Shown piece after piece: positions 1 to 43,952 of a stretch of 43,952 nt of DNA. Each line of letters begins with the position of its first letter. Positions within the stretch are counted from its first letter, which is position 1. The DNA is from Pyrinomonadaceae bacterium. Lineage in GTDB: Bacteria > Acidobacteriota > Blastocatellia > Pyrinomonadales > Pyrinomonadaceae. The position numbers and the translations under genes were made by a program. The DNA is taken from positions 1 to 43,952 of the forward strand of contig JAICGZ010000012.1 in the NCBI GenBank assembly GCA_025922875.1. The letters run 5' to 3'. The notes under the pieces were generated by a model. The model saw only the letters and a program-made list of their open reading frames with translations. It was not told where the DNA came from and searched no databases.

Positions 1-213
1 ACTGGCGACGGCCCAATTTCTCTTACCGTGCCCGCCGGTTCGAGTTTCACAATCGAAACCAACACCCCTGAGGAAATCGCCAACGAGGGGTTCATCGTTG
101 CTGAAGACATCACACCTTCCCCACGCCTCAAACGTTGGAGAGTAGGTAACGGCGGGAAGGTGTTCATTCTCAAGACCGGCGAGGGAAAAATTTCCCTGCG
201 CCCACGTAATTAA
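1..213 (+). CDS. C-terminal part of a DUF4097-like (putative adhesin) protein
   Basis: The reading frame is open from the first base of the window to a TAA stop, so this is the last 70 residues of a protein that starts upstream. A GTG at base 28 could be read as a start, but the frame continues before it without a stop, so I treat the gene as 5'-truncated. The residues alternate short hydrophobic strands with Gly/Asn turns (GDGPISLTVPAG, then GNGGKVFILKTGEGKISLRP), which resembles the end of the beta-solenoid repeats of DUF4097 proteins. Those are usually exported or membrane-linked proteins of unknown function. The family assignment rests on this pattern only. The next gene begins 52 bp downstream on the same strand. 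Confidence 0.45.
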   Translation, partial: TGDGPISLTVPAGSSFTIETNTPEEIANEGFIVAEDITPSPRLKRWRVGNGGKVFILKTGEGKISLRPRN

Positions 214-245
214 TCCTGGTAAATCATGTAAATCCTGTAAAAGTT
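214..245. repeat. Short intergenic repeat, 'AATCCTG' family
   Basis: The gap carries two direct variants of an AATCCTGG/AATCCTGT word separated by AAATCATGT. The same words recur at 13321-13351 and 33616-33682. It lies between the partial gene and the DUF5916 gene. Here it does not form a convincing long hairpin, so it is probably a degenerate copy. Confidence 0.45.
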
Positions 246-264
246 CGCTCGCAAATCGAGCTGG

Positions 265-2799
265 ATGAGAATTTATTTGAACCTCCCACGCAGCATATTG
301 CTGGTTCTTAGCCTCGCCCTTTGCGCGAACGCCCAAACGACTACTACACCTTTAGCGGCTGCCACGCCTAGGCCTGATTCGACAGCCACAGCAAAGCCCA
401 GGGAGAGCTTTGTTGTTCCTCCTGAGAAGTCGCAACCGGTCACGATTCCGAAGTTTGATAAGCCACCCATCATCGACGGCAAGCTCGACGAAGAAGTCTG
501 GCAAAAAGCAGCCGTGCTCAAAGACTTTTATCAAATTCAGCCGGGCGACAACACTCCACCTTCAAAACCAACTGAAGTCTTGATCGGATTCGATCCGAGG
601 TTTCTCTATATCGCGTTCAAAGCAACCGACGAACCAGACAAAGTGCGCGCGACTGTCGCCAAACGCGACAACATTTTCAATGACGACTACGTCGGCTTCA
701 TGCTCGACACGTTCAACGACAAACGCAAAGCCTTTGAAGTCTTTTTCAATCCACTCGGAATTCAGGGTGACGGCATCATCACCGAGGGACGTGGCGAAGA
801 CTTCAGCGTGGATTTGTTGATGGAATCCAAAGGCATCATTCACGAAACCGGCTTCAACGTGGAGATAGCCATTCCGTTCAAATCGCTGCGTTTCGAAGCG
901 GGCAAAGGCAAGCTGTGGGGCGCGCACTTCTTTCGTCGTATCAAGCGTTTCGAAAATGAGCTCGACTCGTGGATGCCGTTCTCGCGCAGCATCGACAGCA
1001 ACTTGAGCCAGGCAGGACATCTGACCGGTCTCGAAGGTATTTCCGTTGAACGCACGATCGAATTGATTCCGAGTTTAACGGTGTCGCAGAACAGTCGCTT
1101 TGTCCCTTCACTTCAACCAGACGCTCGCGAGATCGATCCCGGTCGCATCGTCAATGAACCGGTAACACTCGATCTCGGATTAACTGCAAAGTTCATCCCG
1201 AGTTCGGCGGTTACGGTTGACCTCGCTATCAATCCGGACTTTGCGCAAGTCGAGGCCGATCAGCTTGTCGTAACAGCCAACCAGCGTTTCCCGATCTTTT
1301 TTCCCGAGAAGCGTCCATTCTTCCTCGAAGGCATCGACATTTTTCAGACGCCGATCACCGCGGTCCATACGCGCGCGATAGTTGATCCCGACCTGGCCGT
1401 AAAAACCACTGGCAAGTTGGGCCGAAACACGTTTGGCTTGATGGTAGCCAGCGACAATGGCCCAGGAAATTTCAGCGCCGACGATCGCGGCGCCCTGCAC
1501 GCATGTCTCGACCTTCGCACTGTGAAACTGGACGAAGTATGCAACGCTGAACGGTTTGTCGATAAGAACGCTTACATCGGAGTGCTTCGCCTCAAACGTG
1601 ACGTGGGCAAAGAAAACTCGATCGGCATGCTGGCCACGAGTTACAGCTTCATCGAGAAACATAATCAACTCTTAGGAATCGACGGGCGCTTTCGGCTAGA
1701 TAAACAAACGACGTTGAGCTTCCAGACGTTGGGAACGACTTCGCGGAACTTCTTTTTCGATCCGAACGACGGCGTCGACCGTTACCGCACCGGCAATGGT
1801 TTCGCTTATTTGACCAGTTACGTCCGCGCGGGCCGCAACTGGGGTTGGGAACTTTACGGCGAGGGTTTTACGCAGGACTATCGTGCGGATGTCGGTTTCG
1901 TGCAACGCACCAATTCAAACTTCAATTTCGCCTTTATTCGTTATAACTCCGATCCAAATCCGAAGAAGAAGATCATCTCCTATCACATCCATAACGCCAC
2001 TCATGTCGACTACGACTGGCAGGGCCGGATGTACATTTGGGAGACTGAAAACCTGGTCGAGTTACAGTTGCCGCGCAATAGTTACATGGGCGGTTGGTGG
2101 GAAACGGGATACGAGCGGCTGTTCGATCACGAGTTTGGACCAACACGTGAAGCCAAACCATGCAACCCATTTGGCGTGGACGATAACAAGTGCACGTTCT
2201 TTGGCGAGAGTACGGAGCGCGCTTCAAACAAGCAGCACCTGTCGTTCTTCATGGGCTCGAATCCCAGCAAGAAGTTTCAGTTCAACGCTCAGGTCACGCA
2301 TCGTTGGGGACACTTTGATCTCGACTTCGGCAACGGTGATAAGTATCCGCGAGTTAGTCCGGCGGCGTTGCTTTTAGGTCAGGACGCGCCGCTGGATCCG
2401 GGTCGTGGCAACTTGCTTCAGTTCAATGGCAGTGTCAGTTATCAACCGACGAACGAACTGCGTGCATCGTTCAGCATCAACAGCCAACGACTGAAACGTT
2501 ACGACACGGATCGCGTCGCATTCAAAGTCAATATTTTTACATTGCGCGGCACGTATCAGTTTACGAAAGCCACCTTCGCGCGTTTGATTCTCGACTACAA
2601 CACGCTCAACTCGCGGTTGCGATCGCAGGCGCTGCTTGGCTGGACGCCGAGTCCGGGAACGGCTTTCTATGCCGGCTACAATGATGACTTGAACTACGAC
2701 AGCCGCCACCCGTTCACGACCCAGCTCGTACCCGGCTTTCGTCGGAACGCGCGCACGTTCTTCATCAAGATGTCTTACCTGCTCCGGCGTGGTTTCTAA
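265..2799 (+). CDS. DUF5916 outer-membrane protein with N-terminal CBM9-like domain
   Basis: 844 residues. The first about 23 residues form a signal peptide ending in CANAQ, followed by a Pro/Thr-rich linker. Residues about 60-255 look like a family 9 carbohydrate-binding-like domain (PPIIDGKLDEEVWQKA, then FLYIAFKATD and DDYVGFMLDTFND), which in this family precedes DUF5916. The rest contains the conserved FPEKRPFFLEG segment and many alternating beta strands with aromatic girdles, typical of a predicted outer-membrane beta-barrel. Such proteins are common in Acidobacteriota and Bacteroidota; their substrate is not established. The ATG at 265 is the only start that includes the signal peptide. 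The gene precedes an RND efflux pair on the same strand with a 100-bp gap, so co-function is possible but not shown. Confidence 0.85.
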   Translation: MRIYLNLPRSILLVLSLALCANAQTTTTPLAAATPRPDSTATAKPRESFVVPPEKSQPVTIPKFDKPPIIDGKLDEEVWQKAAVLKDFYQIQPGDNTPPSKPTEVLIGFDPRFLYIAFKATDEPDKVRATVAKRDNIFNDDYVGFMLDTFNDKRKAFEVFFNPLGIQGDGIITEGRGEDFSVDLLMESKGIIHETGFNVEIAIPFKSLRFEAGKGKLWGAHFFRRIKRFENELDSWMPFSRSIDSNLSQAGHLTGLEGISVERTIELIPSLTVSQNSRFVPSLQPDAREIDPGRIVNEPVTLDLGLTAKFIPSSAVTVDLAINPDFAQVEADQLVVTANQRFPIFFPEKRPFFLEGIDIFQTPITAVHTRAIVDPDLAVKTTGKLGRNTFGLMVASDNGPGNFSADDRGALHACLDLRTVKLDEVCNAERFVDKNAYIGVLRLKRDVGKENSIGMLATSYSFIEKHNQLLGIDGRFRLDKQTTLSFQTLGTTSRNFFFDPNDGVDRYRTGNGFAYLTSYVRAGRNWGWELYGEGFTQDYRADVGFVQRTNSNFNFAFIRYNSDPNPKKKIISYHIHNATHVDYDWQGRMYIWETENLVELQLPRNSYMGGWWETGYERLFDHEFGPTREAKPCNPFGVDDNKCTFFGESTERASNKQHLSFFMGSNPSKKFQFNAQVTHRWGHFDLDFGNGDKYPRVSPAALLLGQDAPLDPGRGNLLQFNGSVSYQPTNELRASFSINSQRLKRYDTDRVAFKVNIFTLRGTYQFTKATFARLILDYNTLNSRLRSQALLGWTPSPGTAFYAGYNDDLNYDSRHPFTTQLVPGFRRNARTFFIKMSYLLRRGF

Positions 2800-2806
2800 A
2801 GTGCCG

Positions 2807-2878
2807 GCCACAAAGAAGCAACAAAAAGCGCAAATGGGTTAAGTAAACCGTTTACAGGTTTTGTGCCTCTTAGTGGCT
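2807..2878. repeat. Imperfect inverted repeat, 'TTTTGTGCCTCTTAGTGGCT' family
   Basis: The left arm GCCACAAAGAAGCAACAAAA (2807-2826) pairs imperfectly with the right arm TTTTGTGCCTCTTAGTGGCT (2859-2878). A half copy of the right arm, with TTTTGTGCCTCTTATGGCT, occurs at 32273-32291 before the UbiX-like gene. It lies between the DUF5916 gene and the adaptor gene and may act as a weak transcription terminator. Confidence 0.6.
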
Positions 2879-2899
2879 CGCATGTTAAACTGCCAAACG

Positions 2900-4114
2900 A
2901 TGTCTCAGACCAGGACACTGTTATTACTCGGAGTGTCGCTCCTGTTGGCGGCGCTTTTTTTAACTTCGTGTAAGAGTGATTATCAGGCGTCGCAACGACA
3001 GAATCGTCAAGGCGAGACCGGTCCCGCTCGGAAAGTTAAAACTATGGCTGTTGCCGAAACTCCATTCGGCGAAACTGTGACTGCAACCGGTACCCTCGCA
3101 GCTTACGATCAAACCACCGTCAGCGTTAAAGTTCCGGGCCGTGTGCGCACCATCTCCGTTGATCTCGGATCAGTTGTTTCCCGTGGACAAGTGATCGCTC
3201 AACTCGACGTGCAAGACTACCAGCTTCGGGTACAGCAAGCGGAGGCGTCACTGGCGCAGGCCCGCGCGCGTCTTGGCCTCGCGCCTGATGGAACCGACGA
3301 CCGCGTCGATCCGGAACAGACCGCCACCGTGCGCCAGGCGCGCGCTGTGCTCGACGAGGCGAGATACAGCCGCGATCGCGCCGCGCGCTTAGTGGAGCAG
3401 GGTGTAATTGCAAAAGCTGAGTTTGATTCCGCCACCGCAACCTTCAAAGTCGCTGAAGGTCGTTATCAGGATGCTTACGAGGAGATTCGCAACCGGCAGG
3501 GCCTCCTGGCGCAACGAAGATCGGAGTTGGCGCTGGCGCGACAACAATTAAAAGATACTGCGGTCGTGGCGCCGCTGAATGGTGTTGTGCAGGAGAAGGT
3601 CACGAGCGTCGGCGAGTATCTCGCGGCAGGCGCTCCGGTCGTCAACATCGTGCGGATAGATCCGTTGCGACTGCGGGCTCAAGTACCCGAACGCGAATCG
3701 CGCACAGTTCGAACCGGTCAGGATGTTCGGGTAACCGTGGAGGGTGATTCGATTGTCTATCTTGGTAAGATCACGCGTCTTAGTCCTGTGATCGCCGAGC
3801 AGAATCGAATGCTTTTGGTCGAAGCTGACGTGCGAAATAATGGAACACTTCGGCCCGGGTCTTTTGCGCACGCGGAGATCGTGACGAACGACGCGAAGAT
3901 GGCCGTGACAGTTCCGAACAACGCGATTGTTACGTTTGCGGGTATTGAAAAGGTGATCATCGTTCAGAACGGCAAGGCGTTGGAGAAACCGATAACCACC
4001 GGGCGTCGCAATACCGAGTTCACGGAAATCGTAGCGGGCGTTTCGGTTGGGGAAAAAGTAGTCGTCGATCCGGGCAACCTGCAATCGGGGCAGGCTGTCG
4101 AAGTGGTCGAGTAA
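2900..4114 (+). CDS. RND efflux periplasmic adaptor lipoprotein (HlyD/AcrA family)
   Basis: 404 residues from ATG 2900. The frame is open upstream to a TTG at 2861 and an ATG at 2882, but the ATG at 2900 gives a clean lipoprotein signal peptide with lipobox LTSC near residue 24, so I chose it; the extra upstream bases are repeat sequence. The family layout is visible: a barrel-sandwich half-motif (GTLAAYDQTTVSVKVPG), a coiled-coil hairpin rich in Ala/Gln/Arg (residues about 105-200), the second lipoyl half (APLNGVVQEKVTSVGEYL), then beta-barrel and membrane-proximal domains. The protein should link the inner-membrane RND pump to an outer-membrane channel. The permease gene starts 39 bp downstream. 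No TolC-like channel gene is present in the window. Confidence 0.92.
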   Translation: MSQTRTLLLLGVSLLLAALFLTSCKSDYQASQRQNRQGETGPARKVKTMAVAETPFGETVTATGTLAAYDQTTVSVKVPGRVRTISVDLGSVVSRGQVIAQLDVQDYQLRVQQAEASLAQARARLGLAPDGTDDRVDPEQTATVRQARAVLDEARYSRDRAARLVEQGVIAKAEFDSATATFKVAEGRYQDAYEEIRNRQGLLAQRRSELALARQQLKDTAVVAPLNGVVQEKVTSVGEYLAAGAPVVNIVRIDPLRLRAQVPERESRTVRTGQDVRVTVEGDSIVYLGKITRLSPVIAEQNRMLLVEADVRNNGTLRPGSFAHAEIVTNDAKMAVTVPNNAIVTFAGIEKVIIVQNGKALEKPITTGRRNTEFTEIVAGVSVGEKVVVDPGNLQSGQAVEVVE

Positions 4115-4122
4115 ATAGCTCC

Positions 4123-4144
4123 TATAGGTCATATAAGACCTATA
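4123..4144. repeat. Palindrome of the 'ATAGGTCCTATAGGACCTAT' family
   Basis: TATAGGTC and GACCTATA form an 8-bp perfect stem around a 6-base loop in the 39-bp gap between adaptor and permease. The hairpin ends 9 bases before the permease ATG, where a ribosome binding site would be expected; no clear Shine-Dalgarno is visible there. A longer copy lies at 7443-7475 directly after the permease. Confidence 0.7.
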
Positions 4145-4153
4145 TCTTCTTAA

Positions 4154-7100
4154 ATGCAAAAACTAGCTGAAATCTGTATTCGACGTCCCGTCTTCGCGAC
4201 CATGATCGTCTTGTCGCTGGTCGTGGTTGGGGCCGCGGGGTTTTTCCGGCTCGGCGTCGATCGGTTTCCAGCGGTTGACCTTCCGACAGTCTCTGTTCGC
4301 GTGGGACTTCCCGGCGCGGCGCCAGAGGAAGTCGAATCACTAATCTCGGAGCAAGTCGAAGAAGTAGTCAATACGGTAGATGGCATCAGCGAATTGCGTT
4401 CGATCTCGGGGCAGGGGAACTCGATCGTCATCGCTACGTTTAATCTCGATCGGGACCTGGAATCGGCGGCCCAGGACGTTCGCGATCGTGTCAACACTCT
4501 CGGTCGTCGACTTCCTGAAGACGCTACTCCTCCGGTTGTCCAGAAGTTCGATAACGACAGTACCCCGGTGCTAACGATTGCGCTCACCGCGGATCGGTCC
4601 CTCAGAGAACTTACAGAACTCGCGGACAAAACCGCGCGCCCTCAACTGGAGCGAGTGGGAGGTGTCGGCGAAATACGCGTTGTCGGCGGACTCGACCGCG
4701 CCATCAATGTTTGGATCGACGCGGAACGTCTCGCTGCCTACCAGATATCAATTTCGCAGATAAGAGACGCGCTCGGACGCCAAAACGCGGATGTTCCCGG
4801 CGGAAACGTGACCACCGGCAAGGAAGAACTAACTCTTCGAACGCTCGGACGATTCACTAATCCGAAGCAGTTTGGCGATCTAGTCATTGCGAACGTAAAC
4901 GGCGCGCCCGTCAGGCTTCGTGATGTCGGACGCGTCGAAGACGGCACGAAAGAACAGCGCTCGTTTTCACGACTCAACGGCGTTCCCACCGTCACCCTCG
5001 ACATTCGTCGTCAGTCAGGTGCAAACACAGTTGAGGTAATCAATGGTCTTAAAGCGGCATTGCCGCGTATCGCCCCCCAGCTTCCTGAAGACGTCAAGCT
5101 TGAAGTAATTCGCGACCAGTCCCGCTACATCGAAGCGGCGCTTCATGAAATCGAGACACACCTCGTCCTCGGAAGCATTCTTGCGAGTCTTGTGGTGCTC
5201 GTGTTTATGCGTTCGTGGCGCTCGACGTTGATTGCCGCGGTCGCTATTCCCTGCTCGGTTATCTCAACTTTCGGAATGATGCGCGCGCTCGACTTTACGC
5301 TCAATAGTGTAACGATGCTCGCGCTCGTGTTGATGGTGGGCGTAGTTATCGACGACGCCATTGTGGTGCTCGAAAACATCTTCCGCTTCATTGAAGAAAA
5401 AAGAATTGAGGCAAAGGAAGCGGCGCGCGAGGCGACGAAGGACATAGGCCTCGCTGTTTTGGCTACCACGCTGTCTCTCGTCGTGATCTTTCTGCCGGTC
5501 TCGTTCATGTCGTCGATTTCCGGCCGCTTCCTTTACCAGTTCGGTATTACAGCCGCCGTGGCGATCATGGTCAGCTTGCTGGTGTCGTTCACGTTGACGC
5601 CGATGATGAGCTCGCGGCTGATTCGCGTGACCGACGCGAAGGGTGGTCATGAAGGCCCGGCCTCGCGACGTGGTTTTTATCGTTGGATCGACGCAGCTTA
5701 TACGTCTTTGCTGGCGTTTTCGATGCGCCATCGTCTCGCGGTTGCGGTGATCGCCATCTTGACGGTGCTCACGAGTATTCCACTCTATCGCGCGGTGAAG
5801 CAGGAGTTCATTCCGTCGAACGTCGATGAAGCTGAGTTTGAAGTCAGCGTCAACGGACCGGAAGGAACGAACCTCGCGGTTATGAATGAGACGATCACCG
5901 CCATGGAAAAAGACATTCTCGAGACTCCGGGCGTGAGGCTCGTGTTGTCATCGGCCGGCGGCGGCTTTCTTGGCGGCGTTAATCAGGGCGACGCTTACGT
6001 GCGCATCGCGCCACATGAAGAGCGTACGCTTTCGTTTTCGAAGTTTTGGGCCGAGACAAAGAAGGGAAATCCGCTAAACGCTTTCAGGGGAAACTACACG
6101 CAGCAAGACGTTATGCAGGAGGTCCGCAGGCGATTGCAAAAATACGCGCCGATGCGATCCGGTGTGCGTAACGGGCGGTCGTTTAACTTCGGTGCGGGCG
6201 GGCGTACCGACATTGACTTTGTATTTCGCGGACCTGATCTCATCCAGCTTTCCAGGTACGCCGACGAGCTGGTTGAACGATCGGAGGAACTCGGCGGTAT
6301 CGTCGACGCTGATACCACGCTGAAACTAAACAAACCGGAACTCCGTGTGACAATCGATCGCGAACGAGCCGCTGACCTCGGCGTTGATACTTCTGACATC
6401 GCCACGAGCTTGCGCCTGATGGTGGGTGGTGAAGAAGAGGCGTCGCGGTTCAGAGACGAGTCGATTAACGAAGATTACGACGTGCAGTTGCGACTCACTG
6501 AAGCAGATCGGCGTGACGCTGACACGATTAGCCGTTTGTACGTTCCTTCGTCGCGGAGCCGAGCCGGAGCTGAAGGCGGCGGTGGAGCCGGACTCGTGCG
6601 GCTCGACAACCTGGTAAAGATCACGCGCGACACCAGCCCTTCTCGAATCGATCGTCTCGATCGCGAGCGGCAAGTGTCAGTGCGCGCCTCAGTCGCGCCG
6701 GGATACGCGCTTGCGGATCGCATCGAAGCGCTGCGGCAAACAGTTCGTGAAATGAATTTGCCCGTGGCTTACACGACCACTGTTTCCGGTCGAGCGCGCG
6801 AACTCGAACGGACGTTCACTGAGTTCATCTGGGCCTTCATTCTGTCGATCATTTTCATGTACATGATTCTGGCTTCGCAGTTTGAAAGCACGGTGCACCC
6901 GCTCACGATTCTCTTGAGCTTGCCTCTGTCTGTGCCTTTCGCGTTGTTGTCGTTGTGGGGAACAGGAAACACGCTGAATCTCTATTCAGCCTTGGGCGTG
7001 CTGGTCTTATTTGGCGTGGTGAAGAAGAACGCGATCTTGCAGATCGATCACATGAACAACTTGCGCGCGAAGGGCATGGAACGCTACGAAGCGATAATGC

Positions 7101-7438
7101 AAGGCAATCGCGATCGTTTGCGTCCGATTCTGATGACCACTCTCGCGCTGGTTGCCGGCATGTTGCCGCTTGCGCTTGGTTCCGGACCTGGAGCTGAAGA
7201 GCGTCGTTCGATCGCGATCGTCGTTATCGGTGGCCAAACGCTCTCGCTGCTGCTGACGTTGATCGCTACGCCGGTGGTCTATTCCCTGCTCGACGATGCG
7301 AAAGCAACTGCGCGTTGGCGCCGCTTCACGCAGGGCGCCTCAGCCATTAGGCATGGAATTGTTGAACGATTGAAGCCACGGAGAAAGCCACGCAAAGCCA
7401 CTGCTGAAGATGAAATTCAAGCCGGCGCCGGTGATTGA
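4154..7438 (+). CDS. RND efflux permease (AcrB/HAE1-like)
   Basis: 1094 residues, slightly above the usual 1030-1050. The N-terminal IRRPVFATMIVLSLVVVG is the first transmembrane helix of RND pumps. The proton-relay Asp pair is present in GVVIDDAIVVLENIFR (about residue 400), and the matching TM10 Lys in GVVKKNAILQIDHMN. Two periplasmic porter/docking loops and about twelve membrane helices can be followed. There is a Gly/Ala-rich insertion (GAEGGGGAG) in the second periplasmic half and a basic C-terminal tail. The protein forms the inner-membrane pump with the adaptor encoded just upstream. The substrate class cannot be told from sequence; the heavy-metal (CzcA) type seems less likely. Confidence 0.93.
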   Translation: MQKLAEICIRRPVFATMIVLSLVVVGAAGFFRLGVDRFPAVDLPTVSVRVGLPGAAPEEVESLISEQVEEVVNTVDGISELRSISGQGNSIVIATFNLDRDLESAAQDVRDRVNTLGRRLPEDATPPVVQKFDNDSTPVLTIALTADRSLRELTELADKTARPQLERVGGVGEIRVVGGLDRAINVWIDAERLAAYQISISQIRDALGRQNADVPGGNVTTGKEELTLRTLGRFTNPKQFGDLVIANVNGAPVRLRDVGRVEDGTKEQRSFSRLNGVPTVTLDIRRQSGANTVEVINGLKAALPRIAPQLPEDVKLEVIRDQSRYIEAALHEIETHLVLGSILASLVVLVFMRSWRSTLIAAVAIPCSVISTFGMMRALDFTLNSVTMLALVLMVGVVIDDAIVVLENIFRFIEEKRIEAKEAAREATKDIGLAVLATTLSLVVIFLPVSFMSSISGRFLYQFGITAAVAIMVSLLVSFTLTPMMSSRLIRVTDAKGGHEGPASRRGFYRWIDAAYTSLLAFSMRHRLAVAVIAILTVLTSIPLYRAVKQEFIPSNVDEAEFEVSVNGPEGTNLAVMNETITAMEKDILETPGVRLVLSSAGGGFLGGVNQGDAYVRIAPHEERTLSFSKFWAETKKGNPLNAFRGNYTQQDVMQEVRRRLQKYAPMRSGVRNGRSFNFGAGGRTDIDFVFRGPDLIQLSRYADELVERSEELGGIVDADTTLKLNKPELRVTIDRERAADLGVDTSDIATSLRLMVGGEEEASRFRDESINEDYDVQLRLTEADRRDADTISRLYVPSSRSRAGAEGGGGAGLVRLDNLVKITRDTSPSRIDRLDRERQVSVRASVAPGYALADRIEALRQTVREMNLPVAYTTTVSGRARELERTFTEFIWAFILSIIFMYMILASQFESTVHPLTILLSLPLSVPFALLSLWGTGNTLNLYSALGVLVLFGVVKKNAILQIDHMNNLRAKGMERYEAIMQGNRDRLRPILMTTLALVAGMLPLALGSGPGAEERRSIAIVVIGGQTLSLLLTLIATPVVYSLLDDAKATARWRRFTQGASAIRHGIVERLKPRRKPRKATAEDEIQAGAGD

Positions 7439-7442
7439 TTTC

Positions 7443-7475
7443 ATATAGGTCCTATTGGTCCTATAGGACCTATAT
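7443..7475. terminator. Palindromic repeat acting as a probable bidirectional terminator
   Basis: ATATAGGTCCTAT (7443-7455) and ATAGGACCTATAT (7463-7475) form a perfect 13-bp stem with a 7-base loop. It fills the 44-bp gap between the convergent permease and aldolase-like genes, where a bidirectional terminator would be expected. It belongs to the same repeat family as 4123-4144. No U-tract follows on either strand, so the termination role is inferred. Confidence 0.65.
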
Positions 7476-7482
7476 CAACCTC

Positions 7483-8265
7483 TCAATCCCTAAAATTCGC
7501 GCCCATTCGATCCAGCTTTCGCAACAGCCCGGGCCACACTAAGCGCCCACCGCCGCCCTGCGTAACCACCGCTTCCTGCGATGGAATCTGCGCGAAGACA
7601 CGCGCGTCGATCGGCACCAGCTTCCCGCCACCCGACTGCGCCAGGATCTGTATCCGGCACGCTCGCTCCAACAGAAACATCGAAAGAAACGCATCAGCTA
7701 CCGATCGTCCCACCGTCAGCAAGCCGTGATTTCTCAGAATCAAAAACGTCTTCCTGCCGAGATCCGCGACGAGGCGTGGCTTCTCTTCGTCGTTCAACGC
7801 CAGCCCTTCGTAGTCGTGATAGCCGAGTGAGGCTAAAACAAAGAGCGACTGCTGCGAGATCGGAAGCAAACCATCCTGTTGTGCTGACACCGCGATACCG
7901 TAGTCTGTGTGCAGGTGCATGACACAGAGCGCGTCCTCGCGCGCTGCGTGCACGGCGCTGTGGATCGTGAACCCGGCGGGATTGATACTGTATTCCGAGT
8001 CCATCACGATCTTCCCTTCGAGATCCACTTTCACCAGGCTCGACGCGGTGATCTCTTCGAACATCATCCCGTACGGGTTGATTAAAAAATGATGCTCCGG
8101 ACCAGGCACGCGCGCTGAGATGTGTGTGAAGACGAGATCGTCCCAACCGTAGTCCGCCACTAGACGATACGCGGCAGCCAGATCAATGCGGACCTGCCAT
8201 TCTTCCGGTGAAACCAAATCGCGAACGTTGGATCTCTTAACCTGTTCAGGGGCGCTCATAATCAT
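7483..8265 (-). CDS. Class II aldolase/adducin family protein
   Basis: 260 residues. The fold family is recognised by LAAAYRLVADYGWDDLVFTH, ISARVPG, a HLHTDYGIAVSA segment that supplies two zinc-binding His, and RNHGLLTVG with the third metal His. The family includes L-fuculose-1-phosphate and L-ribulose-5-phosphate aldolases/epimerases and adducin-like proteins; the exact substrate is unclear. The ATG overlaps the stop of the nicotinate phosphoribosyltransferase gene by 4 bases (ATGA), so translation is probably coupled and it is the third gene of that operon. Its job in an NAD-salvage operon is not evident. Confidence 0.85.
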   Translation of the reverse strand: MIMSAPEQVKRSNVRDLVSPEEWQVRIDLAAAYRLVADYGWDDLVFTHISARVPGPEHHFLINPYGMMFEEITASSLVKVDLEGKIVMDSEYSINPAGFTIHSAVHAAREDALCVMHLHTDYGIAVSAQQDGLLPISQQSLFVLASLGYHDYEGLALNDEEKPRLVADLGRKTFLILRNHGLLTVGRSVADAFLSMFLLERACRIQILAQSGGGKLVPIDARVFAQIPSQEAVVTQGGGGRLVWPGLLRKLDRMGANFRD

Positions 8266-9722
8266 CCTTTCGTTTCCTGCTCAACAACTGCTGGTTCCGT
8301 CATTTTCAGCACTTCCTGCCAACCCGAATTGTCCGCTCGCAGTCGTGCAACCAGATCGTCGCGAAGCCGGCGCAACTTTTCACTGAGATTACACGGATAG
8401 TTTTCGATATCAATGAAGCGTTTGCGCTGTTCTTCGACAAACGCCTTCTGCTTCTCGATCGAGGGGATAGCCGAATGCTGGCCATTTTCCCAGAAGGGCA
8501 CCAGCAATCGCTCGACTTTCACAGCGTCCGGAATCTCGACTTGCTCATCGTCGAGCCCGATGATGTCGTGCACATACATTCCACGGTTGTCGTGGCCGCG
8601 AAACAGTTGCAACCGTCCCGGAAGCGTGATTTTGTCTTCCGAGTTTGATGCTTTGAGAGTCGGCTGGTCCTTCATCAAGCACTGTTTGAAGATCACCCCC
8701 GCGACGGCCGGCACTTCACTCGACAATTTAGTGCCGATACCGAAGCCGGCAACTTCCGGAAACTCAGCGACAATGTCTTTCACTCTTTCCACAGTTAGAT
8801 CGCCGGTGAGATTGGCGCGCAACCCGTGTAACCCGTTGGCGGCGAAGAAGTGCAAGCACCACTCGCCGAGTTCAGCCAGATTTCCGGAGTCCACGCGAAA
8901 CCCTTTGAACGCACGACGCCGTGCTTCATTTGACGTGGCAGCCATCGCGGCATGGACCGCGCCCATGTAGACGTCGATCGTATCGAGCAGCAGTGTGGTG
9001 CCGTTGGGATTCGCGTCGAGCCAACGCTCGAAAGCGACTTGTTCGAAGTGTTTTGGCTTTCCGGTGCGCGGCTCGATCTCCGGTTGGTCCATGTACTCGA
9101 TGTAAGCCTGTTGCCAGTAGTGCGCTTCGGTGCCGACGGCCGGAATATCCAGCCGGTGCGCGGCTTCGAGATTTGATGTGTCGTTGAAGCCGCCGATGAA
9201 CGCGTAGACGGCGATGTCGACGGCCCGCTCGATGTCGCCGTTGCGGCGCAGTGAAAAGTCTGACAGCCAGCGATTGTCACCGGCAGCCATGCGAAACTGC
9301 ATGGCTGTGCTCGCGGTAGTCATCGGCAGATCGAAAGCATGCTCAAACTTGATCTCCTGCGCTTGCGTCAGACCGAACGCGCCCCTGATATCCGCAAAGG
9401 GCTCATGAGCAAAAACGATCGTGCCTGGTCGAACTGCACGGATTTTGCCGACGAACTGAATGTCTTCGATAGCTTTGGCGAACAGTTGCAGGCCGCCGCG
9501 ATCCTGTTCGAGAAAACGCAGGCGCGGGCGATCGATTTGACTGTCGACTAAGAGTCGGACCAATCGTTCATGGCCCAGGCAGGGCGCGAAAGGCAGTTTG
9601 CGCTGGGTGACGTAGAACGTGGCCTCCGCATCGCTCAGTCGCTGGTCATGCAGCCGCGCGACATCTTTGAACGACGCATCGCCCATGGCTGCGTGGTAAC
9701 GATCGATGTTGAGAGTTCCCAT
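8262..9722 (-). CDS. pncB: Nicotinate phosphoribosyltransferase
   Basis: 486 residues. This enzyme joins nicotinate to PRPP, giving nicotinate mononucleotide for the Preiss-Handler NAD salvage route. Recognised features: FYVTQRKLPFAPC near the N-terminus, FSLRRNGDIERA, GGFNDTSNLEAA, GTEAHYW with the phosphoribosylation-site type His, LLLDTIDVYMGAVHAA, and FRVDSGNLAELGEW followed by GFGIGTKL. The ATG at 9722 lies 5 bp after the nicotinamidase stop, and the 3' end overlaps the aldolase-like gene by 4 bp, so the three genes form one operon. Nicotinamidase makes the substrate of this enzyme, which supports the assignment. Confidence 0.9.
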   Translation of the reverse strand: MGTLNIDRYHAAMGDASFKDVARLHDQRLSDAEATFYVTQRKLPFAPCLGHERLVRLLVDSQIDRPRLRFLEQDRGGLQLFAKAIEDIQFVGKIRAVRPGTIVFAHEPFADIRGAFGLTQAQEIKFEHAFDLPMTTASTAMQFRMAAGDNRWLSDFSLRRNGDIERAVDIAVYAFIGGFNDTSNLEAAHRLDIPAVGTEAHYWQQAYIEYMDQPEIEPRTGKPKHFEQVAFERWLDANPNGTTLLLDTIDVYMGAVHAAMAATSNEARRRAFKGFRVDSGNLAELGEWCLHFFAANGLHGLRANLTGDLTVERVKDIVAEFPEVAGFGIGTKLSSEVPAVAGVIFKQCLMKDQPTLKASNSEDKITLPGRLQLFRGHDNRGMYVHDIIGLDDEQVEIPDAVKVERLLVPFWENGQHSAIPSIEKQKAFVEEQRKRFIDIENYPCNLSEKLRRLRDDLVARLRADNSGWQEVLKMTEPAVVEQETKG

Positions 9723-9727
9723 GGAAA

Positions 9728-10318
9728 CTAATCCATAGATTGCGCAGCTCGCGCAGAGTCTTCTGCGGAAACAATGTCGGCGCCGGCGGCGCGCATTTCT
9801 TCAATCGCGCGCTCGCCGTCGCCGGGTTGGACATCGACTGCGCGCATGGCGTTTCTCAAAGCTTTAACTTTGAAGCCATGCCGGAGCGCGTCGAGCACGG
9901 TGTTTTTCACGCAATAGTCGGTTGCGAGTCCGCCGACGATAACCTCTTCGATGGCTTGATCGTGAAGTTGCGAGGCGAGATCCGTCTCATCAAAGGCTGA
10001 ATAACAGTCTGTATCGCCGAGACCTTTTGAAATGACTTTGATGCGCGGGTCGTCGCGCAGCGCCGGATGAAACTCGGCGCCTTTGGTATTTTGTACGCAG
10101 TGCACCGGCCAGGTACCGCCGTGTATCGCGAAGTGTTTCGTCTTGGGCGGGTGCCAGTCGCGACTCTTGTACACAGGCGCGCCGCGCTCGAGAAACTCAT
10201 CGATAACTTGATTCAAAGGTTCGACGACTTCATCGCCGTGGGCCACGGCCAGCGCGCCACCTGGACAGAAATCGTTTTGCACGTCCACTACGATCAGTGC
10301 TTGTTTGGGATTGGCCAT
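9728..10318 (-). CDS. pncA: Nicotinamidase (isochorismatase-like hydrolase)
   Basis: 196 residues from ATG 10318; the frame extends eight residues further upstream but MANPKQALIVVDVQNDF is the normal family start. It deamidates nicotinamide to nicotinate. The catalytic Asp (VVDVQNDFCPGG), the metal-binding DWHPPKTKHF segment and the nucleophile Cys in GGLATDYCVKNT are all present; the KG in VISKGLGDTD matches the catalytic-Lys region. First gene of an operon with pncB. The start is only 34 bp from the divergent glucose-6-phosphate isomerase gene, so the two share a very short promoter region. Confidence 0.93.
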   Translation of the reverse strand: MANPKQALIVVDVQNDFCPGGALAVAHGDEVVEPLNQVIDEFLERGAPVYKSRDWHPPKTKHFAIHGGTWPVHCVQNTKGAEFHPALRDDPRIKVISKGLGDTDCYSAFDETDLASQLHDQAIEEVIVGGLATDYCVKNTVLDALRHGFKVKALRNAMRAVDVQPGDGERAIEEMRAAGADIVSAEDSARAAQSMD

Positions 10319-10352
10319 CTCGGTACGGTTAAAATGGTACACTGCTTACACG

Positions 10353-11972
10353 ATGAATCCTAACGACGTGGTCACACGCATCTGGAACAGGGATGCGTCG
10401 CTCTGGAAGTCTGACGAGGACAACACCAAAGTCATCAACAACTCGCTTGGCTGGTTAACTGTGGCTAGCGAGATGCTCGACGTTGTTGACGATCTCATAG
10501 AGTTTGCCGATTCGATTCGCAGTCGTGGTTTTCAGCACGTGATGGTTTGCGGCATGGGTGGCTCGTCGCTGTGCCCTGAAGTGCTGGCACGAACCTTCGG
10601 CAGACGAACCGGTTTCCCCGAACTGCTAGTGCTCGATTCAACCGACCCGGACGTTATCGCAGCTTTCAAAGAACGGATCGACGTCGAGCGATGCCTCTTC
10701 ATCATCGCTTCAAAGTCAGGAAGCACGACTGAACCGAATGTCTTTCAGAAGTTTTGGTACGAAGAGATACGCGAGCACCGCGAAAATCCAGGCGAGAACT
10801 TCATCGCGATCACAGATCCCGGATCGCCACTCGTCGATACTGCAACGGAGCTCGCATTTCAAAGAACGTTCCTCAATCAGTCTGACATTGGCGGGCGGTA
10901 TTCAGCACTGTCGTACTTCGGCATGGTCCCCGCTGCGTTGATGGGCCTTGACGTGCGCAGGTTTCTCGAGCGCGCGCGCGAAGCCGAGCAAGCGTGCCTG
11001 ACAGAAGGCAATGCCGCGTTCCAGCTGGGAGCGCTTTTAGGTGAATCCGCAAATGCAGGTCGCGACAAGTTAACTTTGGTGATCGATCCAGCTCTCGAAA
11101 CGTTAGGGCTGTGGATCGAACAACTCATAGCCGAAAGCACCGGCAAAGAAGGCAAAGGAATACTTCCGGTAAACGGCGAGTCGTTGGGCCATCCGGAGGT
11201 TTACGGCGGCGATCGCGTATTCGTGTCGATTTCACTGGGCCAGGTGTCGAATGAGACCAAAGCGAAACTCGACCGGCTGGCGGCCGCTGGTCATCCGGTC
11301 GTCTACCGTGAAATTGCCGATATTTACGATCTCGGCGCGGAGTTTTTCGAATGGGAGTTTGCCACCGCCTGCACCGGCTGGCGCCTGGGGATCAATCCTT
11401 TCGATCAACCTAATGTGCAGGAAGCGAAAGATGCGACAAAAGAGTTGCTGACTTCATTCGAGCGGCGCGGCCGGCTCGAAGAACGCACAGAGCTCGCAAC
11501 TGACGAGCGTTTAACGATCTACGGAGCAGAGGATGGCGATAAAGGATCAGTGGCTGACGTTGTGAAAGCACATCTGGCGACGGTTAAGCCCGGCGATTAC
11601 ATCGCTTTCCTGAACTACATCGAAGAAACTCCCGAGATCGATCGGCAATTTCATGAATTAAGAACCATTTTGCGCGACACGACGAGGTGCGCAGTGACTG
11701 TTGGCTATGGTCCACGTTTCCTGCACTCAACGGGACAATTACATAAAGGTGGTCCGGACACGGGAGTCTTTTTTCAAATCATCGCCAACGACAGGACCGA
11801 CTTCGCGATTCCCGGAGAGCCTTACACGTTCACCATTCTGAAACAGGCGCAGGCGCTCGGAGACTTCCGCGCACTCGCAGGGCGCGGCCGGCGCGTCATC
11901 GGAATCGATCTCGGAAACGATACGCTCAGAGGTTTGGAAGAACTTAGCCACATCATCAGATTACGCGGATGA
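10353..11972 (+). CDS. pgi: Glucose-6-phosphate isomerase (SIS-domain)
   Basis: 539 residues from ATG 10353. A TTG at 10305 is in frame but would overlap the divergent nicotinamidase start, so the ATG beginning MNPNDVV is preferred. Family features are GMGGSSLCPEVLA and SKSGSTTEPNVFQKF (sugar-phosphate binding in the SIS fold), GGRYSALSYFGMVPAAL, ESTGKEGKGILPVNGE, and HSTGQLHKGGPDTGVFFQI with the ring-opening type His. The sequence resembles the Pgi half of transaldolase-Pgi fusion proteins, but no transaldolase domain is attached here. It interconverts glucose-6-phosphate and fructose-6-phosphate in the cytoplasm. Confidence 0.85.
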   Translation: MNPNDVVTRIWNRDASLWKSDEDNTKVINNSLGWLTVASEMLDVVDDLIEFADSIRSRGFQHVMVCGMGGSSLCPEVLARTFGRRTGFPELLVLDSTDPDVIAAFKERIDVERCLFIIASKSGSTTEPNVFQKFWYEEIREHRENPGENFIAITDPGSPLVDTATELAFQRTFLNQSDIGGRYSALSYFGMVPAALMGLDVRRFLERAREAEQACLTEGNAAFQLGALLGESANAGRDKLTLVIDPALETLGLWIEQLIAESTGKEGKGILPVNGESLGHPEVYGGDRVFVSISLGQVSNETKAKLDRLAAAGHPVVYREIADIYDLGAEFFEWEFATACTGWRLGINPFDQPNVQEAKDATKELLTSFERRGRLEERTELATDERLTIYGAEDGDKGSVADVVKAHLATVKPGDYIAFLNYIEETPEIDRQFHELRTILRDTTRCAVTVGYGPRFLHSTGQLHKGGPDTGVFFQIIANDRTDFAIPGEPYTFTILKQAQALGDFRALAGRGRRVIGIDLGNDTLRGLEELSHIIRLRG

Positions 11973-12011
11973 AGACGGATCGATCCGTGTTCATCCGTAT
12001 TCTTCCGTTTA
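11973..12011. repeat. Palindromic repeat, 'CACGGAT/ATCCGTG' family
   Basis: The sequence just after the isomerase stop contains the perfect 14-base palindrome ACGGATCGATCCGT, followed by further ATCCGT words. The same words build a longer hairpin at 37081-37135. It may serve as terminator. The rest of the gap up to MreB (about 12012-12220) shows no gene, and I did not find a convincing promoter pair in it. Confidence 0.6.
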
Positions 12012-12241
12012 ATCGGTGGCTACTTGTACGGTCAATTTGAACGCGCGGAAGTGGTACGATCCACGCCTGCAACGCACAGATGTCATACAGCCTCTGGAAA
12101 ACTCGCCTCAATCACCCTTTATTGCTTTCAAAGACATCCCCCGAATAGCAATTACTCTTCGTTCAGGCATACGAGTTGCCGACCGGAAGTGAATTACTCG
12201 CTTTCGTTGGGCCCTGCCAATTTGGAGGAGGAACCGTCGCC

Positions 12242-13315
12242 GTGAAGTTCATTGAGAAATTTTTTAAGAACGAACTCGCTATCGATCTGGGTACTGTCAA
12301 CACCCTCATCTATCAACCCGGCAGAGGCATTCTCTTAAACGAGCCCTCGGTTGTTGCGATCGACCGCTATAACGGCGATGTCGTTTGTGTGGGGCATAAG
12401 GCTGTGAAACTTATCGGTCGCGAACCGCGGGGAATTGAAGTTCACAGACCCATTCGTTCCGGCACCATTATCAATTTTGAAGTCACGCAGAAGATGTTGC
12501 GTTCGTTCATTGGTAAGGTCACTAATGGATTTCGCTGGAGCCATTTCGTGGTTGGGATACCTGGATCAGCCACTACTGTCGAGCAACGTTCAGTTCGTGA
12601 TGCAGGACGCGACGCTGGTGGTCGTCGCATTGATCTGGTTGATGAAGGACTCGCCGCCGGGCTTGGAGCAGGACTCACTTTTGAAGATGAACGTGCGCAT
12701 CTCGTAGTCGACATCGGCGGCGGAACAACAAACATCGCTATCGTGGCTTCGGGCGGTATTGTTTCGTCGATAAGTTTGACGGCTGCGGGAAATGCGATGG
12801 ACGAGAGTATTCGCGACTACGTGCGGTCCAACTACTGTTTGCAGATCGGCGAGTACACAGCAGAGGCGCTCAAGAGAGAATTGGGTGCGCTTAGTGACGA
12901 CGAGATACCTCAGGATGAACGCAAGGCGCAACTCGTCGGTAAACAGTTGAGCGACGGGCTTGCGTGTGCTGTTCAGATTACGGCTGAAGAAGTGCGCGAA
13001 GCGCTTGAACCGGTAATAGCTGAAATCGTTACCGGCATTCGACGAACGATTGAAGATGTACAACCTGAAGCAGTCGCGGACATTCACTACTCCGGAATGA
13101 TTCTCACCGGTGGCGGTTCGCTGCTAAAAGGACTCAAGGACCGTTTGCAGAATGAACTAAAACTCCGCGCTACTATGCCGGAGAACCCAATCACAACGGT
13201 GGTACTAGGCGCAGGTATTTTGCTTGACGAGCCAGAGAAACTATATCGCTGCGCCATCCGGCCGAATCTTCCGGTGTGGCAAGAAGCGGAAGAGCTGGTG
13301 ACAAGATTTACATGA
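12242..13315 (+). CDS. mreB: Rod shape-determining actin-like protein MreB
   Basis: 357 residues. The start is the GTG at 12242, chosen because GGAGGAGG lies about ten bases upstream; the frame is open further upstream but without any family similarity. The actin-fold signatures are visible: LAIDLGTVNTLIY (phosphate 1), VVGIPGSATTVEQRSVRDA, DIGGGTTNIAIVASGG (phosphate 2) and GMILTGGGSLLKGL (adenosine motif). MreB forms membrane-bound filaments that guide lateral wall synthesis. MreC, MreD or PBP2 genes, which often follow, are absent here, so this is a solitary copy. The C-terminus continues a few residues beyond the usual end (LPVWQEAEELVTRFT). Confidence 0.93.
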   Translation: MKFIEKFFKNELAIDLGTVNTLIYQPGRGILLNEPSVVAIDRYNGDVVCVGHKAVKLIGREPRGIEVHRPIRSGTIINFEVTQKMLRSFIGKVTNGFRWSHFVVGIPGSATTVEQRSVRDAGRDAGGRRIDLVDEGLAAGLGAGLTFEDERAHLVVDIGGGTTNIAIVASGGIVSSISLTAAGNAMDESIRDYVRSNYCLQIGEYTAEALKRELGALSDDEIPQDERKAQLVGKQLSDGLACAVQITAEEVREALEPVIAEIVTGIRRTIEDVQPEAVADIHYSGMILTGGGSLLKGLKDRLQNELKLRATMPENPITTVVLGAGILLDEPEKLYRCAIRPNLPVWQEAEELVTRFT

Positions 13316-13320
13316 TGTTT

Positions 13321-13351
13321 CAGGATGACAGGATGAAATCCTGTCATCCTG
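13321..13351. terminator. Perfect 14-bp hairpin between convergent genes
   Basis: CAGGATGACAGGAT (13321-13334) and ATCCTGTCATCCTG (13338-13351) are perfect inverted copies around a 3-base loop GAA. It fills the 37-bp gap between mreB and the convergent 40-residue gene and so probably terminates both. Its words belong to the 'AATCCTG' repeat family seen at 214-245 and 33616-33682. Confidence 0.75.
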
Positions 13352-13352
13352 T

Positions 13353-13475
13353 CTAACAGTTTACGTAGCCCAGTGCCCAAAAGACGATAATAAAGATCAG
13401 AATGGTGGAGATGCAGCCACCACCGAATTTCCACGCCGCAGCGCCTGCGAGTATTCCTCTTAATGGACCTTCCAT
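13353..13475 (-). CDS. 40-residue single-pass membrane protein
   Basis: A small gene of 40 codons with ATG at 13475 preceded by GGGAGGATTAA, an excellent ribosome binding site. The peptide starts MEGPLRGILAGAAAWKFGGG, has a single hydrophobic helix (about residues 22-36, ISTILIFIIVFWALG) and ends YVNC. I do not recognise a characterised family. It follows the topoisomerase IB gene on the same strand after 70 bp, and nearby are other short membrane proteins (16636, 18682), which suggests an envelope-stress context. The strong Shine-Dalgarno, clean helix and tight terminator after the stop are the evidence that it is real. Confidence 0.65.
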   Translation of the reverse strand: MEGPLRGILAGAAAWKFGGGCISTILIFIIVFWALGYVNC

Positions 13476-13545
13476 TTAATCCTCCCGGTTGCTCGTTATT
13501 CGAACAGGAAAAAACTCCGTCGCTTGTTCGGCAATATCAGTGCCA

Positions 13546-14559
13546 TCACTTTGTGCCGCGCTTCAAAAACTTAAGCAAAGACTGTTCAGCTTTGTGCAGG
13601 CCGCGCCCGCGAAATGCAATCAAATCGTCGAGATTTTCAAAAGCAGTATCAAGCACTCGACCCTTTTCGAATCCATTTATAACTTCCGGACAAACATAGG
13701 ATCCGCGACAAACTGCCGGAGTATTTCCTAACACCTCTGCCGTCTCTTTAATCGCGGCTCGTATCCGTTTGTTTCGCGCAACCTTTTGTACCGGAATGTC
13801 ATTGCCGTCACGCGCCAGCGCGCACGCGCAAACGAGTGTTCCGGCCCAGGTGCGAAAATCTTTGGCGCTGAAATTCTCGCCCATTATTTCTTTAATGTAC
13901 TCGTTGATGTGCCGTCGCTTGACGTCGACGTACTCACCATCTCCATTCTGATATTTGAATACGTCGTAACCGGGAACCTTCATCAAGGCGCGAATCACAC
14001 GCGCAACCTGTCGATCGCGCAACTGCCGGTACTGTCGCACGCCTGACTTTCCGGGAAAGTCGAACTCAACGAGGTCGCCTTTTACCTTTACGTGTTTGCG
14101 CCGTAGCGTGGCGATGCCGTAACTGCCATTCTCGCTTGCGTAAACCTGACTGCCGGGTCTCATGAAGCAAGTGGAAATGATTCGCAAGACGCACGCGAGC
14201 ACGCGTTCACGGCCCAATCCCGGTTGACTCAAATGGCGCGCAATCGTAGCTCGCATCTTTGGCAGGGCCTGTGCAAATTTTGTTAGTCGCTGAAACTTAC
14301 GGAGCTCCTGAGAGCGTCTGTGGTTCTCGTGATAGAGGTATTGCCAGCGTCCCGCTACATCTTTTCCAACTGCTTGTAATCTTCCGTTCGCGGCTGGGTT
14401 GATGAATACATCAGTCCACGCCGGAGGAATTTTCAGTTCGTAGATTCTTTGCAGATCTGCCTGCGTCAGACGGCCGTTCGCAGGTTGATAGCGAAACCCT
14501 CGTTTTGGAGTGCCGAGCCGGCGTATGCCGTTTTGTTGCAAACGTTGGAGCTGTGTCAT
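13546..14559 (-). CDS. DNA topoisomerase IB (eukaryotic/poxvirus-like)
   Basis: 337 residues, the usual length of bacterial TopIB. It relaxes supercoils by nicking one strand through a 3'-phosphotyrosyl link. The N-terminal domain has GFRYQPANGRLTQADLQRI and PPAWTDVFI, then QYLYHENHRRSQELRKFQRL. The catalytic domain has MRPGSQVYASENGSYGIATL with the active-site Arg region, a Lys in the HVKVKGDLVEFDFPGKSG hairpin, FRTWAGT, and the nucleophilic Tyr in CRGSYVCPEVI about 50 residues from the C-terminus. All catalytic elements therefore look intact. Bacterial TopIB genes are often found with stress genes, as here. Confidence 0.92.
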   Translation of the reverse strand: MTQLQRLQQNGIRRLGTPKRGFRYQPANGRLTQADLQRIYELKIPPAWTDVFINPAANGRLQAVGKDVAGRWQYLYHENHRRSQELRKFQRLTKFAQALPKMRATIARHLSQPGLGRERVLACVLRIISTCFMRPGSQVYASENGSYGIATLRRKHVKVKGDLVEFDFPGKSGVRQYRQLRDRQVARVIRALMKVPGYDVFKYQNGDGEYVDVKRRHINEYIKEIMGENFSAKDFRTWAGTLVCACALARDGNDIPVQKVARNKRIRAAIKETAEVLGNTPAVCRGSYVCPEVINGFEKGRVLDTAFENLDDLIAFRGRGLHKAEQSLLKFLKRGTK

Positions 14560-14636
14560 GAGCGTCGCAGTGGTTTTGTAACCGGAACGAAAATTGTAAG
14601 CATCTTTGTAGTTTGGTCAGTCAGGAAGGTTTAACT

Positions 14637-14840
14637 TTGAGTAAACGAATCACTCCTCAAAACCACAAAGGGCCAGCGACTTTTCAGGTTAGGTGCACAT
14701 GGTGTGGCGCGCTGATTCGATCCAGCACGATCGAACTGCCGGAACAGATGTGTTTGATTTGTCATGCCCGAATGCTCAACGACTATTTTCAACGGTTAAG
14801 AAAAATAAGCGGCGAGAGAAAAACATCTCGCCGCGCGTGA
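14637..14840 (+). CDS. Small CxxC...CxxC zinc-ribbon-like protein
   Basis: 67 residues from TTG 14637, chosen because AGGAAGG (14623-14629) sits at good distance; another TTG at 14613 is in frame but lacks a site. Two pairs of cysteines (VRCTWCGAL and QMCLICHARM), 19 residues apart, look like a zinc-binding knuckle pair. The tail is basic (ERKTSRRA). I recognise no named family. The last codons form a GC-rich hairpin (14811-14836), so the coding end and a probable transcription-end structure overlap. It is divergent from topoisomerase IB (77-bp gap). Confidence 0.6.
   Translation: MSKRITPQNHKGPATFQVRCTWCGALIRSSTIELPEQMCLICHARMLNDYFQRLRKISGERKTSRRA
14811..14836. terminator. GCGGCGAGA hairpin at the 3' end of the CxxC gene
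   Basis: GCGGCGAGA and TCTCGCCGC form a 9-bp stem with an 8-base loop, overlapping the stop region of the CxxC gene. No U-tract follows, so termination is possible but not certain. Confidence 0.45.
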
Positions 14841-14860
14841 ACAAGTTTACTTCGTCTAAT

Positions 14861-14964
14861 GGGCGTCTCCCTGGAGTGCGGCGGCCTGGCTCCGCTTTGG
14901 CCATCGTTGATGCTCGATCGAGACCAAAAGCGGCGCCACGCCGCCGCACTCCAGGGAGGCGTCC
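14861..14964. repeat. GC-rich palindromic repeat element (copy 1)
   Basis: A 104-bp element whose left arm (14861-14900, containing CTGGAGTGCGGCGGCCTGG) and right arm (14924-14964, containing GCCGCCGCACTCCAGGGAG) are largely inverted copies. It sits between two convergent genes, the CxxC protein and the 65-residue protein. A second copy at 21202-21298 lies inside the coding sequence of the ArsA-like ATPase. It has no transposase and looks like a MITE- or REP-type element. Confidence 0.8.
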
Positions 14965-14978
14965 AATTAATAATTCCG

Positions 14979-15176
14979 TTACTTCTTTTTCTGATCGCCA
15001 CGATCGCCCTGTCCTGGCGGAACCTTAGTCTTGGCCGATTGCCTACGATCCTGCGCAAGCGAGCGTCCCACATCATCGACTTCGTCAAATCTTCCCTTCT
15101 CATCTCTTCTAACAAAGCGTTTGTCTGTACCGGTATCAATCAACTCGCGATGACTCTTTGTTTCCTTCTTCGCCAT
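14979..15176 (-). CDS. Conserved small hydrophilic protein (65 aa)
   Basis: 65 residues. ATG 15176 is preceded by GAGGGAGGTAGC, a near-perfect ribosome binding site. The sequence is highly charged (HRELIDTGTDKRFVRRDEKG, then DDVGRSLAQDRR) and ends GQGDRGDQKKK. It resembles small conserved hypothetical proteins of many soil bacteria with the pattern LIDTGTDKR-VRRD-GRF-E-DDVGRSL-DRR; none has a known function to my knowledge. It is divergent from the 76-residue basic protein across a 225-bp gap. Predicted soluble and probably disordered. Confidence 0.75.
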   Translation of the reverse strand: MAKKETKSHRELIDTGTDKRFVRRDEKGRFDEVDDVGRSLAQDRRQSAKTKVPPGQGDRGDQKKK

Positions 15177-15364
15177 TTGCTACCTCCCTCGACAGTGTAG
15201 GTTTCCTGTACAGCAGAATCCGGTGGTTGTTTAATTCCGGGGCACTTTACAACCCTAAATCCCGCCTGATGAATGTTTGCGCAAGCATGGCGCCAACAAC
15301 CATTCGAAGCAGAATCGCGGCAGTTTAAAGCAGATTGACTCAACCTCTACACATCGGATCGTGA

Positions 15365-15382
15365 TTTGCAAATTGTTGCAAA
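15365..15382. promoter_or_regulatory. Inverted repeat TTTGCAA-N4-TTGCAAA, possible operator
   Basis: A perfect 7-bp dyad (TTTGCAA, ATTG, TTGCAAA) ends 19 bases before the ATG at 15402. Its position immediately ahead of the ribosome binding site suggests an operator or an mRNA structure controlling the basic-protein/SDR genes. No matching promoter boxes could be assigned with confidence. The remainder of the 225-bp divergent region (15177-15401) holds no gene. Confidence 0.4.
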
Positions 15383-15401
15383 CGACAAGGAGGACGTGAC
15401 G

Positions 15402-15632
15402 ATGCCACGGGGAGACAAATCAAGTTACACGGACAAACAGAAACGCAAGGCCGAACACATCGAAGAGGGTTACGAGGACAGAGGTGTTTCCAAGAAAGAA
15501 GCTGAACGACGTGCCTGGGCCACCGTGAACAAGGAATCAGGCGGCGGCAAGAAGAGTGGCAGTGGTCGTGGAAAGAAAGGCAACAAGAGTGCTTCGCGCA
15601 AAGGCGGAAAGAAAGCAGGTAAGAAAAAGTAG
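15402..15632 (+). CDS. Small stress-type protein with Lys-rich histone-like tail
   Basis: 76 residues from ATG 15402, with AAGGAGG about ten bases upstream; the frame is open to 15366 but the earlier ATG has no site. The N-terminal half (PRGDKSSYTDKQKRKAEHI, GYEDRGVSKKEAERRAWATV) matches a small family often annotated as 'plasmid stabilization protein' in proteobacteria, though a role in plasmid maintenance is unproven as far as I know. The C-terminal half is Lys/Gly/Ser-rich (GRGKKGNKSASRKGGKKAG), like a histone H1-type tail, and could bind nucleic acid. It lies 20 bp before the SDR gene, probably in one transcript. Confidence 0.75.
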   Translation: MPRGDKSSYTDKQKRKAEHIEEGYEDRGVSKKEAERRAWATVNKESGGGKKSGSGRGKKGNKSASRKGGKKAGKKK

Positions 15633-15652
15633 GACCCCAACAGGACATACAT

Positions 15653-16591
15653 ATGGCGAGTAAAAACTCGGCAGCAACGGCCAAGGCTTCCGCACGGCGA
15701 AGTACTTCAAAAGGCGCTGTAAAGAAACTGGAGCAACCGAAGTCGCCGATGCCTGCGCAACACCAGCGCAAGCCCGGCCAGGAACACAAACTCAATCCGC
15801 GACCTCGGTACGAGGCGCCCTTTTATGCCGGCGCAGGAAAACTGAAAGAGAAAGTCGCGCTGATTACAGGTGGTGACTCGGGCATCGGCCGCGCAGTCGC
15901 GGTTCTGTTTGCTCGCGAAGGCGCGGATGTCGCGTTCACGTTTTTGAAGGAAGAGAAAAAGGACGCCGAAGAGACGAAACGCGCGATTGAAGCGGAAGGC
16001 CAGCGTGCTTACGCGTTGCCAGGCGACGTGCGCGATCCAAAAGTTTGCAGGAAGCTTGTTGAGCAGACGGTCAAAGAGTTTGGAAGGCTCGACATTCTGG
16101 TCAACAACGCCGCCTTTCAACAACACCAGGAAACTCTCGAGGACGTTACGGAAGAACAATGGGACCGTACGTTCAAAACAAATATCTATGCCTACTTCTA
16201 CATGACCAAAGCGGCGTTGCCGCACCTGGAAGAAGGCGCTGCGATCGTAAATACCGGGTCGATTACGGGTCTCGAAGGCAGCAAGCAATTGCTTGACTAT
16301 GCTTCCACGAAAGGCGCTATTCACGCGTTTACAAAATCGCTGGCGCAAAATTTGGTGGAGCGTGGAATTAGAGTGAACTGCGTTGCGCCTGGGCCAGTCT
16401 GGACACCGCTCAATCCAGCGGACAAGAAAGCGGAAGACGTGGCCCAGTTTGGAGCAGACACCCCGATGAAGCGGCCTGCACAACCGGAAGAGATCGCGCC
16501 GGCTTTTGTCTATTTTGCTTCCGAGATCGATTCAAGTTACGTGACTGGAGAAGTCTTGACGTTGCTCGGAGGTGAAACAACCGCGGCCTGA
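15653..16591 (+). CDS. SDR family oxidoreductase (YhdG/YhxC-like)
   Basis: 312 residues. A basic N-terminal extension of about 60 residues precedes a classical short-chain dehydrogenase domain: the Rossmann motif [22 protein letters not shown], the catalytic Ser region [18 protein letters not shown] with the catalytic YxxxK, and the [11 protein letters not shown] segment. The C-terminus [10 protein letters not shown] matches the general-stress SDR group. The substrate is unknown; members are induced by stress in Bacillus and proteobacteria. It follows the small basic protein by 20 bp and precedes a 51-residue membrane protein by 44 bp. ATG 15653 gives the full extension; a later start is possible. 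Confidence 0.9.
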
Positions 16592-16635
16592 TGTGCGGGT
16601 TTAAGGTCGCTCCAATTAAACGAGGAGGAAAAGAG

Positions 16636-16791
16636 ATGGCTGACAATGGAAGTAGTGCCGCAAGCACTGGAGTGGTAGCAATTCTCGTGATCTTCGTGAT
16701 CCTTGTAGTGGCCGCATTGTTTGTATTTGGTGGCAGGTGGTTCGGCGGCGACAAGAGGATCGACGTCAACATCGGCACGCCGGCGAAGTGA
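16636..16791 (+). CDS. 51-residue single-pass membrane protein
   Basis: ATG 16636 follows GAGGAGG at good spacing. The peptide has a short polar N-terminus, one strong hydrophobic helix (about residues 12-33, [21 protein letters not shown]) interrupted only by its own Gly end, and a tail with [12 protein letters not shown]. Similar short proteins, with an XDVXI tail, are seen in cyanobacteria and acidobacteria without known function. It is one of three very short membrane proteins in this 5-kb region, alongside stress-type genes. The frame is open 15 codons further upstream, but the ribosome site decides for 16636. Confidence 0.7.
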
Positions 16792-16795
16792 GGTT

Positions 16796-16879
16796 ATTGC
16801 CGATTGCCGATTGCCAATTGCGAATTTAGGAGGTCAACCAACCCTGTCAAATCGGCAATTGGCAATCGGCAATTGAAAA
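16796..16879. repeat. Imperfect inverted repeat, 'CAATTGCCGATTGCC' family (copy 1)
   Basis: The left part has repeated ATTGCCGATTGCC and CCAATTGCGAATTT words; the right part has the inverse, AAATCGGCAATTGGCAATC. It fills the gap between the 51-residue gene and the FAD/Rieske gene and ends 6 bases before its ATG. A second copy is at 25291-25357. Confidence 0.8.
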
Positions 16880-16884
16880 TTCTC

Positions 16885-18402
16885 ATGAGGGACGATTCAC
16901 AGGCCAGCACGTCTATCTGGATGGCGACGGCTACTACGCCGTCGCAATCCCGGTTGAAAGAAAGCATTCGCACCGACGTTTGCATCATCGGCGCCGGGAT
17001 TGCCGGATTGTCTACAGCGTACTTGCTGGGACGTGAAGGCCGTTCGGTGGTTGTGTTGGACGATGGTCTGATCGGCGGAGGTATGACCGGCCGCACCACT
17101 GCCCATCTAACCAATGCTTTTGACGATCGCTACGTCGAGATGGAAAAGATCCACGGCGCTGAGGAATCTCGCTTAATCGCTGAGAGCCACACTGCCGCGA
17201 TCGACAAGGTCAGCGAAATCGTTACGAGCGAAAAGATCGATTGTGCTTTCGAATGGCTCGATGGGTTTCTCTTCGCGCAAACGCCTGACGATTTGCAACT
17301 GCTTCATGACGAGTTGGCCGCCGCGCATCGAGCTGGGTTGGTGGTCGAAAAAGTCTCACGCGCGCCGATTGAATCGTTCGATACGGGCGTAGCTCTGCGA
17401 TTTCCGCGCCAGGCACAGTTTCATCCACTCACGTATCTTGCCGGCCTCACGCGAGCAATGATGCGCGACGGCGGCCGGATGTTCGGCGAAACGCATGCGA
17501 CAAAGATCGAGGGAGGCAGTCCTGCTCGAATTGAAACCAGCCATGGTCCAGTGGTGACAAGCGATGTTGTCGTGGTCGCGACTAATACTCCGGTAAACGA
17601 TCGAGTTGCGATTCATACGAAGCAGGCGCCGTACGTCACTTACGTGATTGGCATACATGCTCCCAAAGGTTCCGTCACGCGAGCGCTTTATTGGGATACA
17701 GGCGATCCTTATCACTACGTGCGACTTCAGAGTGTGAACGACCACGACGTGCTGATCGTGGGCGGTGAAGATCACAAAACAGGCCAGGCGAATGATGGTC
17801 ACGAACGATATGGACGCCTGGAGCAGTGGACGCGCGAACGTTTTCCACAAGCAGGTGAGGTTCAGTTTCGCTGGTCGGGGCAGGTAATGGAGCCGGTTGA
17901 TGGCGTGGCATTCATCGGGCGAAATCCGTTAGATGATGACAATGTCTACATTGCGACGGGAGATTCAGGGCAGGGGATGACGCACGGAACGATCGCCGGA
18001 ATGCTGCTGACCGATTTAATACAGGATCGAAAGAACAGGTGGGAGGATCTGTACAGTCCTTCAAGAGTACGGGTGAAGTCATTGCCTGAGTACGCTTCGG
18101 AGAATATCAACGTCGCCGGGCAGTATGCGGATTACGTTACCGCGGGTGATCTTAAGTCGGAATCGGAGATTAGGCCGGGCGAGGGAGCAATCATTCGAGA
18201 AGGCGTCTCGAAGCTCGCAGTTCATCGAGACGAAGCTGGGGCAGTGCACAAGCTCTCCGCGGTTTGCCCTCACATGGGATGTATCGTTGCGTGGAATTCA
18301 ACTGAACGAACCTGGGACTGTCCGTGTCATGGTTCGCGTTTCAGTGCGGAAGGAAAAGTCTATCAGGGACCTGCCAATAGCGACCTTTCGGCCGCCGAGT
18401 AA
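16885..18402 (+). CDS. FAD-dependent oxidoreductase with C-terminal Rieske [2Fe-2S] domain
   Basis: 505 residues from ATG 16885. The frame continues upstream but only through the repeat, so that extension is spurious. The FAD-binding motif CIIGAGIAGLSTAYLLGREG (residues about 34-53) and the GGGMTGRTTAHLTNAFDD motif mark a DAAO/GlcD-like amine-oxidase-type flavoprotein. After about residue 400 comes a Rieske domain: CPHMGCIVAWN and CPCHGSRFSAEG carry both Cys-X-His cluster pairs. A flavin-Rieske fusion of this type is widespread in bacteria; the physiological substrate is not known. It is the last plus-strand gene before a convergent small membrane gene. Confidence 0.92.
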   Translation: MRDDSQASTSIWMATATTPSQSRLKESIRTDVCIIGAGIAGLSTAYLLGREGRSVVVLDDGLIGGGMTGRTTAHLTNAFDDRYVEMEKIHGAEESRLIAESHTAAIDKVSEIVTSEKIDCAFEWLDGFLFAQTPDDLQLLHDELAAAHRAGLVVEKVSRAPIESFDTGVALRFPRQAQFHPLTYLAGLTRAMMRDGGRMFGETHATKIEGGSPARIETSHGPVVTSDVVVVATNTPVNDRVAIHTKQAPYVTYVIGIHAPKGSVTRALYWDTGDPYHYVRLQSVNDHDVLIVGGEDHKTGQANDGHERYGRLEQWTRERFPQAGEVQFRWSGQVMEPVDGVAFIGRNPLDDDNVYIATGDSGQGMTHGTIAGMLLTDLIQDRKNRWEDLYSPSRVRVKSLPEYASENINVAGQYADYVTAGDLKSESEIRPGEGAIIREGVSKLAVHRDEAGAVHKLSAVCPHMGCIVAWNSTERTWDCPCHGSRFSAEGKVYQGPANSDLSAAE

Positions 18403-18405
18403 GAT

Positions 18406-18528
18406 TTCGCGCAAAGGCGCAAAGAAAGACGCAAAGACGCAAAGAAAGCCATGCTCAGAATGAATTCACACTCTGAGAGGCTGCTTTCTTTGCGCCTTTC
18501 GTCTTTTCTCTGCGCCTTTTGCGGGAAA
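18406..18528. terminator. Long inverted repeat of the 'CGCAAAGACGCAAAG' family, bidirectional terminator
   Basis: The left arm is made of CGCAAAGGCGCAAAGAAAG-type words (18409-18449) and the right arm of their inverse (18483-18525). The centre holds a second hairpin, CTCAGA...TCTGAG. It lies between two convergent genes and is therefore placed where a bidirectional terminator is expected. Two shorter copies flank the ArsA-like ATPase gene at 20159-20222 and 22241-22300. Confidence 0.75.
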
Positions 18529-18535
18529 TTGTCCG

Positions 18536-18682
18536 TTAAACCGCTCGACGGCCGGTCACTAAGTTGATGATCAATACAACCACGGCCACCACGAGCAATA
18601 AGTGGATGAGGCCGCCACCAACGTTCGAAAGCAAGCCAATCAGCCACAAGACCAACAGAATCACCAAAATTGTCCACAGCAT
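18536..18682 (-). CDS. lmo0937-family small membrane protein (48 aa)
   Basis: 48 residues from ATG 18682, which follows AAGGAGA at good distance. The frame is open 24 codons upstream, but without a site and without similarity. Two hydrophobic stretches (LWTILVILLVLWLIGLLS and IHLLLVVAVVVLIINLVTG) end in a GRR tail, the pattern of the lmo0937 family, whose function is unknown. The gene is convergent with the FAD/Rieske gene and divergent from the gas vesicle cluster. Confidence 0.85.
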   Translation of the reverse strand: MLWTILVILLVLWLIGLLSNVGGGLIHLLLVVAVVVLIINLVTGRRAV

Positions 18683-18871
18683 GATCGAAATCTCTCCTTC
18701 TTGAAACTCGCTACAAAAAACCGAGCGCGGTAGCGCCGGGTAGCTAAAGAGCAACGTTCATGCCAACACGGAGGAGGTAATTTTTCAACGAACACTGCCT
18801 GTTGCTGCATCACTACCATCCGTTTTTCGATCTAACTCCCGAGTTATGTTTTGAATCCGGTCAAACAAAGC

Positions 18872-18900
18872 TTGTTAGAACGAGATAAACTGATTATCAT
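18872..18900 (+). promoter_or_regulatory. Candidate sigma-70-type promoter of the gas vesicle cluster
   Basis: TTGTTA (18872-18877) and TATCAT (18895-18900) are separated by 17 bases, about 75 bases before the first gvpF/L ATG. Each hexamer fits the consensus at four or five positions. Nothing else is evident in the 292-bp divergent region 18683-18974; a GGAGGAGGTAA word at 18774-18784 is not followed by a usable start codon. Confidence 0.45.
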
Positions 18901-18974
18901 TTGGGGCGTAATGCGATTCCGTCCTCTCTGCGGCACGCCCCGACCACGAGGCGTCTTTCTTTCGGGAAAAATCA

Positions 18975-19835
18975 ATGAGTCGAGAAGCAGAACAAACTTC
19001 TGTTGAGCCTGTGCCTGAAGGCAAATACGTTTATTGCATCATCGAGACCTCGGAACCGCGTTCATTCGGTCCGATGGGTATAGGTGGACGTGGCGACGAT
19101 GTTTACACTGTGCAGCACAAAGGTCTCGCCGCTGTGGTTTCGAACACGCCTTTGGTCGTTTACGATCCAACCCGTGAAAACGTGTTTGCGCACGAGCAGG
19201 TGAACGAAACAGTGATGCGCGAGTTCACCGTTTTGCCGATGGCGTTTGGCGCGTTGTTTCGTACCGAGGAAGATATAGTTGAACTGATTCGCGGCACTTA
19301 CGACGCGCTGCGCGACGTGCTTGCGAAGATGGAAGGCAAAGTGGAATTCGGATTGAAGGTGAATTGGGATCGCGACAAGGTGACTGCTGAACTGGAAGAG
19401 AAAGACGACGAGATACGTCACCTCAAAGAGCAAATCACTTCGCGCACAACCGGTTCAACCTATTTTGCGCGCATGCAACTCGGACGTTTGATCGAGACCG
19501 CAATGACCGATCAGGCTGACGCGTATATTCGCGAAGTCTATTCGCAATTACGCGACACGGCTGTTGCTTCACGCGCCAACAAACCGATCGGCGATCGCAT
19601 GATCATGAACGCCGCTTTCCTTATTGAACGCGATCGAGAAGCGGAGTTTGATCAGAAGGTCAAGGAGATTGCTTCGAAGTACGAAGGCAAGTTGTCGTTC
19701 AAGTACACAGGTCCGTGGCCCCCATACAATTTCGTTCACATTCGTCTCAAGCTCGAGCGTCCCGAGCTCGGCGAGGCCGCACCACTGGAGCGAGGCGAGC
19801 GCCGCGAAGGCGCCGCTGAACCAGTGCGCCAGTAA
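18975..19835 (+). CDS. Gas vesicle protein GvpF/GvpL (copy 1)
   Basis: 286 residues. The N-terminal domain begins EGKYVYCIIETSEP and includes GLAAVVSNTPL; a coiled-coil (ELEEKDDEIRHLKEQI) follows near residues 140-160, and the family hallmark GPWPPYNFVHI is near residue 255. GvpF/L proteins are accessory factors that bind GvpA and help nucleate vesicle assembly. This is the longest of three copies and has an extra C-terminal tail after the hallmark (residues about 262-286) that is Glu/Arg-rich. It is the first gene of the cluster, 4 bp ahead of gvpG. Confidence 0.93.
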   Translation: MSREAEQTSVEPVPEGKYVYCIIETSEPRSFGPMGIGGRGDDVYTVQHKGLAAVVSNTPLVVYDPTRENVFAHEQVNETVMREFTVLPMAFGALFRTEEDIVELIRGTYDALRDVLAKMEGKVEFGLKVNWDRDKVTAELEEKDDEIRHLKEQITSRTTGSTYFARMQLGRLIETAMTDQADAYIREVYSQLRDTAVASRANKPIGDRMIMNAAFLIERDREAEFDQKVKEIASKYEGKLSFKYTGPWPPYNFVHIRLKLERPELGEAAPLERGERREGAAEPVRQ

Positions 19836-19839
19836 ACAA

Positions 19840-20145
19840 ATGTTTTTGATTGACGACTTACTTCTGGCGCCGGTCAGCGGCTTCAAGTTCATCCTCGGCC
19901 AGATTCAAAAAATGGCCGATCAGGAGCTGAACGACGATACCGTGATCAAAGAGCAACTGCTCGAATTGCAGATGCGCTACGAGTTGGAGGAAATCTCCGA
20001 CGAAGAATTTCGTGAACGCGAAGCGGAACTGTTCGCGCGTCTGCGCGCGATCAAGATGCGGCAGCTTGATCTGATGCACCAGGCGGTACACACCGCTGAC
20101 TCGTCGAGTTTTGTGATCGAAGTCGGCGGAGACGAGCGTGAGTAG
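19840..20145 (+). CDS. gvpG: Gas vesicle protein GvpG
   Basis: 101 residues from ATG 19840. The frame extends upstream inside the preceding gene, but the GvpG family begins MFLIDDLLLAPVSGF, as here. Residues 1-25 form a hydrophobic/amphipathic helix (LAPVSGFKFILGQI) and the rest is a charged helix with EEISDEEFREREAELFARL, which is the family pattern. GvpG is an accessory assembly protein that interacts with GvpF/L. The gene starts 4 bp after the first gvpF/L stop, consistent with one transcript. It ends 13 bp before a palindromic repeat that separates it from the ATPase gene. Confidence 0.88.
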   Translation: MFLIDDLLLAPVSGFKFILGQIQKMADQELNDDTVIKEQLLELQMRYELEEISDEEFREREAELFARLRAIKMRQLDLMHQAVHTADSSSFVIEVGGDERE

Positions 20146-20158
20146 ATAAACAAATTTT

Positions 20159-20222
20159 CCCGCAAAGACGCAAAGAGGCAAAGATACCAAAGTTTCTCTT
20201 TGCCTCTTTGCGCCTTTGCGGG
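20159..20222. repeat. 'CGCAAAGACGCAAAG' hairpin before the ATPase gene
   Basis: Arms 20159-20184 and 20197-20222 are 26 bases each and match at 25 of 26 positions when inverted; the loop is 12 bases. The right arm ends 4 bases before the ATPase ATG (20227), and its terminal GCGGGAG is the only Shine-Dalgarno-like sequence available, so the hairpin would cover the ribosome binding site when folded. A matching copy lies at the other end of the gene. Confidence 0.85.
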
Positions 20223-20226
20223 AGAA

Positions 20227-22269
20227 ATGTCTCAGGTTAAGTTGATCTCAGGGGAACCTTCCACAGCACGTTATCTTTTCTTCGGCGGTAAGGGTGGGGT
20301 CGGAAAGACTACCGCGGCATCAGCAACCGCGCTTTATCTCCTCAACAAACTAAAACGAAACGAATCCGTCCTCCTGTTCTCTACAGATCCGGCTCACTCT
20401 CTATCTGATAGTCTCGACATAAAAATCGGTAACCGGCTCGTCGAAGTGAAACAACTTCGCGGTGCGCGCTTGGTTGCATACGAGATGGACGCGAGTCTTG
20501 CGCTCGAGCGGTTTCGTGCGGCACACGGCAAAGTACTCGCGGAGATCGCAGAGCGGGGGACATTGCTCGATGAACAGGACATCAACGAGTTGTTGAGTCT
20601 TTCGCTGCCGGGACTGGATGAAGTGATGTCGCTGTTTGAATTGAGCGAGCTGGACCGCGCGGGGCAGTACGCTCACATCGTCGTCGATACGGCGCCGTCG
20701 GGCCATACTTCGCGTTTACTGCGTCTGCCCGAAGTGTTCGATCGCATGGTGAAAGCGCTCGATCTGATGGGCGACAAACATCGCTATATGGTGGCCCACT
20801 TTGCGCGCCGTAAACTAGTTGCCGACGAGGTCGACCTGTTCCTGAAGGATCTCAGCCAGAGAATAGAATCCGTGCGCCAGTTGCTTCACGACAAGGGTCA
20901 GACCAGGTTTGCGCTCGTGACCATTCCGGAAGCGATGGGTGTTCGGGAGACGGAGAGATATTTCCAACTGTTGCGCGAAGAGGGCGTGCCCGTCAGGGAT
21001 TTGATCGTCAATCGCGTAGAACAGGAACATGACGATTGCGAATACTGTCGTGCGCGTGTTGCGAGCCAGCGGCCGTGGATCAAACAGATCGGCAAATCGT
21101 TTGGCGAGCTTCAGCTTCACTACGTGCCGTTGATGGCGAAGGAAGTGCGTGGGCTCGATGATTTAAGGAAAATCGGAAAGTTAATCTGGAGCGAAGGTGG
21201 TGGGCGTCTCCTTGGAGTGCGGCGGCTTGGCGCCGCTTTCACCCCGAACCCGCCCGTTCCAGACCAACGGGGCGCCCGGCCGCCGCACTCCAAGGAGGTT
21301 CGTAATCTTTTTGCTTCCCGCAAGATCGTGATCTTTGGAGGCAAAGGCGGTGTTGGCAAGACGACCGCAGCGGCGGCGTTCGCACTTGCCCTCGCGAAGG
21401 CGAATCGAAAACAGAAGTTGTTGATCTTCTCAACCGATCCCGCCCACTCGTTGTCAGACAGTTTTGGTGAAGAGATTGGTGAGTCAAAAACCGGCGTCGC
21501 CGGTAACGAGAACCTCGACGCAATGGAGATTGATCCGGGAAAGTGGTTCGAGGAACTGAAGCAACGCTATCGATCCTGGACTGACGAACTGTTCGCGTCC
21601 TTATCTGGCGGGTCGCGTATGGAGATCAAGTTTGATAAGGAAGCGATGCGCGAGCTTGTCGAATTGACTCCGCCGGGCATCGATGAAATCGCAGCACTGG
21701 GGACGATCAGCGATCTCCTGGATCTCGAACGCTACCAGACGTTGATTCTTGATACAGCGCCCACTGGTCACCTGATCCGTTTTCTGGAGTTGCCGCAAGT
21801 AGCCCTTTCATGGATAAGAACGTTCATGAAGTTGCTGTTAAAGTATCAAAACGTAATGCGCGCGAATCGGGTCGCGGAAGAGCTCGTGGCTTTGTCGAAA
21901 AGTATTAAGAAGGTAATCGCGCTACTGACGGACGCGGAGCGTTGCGAGTTTGTGGGCGTGGCTATTCCGGAGCGTATGAGTCTCGAGGAGACGATGGATC
22001 TGGCGAAGTCGCTGGAGAAGTTGAAAGTACCGTTGAGTAAACTGCTGATCAATGGAGTCGCGCCTGATGATGCTTGTAGTTTTTGCAGGTTGAGACGAAA
22101 GACGCAGGACGAGGTGATTGCCGATTTCGAGAAACGGTTTCGGCGCCGTTCGGTAGAAATCTTTGTAGCGCCGCAACAGCCGCACGAGATTAAAGGCGCG
22201 GAGGATCTCATCACGCATTTTGAGGCCTGGCAGAAGTTCTCCCGCAAAGCCGCAAAGGAGCAAAGTTAA
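20227..22269 (+). CDS. Two-domain ArsA/Get3-like ATPase in the gas vesicle cluster
   Basis: 680 residues: two complete ArsA/Get3-type ATPase domains in tandem. Domain 1 (about 14-320) has the deviant Walker A GGKGGVGKTT (residues 20-29), switch I STDPAHSLSDS, switch II DTAPSGHTSRLLRLP and a CEYCRAR pair. Domain 2 (about 365-675) repeats GGKGGVGKTT (371-380), STDPAHSLSDS, DTAPTGHLIRFLELP and CSFCRLRRKTQ. Both sites look catalytically intact. ArsA works with arsenite pumps, Get3 carries hydrophobic tail-anchored proteins; no ars gene is nearby, so a chaperone-like role for a hydrophobic Gvp protein is the better guess, but this is inference. The linker, residues about 326-357, is encoded by a palindromic repeat. 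The C-terminus (SRKAAKEQS) runs into another repeat. Confidence 0.88.
   Translation: MSQVKLISGEPSTARYLFFGGKGGVGKTTAASATALYLLNKLKRNESVLLFSTDPAHSLSDSLDIKIGNRLVEVKQLRGARLVAYEMDASLALERFRAAHGKVLAEIAERGTLLDEQDINELLSLSLPGLDEVMSLFELSELDRAGQYAHIVVDTAPSGHTSRLLRLPEVFDRMVKALDLMGDKHRYMVAHFARRKLVADEVDLFLKDLSQRIESVRQLLHDKGQTRFALVTIPEAMGVRETERYFQLLREEGVPVRDLIVNRVEQEHDDCEYCRARVASQRPWIKQIGKSFGELQLHYVPLMAKEVRGLDDLRKIGKLIWSEGGGRLLGVRRLGAAFTPNPPVPDQRGARPPHSKEVRNLFASRKIVIFGGKGGVGKTTAAAAFALALAKANRKQKLLIFSTDPAHSLSDSFGEEIGESKTGVAGNENLDAMEIDPGKWFEELKQRYRSWTDELFASLSGGSRMEIKFDKEAMRELVELTPPGIDEIAALGTISDLLDLERYQTLILDTAPTGHLIRFLELPQVALSWIRTFMKLLLKYQNVMRANRVAEELVALSKSIKKVIALLTDAERCEFVGVAIPERMSLEETMDLAKSLEKLKVPLSKLLINGVAPDDACSFCRLRRKTQDEVIADFEKRFRRRSVEIFVAPQQPHEIKGAEDLITHFEAWQKFSRKAAKEQS
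21202..21298. repeat. GC-rich palindromic repeat element (copy 2), within the ATPase gene
   Basis: The arms at 21202-21243 (with TTGGAGTGCGGCGGCTTGG) and 21269-21298 (with GCCGCCGCACTCCAAGGAGG) match copy 1 at 14861-14964. Here the element is read through in frame and encodes the Arg/Pro/Gly-rich linker between the two ATPase domains (RRLGAAFTPNPPVPDQRGAR and flanks). No stop arises in the frame used. Confidence 0.85.
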
Positions 22270-22300
22270 TTCTTCCTTTGCTTCTTTGCGTCTTTGCGGG
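22241..22300. repeat. 'CGCAAAGACGCAAAG' hairpin after the ATPase gene
   Basis: Arms 22241-22265 and 22276-22300 are inverted copies with two mismatches around a 10-base loop. The left arm encodes the last residues of the ATPase; the right arm ends 6 bases before the ATG of the second gvpF/L gene. It matches 20159-20222, so the ATPase gene is bracketed by the two copies. Confidence 0.85.
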
Positions 22301-22306
22301 AAAAAT

Positions 22307-23134
22307 ATGATTCGAATGAGCGCTCCTGCTTTCTACGTCTACTGCATCGCCGAAAGTGCCGCAGCCGCACAGTTGAGCGCAGACTCTTTGCCCGCCGCGA
22401 TCGAAGACGATTCCAAACTCGAGTGGGTTTCAGTCAATGCTCTTGCGGCACTCGTCAGTCGTGTGCCGCGTGAATCGTATAGTGAGGCGAGTTTAGCCGA
22501 ACATTTGACTGACGCGACGTGGACGGCCATTCGCGCGATGCGTCATGAGACGGTGGTGGAGTACGTCGCTAAGCGGACGAGTGTCGTTCCCCTGCGGTTC
22601 GGGACCATTTATCTCGAGCGTCATGGAATCGAGCAGATGCTGGCTGACAGATCGAGAGAGCTCGAAGAGATCATCGAGCATCTGCGTGGTCGTGAAGAGT
22701 GGGGTGTTAATGTTTGGTGTGACCGCGCGGTGTTGCTGTCGAGCATCACGTCCGTTAGTCCGGTGTTGCGCGATCTCGTCGAGCGCGCCGCGCAGGCTCC
22801 GCCGGGCCAGTCGTACTTGATGCAGAAAAAGATCGAAACGCTGAAGGTTGACGAAGCACGCGCGGCAGTGAACCGGATCGTTGATCAGATCGAGGAGAAG
22901 CTGAAAGAGCAGAGCGATGACTCGAGACGCTTGCGCATACTGAAGGTCGAAACCACAGAGCATGGCGAACTGAAAGCGAAGTTTGCGTTTTTAGTAAAGA
23001 GGGCTGAGTTTGAAGAGTTTCGTGACGCTGCGGAGCGACTGGCCCGGGAAAACCAGAATGCCGGTGTTCGCCTTGAATTAACCGGTCCGTGGCCGGTGTA
23101 TAACTTTGTACAGGATTATCATGTCGGATTTTGA
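22307..23134 (+). CDS. Gas vesicle protein GvpF/GvpL (copy 2)
   Basis: 275 residues from ATG 22307 (MIRMSAPAF); a second ATG at 22316 is an alternative. Upstream frame is repeat sequence. N-terminal AFYVYCIAESAAAA matches the start of GvpF/L, VVPLRFGTIYLERHGI the middle segment, QSYLMQKKIETLKVDEA a helical segment, and TGPWPVYNFVQ is the C-terminal hallmark. Accessory assembly factor for gas vesicles. It overlaps the next gvpA/J-type gene by 14 bp, so translation is coupled. The three copies differ greatly in sequence, suggesting separate roles as with GvpF and GvpL elsewhere. Confidence 0.92.
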   Translation: MIRMSAPAFYVYCIAESAAAAQLSADSLPAAIEDDSKLEWVSVNALAALVSRVPRESYSEASLAEHLTDATWTAIRAMRHETVVEYVAKRTSVVPLRFGTIYLERHGIEQMLADRSRELEEIIEHLRGREEWGVNVWCDRAVLLSSITSVSPVLRDLVERAAQAPPGQSYLMQKKIETLKVDEARAAVNRIVDQIEEKLKEQSDDSRRLRILKVETTEHGELKAKFAFLVKRAEFEEFRDAAERLARENQNAGVRLELTGPWPVYNFVQDYHVGF

Positions 23135-23339
23135 TCAAATACTTGTCAGCGAAGAGTGGGAGGAGACTGATCTCTCGCTGCTCGAAACACTCGACCACGT
23201 GCTCAATCGCGGGCTGGTCATCGCCGGTGAGATCACGATCTCTGTTGCCGATATCGATCTCATCTTTCTCGGCGTGAACGTTTTGGTCAGTTCAGTGGAG
23301 ACCGCGCACGAAGTCTTACGCAAGCGGCCAACAGAATGA
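23121..23339 (+). CDS. Gas vesicle GvpA/J/S-family protein (short)
   Basis: 72 residues from ATG 23121; five upstream codons in frame overlap the previous gene and add nothing. The GvpA-fold core is LLETLDHVLNRGLVIAGEI followed by ISVADIDLIFLGVNVLVSSV, i.e. helix-strand-strand-helix as in GvpA. It differs from GvpA proper in the core and lacks the [11 protein letters not shown] motif, so it is more likely GvpJ or GvpS, minor tip or nucleation components. It overlaps gvpF/L copy 2 by 14 bp and gvpF/L copy 3 by 4 bp, and is thus certainly in the operon. Confidence 0.88.
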   Translation: MSDFDQILVSEEWEETDLSLLETLDHVLNRGLVIAGEITISVADIDLIFLGVNVLVSSVETAHEVLRKRPTE

Positions 23340-24052
23340 AGCTATACGTCTATTGCCTCGTCGAAGATGTCGAAGCGCTGAGTGGACCAGTAGGCGGGAT
23401 TTCCGGCGCTCCGGTACGATTAGAGAAAATCGAAGATCTCGGCATCCTGGTTAGCGACTTCAATGACGATTCAGTTCCGGTGACGCATGAAAACGCGATG
23501 GATCACGCAGCCGTAGTGCGAAGCGTTCTGGATCGCACGACGCCTCTGCCGTTTCGGTTTGGAACGCTCGTGACCGAGCAGCAACTCAGGAGTTACATCA
23601 CTGCGCGAAAGCCCGCGCTGGAAAGCAATCTATCGATGGTTCGTGGTTGCGTAGAAATGAGCGTGAAGATCATTTGGGAAGTTTCAAAGGAAAAAGAAGA
23701 AGAGGTCCAGGAATCAGATCATGGACTTGGGACGACCTTTCTCGCCGAGAAACGACGAGAGATCATGGGCAGCGAACTCAAGGCGGCGCAGGCTAAAGAG
23801 ATATCTACCTGGCTGCACAAAAGCGTTAGCGGCTTAACGCGAGGTGAAAAAGTAAGTCTCCAGTCTTCGGAGAAACTGTTTTTAAGCGCGGCCCATCTCG
23901 TTCCACGTGCTAACCTTAAGCAATATCGAGAGCAAACGGCCCAAGTCCGCGAGGAGAGGCCCGATCTGCACTTTCTTTTCAGTGGTCCCTGGCCGCCGTA
24001 TAGTTTTGCGAACATTGAGCTTGAGTTTAAAACACAGTTCGGAGTAAGCTGA
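23336..24052 (+). CDS. Gas vesicle protein GvpF/GvpL (copy 3)
   Basis: 238 residues, the shortest copy. Begins MKLYVYCLVEDVEALSG, with LPFRFGTLV in the middle, TTFLAEKRREIMGSE as the helical segment and SGPWPPYSFANIELEF at the end. Its ATG overlaps the preceding stop (ATGA), and its own stop overlaps the gvpK start by one base. Accessory assembly role as for the other copies. The close packing of gvpA/J-type, gvpF/L and gvpK points to stoichiometric co-translation. Confidence 0.92.
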   Translation: MKLYVYCLVEDVEALSGPVGGISGAPVRLEKIEDLGILVSDFNDDSVPVTHENAMDHAAVVRSVLDRTTPLPFRFGTLVTEQQLRSYITARKPALESNLSMVRGCVEMSVKIIWEVSKEKEEEVQESDHGLGTTFLAEKRREIMGSELKAAQAKEISTWLHKSVSGLTRGEKVSLQSSEKLFLSAAHLVPRANLKQYREQTAQVREERPDLHFLFSGPWPPYSFANIELEFKTQFGVS

Positions 24053-24417
24053 TGGAGCTTTCCCCCGAAAATCCCCTTTCGGCTGAGCCGGAGATTGAAA
24101 CTTCGCATGCGGAAGAGTTTGTGGAGCAACTTCGTTGCGTCACCGATGCCCTGCCGTCGCGAATAAATATTGATGCGCAGAGCGTCGAGCAAGGTCTGGC
24201 TAAGCTGGTGCTAACTTTAATCGAGTTCATCCGGCGTCTGCTTGAAAAGCAGGCGGTTCGACGCATGGAAGGCGGGGATCTCTCACCTGAACAAATCGAA
24301 GAATTGGGATTGGCGCTCATGAGATTGGAGGCGAAACTCCAGGATCTGAAAACACAGTTTGGACTGGAGGATGAAGACCTCAATCTCGATCTTGGTCCAA
24401 TCGGGCGCCTGATTTAG
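24052..24417 (+). CDS. gvpK: Gas vesicle protein GvpK
   Basis: 121 residues. The family pattern is clear: RINIDAQSVEQGLAKLVLTL, then EFIRRLLEKQAVRRMEGG, and LSPEQIEELGLALMRLE followed by an amphipathic helix ending in LDLGPIGRLI. GvpK is an accessory protein needed for normal vesicle formation in other organisms. It starts on the last base of gvpF/L copy 3. A 90-bp gap follows. Confidence 0.92.
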   Translation: MELSPENPLSAEPEIETSHAEEFVEQLRCVTDALPSRINIDAQSVEQGLAKLVLTLIEFIRRLLEKQAVRRMEGGDLSPEQIEELGLALMRLEAKLQDLKTQFGLEDEDLNLDLGPIGRLI

Positions 24418-24506
24418 CAATAATGCAGTCTTGCGCGGAGTTATACGATGGTGGCGGCCATCTAAGCTTTTTGAGTAAAGCCGCCCCCTGAAAGTGGAGG
24501 GCGAAA

Positions 24507-24905
24507 GTGTCCAGCGAGCGGTCTACCCTTATAACGGCCCGTCCCCCGGGTCTGGTTGATGTTCTCGACCGTATTCTTGATAAAGGACTGGTTATTGCGG
24601 GCGACATCAAAGTGTCGCTGGCCAACGTAGAACTACTCACGTTACAGATCCGTCTCCTCGTTTGTTCAATTGATAAAGCAGAGCAGATCGGTTTGAACTG
24701 GTGGCGCTATGACACGAACCTAACGACACGCGCCGAGCGTGCCGAAGCCGAGAATCTGGAGTTACGCGAACGGCTCGCGGAACTCGAAATGGAGATCCGA
24801 AAACTTGCAGTCGCCGGAGCGGCCGCCACTGTCCGTGAACAAAATACAGTTGCCACCAGTCGCAGGCGAGTGCGTAAAGCTAAAGCCAAGGAGCGCATTA
24901 CATAA
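24507..24905 (+). CDS. gvpJ: GvpJ-like protein with long C-terminal coiled coil
   Basis: 132 residues from GTG 24507, which follows GGAGGG at normal spacing. Residues 13-58 carry the GvpA fold (GLVDVLDRILDKGLVIAGDI, then VSLANVELLTLQIRLLVCSI). After AEQIGLNWWRYD comes a tail of 60 residues: a predicted coiled coil (AERAEAENLELRERLAELEM) ending in a very basic stretch (SRRRVRKAKAKERIT). This length and the NWW motif resemble GvpJ, a minor component thought to seed or cap the vesicle. The gap to gvpA is 99 bp. Confidence 0.85.
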   Translation: MSSERSTLITARPPGLVDVLDRILDKGLVIAGDIKVSLANVELLTLQIRLLVCSIDKAEQIGLNWWRYDTNLTTRAERAEAENLELRERLAELEMEIRKLAVAGAAATVREQNTVATSRRRVRKAKAKERIT

Positions 24906-25004
24906 GCATGCATAAATGAGAGAGATTTAAAGAAGCGCAAGGGCGTCGTCAATCCTCGCGCAGTATGCTCGTTCTCCCAACTTACAAAAAAGGAACCGAA
25001 GCAA

Positions 25005-25286
25005 ATGGCTGTCGAAAGAGCACCAGGCGGTACTAGTTTAATTGACGTTCTCGATCGCGTGCTCGATAAGGGCATCGTAATCGATGCGTGGGTTAGAATT
25101 TCTCTGGTGGGCATTGACTTGATCACGATCGAAGCTCGTGTAGTAGTTGCTTCAATCGACACCTACTTGAAGTACGCTGAAGCAGTAGGATTGACCCCGG
25201 CAGTTTCACGACCAGTTCTTACGCCCGGAGCGGAGCCAGTCGAAACCGAGCGACGCCGTGTGACAGTCGAAGTCGAAAAGAAATGA
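25005..25286 (+). CDS. gvpA: Major gas vesicle structural protein GvpA
   Basis: 93 residues. The core is almost the textbook Gvp[41 protein letters not shown], then [14 protein letters not shown]. GvpA packs into ribs that form the gas-filled protein shell. The C-terminus extends about 28 residues beyond the usual end, with Pro/Glu/Arg-rich sequence. AAGGAA lies 11 bases before the ATG. It is last in the cluster, unlike many clusters where gvpA comes first; a dedicated strong promoter would be expected for this abundant protein, but I cannot assign one in the 99-bp gap. Confidence 0.95.
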
Positions 25287-25290
25287 TTTG

Positions 25291-25357
25291 GATTGCCAAT
25301 TGCCGATTTATGAAGAACTGCCAAACCGCACCTTAATCGGCAATTAGCAATTGGCAA
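25291..25357. repeat. Imperfect inverted repeat, 'CAATTGCCGATTGCC' family (copy 2)
   Basis: GATTGCCAATTGCCGATTTA (25291-25310) and its inverse TAATCGGCAATTAGCAATTG (25334-25353) flank a spacer of about 23 bases. It lies between gvpA and the histidine kinase gene and could reduce read-through from the gas vesicle operon. Copy 1 is at 16796-16879. Confidence 0.8.
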
Positions 25358-25363
25358 TTGGAA

Positions 25364-27568
25364 ATGAGTTTTATGGGAGAAGTTCCGGCAGAATTAGCAG
25401 TTCGAACGCAGTCCTCCCTTTCGGAATCGGAGCGGGTTAGCCCATACCTGCGTCAGTATGACATCTTTGTCGAAACCACGACGCAGATGCTTGCCACACC
25501 CAAGCTGAATGAGCGCCTGCAACTGGCCCTCGAAGGGATCGCAAGTATCTTCGGTCATCGACAAGCCGCCATTGCGATCATTAACGAACGAGATGCAGAG
25601 CTGCGAATTCGTGCTGCTGTTGGTTTTGAGGACGAATCGAGCCCTCGCGTGGAAATGCCTTTAGACTCCAGCGCCAACTGCGTGCGTGTTATCCATGATG
25701 GTCATCCACTCTGGATCTCGATGCAGGAGGATGAAGCCTCACGCAGTCTGTTCGACAAAATGCGCTGGCAGCAGGACGTACTCGCCCTGCCGTTGTTTGG
25801 CATCTCGGAAATTTCGACGAAATCGCGGCGCGGCGATACAGATGGGAGTTCCCGCTTTCCCGCTCATTATTGGACCTTCGATCAGGGCTCACGACTGGGC
25901 GTGCTCTACATCGGCGCCTACGAGAACAGTATCGATCCTGTTTCTTTGAATCTTCTCAAGCGATTTGCTGACAAGGTTGGCATTATCGCTTCTCTCGCAA
26001 TTCATCAGGAACGACTCGTTAACACGGTCACGAAGTTGCAACGAGAGCGGCAATGGATTGAGTCGATCATGAAGTCTGTTGCGGATCCGATCGTTCTCAC
26101 CGATCTCGACAACGAAATCCTGCTGCAAAACCGTCGCGCGGAAGAACTGTTTAGCGGTTCCGCCAATGCGGGCGAAGGAAAGCGCCGCGCGCTGAAGATG
26201 AACGATCTGCTTTTCTCCGCTTATCTTTCGAGCGCCACAGTGTCGTCGTCGGAAGTTATTCAGAGAGACATCACTCTTGTTGATCCGATCGAAGGTTCCG
26301 ATATCCACTTCGAAGTGATCTCGACTCCCGCCGCAAATGCACGCGGCGAGCCGCTCGGACTAGTGTCGATCTTTCGTGATGTAACTGATCTGCGTGAAGC
26401 GAATGAGGAGTTAGCGCGTAACTTCGTCAAGTTGCAGGAAGCTGAGGCTGAGTCGCGTCGCGAACGCGATCGACTGGACCTCATTATCGAGAACGTGGGC
26501 CATCCGATCGTCGTCTGCGACTCAGCCGGCAACTTCATTTTATTCAATCGGCGCGCGGAGCTGTTGTTTCAGGAGAATGCTTCGTTCAGATCAGTGGCCG
26601 CTGCCGCCGTTCGCACCAATGCCGTCAAACTCACCTCGTTTATCTCAACGCTTGCTTCGGCGTCTGAAACGGGCAGGCAAGCTGAGATTGAATTGATCGA
26701 TCCCGAAGACGGTAGATCGTTACCGATGGAGATAACGGCGCGCGAAGTTCTGGATCCGACGGGGCAGGTTACGGCGGTTGTATCCATCCTTCACGATCTG
26801 ACTGAGATTCGTGAACTCGAACGCCGGCGTGTCGAACAACAGTTGTTCGAATCGGAGAAACTGGCTGCCGTTGGGCGCCTTGCGGCATCGATCGCTCATG
26901 AGGTCAACAATCCTCTCGAAGCGATCAAAAACGCGCTTTACTTGATGCAGACGAGTATTGACGTCGATAGCAAGAACACTCGCTTTCTGGAGATCGCCAG
27001 AAAGGAGACTGAAAGAGTTTCACATATCATCCGGCAGATGCTTGGTTTTGCACGCCGGCCTGGTGAAGTTGATTGGGTGGATGTAAATCAACTGCTGGAA
27101 GAGACGCTCGTCCTGATGGAAAAGAAGATGCGCCAACTGCGCATCCGGATCACGAAATCATTCGACGATTCGTTGCCGAAGGTAAGGGCGCGCGCCGATC
27201 AGTTGCGCCAGGTCTTTCTGAATCTAATTATTAACGCGCAGCAGGCGATTGAAGGCGAAGGCGAAATCGTGATCTCCACGTCTCGTTATGAACAAGCCTT
27301 GCAACCGTCGATTCTTGTCCAACTCAGCGATAGCGGCGTTGGTATCGCCGAGGACGATATTAATCGCATCTTCGATCCGTTTTTTTCGACTGGCAAGAAG
27401 GGAACTGGCCTTGGATTGTGGGTAACACAGGACATCGTGAGACAGCACGGCGGCCGCATCGAAGTTAGTAGCGAGTTAGGCCGAGGCACCGTATTCAGCA
27501 TCGTGCTTCAGGTTGAGTCTCCCGTTCTCGAAGATCAGGAAAGCGAATCTAAGTTGTCGGCAAAATGA
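25364..27568 (+). CDS. GAF-PAS-PAS sensor histidine kinase
   Basis: 734 residues from ATG 25364; ATG 25373 is an alternative. Predicted cytoplasmic, without membrane helices. A GAF domain spans about residues 40-220 (LNERLQLALEGIASIFGHRQ), then two PAS domains (about 230-350 and 370-490; SIMKSVADPIVLTDLDNEIL and IIENVGHPIVVCDSAGNF). HisKA has the phospho-acceptor His in ASIAHEVNNPLEAIKNAL, and the HATPase domain shows the N box (NLIINAQQAI), G1 (DSGVGI), the F box (FDPFFSTG) and G2 (GTGLGLWV). This is the NtrB-like HPK4 group. It follows gvpA by 77 bp and overlaps the hybrid protein gene by 4 bp. The signal is unknown. Confidence 0.9.
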   Translation: MSFMGEVPAELAVRTQSSLSESERVSPYLRQYDIFVETTTQMLATPKLNERLQLALEGIASIFGHRQAAIAIINERDAELRIRAAVGFEDESSPRVEMPLDSSANCVRVIHDGHPLWISMQEDEASRSLFDKMRWQQDVLALPLFGISEISTKSRRGDTDGSSRFPAHYWTFDQGSRLGVLYIGAYENSIDPVSLNLLKRFADKVGIIASLAIHQERLVNTVTKLQRERQWIESIMKSVADPIVLTDLDNEILLQNRRAEELFSGSANAGEGKRRALKMNDLLFSAYLSSATVSSSEVIQRDITLVDPIEGSDIHFEVISTPAANARGEPLGLVSIFRDVTDLREANEELARNFVKLQEAEAESRRERDRLDLIIENVGHPIVVCDSAGNFILFNRRAELLFQENASFRSVAAAAVRTNAVKLTSFISTLASASETGRQAEIELIDPEDGRSLPMEITAREVLDPTGQVTAVVSILHDLTEIRELERRRVEQQLFESEKLAAVGRLAASIAHEVNNPLEAIKNALYLMQTSIDVDSKNTRFLEIARKETERVSHIIRQMLGFARRPGEVDWVDVNQLLEETLVLMEKKMRQLRIRITKSFDDSLPKVRARADQLRQVFLNLIINAQQAIEGEGEIVISTSRYEQALQPSILVQLSDSGVGIAEDDINRIFDPFFSTGKKGTGLGLWVTQDIVRQHGGRIEVSSELGRGTVFSIVLQVESPVLEDQESESKLSAK

Positions 27569-29208
27569 GCCAGCCAATCAATCATTCCGGAAACGGTTCA
27601 CCTCAGGACGTTTTATCCAATGAGGCGCGGCTACTTGTCGTGGACGACGAAGAGAGCCTGCGCATCACTACCGCCGCGATCTTCGAGAACGAGGGTTATC
27701 TCGTCGATACAGCGTCGAGTGGCGACGAGGCGATCGCGCTGTTGAACGACGCTGATTACGATCTGGTGCTTACTGATTTGCACATGGAAGGAGGCGATGG
27801 TCTTTCCGTGTTGAACCAGATCCGGCAGCAGAGGCCGCTGACGATTTCAGTGGTGCTGACAGGATTTGCTTCAGTTGAATCCGCGATCGCCGCCTTGCAG
27901 GAAGGTGCTTACGACTATCTCGTCAAGCCCTGCGATATCGAGAGCATGAAGCACACGATTCGCAGAGGCGTCGAGCACCGGCGACTCATGCTGGCTGAAC
28001 AGAAAGCCCGCATGGATTTGCAGCAGTTGAATCTTGATCTGGAGAAGAGAATTGAGGAACGGACCGCCGAGTTGAAGCGGCTCAATGCGGAACTGGCAGA
28101 AGCTAATCGCGCGAAAGATGTTTTCCTCGCCACGCTCTCACACGAATTGCGAACTCCTTTAACGCCTGTTGTCGGTTGGATCAAATTGCTGCGCAGTGGA
28201 ACTCTCGATGAAAAAAGTGTGGCGCAGGCCCTCGACGCAATCGAGCGCAACGCCTGGTTGCAATCACGACTGATCGACGATCTACTTGACACTTCACGAA
28301 TCGCAACGGGAAAACTGCATTTCGAACCCAAGCCAACCGATTTCAACATAGTAGTGAAGGCTGCTGTCGATACTGTTCGTAGTTCTGCCGCTGCGCGCAA
28401 CATCGATTTATCGCTGTCGTTGTGGCCTTCAAGTTTGGTTGTGATGGGCGAACCACTGCGTCTTCAGCAGATTGCCTGGAACCTTGTCTCCAATGCGATC
28501 AAGTTTACCGATCCGGGTGGCAAGGTGAGGGTGACGACGGGGTTGAACGATTCCCATGCGTATTTGGAAGTTGTCGATACCGGCGTCGGGATCGAATCAG
28601 AATTTCTCCCGCACGTCTTCGATCGGTTCCGGCAGGCGGATGGTTCGACTTCGAGGCGTCACGGTGGTTTGGGACTCGGACTCGCTATCGCCGACGCACT
28701 CGCGAAGATGCACGGCGGCAAACTCGAAGCGCAGTCTGACGGCGGCGGGCAGGGATCGCGTTTTACCTTCCTGATCGGACTGGCGCCGAGCGAGAAATCT
28801 GCACCGGAAATGGTGGATCAAAAAGCTCACTCGCTGGCGGGGCTGGATGTTTTGATCGTGGAAGACTCGACAGACACACTCGAGTTGCTCAGCGTGATCT
28901 TCAGTCGTGAGGGCGCGAACGTAACCGCGGCGTCGTCTGCGGCGGAAGCGCTCCAAAATGCGGTCATGAAGCGTCCGAACATCATCGTATCTGATATCGG
29001 CATGCCGGATACCGACGGTTATCGACTGCTCGAGCAACTACGCCGGCTTCCCGGATTGACTAAGGTGCCGGCCATCGCCGTTTCAGGTTATGCGAGTGAG
29101 GAGGATCGTGAGCGCGCGCTGGCGGTTGGTTACCTGGCGTTAGTCCCCAAGCCGATCGACGTGGACGTCCTTTTCAACCTCATTCAGGAACTCAAAACCC
29201 CGCTATGA
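27565..29208 (+). CDS. Hybrid response regulator/histidine kinase (REC-HisKA-HATPase-REC)
   Basis: 547 residues. The N-terminal receiver (LLVVDDEESLRITT, phospho-Asp in LVLTDLHMEGGDG, Lys in YLVKPCDIES) covers about 20-140. A coiled coil leads to HisKA (FLATLSHELRTPLTPVVGWI) and the HATPase domain (NLVSNAIKFT, DTGVGI, GLGLGLAI). The C-terminal receiver starts VLIVEDSTDTLELL with phospho-Asp in IIVSDIGMPDTDG and Lys in LVPKPIDV. The ATG overlaps the stop of the upstream kinase (ATGA), so the pair are co-translated and likely form a phosphorelay. There is no DNA-binding output domain. Confidence 0.92.
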   Translation: MSQPINHSGNGSPQDVLSNEARLLVVDDEESLRITTAAIFENEGYLVDTASSGDEAIALLNDADYDLVLTDLHMEGGDGLSVLNQIRQQRPLTISVVLTGFASVESAIAALQEGAYDYLVKPCDIESMKHTIRRGVEHRRLMLAEQKARMDLQQLNLDLEKRIEERTAELKRLNAELAEANRAKDVFLATLSHELRTPLTPVVGWIKLLRSGTLDEKSVAQALDAIERNAWLQSRLIDDLLDTSRIATGKLHFEPKPTDFNIVVKAAVDTVRSSAAARNIDLSLSLWPSSLVVMGEPLRLQQIAWNLVSNAIKFTDPGGKVRVTTGLNDSHAYLEVVDTGVGIESEFLPHVFDRFRQADGSTSRRHGGLGLGLAIADALAKMHGGKLEAQSDGGGQGSRFTFLIGLAPSEKSAPEMVDQKAHSLAGLDVLIVEDSTDTLELLSVIFSREGANVTAASSAAEALQNAVMKRPNIIVSDIGMPDTDGYRLLEQLRRLPGLTKVPAIAVSGYASEEDRERALAVGYLALVPKPIDVDVLFNLIQELKTPL

Positions 29209-29251
29209 AGTGATCAGAAGCGCCTTACCGCGACAGTGGCCAGTATTCTAT

Positions 29252-29356
29252 TCAATCCTTCATCTCAGTGTGAGTAAGGCACTCGACCGTTATGTGCAGA
29301 TCGTTAATCGCGCGACCGATAGCCATTTGCTCTGGAACGAAGATGATCCCCGCCAT
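29252..29356 (-). CDS. Candidate 34-residue microprotein
   Basis: On the minus strand, ATG 29356 is preceded by AGGAGGGGAGAACC, one of the best ribosome binding sites in the window. The frame encodes 34 residues, beginning MAGIIFVPEQMAIGRAI and ending TEMKD, with no membrane helix, no cysteine pair and no recognised family. It lies in a 313-bp gap (29209-29521) that otherwise contains only the Rrf2 promoter. Because a short frame can arise by chance, the main support is the Shine-Dalgarno and its spacing. Confidence 0.35.
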   Translation of the reverse strand: MAGIIFVPEQMAIGRAINDLHITVECLTHTEMKD

Positions 29357-29451
29357 TGGTTCTCCCCTCCTAACACAATGCTTCGCATCAGGAATCAATG
29401 GCCTCGCATTCTACCCTCCCCGGCACCTACAAACCAAGTTAAAACAACAAG

Positions 29452-29486
29452 TTGACAAAAACGAAATTGTAACTATAATGGTTACA
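29452..29486 (+). promoter_or_regulatory. Near-consensus sigma-70 promoter with overlapping operator-like dyad
   Basis: TTGACA (29452-29457) and TATAAT (29474-29479) are perfect hexamers with a 16-base spacer. The -10 box lies between the arms of the perfect inverted repeat TTGTAAC (29467-29473) and GTTACAA (29480-29486). A dimer bound there would block RNA polymerase. It is 36 bases before the Rrf2 regulator ATG, so autoregulation is likely, and the rpoD-type gene lies downstream in the same direction. Confidence 0.85.
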
Positions 29487-29521
29487 AAAAGGAAGACCCG
29501 AGTTCCCCGTACAGCTTAAAT

Positions 29522-30070
29522 ATGTCGACAAACAGCAGGTTCGCGGTTGCGGTACATGTGCTGAGTTTGATGGCCTGGTCAGGCGAAGAACCCCTTACAT
29601 CCGAACAGGTTGCAGAAAGCGTAAATACAAATCCAGTCGTTATCCGGCGCATGCTCTTGGAACTGGCGAAGGCGGGTTTGGTTGTGTCCCAAACCGGTTC
29701 ATTTGGCGGCTCCCGGCTGGCACATGATCCCACAAAAACTACCCTTTTGGACGTCTACCAGGCACTGGAGTGCCGAGGCGTCTTTTCGCTGCACCGGCAG
29801 CCCCCGAGTCGTGACTGCCCGGTGGGCGTGAATATTGAAACTGTTCTAGGTGACGTGCTCCTGGAGGTAGATTCTGCGGTTGAACGGGTACTTGAAAATA
29901 TAACCATTAACGACGTCGTCCAACGCTTAAAACCCTGCGGGGGTAATGCGACATCGAAGACGATGGAGAAAAATGGAAGGAAGAAACATTTCGACGAAAA
30001 GCAGATTGCTTTGCCCGCGTTGCGAGCAGGTGCAAAGAGCCGGAGGGCACGAGCCTTCCGAACTGCGTAA
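29522..30070 (+). CDS. Rrf2-family transcriptional regulator
   Basis: 182 residues. The winged helix spans about 1-80: [34 protein letters not shown] (helix-turn-helix) and [16 protein letters not shown] (wing). Rrf2 proteins often hold an iron-sulfur cluster; here the Cys are at 84, 99 and 139, not the close IscR spacing, so the sensor chemistry is open. The last 35 residues (after about 147) are Lys/Arg-rich and not typical of the family. A perfect promoter with a palindrome precedes the gene, fitting autorepression. The sigma factor gene starts 26 bp downstream, probably in the same transcript. Confidence 0.88.
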
Positions 30071-30096
30071 ATAAACCGCGAGAAAGGAATAAACAT

Positions 30097-31803
30097 TTGT
30101 CCAGGCTTGAAAAAGATCAAAGCGGTATCGAGCTCATGAATTCGGTCAAAGGCGAGTTTGTCAACCTCAGCGAGGAACTGACTGACGACGCCGTGTCGAT
30201 AGAGGATATCGACGAAGTGCTGCAAACGCTCGAGAGAGCGACCAGTAGTGAAACCGAGATCGAGGAGCCTTTGATCGAGGAGTCCTCGTCTGCGGTTGAG
30301 TCCGACGAAGCCATGAACGAAGAGGTCGAGCTCGACCTTTCCGCCGGCGAGATGGATAAGACTTCGGATCCCATCCGCGTCTACATGCGCGAGATGGGTG
30401 TAGTGCCCCTGCTTACCCGCGAGCAGGAGGTGTCGATCGCCAAGCGCATCGAGCGCGGCCAGAAGCGTGCTGAAAAAGCGATTGCGCGTTCTCCAATCGC
30501 GGTAGTTGAACTTTTCCGGATCGGCGATGAACTGGCCGCCGGCTCCCTCAACATCCGCGACGTCGTCGCTTTCTCCGATCAGATGGAGACGGAAGAACAC
30601 GAGGATCGCAGTGAAGAGTATTTGCAGTGGACTATTGAAGGACTCAATAACATCCGGCAGCTCTACAAGCGGGGCTTGAAGGAGTTTGACAAATTTGCTG
30701 AGGAGTTGAAGGCCTCGCGAGGCAAGCGTTCGAAGAAACTTTTGCGCTTCCGGCGAAAGCTCGCGCGTACCAGGTTGGAGATTGCGCAGGAGATCCGAAG
30801 CCTGCATCTGAAGGAAGCTGCGCGGCAAAGACTAATCGGCGCGATCGGCGTGGTGCACAGGGAAGTGCGCACTCTCGAACGCGAGATCGAAAGCTACTCC
30901 GAGAAGCTGAAACGCAAAGGACTGAAGGCCGACAAGCAGAAGGAATTCCGAAAGCATGTCGCCAATGCCCGCAAGCGTTTGAAGGAAATCGAGACGGAGC
31001 ATCACCTGTCGCCGTTGGAAATCAAGCGTTCGCACCAGATGATTGCAGTCAGTGAAGCGCAAACGGCACAGGCGAAGCACGAGTTGACCGAGGCAAACCT
31101 GCGTCTGGTTGTGTCGATCGCCAAGAAGTATCAGAACCGTGGTTTGCAGTTCCTCGATCTGATTCAGGAAGGCAACCTCGGATTGATGAAGGGCGTTGAC
31201 AAGTTCGACTGGCGGCGCGGTTACAAGTTTTCAACCTACGCGACGTGGTGGATTCGTCAGGCAATCACTCGCGCGATCGCCGACCAGGCGCGCACGATTC
31301 GCATTCCGGTGCACATGATCGAAGTGATTAACAAACTCAAGAACACTTCGCGTGAACTGGTGCGTGAGCTCGGCCGCGAACCAACGACCGAAGAGATTGC
31401 CAAGAAGATGGACACCTCCGTCGACAAGGTGCGTAAGGCTCGCAAGTTGATGCAGGATCCGATCTCGTTGGAGACGCCGATTGGCGAAAATGGCGACTCG
31501 CAGTTGGGTGACTTGATTGAAGACAAGTCGAGTGAGAGTCCGGCTGCCCGCGTTATCACTTCCAACCTTCGCGAGATCGCGGGCGACGTTTTGCAGACGT
31601 TGAGTCCGCGTGAAGAGCGCGTGATCCGTTTGCGGTTCGGATTGGATAACGGTGGTCACGAGCGCACGTTGGAGGAAGTGGGTCAGAACTTCAACGTGAC
31701 CCGCGAACGCATTCGCCAGATCGAAGCGAAGGCGCTGCGCAAACTGCGACATCCTTCGCGCGCGCGACTGTTAAAGAATTTCCTCGAAGGCGAGGGGCAA
31801 TAA
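30097..31803 (+). CDS. rpoD: RNA polymerase sigma factor of the RpoD/SigA type
   Basis: 568 residues starting at TTG 30097, preceded by AGAAAGGA. After an acidic, Glu/Ser-rich region 1.1 (about 1-85) comes region 1.2 ([20 protein letters not shown]), then a long charged non-conserved region (about 130-320). Region 2 is [19 protein letters not shown] with [20 protein letters not shown], region 3 follows with [13 protein letters not shown], and region 4 has [20 protein letters not shown] near the end. All core and promoter contacts look intact. Housekeeping-type sigma, or a close paralogue. It is most likely transcribed with the Rrf2 regulator, and thioredoxin follows after 31 bp. Confidence 0.92.
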
Positions 31804-31834
31804 GTTCAGAAAGAAAGATTAGGAGCGACTTAAG

Positions 31835-32176
31835 ATGAGCGAACATTTGAAAGAGGTGAGCGATAGCTCGTTTGAGCAAGACGTGCTGGGATCCGCTAAA
31901 CCGGTGCTGGTTGATTTTTGGGCAGAATGGTGCGCCCCTTGCCGCATGCTGGCGCCGACGGTTGCAGCCGTCGCCGAGCATTATGGCGACACAGCGAGCG
32001 TGGTGAAGTTGAACGTTGACGACAATCCTTCAACGGCACAGCGCTACGGTATCAAGGGGATTCCAACTCTGATTCTTTTCCGAGACGGGAAGGAAGTTGA
32101 GCGCGTGGTGGGTGCAACCAGTAAAGAATCGATCATGAAGATGATTGAGAAGTATGCGACAGCGAAGGCTTCTTAA
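31835..32176 (+). CDS. trxA: Thioredoxin
   Basis: 113 residues. The active site is WAEWCAPCRMLAP, with the redox pair CAPC rather than the usual CGPC: a Gly-to-Ala change in the second position. The cis-Pro motif GIKGIPTLILF is present, as is the thioredoxin core VVKLNVDDNPSTAQRYG. TAGGAGCG lies before the ATG. It reduces disulfides in cytosolic proteins. It follows the sigma factor by 31 bp and is closed by a strong terminator. Confidence 0.94.
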   Translation: MSEHLKEVSDSSFEQDVLGSAKPVLVDFWAEWCAPCRMLAPTVAAVAEHYGDTASVVKLNVDDNPSTAQRYGIKGIPTLILFRDGKEVERVVGATSKESIMKMIEKYATAKAS

Positions 32177-32198
32177 CTTGAAGGTCGAGCGGTGACGA

Positions 32199-32229
32199 GG
32201 CCGGGCGTTTTTCGCGCCCGGCCTTTTTT
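32199..32229 (+). terminator. Rho-independent terminator after thioredoxin
   Basis: GGCCGGGCG and CGCCCGGCC form a perfect 9-bp GC-rich stem with a 7-base loop (32199-32223), followed by six T. It ends the Rrf2-rpoD-trxA unit. This is the most typical intrinsic terminator in the window. Confidence 0.93.
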
Positions 32230-32310
32230 GTGTGCTGCTCTTAGCAGCGGCTTCCCATTTCTCTTTTGTGTCTTTTGTGCCTCTTATGGCTAAAATAAGT
32301 GGCACCAGGT

Positions 32311-32922
32311 ATGGAACAGGCAAAACCCACGCGTTTAATTGTCGGCATCACCGGCGCGACCGGGACGATCTTCGGTGTGCGCATACTGCAAATGCTGCAC
32401 GGCTCGGGTGTTGAAACACATCTCGTTGTCAGCAAGTGGGCGACGCGTACGCTCACGCATGAAACCCCGCACTCGTTGAAGTACGTACAAAGCCTCGCAA
32501 CGCAGAGTTACGGTATTGGAGCGCAGGGAGCAGCAATCTCGAGTGGCTCGTTCGTGACGTTGGGAATGGTCATCGCACCCTGTAGCATGCGCACACTCGC
32601 TGCTATCGCACATGGCCTGGGCGACAACTTGATTCATCGCGCGGCGGACGTGATCCTGAAGGAGAAACGAAAGCTCGTACTGGTTGTACGCGAGTCGCCG
32701 TTCAATGAGATACATCTCGAAAACATGTTGAAGTTAGCGCGGATGGGTGTGGTCATTCTTCCGCCAGTGCCTGCCTTTTACAACAACCCCCAGAATCTCG
32801 ACGACATGATCAATCACATAGCGATGCGCGTCATCGATCAATTTGATATTCACCTCGACGTGATGAATCGCTGGGACGGTGTGCTCTTGGATCGAAGACG
32901 ATTGGGGACTGAAACAGAGTAG
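32311..32922 (+). CDS. ubiX: UbiX-like flavin prenyltransferase
   Basis: 203 residues from ATG 32311; a GTG at 32299 is in frame but less likely. UbiX joins a dimethylallyl group to FMN, making the prenylated flavin needed by UbiD-type decarboxylases. Visible features: GITGATGTIFGVRILQML (FMN-binding N-terminus), VSKWATRTL, a Ser-rich SSGSFVT loop, IAPCSMRTLAAIAHG, and ERKLVLVVRESPFN-type segment (KRKLVLVVRESPF), then GVVILPPVPAFYNNP. No UbiD gene is in the window. The next gene begins 10 bp after its stop. Confidence 0.9.
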   Translation: MEQAKPTRLIVGITGATGTIFGVRILQMLHGSGVETHLVVSKWATRTLTHETPHSLKYVQSLATQSYGIGAQGAAISSGSFVTLGMVIAPCSMRTLAAIAHGLGDNLIHRAADVILKEKRKLVLVVRESPFNEIHLENMLKLARMGVVILPPVPAFYNNPQNLDDMINHIAMRVIDQFDIHLDVMNRWDGVLLDRRRLGTETE

Positions 32923-32932
32923 GAGTGAAGCC

Positions 32933-33610
32933 ATGGGAGAATTGGTCCAATTTCCTTTTGCGGATGGAAACACTGGCGGCTACCTCGCGGAGCCGAAAAG
33001 CGGCAGTGGCCCGGGCGTGGTCGTGATTCAGGAGTGGTGGGGCCTTGTGGACCATATCAAGGACGTTTGTGACAGGTTCGCGGCTGAGGGTTTTGTGGCG
33101 CTCGCACCCGATCTCTTTCACGGCAAAACGACAAAATCTCCGGACGAGGCCGGCAAGCTGATGATGGCGCTGCGCATCGACGAAGCTGAAAAAGACCTCA
33201 CCGCGGCGGTTGAATATCTAGCAACCCTCGATTCAACCACCAGTGAGAAAGCCGCCGTAGTTGGATTTTGCATGGGCGGCGCCTTGTCGCTTTACACAGC
33301 AACGAAGAATCCAAACATCGGCGCCTGCGTAGTATTCTACGGCGGACATCCGAAGGTTAAGCCCGACTTGCCAAACCTGCATGCACCCGTACTCGGACTC
33401 TATGCCGAGAAAGATGGCTTTGTTACGCCTGACTCAGTTCATGAATTGGAGCGGCAGTTAAAAAGTTTAGGCAAGCAGATCGAGGTCAAGATTTATCCCG
33501 GCACCGATCACGCTTTCTTCAATGACATGCGACCGGAGGTCTACAATGCCGAAGCCTCCGCCGACGCGTGGCAGCGTACGATTGAGTTCCTTCGCAAGCA
33601 TTTAAGTTAA
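32933..33610 (+). CDS. Dienelactone hydrolase family protein
   Basis: 225 residues from ATG 32933 with AGGAG about eight bases upstream. It is an alpha/beta hydrolase: VVVIQEWWGLVDHIKDVCDR (the conserved Glu region), nucleophile Cys in GFCMGGALSLY, Asp in YAEKDGFVTP and His in GTDHAFFND. This Cys-Asp-His triad with EWWG is that of dienelactone hydrolases, though many members act on other esters. It is 10 bp from the UbiX-like gene and could be co-transcribed. Cytoplasmic. Confidence 0.92.
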   Translation: MGELVQFPFADGNTGGYLAEPKSGSGPGVVVIQEWWGLVDHIKDVCDRFAAEGFVALAPDLFHGKTTKSPDEAGKLMMALRIDEAEKDLTAAVEYLATLDSTTSEKAAVVGFCMGGALSLYTATKNPNIGACVVFYGGHPKVKPDLPNLHAPVLGLYAEKDGFVTPDSVHELERQLKSLGKQIEVKIYPGTDHAFFNDMRPEVYNAEASADAWQRTIEFLRKHLS

Positions 33611-33615
33611 ATCCG

Positions 33616-33682
33616 TTTTACAGGATTTACATGGTTTTTCAGGATTATCATGTAAATCATGCCCAATCCTGTTAATCCTGGA
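33616..33682. repeat. Imperfect inverted repeat, 'AATCCTG' family
   Basis: TTTTACAGGATTTACATGG and TTTCAGGATTATCATG are followed by AATCCTGTTAATCCTGG, giving a long imperfect stem after the hydrolase stop. It shares words with 214-245 and 13321-13351. Probably a terminator for the hydrolase gene. Confidence 0.65.
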
Positions 33683-33715
33683 ATCATCTCTATTACAACC
33701 AAGAGGAAATCGTTT

Positions 33716-36700
33716 ATGTCCCTCTCTTCGTGCGCATTGTCTCTGATCTCGATGCTGTTTCTACTGCCGCTCGGCGTAGTAGCGCAGGAGCCGCCGCGAC
33801 CACCTGCATCACCATCTCCGGCGATTACTGCTACACCTACGCCAAGCCCAACGCCGGAACCGTCGCCGACTCCGCGCGACCCGATGTCGACGCCAACCTT
33901 CAACGGACTGAGAATGCGCTCGATTGGTCCAGCGTTCACTTCAGGACGTATTAGTGGTTTCGCGGTCGATCCAAACAATCCCACGCGTTACTACGTTGCG
34001 GTTGCATCGGGTGGCGTGTGGAAGACAGTCAACGCCGGCATCACGTGGACACCTGTCTTCGACAATGAAGGCTCTTATTCCATCGGCGCAATCGCGCTTG
34101 ATCCGAAGAACCCTTTGACGGTTTGGGTGGGCACCGGCGAGAACAACAGCCAGCGCAGCGTTTCATACGGTAACGGTCTTTACAAATCGGAAGACGGCGG
34201 CCGAAGCTGGAAAAACGTTGCACTCAAGACCTCGGAGCACATCGGCCGCATCGCGATCGATCCGAAAGACTCGAACATCGTCTATGTCGCGTCACAGGGA
34301 CCACTGTGGGGACCCGGCGGAGAACGCGGTCTCTTCAAGACTACCGATGGTGGCAAGACCTGGAAGAACATTCTCAACATCAGCGAGAACACGGGCGTCA
34401 CCGATGTTGTCATCGATCCCAACGATCCGAACACGATCTACTGTGCTTCGTATCAACGCCGCCGTCACATGTGGACACTGATCAATGGCGGTCCGGAAAG
34501 CGCAATCTATAAATCGACAGACGCAGGCGCGACGTGGAACAAGCTGAGAGCTGGTCTGCCGACAGTTGAATTAGGCCGGGTCGGACTCGCAATCTCGCCA
34601 GTTGATTCGAACGTGATCTACGCGACTGTCGAAGCTGCCGATCGCAAGGGTGGAATCTTTCGTTCCGGGGATCGCGGTGGCAGTTGGGAGCGGCGCAACG
34701 AGTTTGATTCAACCGCAATGTATTACTCGCGCATCGTTGCCGATCCAAAAGACGTCGATCGTATCTACGTCATGAATGTGTTTCTGATGGTCTCAGACGA
34801 TGGCGGCCGCACGCTGCGCCGTCTTGGTGAAAAGAATAAACATGTCGACAACCACGACATCTGGATCAATCCGGCCAACACGGATCACTACCTCGTCGGT
34901 TCCGACGGTGGCATCTACGAGAGTTTCGATCGCGGCCAGAACTGGGACTTCAAACAAAACCTTCCCGTGCCGCAGTTTTATGACATCACGACTGACAACG
35001 CGAAACCCTTCTATAACGTGTACGGCGGCACCCAGGACAACTTCAGCTTTGGTGGTCCATCACGTACGCGCAGCGCTTCGGGTATCACCAACGCTGACTG
35101 GTTTGTCACCAATGGGGGCGACGGCTTTCGTTCTCAGGTCGATCCGGAAGATCCGAACACAATTTATGCGACACTACAGCACGGCGTCATAGTTCGTTTC
35201 GATAAGCGCACCGGAGAGCGCATCGGCATTCAACCGCAGCCCGGTCGCGACGAAGATCCGCCGCGTTGGAACTGGGACACGCCATTCATCATCAGTCCCC
35301 ACTCACGCACACGCCTCTACATCGCCTCTGACAAACTTTATCGCAGCGACGATCGTGGTGACACCTGGCAAGTGATTAGCGGCCAACTTTCACGCGCGCT
35401 CGATCGCGATAAGCTGCCGGTGATGGGCAAAGTGTGGAGCATCGACGCTGTTGCGAAGAACGCTTCGACCGCGTTCTTCGGCAACGCTTCTGCGCTTGCG
35501 GAGTCGCAGAAAAAAGAGGGCCTGATTTATGTCGGCACCGACGACGGGCTTGTGCAAGTGACTGAAGACGGCGGCAAAAACTGGCGCAAGATCGAGAAGT
35601 TTCCCGGTGTCGCCGACATGTCCTACGTTAGCCGCATCATCACTTCCAATCACGATGCAAACACCGCCTATGTGGCCATCGAGAACCATCAGAACGCCGA
35701 CTTCAAGCCATACCTTTTGAAAACTACTGACGCAGGGCGCACCTGGACTTCGCTCAGCGCTAACCTGCCAAAGAACGGACCCGTGTGGGCCATCGCGGAA
35801 GATCACGTCAATCCGAATCTGCTGTTCACTGGTACCGAGTTTGGTCTGTTCTTCTCCATCGATGGCGGACAGAAATGGATTCAACTCAAAGGCGGGCTGC
35901 CAACGATCCAGGTGCGCGATCTCAACATTCAGAAACGCGAGAACGACCTCGTGCTCGGCACGTTTGGACGCGGCATCTACATTCTCGATAACTACACACC
36001 TCTGCGTCTGATCAAACCGGAGACATTGCGGCAGGAGTCGGCCGTGTTTCCCGTGAAGGACGCGTTGATGTACATCCAATCGCAACCGCTTGGCGGGCGC
36101 GGCAAGAGTTTTCAGGGCGAGCGGTTCTACACCGCCGACAATCCGCCATTTGGTGCAACCATCACGTGGTATTTGAAGGAAGCACTGAAGACACGAAAAG
36201 AGAAGCGCCAGGAACGCGAGAAAGAGGCAGAAAGAAAAGGTGTACCTGTAGGTTGGCCCACGCAGGCTGAGCTGCGTGCCGAGGAACAAGAAGAAGCGCC
36301 CGCGATCATAGTTACGATTACCGACTCATCCGACAACGTCGTGCGGCGACTCACCGGACCCATTACCGGCGGCGTCCAGCGGCTGAACTGGGATCTACGT
36401 TATCCAGCGGCAAATCTATCGGCGCCGCCACCGCCTGAGGCGGATTTTGATTTCGAACCGCCTTCCGGACCACTCGTGATGCCGGGTACGTACAAAGCTT
36501 TGGTGGCAAAGCGGGTTGATGGTGTTGTTACGCCACTTGGACCACCGCAGCAGTTCGAAATAACTGTCGAAGGCCAGGAGAACATGTCCATCTCCGATCG
36601 CGCTGCGCTCGTGGAGTTTCAGCAAAAAGCAGTGCGTCTTCAACGCGCGGTGAGCGGCGCCACTCAGGCGGCTAACGCGCTCAGGCCTCGTCTCGTCGCC

Positions 36701-37072
36701 ATCAAGCGCGCAATCAATGAAACACCATCACTGCCGCAGCGATCGCATGACGAAGCAGCCGCGCTGGAGAAACGAACGAATGAGATCCTGCTTGCTTTGA
36801 GTGGTGACGTCATAGCTCGGCGCCGCAACATCAACACGCCGCCGTCGATCAACGATCGCGTTGGTTACGTAGTTGGTGCGCAGCGCATGTCAACTTCGCG
36901 CCCGACTCAAACTCAGCACAATCAATACGCCGCTGCAGCGCAGGACTTTGAAACCGTGCTGGGCCAGTTGCGGCAGTTGATCGAAGTAGATCTGGCGCGA
37001 TTGGAGAAACAGTTGGAAGCGGCGGGTGCGCCCTGGACACCGGGAAGGGTTCCCGAGTGGCGGAATCAATGA
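33716..37072 (+). CDS. Large secreted Asp-box (BNR/sortilin-like) beta-propeller protein
   Basis: 1118 residues from ATG 33716, chosen because AAGAGGAA lies upstream and a signal peptide (ending VVAQ) begins there. A Pro/Ser/Thr linker follows. About ten Asp-box motifs (for example KSEDGGRSWKNV, KTTDGGKTWKNI, KTTDAGRTWTSL, FSIDGGQKWIQL) span residues 90-780 and predict one or two large propellers. Residues about 860-970 form a fibronectin/FlgD-like domain (VRRLTGPITGGVQRLNWDLR), followed by a helical C-terminus. Annotated elsewhere as glycosyl hydrolase or VPS10-domain protein; catalytic activity is unproven. The metalloprotease gene follows on the same strand. Confidence 0.88.
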   Translation: MSLSSCALSLISMLFLLPLGVVAQEPPRPPASPSPAITATPTPSPTPEPSPTPRDPMSTPTFNGLRMRSIGPAFTSGRISGFAVDPNNPTRYYVAVASGGVWKTVNAGITWTPVFDNEGSYSIGAIALDPKNPLTVWVGTGENNSQRSVSYGNGLYKSEDGGRSWKNVALKTSEHIGRIAIDPKDSNIVYVASQGPLWGPGGERGLFKTTDGGKTWKNILNISENTGVTDVVIDPNDPNTIYCASYQRRRHMWTLINGGPESAIYKSTDAGATWNKLRAGLPTVELGRVGLAISPVDSNVIYATVEAADRKGGIFRSGDRGGSWERRNEFDSTAMYYSRIVADPKDVDRIYVMNVFLMVSDDGGRTLRRLGEKNKHVDNHDIWINPANTDHYLVGSDGGIYESFDRGQNWDFKQNLPVPQFYDITTDNAKPFYNVYGGTQDNFSFGGPSRTRSASGITNADWFVTNGGDGFRSQVDPEDPNTIYATLQHGVIVRFDKRTGERIGIQPQPGRDEDPPRWNWDTPFIISPHSRTRLYIASDKLYRSDDRGDTWQVISGQLSRALDRDKLPVMGKVWSIDAVAKNASTAFFGNASALAESQKKEGLIYVGTDDGLVQVTEDGGKNWRKIEKFPGVADMSYVSRIITSNHDANTAYVAIENHQNADFKPYLLKTTDAGRTWTSLSANLPKNGPVWAIAEDHVNPNLLFTGTEFGLFFSIDGGQKWIQLKGGLPTIQVRDLNIQKRENDLVLGTFGRGIYILDNYTPLRLIKPETLRQESAVFPVKDALMYIQSQPLGGRGKSFQGERFYTADNPPFGATITWYLKEALKTRKEKRQEREKEAERKGVPVGWPTQAELRAEEQEEAPAIIVTITDSSDNVVRRLTGPITGGVQRLNWDLRYPAANLSAPPPPEADFDFEPPSGPLVMPGTYKALVAKRVDGVVTPLGPPQQFEITVEGQENMSISDRAALVEFQQKAVRLQRAVSGATQAANALRPRLVAIKRAINETPSLPQRSHDEAAALEKRTNEILLALSGDVIARRRNINTPPSINDRVGYVVGAQRMSTSRPTQTQHNQYAAAAQDFETVLGQLRQLIEVDLARLEKQLEAAGAPWTPGRVPEWRNQ

Positions 37073-37080
37073 GCAATTAG

Positions 37081-37135
37081 CCACGGATTACACGGATAAG
37101 ACGGATCATCCGTCCTACATCCGTGTCATCCGTGG
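37081..37135. repeat. Nested inverted repeat, 'CACGGAT/ATCCGTG' family
   Basis: CCACGGATTACACGGAT (37081-37097) and ATCCGTGTCATCCGTGG (37119-37135) pair with one mismatch, and an inner GACGGAT/ATCCGTC pair (37100-37114) extends the stem. It lies between the Asp-box and metalloprotease genes and ends 16 bases before the ATG. The same family is at 11973-12011. Confidence 0.85.
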
Positions 37136-37150
37136 TTAAAGGAGATTGGA

Positions 37151-39619
37151 ATGAGACGTCTCGGTCTTCTTTTGTTGGTGCTGTTCTGCTTTGCACCGGT
37201 ACAAGCCCAGACCATCACCGAGAAGGTCGCGGGCATGGAGAAGTTTCCCGGTTTCTTCACGTTTTACTGGGATGCGAAAGCGGGAAAGATCTGGCTCGAG
37301 ATCGACAAATGGAACACCGAGTTTCTCTACGTCGAGTCGTTGCCGGCAGGTATCGGTTCGAATGACATCGGTCTTGATCGTGGACAACTCGGCAACAGCG
37401 CTATTGTGCGTTTTGATCGTACCGGCCCGCGCGTCCTGCTGATTGCACCAAACTATGGCTTCCGCGCAACGACTAACAATCCAGACGAGCGTCTGGCAGT
37501 GCGAGAGGCTTTCGCGGAATCGACGTTATGGGGTTTCGAAGTTGCCGCTGAAGAAGGCGGCCGCGTGTTGGTTGATGCGACAAACTTTTATTTACGCGAC
37601 GTTCATAACGTCACCAACACGCTGCAACGAGGACAGCAGGGAACATATAAACTCGAGCCGACTCGCAGCGCGTTCTATCTTCCCAACACCAAAAACTTTC
37701 CGCAAAACACAGAGGTCGAAACTAGGCTGACGTTCACCGGCGATCCAACGGGACAGTTCGTCAGAGAAGTTGTACCCGTGCCTGAAGCGATCACCGTTCG
37801 TGAACGGCATTCGTTTGTGCAACTTCCGCCGGCAGGTTTTAAGCCACGGGTTTCTGATCCACGCGCTGGTTACTTTGGCATCGACTACATGGACTTCGCG
37901 ACGCCGATCGAAGAGCCGATAACCAAGCGCTTCATCGCGCGACATCGTTTGCAGAAGAAAGATCCAGGTGCGCGTGTCAGCGAGGCGGTGGAACCAATTG
38001 TTTATTACGTGGATCGCGGTGCGCCGGAGCCCGTTCGTTCCGCACTGCTCGACGGCGCGCGCTGGTGGCAGGAGGCATTCGAGGCGATCGGATACAAGGA
38101 TGCGTTCCGCGTCGAGATCATGCCGGCAGATGTCGATCCGATGGACGTGCGTTACAACGTCATTCAGTGGGTACATCGATCTACGCGCGGCTGGTCCTAT
38201 GGCAGTTCACTCGTCGATCCGCGCACTGGAGAGATAATCCAGGGTCGTGTTTCGCTCGGATCACTGCGCGATCGTCAGGACTTTCTGATCGCTGAGGGCT
38301 TGCTCGCTCCCTACGACAAAACGACAACTGCATCACCGAAACTTTTGGAGATGGTGCTGGCGCGCTTGCGACAACTCTCCGCGCATGAAGTGGGCCACAC
38401 GTTGGGACTGCAGCACAACTACGCGGCAAGTCCTGTTGGCCGCGCGTCGGTGATGGACTATCCCGCGCCGCGGGCAAAGCTCGGTGTTGATGGCGTTCCC
38501 GATTTATCTGACGCTTACGCGAAAGGTGTCGGCGAGTGGGACAAGGTTGCGATCGCCTATGGTTACCAGGATTTCGCGCCCGGAATAGATGAAAGACAGG
38601 CACTGGATCGCACGTTGAGCGAAGCATTCGCGCGTGGGCTGATGTACTTGACCGATCAGGACGCACGGCCGCCGAGCAGCTCGAGTTCAGTGGCCCACCT
38701 TTGGGACAACGGCGCAAGTGCGATCGATGAGTTGTCGAACGTGATGAAAGTGCGTGCCGCGGCGTTGCGGCGTTTCGGTGAAAACAACATTCGCGAAGGC
38801 GCACCGATGGCGACGATCGAAGATGTGCTCGTGCCTATTTACATGTATCACCGCTACCAGGTCGAAGCTGCCGCGAAAGTAATTGCAGGCCAGGATTACA
38901 CTTTCAGTCTGAAAGGGAAGGGCGATCGCAATCCGCAGATCGTTGCGCCTGAGGAACAGCGACGAGCGCTCGCTGTTGTGCTCGATACACTCAAGCCGGA
39001 TGCGCTTGCCATGCCTGAGTCGTTGTTGCGTTTGATTCCACCAAGGCCGTCGGGTTATCCGCGCACGCGCGAAAACTTTCGAATTCGCACGCAGCCGGTT
39101 TTCGACGCGCTGGCGCCGGCGGAAGCAGTTGCGGATCATGTCAGCAGGTTTCTGTTAAATCAGGAGCGAGCGGCGCGCCTGGTTCAATTTCACGCTCGCG
39201 ACAGGCGCAATCCTGGTCTCGCGGAAGTGATTGACAGGATACTCGCGGCGACATGGAAAGCGCCTGTCGCACCGGGCTATGCGGGCGAGATTCAACATAC
39301 CGTCAACCTCGTGATTCTTTCCGATCTCATGTCACTGGCCTCTGGTGACCGCGCGTTGAACCAGGTACGTGCGATTGCGTCGTGGAAGTTGGAGCAGTTG
39401 AAAAGGTGGTTGACGGCGCAGAGTCGTTTGGCGAGGGACGATAGCCGGCGCGCGTTTCTGTTCTATTCACTCGAACAGATCAAACGCTTTCAGGACGATC
39501 CAAAGAAGATGAATCTCACGTCGCCACAAACGCCACCCGACGGCCAGCCGATCGGCATGGATTGGTGGACACGCGCGGACGACGACTGTAACCACAGATG
39601 GTGGTTGCTGTACCATTAG
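37151..39619 (+). CDS. Secreted zinc-dependent metalloprotease (DUF5117/DUF4953)
   Basis: 822 residues with a signal peptide ending in PVQAQ (residue 20). An N-terminal DUF5117-type domain (about 60-240; GMEKFPGFFTFYWDAKAGKI) is followed by the catalytic domain with HEVGHTLGLQHN at residues 412-423, the HExxHxxGxxH zinc motif, and SVMDYPAP shortly after as a Met-turn. The DUF4953 C-terminal region continues to about 800. This is a gluzincin/metzincin-like family common in Acidobacteriota and Bacteroidota; the substrate is unknown. AAAGGAG precedes the ATG at good distance. It may act together with the Asp-box protein upstream. Confidence 0.9.
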   Translation: MRRLGLLLLVLFCFAPVQAQTITEKVAGMEKFPGFFTFYWDAKAGKIWLEIDKWNTEFLYVESLPAGIGSNDIGLDRGQLGNSAIVRFDRTGPRVLLIAPNYGFRATTNNPDERLAVREAFAESTLWGFEVAAEEGGRVLVDATNFYLRDVHNVTNTLQRGQQGTYKLEPTRSAFYLPNTKNFPQNTEVETRLTFTGDPTGQFVREVVPVPEAITVRERHSFVQLPPAGFKPRVSDPRAGYFGIDYMDFATPIEEPITKRFIARHRLQKKDPGARVSEAVEPIVYYVDRGAPEPVRSALLDGARWWQEAFEAIGYKDAFRVEIMPADVDPMDVRYNVIQWVHRSTRGWSYGSSLVDPRTGEIIQGRVSLGSLRDRQDFLIAEGLLAPYDKTTTASPKLLEMVLARLRQLSAHEVGHTLGLQHNYAASPVGRASVMDYPAPRAKLGVDGVPDLSDAYAKGVGEWDKVAIAYGYQDFAPGIDERQALDRTLSEAFARGLMYLTDQDARPPSSSSSVAHLWDNGASAIDELSNVMKVRAAALRRFGENNIREGAPMATIEDVLVPIYMYHRYQVEAAAKVIAGQDYTFSLKGKGDRNPQIVAPEEQRRALAVVLDTLKPDALAMPESLLRLIPPRPSGYPRTRENFRIRTQPVFDALAPAEAVADHVSRFLLNQERAARLVQFHARDRRNPGLAEVIDRILAATWKAPVAPGYAGEIQHTVNLVILSDLMSLASGDRALNQVRAIASWKLEQLKRWLTAQSRLARDDSRRAFLFYSLEQIKRFQDDPKKMNLTSPQTPPDGQPIGMDWWTRADDDCNHRWWLLYH

Positions 39620-39625
39620 TGGCTT

Positions 39626-41662
39626 ATGCCGGGATTGGAACAGTACGTCGGAGAAGTTCTTGACGAGAAATATCGCCTGGAACACCTGCTGGGACAGGGC
39701 GGCATGGGCGCCGTCTATCTTGCGACTCACCTCGGCACCGAACGCTACGTCGCGCTAAAACTCATCTCGCCTCAGTTCATGCGCAACAATGAATTCGTCG
39801 AGCGCTTCAAACGAGAGGCGCGCGCTGCCGGACGCTTGCGCCATCCGAACGTAGTTGACGTGACGGACTTCGGTTTTGCCGACGTGAAATCGGGCCAGGT
39901 CGCCTACCTCGTGATGGAGTATCTCGACGGCTGCACACTTGGTGACGTTTTGTCTGAAGAGCAAAAGTTGCCGCTCGAATGGGTCGCCGACATTCTCGAG
40001 CAGGTTTGCTCCGCAGTTCACGAAGCGCACCAGCAGGGCATCATCCATCGCGACTTGAAGCCCGATAACATCTGGCTCGAACCGAATCGTCTCGGAAGTT
40101 ATCGCGTTAAAGTTCTCGATTTCGGTATTGCCAAACTTGGTGAAACCAGCGCACCGCCTTCCGATGATGATCCCGCCGCAACCATCATCGACGATGTTTC
40201 GCTGGCGGCGGCGTCTGACGCGCAACTGGAAAGCGATACGTTGCTTCGGCCGGCGGCTGACGAGACCAACAAGCAAAATTTCAAAGTCAAAGCTAAGGCC
40301 GCGGGCACAGCAGTTCAGGATCCCCTAACAAATCCGTTGCTGAATCGCACAGACTATTCAGTCGAAGACGACGGGACACTGCTTTTCGATCAGCAAACGC
40401 ACACGCCAGGCCGGCACACCGCGCACATCGCAACCTCTCCTCAGGGTGCTGCCGCGTTGACTCGCGTTGGTGCGATCATGGGAACTCCGCTTTACATGTC
40501 GCCGGAGCAATGTGGTGGCGGTTACGTCGACACGCGTTCAGACATTTACAGTCTCGGCGTAATTGCTTACCAGATGCTTGCCGGTGAACCTCCATTTGCC
40601 GGCAACACCTCGACAGTAATGCGCGCTCACCGCGAACAGAAGCCACAGGATTTACACGAACGCGCTCCGAAGATTCCGAAACGTGTCGCCGCGGTCGTAA
40701 TGTCTGCACTGGCGAAGAATCCCGCTGAACGACCGCAAACTGCTTTCGCGTTTGCGAGCGCGTTGCGCGGACAGAGCGAAGGCGTTGGGGCTCTTTATCG
40801 CCGGGCCTTTTCTTTGTACAGTGAATATTTTCCGAAGTTCCTCAAGCTCAGCCTGATCGCGCACGTGCCGATGATTATCAGCAGCATTCTGTTGGTGGGT
40901 GCGTTTCTCTGGGCCCAGTACAGGCCACCCGCAGGAATATTCGACAAAGTGGTGGTGTACTCAGCGATCGGAATCTTTGGTTTGTTGAAGTTCGTGGCGA
41001 CCACGATTTCCGCAGGCGTTATCTCCGGAGTGACAGCCGTAATCATCACGCAACTGACAGCCGCGCCTTTACGTCCGGTGAAACTGCGCGAGGCGTTTGT
41101 GGTTTTGCGTAAGCGTTGGCGTCCTTTTCTCAGGACGATGATCAGGGTGTCACTGTGGGTCTTTTTCGGAATGATTCTGCTGTTCATTCCGGGCTTGGTC
41201 ATGTGGATTCGTTACTCAATGTATGCTCCCGTAGTGCTCATGGAGGGACTGCAAGGCAAAGCCGCGATGCGGCGGGCACGCGAACTTGCTTCGCGTTCGT
41301 GGAGAACGGTGATAATCGTTTCGCTACTCCAGTTTGCAATCCCGATGACTGTCAGCTTTTTCCTGGGCTTGATGGCAGGACGAGCACAGGCCGCGAAAAA
41401 CTCAATTGCGGCCCAAATTTATCGTCAGATTCTGGACCTCGCAAATATCTTCGTCGTCCCGCTAATCTCGATCGTACCTGCACTGCTGTACGTCAAGATG
41501 CGTCAACTCGGAGGCGAATCGTTGGGCGCCGTTTGGGCGCAGATTGAAGAGGACGAAGAGAAACAGAGTGCATGGCAGAAACGTATGCGCACGCGCTTGA
41601 GCCTGCACACGCCAGTCAGTCAAAAAACCACGGACGGTTTTTCGGTTAGCAACTCAAACTGA
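39626..41662 (+). CDS. Membrane Ser/Thr protein kinase (PknB-type) with expanded activation segment
   Basis: 678 residues. The kinase domain begins LGQGGMGAVYLA (Gly-rich loop) with the Lys in VALKLI, and the catalytic HRDLKPDN and DFGIAK. The APE-equivalent GTPLYMSPEQ occurs 130 residues after DFG, where about 25-35 is usual; the insert (about 171-285) is rich in Asp, Ser and Thr. The rest of the C-lobe is normal. From about residue 405 there are around five hydrophobic helices (HVPMIISSILLVGAFLWAQY and others), so the kinase is anchored in the membrane with a C-terminal helical domain of the YciC/DUF975-like kind. The gene overlaps the next by one base. Confidence 0.9.
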   Translation: MPGLEQYVGEVLDEKYRLEHLLGQGGMGAVYLATHLGTERYVALKLISPQFMRNNEFVERFKREARAAGRLRHPNVVDVTDFGFADVKSGQVAYLVMEYLDGCTLGDVLSEEQKLPLEWVADILEQVCSAVHEAHQQGIIHRDLKPDNIWLEPNRLGSYRVKVLDFGIAKLGETSAPPSDDDPAATIIDDVSLAAASDAQLESDTLLRPAADETNKQNFKVKAKAAGTAVQDPLTNPLLNRTDYSVEDDGTLLFDQQTHTPGRHTAHIATSPQGAAALTRVGAIMGTPLYMSPEQCGGGYVDTRSDIYSLGVIAYQMLAGEPPFAGNTSTVMRAHREQKPQDLHERAPKIPKRVAAVVMSALAKNPAERPQTAFAFASALRGQSEGVGALYRRAFSLYSEYFPKFLKLSLIAHVPMIISSILLVGAFLWAQYRPPAGIFDKVVVYSAIGIFGLLKFVATTISAGVISGVTAVIITQLTAAPLRPVKLREAFVVLRKRWRPFLRTMIRVSLWVFFGMILLFIPGLVMWIRYSMYAPVVLMEGLQGKAAMRRARELASRSWRTVIIVSLLQFAIPMTVSFFLGLMAGRAQAAKNSIAAQIYRQILDLANIFVVPLISIVPALLYVKMRQLGGESLGAVWAQIEEDEEKQSAWQKRMRTRLSLHTPVSQKTTDGFSVSNSN

Positions 41663-42690
41663 TGGGATCAATCAAAGAGCTTTTTAGATCTTATCGAAGC
41701 GTCAATTCTCGTACCGATCCCTCTCAAACGCCCCTAACCCGCGAGGCCGTACTGTGGGCCTATCGCCTCTACCTTGACCGTGAACCGGAAAGCGATCGAG
41801 TAGTGGATGAACACTTGCGCAAATGTTCTTCTACACAAGACCTGCGCAACAACTTTATCTACTCAAAGGAGTTCAGGGACAAGAACCCGACGTTGCATGT
41901 GCCGGTACTGTCGGGCGATGAGCCTGCAATGTCTATTGAGGAGGTGCGCTCCGAGCACGATCTGCAAAAGCTTTTCGATCACACTCAGCATATCTGGCAA
42001 GAGCTTGGCACGACAGAGCCTCACTGGTCGGTCGTGATAGCGGACGAATACCGGCAAGCGAAGATCCAGGAGAGTAAAGAGTCATTCTATCGAACGGGCA
42101 AACAGCACGTGGCGCAGTTGTTCGGCAGCTTAGAGCGGAATGGTGTACAACACAGCGAATTCAAAATTTGTCTGGATTACGGTTGCGGAGTCGGCCGCAT
42201 CACTCGCCACTTATCAGAGCGGTTTGAACAAGTATTCGGTTACGACATTTCGCTTTCTCACTTGAAATGCGCCGAGGATTACCTGTCTGAAGAGAACGTC
42301 ACCAATGTTGTTTTAAACCATCTGAAGCGTCTGCGGGATATCGAGGATCTTCCGAAGACGGACGTGGCTTATTCTATGCTCGTCCTGCAACACAACCCAC
42401 CGCCCGTTATCGCTTTCATTATGGAAGGACTGATTCGCGCATTGAACCCCGGAGGGATTGCGTTTTTCCAGGTACCCACATACCGCCTGGGCTACAGCTT
42501 CTCTTTAGCAAATTATTTTGCGGAGCAAGCCGCGAGACGCGAGATAGAGATGCATGTGTTGCCGCAAAGCAGCGTCTTTGAGATCGCGCAACGTGCGGGC
42601 GGACGTGTGCTCGAAGTGATCGACGACGGTTGGACCGGAATTCGATTAAAAGAAGTGTCGAATACCTTTGTGATCAAGAAGGCAATTTGA
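41662..42690 (+). CDS. SAM-dependent methyltransferase with N-terminal DUF4214-like region
   Basis: 342 residues. Residues about 25-70 (AVLWAYRLYLDREPESDRVV, then LRNNFIYSKEFRDK) resemble the DUF4214 domain, which is often linked to glycan or surface-polymer enzymes. The class I methyltransferase domain begins with CLDYGCGVGRITRHL (SAM-binding motif I) and FGYDIS, and continues to LNPGGIAFFQVPT. The acceptor is unknown. Its ATG uses the last base of the kinase stop, so it is co-translated with that kinase; a functional link is possible. The gene ends 157 bp before the protease. Confidence 0.88.
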   Translation: MGSIKELFRSYRSVNSRTDPSQTPLTREAVLWAYRLYLDREPESDRVVDEHLRKCSSTQDLRNNFIYSKEFRDKNPTLHVPVLSGDEPAMSIEEVRSEHDLQKLFDHTQHIWQELGTTEPHWSVVIADEYRQAKIQESKESFYRTGKQHVAQLFGSLERNGVQHSEFKICLDYGCGVGRITRHLSERFEQVFGYDISLSHLKCAEDYLSEENVTNVVLNHLKRLRDIEDLPKTDVAYSMLVLQHNPPPVIAFIMEGLIRALNPGGIAFFQVPTYRLGYSFSLANYFAEQAARREIEMHVLPQSSVFEIAQRAGGRVLEVIDDGWTGIRLKEVSNTFVIKKAI

Positions 42691-42718
42691 TTGACACGCA
42701 TGGCAGTCATGGTCTAGT
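42691..42718 (+). promoter_or_regulatory. Candidate promoter of the subtilase gene
   Basis: A perfect TTGACA (42691-42696) is followed after 16 bases by TCTAGT (42713-42718), a four-of-six match to the -10 box. It begins right after the methyltransferase stop and is 130 bases ahead of the protease ATG. The rest of the 157-bp gap shows no other feature. Confidence 0.4.
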
Positions 42719-42847
42719 GTGCCGCCTATACAGGCGAGCGGCACATCAGTTGGGCCACTCGATCCTCAGTTAACAACTCCAACTAAACTCACAAGCACCG
42801 CCCGTTGACTCAGCCCGGCGGGGGCTTAAACAGGGAGCTACCGCACT

Positions 42848-43952
42848 ATGTCCTCTAAACACCCATATTGCACCTTCACCATTTCTTTATCTCTCACTTA
42901 CTTACTCATCATCTTACTGTGTACACCTTTTGCTACGTCAGCCGGCGCGTCACGACTTCGATCAATGCAAACGAATGCTCCGGCGCGTTATCGCGATGGC
43001 GAGATACTCGTGCGGTTTCGCGAAGGTGTCTCTCAGAAAGATAAGGACACGATCATCGCGACGCAGGGCGCCAGACGGAAAAAGCAACTCCGGGGTGATT
43101 CTGGTTTTGAGAAACTCGACCTGACGGCTGGGCGTGACATTAAGACAGCGGTACTTCAGTTTTTGCTCAACCCGCAGGTCGAATTCGCTGAGCCTAACTT
43201 TTTGATTTCAAAGGAAGACGTAGCTCCGAATGATCCGCAATTCAACCAGCAGTGGGCGTTGCGAAACACTGGGCAAAACAATGGGCAATATGGCTCCGAT
43301 GTGAACGCCGGATCTGCCTGGACCACGACGACTGGATCGAAGTCGACTGTCATTGCCGTGATCGATAGCGGCATCGACTTCACTCATCCCGATCTCTCAC
43401 ACAACCGTTGGGTTAATCCAGCGCCGAGTGCGAACGGTGATCTGCACGGCTGGGATTACGTTGACGACAGCGCCGAAATCAAAGATGAGCAGGGCCACGG
43501 CACTGCGGTGGCCGGCATCATTGCTGCTGAAGGCAATAACTCGTTGGGAGTGACGGGCGTGATGTGGCGCGCCAGCCTGATGAGTCTGCGCGTGCTGGAC
43601 AATGCGGGTGTGGGTGACATCGCGAGTGCCGTGGAAGCAATCGACTATGCCAGCACACATGGGGCGCAGGTAATTAATCTATCGTGGGGGACTACAGGCG
43701 AATCGATTGCACTGCGGGAGGCGCTTGAACGTGCCCACCGGCGAAATGTGGTGGTCGTCTGTTCGGCTGGCAACAGCGGCCGCGATCTGAATGCCAGTCC
43801 TTACTACCCGGCTTCTTTTCCGTTGCCGAACCTTATCTCTGTGGCCGCAAGCGACCATGTCGATCAACTCGCTTCGTGGTCTAACTGGGGCACACAAAGC
43901 GTCAGTGTCGCCGCACCGGGAACAAACATTCTCACGACGCAGATGGGTGGTG
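42848..43952 (+). CDS. Subtilisin-like (S8) serine protease, 3' end cut by window
   Basis: At least 368 residues from ATG 42848, still open at the window end. AGGGAG precedes the ATG. A signal peptide (to about residue 34) is followed by a propeptide of the inhibitor type (YRDGEILVRFREGVSQKD and following). The catalytic domain has Asp 173 in VIDSGID, His 217 in GHGTAVAG and the oxyanion Asn 309 in SAGNSG. The GTS motif with the nucleophile Ser would come just beyond base 43952, after APGTNILTTQMGG. Secreted endopeptidase of the fervidolysin/S8 type. Typical members carry extra C-terminal domains not visible here. Confidence 0.92.
   Translation, partial: MSSKHPYCTFTISLSLTYLLIILLCTPFATSAGASRLRSMQTNAPARYRDGEILVRFREGVSQKDKDTIIATQGARRKKQLRGDSGFEKLDLTAGRDIKTAVLQFLLNPQVEFAEPNFLISKEDVAPNDPQFNQQWALRNTGQNNGQYGSDVNAGSAWTTTTGSKSTVIAVIDSGIDFTHPDLSHNRWVNPAPSANGDLHGWDYVDDSAEIKDEQGHGTAVAGIIAAEGNNSLGVTGVMWRASLMSLRVLDNAGVGDIASAVEAIDYASTHGAQVINLSWGTTGESIALREALERAHRRNVVVVCSAGNSGRDLNASPYYPASFPLPNLISVAASDHVDQLASWSNWGTQSVSVAAPGTNILTTQMGG

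Follow-up and report, generated by a model that had tools for sequence, protein, structure and literature searches.

Get3 forms homodimers of a single-domain protein, and the Chlamydomonas protein ArsA1, a tandem Get3-like protein, has a tail-anchored protein as its client. ATPases of the ArsA type also occur beside gas vesicle (gvp) genes. Castillo and Saier (2010, PMC2963123) described two-domain ArsA homologues from gvp clusters in four phyla, Acidobacteria among them, and the association of the ATPase with gvp genes has itself been known since then. In the sections of that paper considered here, which concern few genomes, tandem ATPases averaging 637 and 645 amino acids (clusters 4 and 6) lie beside gvp genes and do not conserve the pump cysteines, the acidobacterial cluster is given with gvpL/F, J, K and M and no gvpN, and the ATPase is proposed to energise a step of gas vesicle biogenesis distinct from that of GvpN. 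GvpN is likewise an ATPase encoded in gas vesicle clusters, but it is an AAA+ protein of another family. According to the sections consulted of PMC11223475, PMC9501494 and PMC11445434, it serves elongation, and bicones or tiny vesicles are formed without it. GvpA2 of B. megaterium binds GvpF and afterwards GvpG, and a chaperone role is proposed for both (PMC11445434, same sections). The gvpABC, NJKFG and VW genes of Anabaena sp. PCC 7120, a set without such an ATPase gene, yield irregular vesicles in E. coli (PMC7204071, in the part considered).

Our literature search, with preprints and most subscription papers outside its scope, returned no work joining gas vesicles with Get3 and no experiment on the function of a gvp-linked ATPase. 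PMC11445434 was the only paper found for gas vesicles together with tail-anchored proteins, and Castillo and Saier (2010) the only one for Acidobacteria gas vesicles and gvpN. A monophyletic GvpN-less lineage, its spread and a gvpF-gvpG-ATPase unit do not appear in the sections of PMC2963123 considered. As far as these searches show, the additions made here are a putative cross-phylum lineage lacking GvpN, the placement of the ATPase on the Get3 side with a duplication of its own, and the gvpF-gvpG-ATPase unit.

Gas vesicle cluster and tandem ATPase

The window, by which we mean the whole stretch of 43,952 nucleotides analysed (contig JAICGZ010000012.1 of a Pyrinomonadaceae bacterium), carries a compact plus-strand run in the order gvpF/L, gvpG, ATPase, gvpF/L, short GvpA-family gene, gvpF/L, gvpK, GvpA-family gene, gvpA. 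The run totals three GvpF/L, one GvpK and three GvpA-family genes:

18975-19835, plus strand: gvpF/L copy 1 (type II GvpF, defined below), directly upstream of gvpG; PF06386 265 bits, in the type II clade of the tree
19855-20145, plus strand: gvpG, start approximate; PF05120 78 bits, cut-off 30.6
20227-22269, plus strand: tandem Get3/ArsA-type ATPase, 680 amino acids; HMM matches, motifs, tree, AlphaFold2 model
20248-21198, plus strand: N half of the ATPase; custom HMM range, in the N-half tree group
21298-22242, plus strand: C half of the ATPase; custom HMM range, in the C-half tree group
22304-23134, plus strand: gvpF/L copy 2; PF06386 186 bits, cut-off 23.6
23121-23339, plus strand: short GvpA-family gene; PF00741 52.6 bits
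23336-24052, plus strand: gvpF/L copy 3; PF06386 157 bits
24052-24417, plus strand: gvpK; PF05121 116 bits
24507-24905, plus strand: GvpA-family gene with a C-terminal extension; PF00741 61.7 bits
25005-25286, plus strand: gvpA, probable shell protein; PF00741 63 bits, PRK09371 118 bits, cut-off 100
25358-27568, plus strand: PAS-domain histidine kinase adjoining the gvp cluster; profile match

The joint presence of gvpA, gvpF/L, gvpG and gvpK identifies the run as a gas vesicle cluster, known here from its genes alone. The original prediction had placed a 680-residue protein with two complete, motif-bearing ATPase domains between gvpG and gvpF/L; its coordinates proved exact, motifs and HMMs agree with it, and the GvpG and GvpL/F matches listed above (78 bits upstream, 186 bits downstream) bear out the neighbourhood. 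The ORF begins with ATG at 20227 and its stop ends at 22269, and a TTG 27 nt upstream is an alternative start that would give 689 amino acids. Each half contains GGKGGVGKTT, STDPAHSLSDS, DTAP-GH and a CxxC pair (CEYC at 271-274 and CSFC at 617-620), and both P-loops are intact. Pfam ArsA_ATPase matches two stretches of the protein (E 3e-139), and a score of 452 bits against a cut-off of 135 places it in the NCBIfam family TIGR00345 (GET3_arsA_TRC40); the GvpN profile TIGR02640 is not among its profile matches. The AlphaFold2 model has a mean pLDDT of 82.9 and a pTM of 0.84. Comparisons within the genus indicate purifying selection on both halves, with dN/dS of 0.04-0.13 where dS is finite; dS exceeds 1 throughout, which makes these estimates rough.

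The same cluster is present in at least 3 of the 12 same-genus genomes searched (G1082, G1085, G1088), and a stray or contaminant contig is therefore unlikely. In another genome of the genus, G197, custom profiles recognise no gvp gene in the interval bounded by the flanking genes, and the genome has no GvpF/L match.

Gas vesicle lineage lacking GvpN

It had been predicted that gvpN is absent from this operon, and a gvpN elsewhere in the genome had been named as evidence against the proposed role of the ATPase. None was found in the draft assembly: the best match in the whole genome scores 39.7 bits against a cut-off of 266.8 (TIGR02640), and weak matches of such size also occur in 12 of 14 control genomes. 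As the assembly is an incomplete draft of 542 contigs (93.5% complete, 4.9% contaminated), absence from this one genome is not proof, and the absence of GvpN from all 18 genomes of the type described below is the stronger evidence.

Named kin in the ATPase and GvpF trees point to Acidobacteriota as the phylum of the window. A survey of 396 genomes of this phylum gave 67 with a GvpF/L match, 23 of them also with GvpA. Thirteen genomes with a best GvpF/L score of at least 249 bits were designated type II, the next genome scoring 233; this limit was set after the Acidobacteriota results were known. The same score gap is seen in Myxococcota (14 of 282 genomes with GvpF/L) and Planctomycetota (23 of 392), which contribute two and three genomes to the total of 18. 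At a search threshold of E up to 1e-25, GvpN is found in none of the 18 type II genomes, and 15 of them carry a linked ATPase. GvpN is likewise missing from G396 and G398-G401, five further type II genomes to which the ATPase led; some of their species may already be represented among the 18. Outside type II, GvpN is present in 9 of 10 gvpA-bearing Acidobacteriota genomes; in Myxococcota and Planctomycetota it is present in 25 of 32, one of these 25 scoring just under the cut-off. The genomes G000, G397, G402 and G403 either contain the window or were found by way of the ATPase, and only G586 and G693 represent type II genomes of Myxococcota and Planctomycetota that were not reached via the ATPase. 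Without these four and G407, GvpN occurs in 0 of 14 type II genomes versus 34 of 41 others (p 3e-8), and a linked ATPase in 11 of 14 type II genomes versus 15 of 34 GvpN-bearing clusters (p 0.054; with all 18 genomes, p 0.008 for the enrichment), p values that overstate the significance and are not proper probabilities because the genomes are related.

In the tree of the gvpF copy adjoining gvpG, type II forms one clade (20 of 48 rows, bootstrap/SH-aLRT 98/94) and needs a single change in 99% of bootstrap trees. Long branches were flagged in this tree among the non-type II rows L110, L160, L122 and L092, and the L083 copy was assigned by position, no gvpG being detected there. The GvpK tree needs four changes for type II; GvpK is too short, and the lineage claim rests on the GvpF tree. 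By record titles and NCBI ranks, the members belong to Acidobacteriota, Myxococcota, Planctomycetota and Rokubacteria. The window cluster is, judging by these sequence comparisons, a member of one cross-phylum gvp lineage, type II.

The ATPase appears to be the only dedicated ATPase in type II clusters. Another ATPase substituting for GvpN was sought in their gaps by reading the contents by eye: a PAS histidine kinase-like gene lies between the gvpA pair and gvpF in L119, L126, L082 and L128, with a receiver protein readable in the gap of L119 and L128. No adjoining kinase was seen in the L072 and L133 clusters by the same reading, and the gaps of L086 and L165 were read only partly.

The survey counts, in both the full and the reduced set, speak for a functional replacement of GvpN by the ATPase, which would have taken over in type II the elongation step that needs GvpN in the known systems cited above. 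Three type II genomes are difficult to reconcile with this. No ATPase was found at E up to 1e-30 in G293, G317 and G325, where gvpG is followed directly by gvpF/L. G317 and G325 nevertheless keep gvpA, gvpF/L, gvpG and gvpK, including the gvpA pair, with neither GvpN nor the ATPase; G293 has the short GvpA-family gene only and no gvpA pair. Between G293 and G317, dN/dS is 0.20 for gvpF copy 1, 0.33-0.39 for the other gvpF/L genes, 0.22 for gvpG, 0.09 for gvpK and 0.25 for the short GvpA-family gene. Such low values suggest that gvp genes are selected without either ATPase, if the loss predates the split of the two genomes. G325 falls apart from G293 and G317 in the GvpF tree, which would mean two changes; since a single clade is compatible with the AU test (p 0.19), we claim no independent losses, and at least one loss of the ATPase in type II is what the data show. 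GvpN is also missing from 8 of 42 non-type II genomes, three of which (G170, G804, G407) have the ATPase on the contig with GvpF/L, and the tabulated Streptomyces coelicolor cluster in the part considered of PMC9501494 is without gvpN.

Co-occurrence of the ATPase with GvpN and gvpF-gvpG

We scanned the genome contigs of the best 80 of 561 relatives of the ATPase, 35 of which lie with gvp genes, and linkage to gvp genes, as predicted for relatives, is conserved in many phyla within this sample. At 21 of the 35 gvp-linked loci gvpN is in the same stretch, and at 4 more it is found elsewhere in the genome; 8 loci are type II without gvpN, and in 2 (L107, L122) no gvpN was seen. Among the gvp-linked loci of the best 80 of 561 relatives the ATPase and GvpN therefore usually co-occur, and at the 21 loci where both are present the ATPase has a job beside GvpN. 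The prediction that the ATPase replaces GvpN consequently fails as a general rule, both at these loci and in the 3 of 18 type II genomes that have neither protein; inside type II replacement is conceivable, and we regard it as unlikely.

In gene order, the ATPase often follows gvpG: for 30 of 52 gvp-linked ATPase genes, and for 29 of the 39 that have two or more domain matches, gvpG is the nearest gvp gene on the upstream side, no more than 1 kb away. In G067, gvpF-gvpG-ATPase lies well inside one contig and the remaining gvp genes well inside another, and in G254, where the cluster extends over three contigs, the same three genes are again together; both are draft genomes in which misassembly is possible. 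Taken with the binding properties of GvpF and GvpG in B. megaterium, the gvpG adjacency and the split clusters point to the chaperone arm of gas vesicle assembly.

Relationship to Get3 and arsenite pump ATPases

Residues were compared, and a quick, midpoint-rooted tree was built, on 86 ATPase halves hand-chosen from 172. On the pump side, 12 of the 20 halves belong to the ArsA type, 4 come from haloarchaea and the remaining 4 from L140 and L143; L176 alone of this set was compared with solved ArsA. In the window ATPase, the columns of the pump ligands Cys113, Cys172 and Cys422 hold Gly, Ala and Gly. The C113/C422 columns hold Gly in all 57 gvp-linked halves and in all 5 archaeal Get3-like proteins, Ala or Ser in all 4 other single-domain copies, and Cys in all 20 pump-side halves. 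The CxxC pair is found in 39 of 44 tandem non-cyanobacterial gvp-linked halves (10/10, 9/10, 11/12 and 9/12) and in 4 of 7 single-domain gvp-linked proteins, the other 3 lacking it; it is missing from 4 of 24 type II halves and from all 6 cyanobacterial halves. It is present in all 5 Get3-like proteins, a count that is partly circular since these were picked after their CxxC was seen, and in none of the 4 other single-domain copies or the 20 pump-side halves. In the alignment, the pair is also seen in 3ug6 and 3zq6, both solved structures of archaeal Get3. The segment following DTAP-GH has 65-81 residues in tandem gvp halves (one has 63), 78-81 in Get3-like proteins and 47-61 in pump-side halves; its greater length is also seen in all 4 other, non-gvp copies and is thus no proof of Get3 function.

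The tree unites all 57 gvp-linked halves (SH-aLRT 99) and, separately, all 20 pump-side halves (100). Tandem N halves and tandem C halves fall into groups of 25 each (98 and 99, respectively). The separation of the N, C and pump-side groups suggests that the gas vesicle tandem arose by a duplication event of its own. Single-domain copies placed near the tandem proteins still lie in gvp clusters, for instance in Chlorobiaceae and Nitrospinota records.

The closest described systems each share a part of these features. With archaeal Get3/TRC40 the ATPase has in common the PG-DE motif, CxxC, the nucleotide motifs and the longer segment after switch II, but instead of a single domain it has 680 amino acids in tandem arrangement, with halves that are fused and unlike each other. 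Chlamydomonas ArsA1 (5zme/5zmf) resembles it as a tandem Get3-like protein and is its top PDB sequence match, but is without CxxC in the aligned region. The ArsA proteins of E. coli and L. ferriphilum share its fold and tandem layout, whereas the pump cysteines, present in pump-side relatives, are absent from the ATPase, and the pump tandem derives from a separate duplication in the tree. The strongest PDB sequence matches, to C. reinhardtii ArsA1 (5zme, 8.5e-73) and archaeal Get3 (3ug6, 4.9e-52), outrank E. coli ArsA (1f48, 5.3e-31). In a Foldseek search with the whole-protein model, pump ArsA ranks first and Get3 chains appear from rank 13, some with transmembrane helices; fold alone therefore cannot separate Get3 from the pump. 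In the 60 plasmid records listed of 2,091, the named annotations at the matched positions read arsA or GET3/ArsA-family ATPase. The predicted Get3-like nature of the protein is supported by the tree, where it does not group with pump-type ArsA, by the missing pump cysteines and by CxxC.

A role in positioning or partitioning vesicles in the manner of MinD/ParA relatives, without handling of GvpA, would agree with the deviant Walker A superclass shared with these proteins and with incomplete matches of ParA/MinD profiles near the second P-loop; those matches span only the P-loop region, while Get3/ArsA matches extend along both halves, and we give this role little probability. That an arsenite-pump ATPase lies in the cluster by chance, as fold, tandem layout, top Foldseek matches and the Pfam family name (Anion-transporting ATPase) might suggest, is hardly credible given the loss of all three metal-binding cysteines (as in clusters 4 and 6 of PMC2963123, in the sections considered), the separate tree group, a TIGR04291 (arsenite-pump equivalog) score of 221 bits far under the cut-off of 650, and gvp linkage across phyla among the best 80 of 561 relatives. 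No arsB, arsD or acr3 was recognised near the ATPase in the ORF lists, as judged by eye.

Proposed role of the ATPase

We hold with moderate confidence that the ATPase is a gas-vesicle-dedicated, Get3-like, ATP-driven chaperone acting beside GvpF/GvpG on hydrophobic GvpA-family subunits, a role in which we infer the client and the mechanism. Much of the original chaperone proposal is carried by the results above, namely the dedication to gas vesicles, the Get3-like character and the failure to find GvpN; the escort of GvpA stays a conjecture. The two Get3-like halves of the protein, being covalently joined, would act as a pseudo-dimer. ATP binding would close the halves and form a hydrophobic surface for a GvpA-family subunit, taken over from GvpF/GvpG or bound jointly with them, and hydrolysis would free the subunit where the shell is growing. 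Type II clusters would have it as their sole dedicated assembly ATPase; in clusters with GvpN, the two ATPases would act at different steps. The three ATPase-less type II genomes with their selected gvp genes, and the Anabaena gene set that yields vesicles in E. coli without such an ATPase, count against this role. Only tentatively, and with some doubt, we extend this to a multi-phylum lineage in which shell assembly could do without GvpN and draw its energy from a fused Get3-like shuttle passing GvpA-family subunits with GvpF/GvpG.

If true, this would be a soluble, membrane-free employment of the chaperone machinery of tail-anchored proteins. It bears on how hydrophobic GvpA stays soluble and enters the growing shell, for which GvpN is usually taken as the ATPase. 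A GvpN-less lineage mostly bearing the Get3-type protein offers a natural comparison for asking whether GvpN is dispensable in principle, and also for testing whether chaperones of the Get3 type handle non-membrane proteins as clients. New parts for acoustic reporter gene sets may come from it as well.

Linker between the ATPase halves

The halves are joined by a segment that coincides with a genomic repeat:

21199-21297, plus strand: interdomain linker of the ATPase; copy of a palindromic genomic repeat (families D2/I5), low pLDDT

The repeat encoding the linker has a second copy in the window at 14860-14965, with further matches on no fewer than 13 other contigs of the genome. Linker residues (approximately 325-356) have pLDDT below 50 and make up the longest low-confidence segment of the model. 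Separate reading frames encode the two halves in the same-genus genome G1088 and in the planctomycete L165, and both single-domain ORFs of L165 carry CxxC and Gly at the pump-cysteine column. Separate frames and a repeat-derived linker both fit halves that pair with each other by themselves.

Repeats in and around the ATPase gene

The tandem Get3/ArsA-type ATPase of the window contains one type of repeat and is flanked by another. The in-frame linker of the protein is itself one copy of an interspersed palindromic repeat, which has two copies in the window and matches on at least 13 further contigs of the same genome. Short repeats lie on both sides of the gene, and repeats of this type encode the final residues of the ATPase.

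14860-14965 and 21201-21297: interspersed palindromic repeat, two copies
20155-20226 (before the gene) and 22237-22304 (at its end): CGCAAAGACGCAAAGA-type short repeats

In a contig from the window's genus (L190, genome G1088) and in a planctomycete locus (L165), the ATPase is divided between two reading frames, one for the N half and one for the C half; each case may represent a natural split or a sequencing error.

L190, 2254-4298: ATPase N and C halves in separate frames
L165, 9986-11961: ATPase N and C halves in separate frames

Gene content of gvp clusters

The type II cluster L084 (G293) is devoid of the ATPase, GvpN and the gvpA pair, and retains three gvpF/L genes, gvpG, gvpK and a short GvpA-family gene. 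On the short contig L083 (G376), gvpG was not detected between gvpF and the ATPase. The gvp contigs L094 (G266) and L095 (G290) each bear one whole and one partial ATPase copy, and both genomes possess two gvpN genes.

Two signalling-type genes follow the window's cluster, a PAS histidine kinase assigned by profile and a probable receiver-kinase hybrid judged by eye.

25358-29208: PAS histidine kinase and receiver-kinase-hybrid-like protein

Kinase-like genes also occur in four other type II clusters (L119, L126, L082 and L128), within the gap between the gvpA pair and gvpF; none adjoins clusters L072 and L133.

Paired ATPases, and GvpF/L without GvpA

No GvpA-family match (E up to 1e-5) was found in 44 of the 67 GvpF/L-bearing genomes of the Acidobacteriota survey. 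Family f15 accounts for 41 of these 44 (for example, loci L098 and L099), mostly with a single GvpF/L, and a different use of GvpF/L is possible in these f15 genomes. Four stretches in which no gvp gene was found (L100, L101, L102 and L153) have adjacent pairs of ArsA-like ATPases that consist of a single domain each and whose switch motifs are altered; the sources are f15 genomes and one Bathyarchaeota record.
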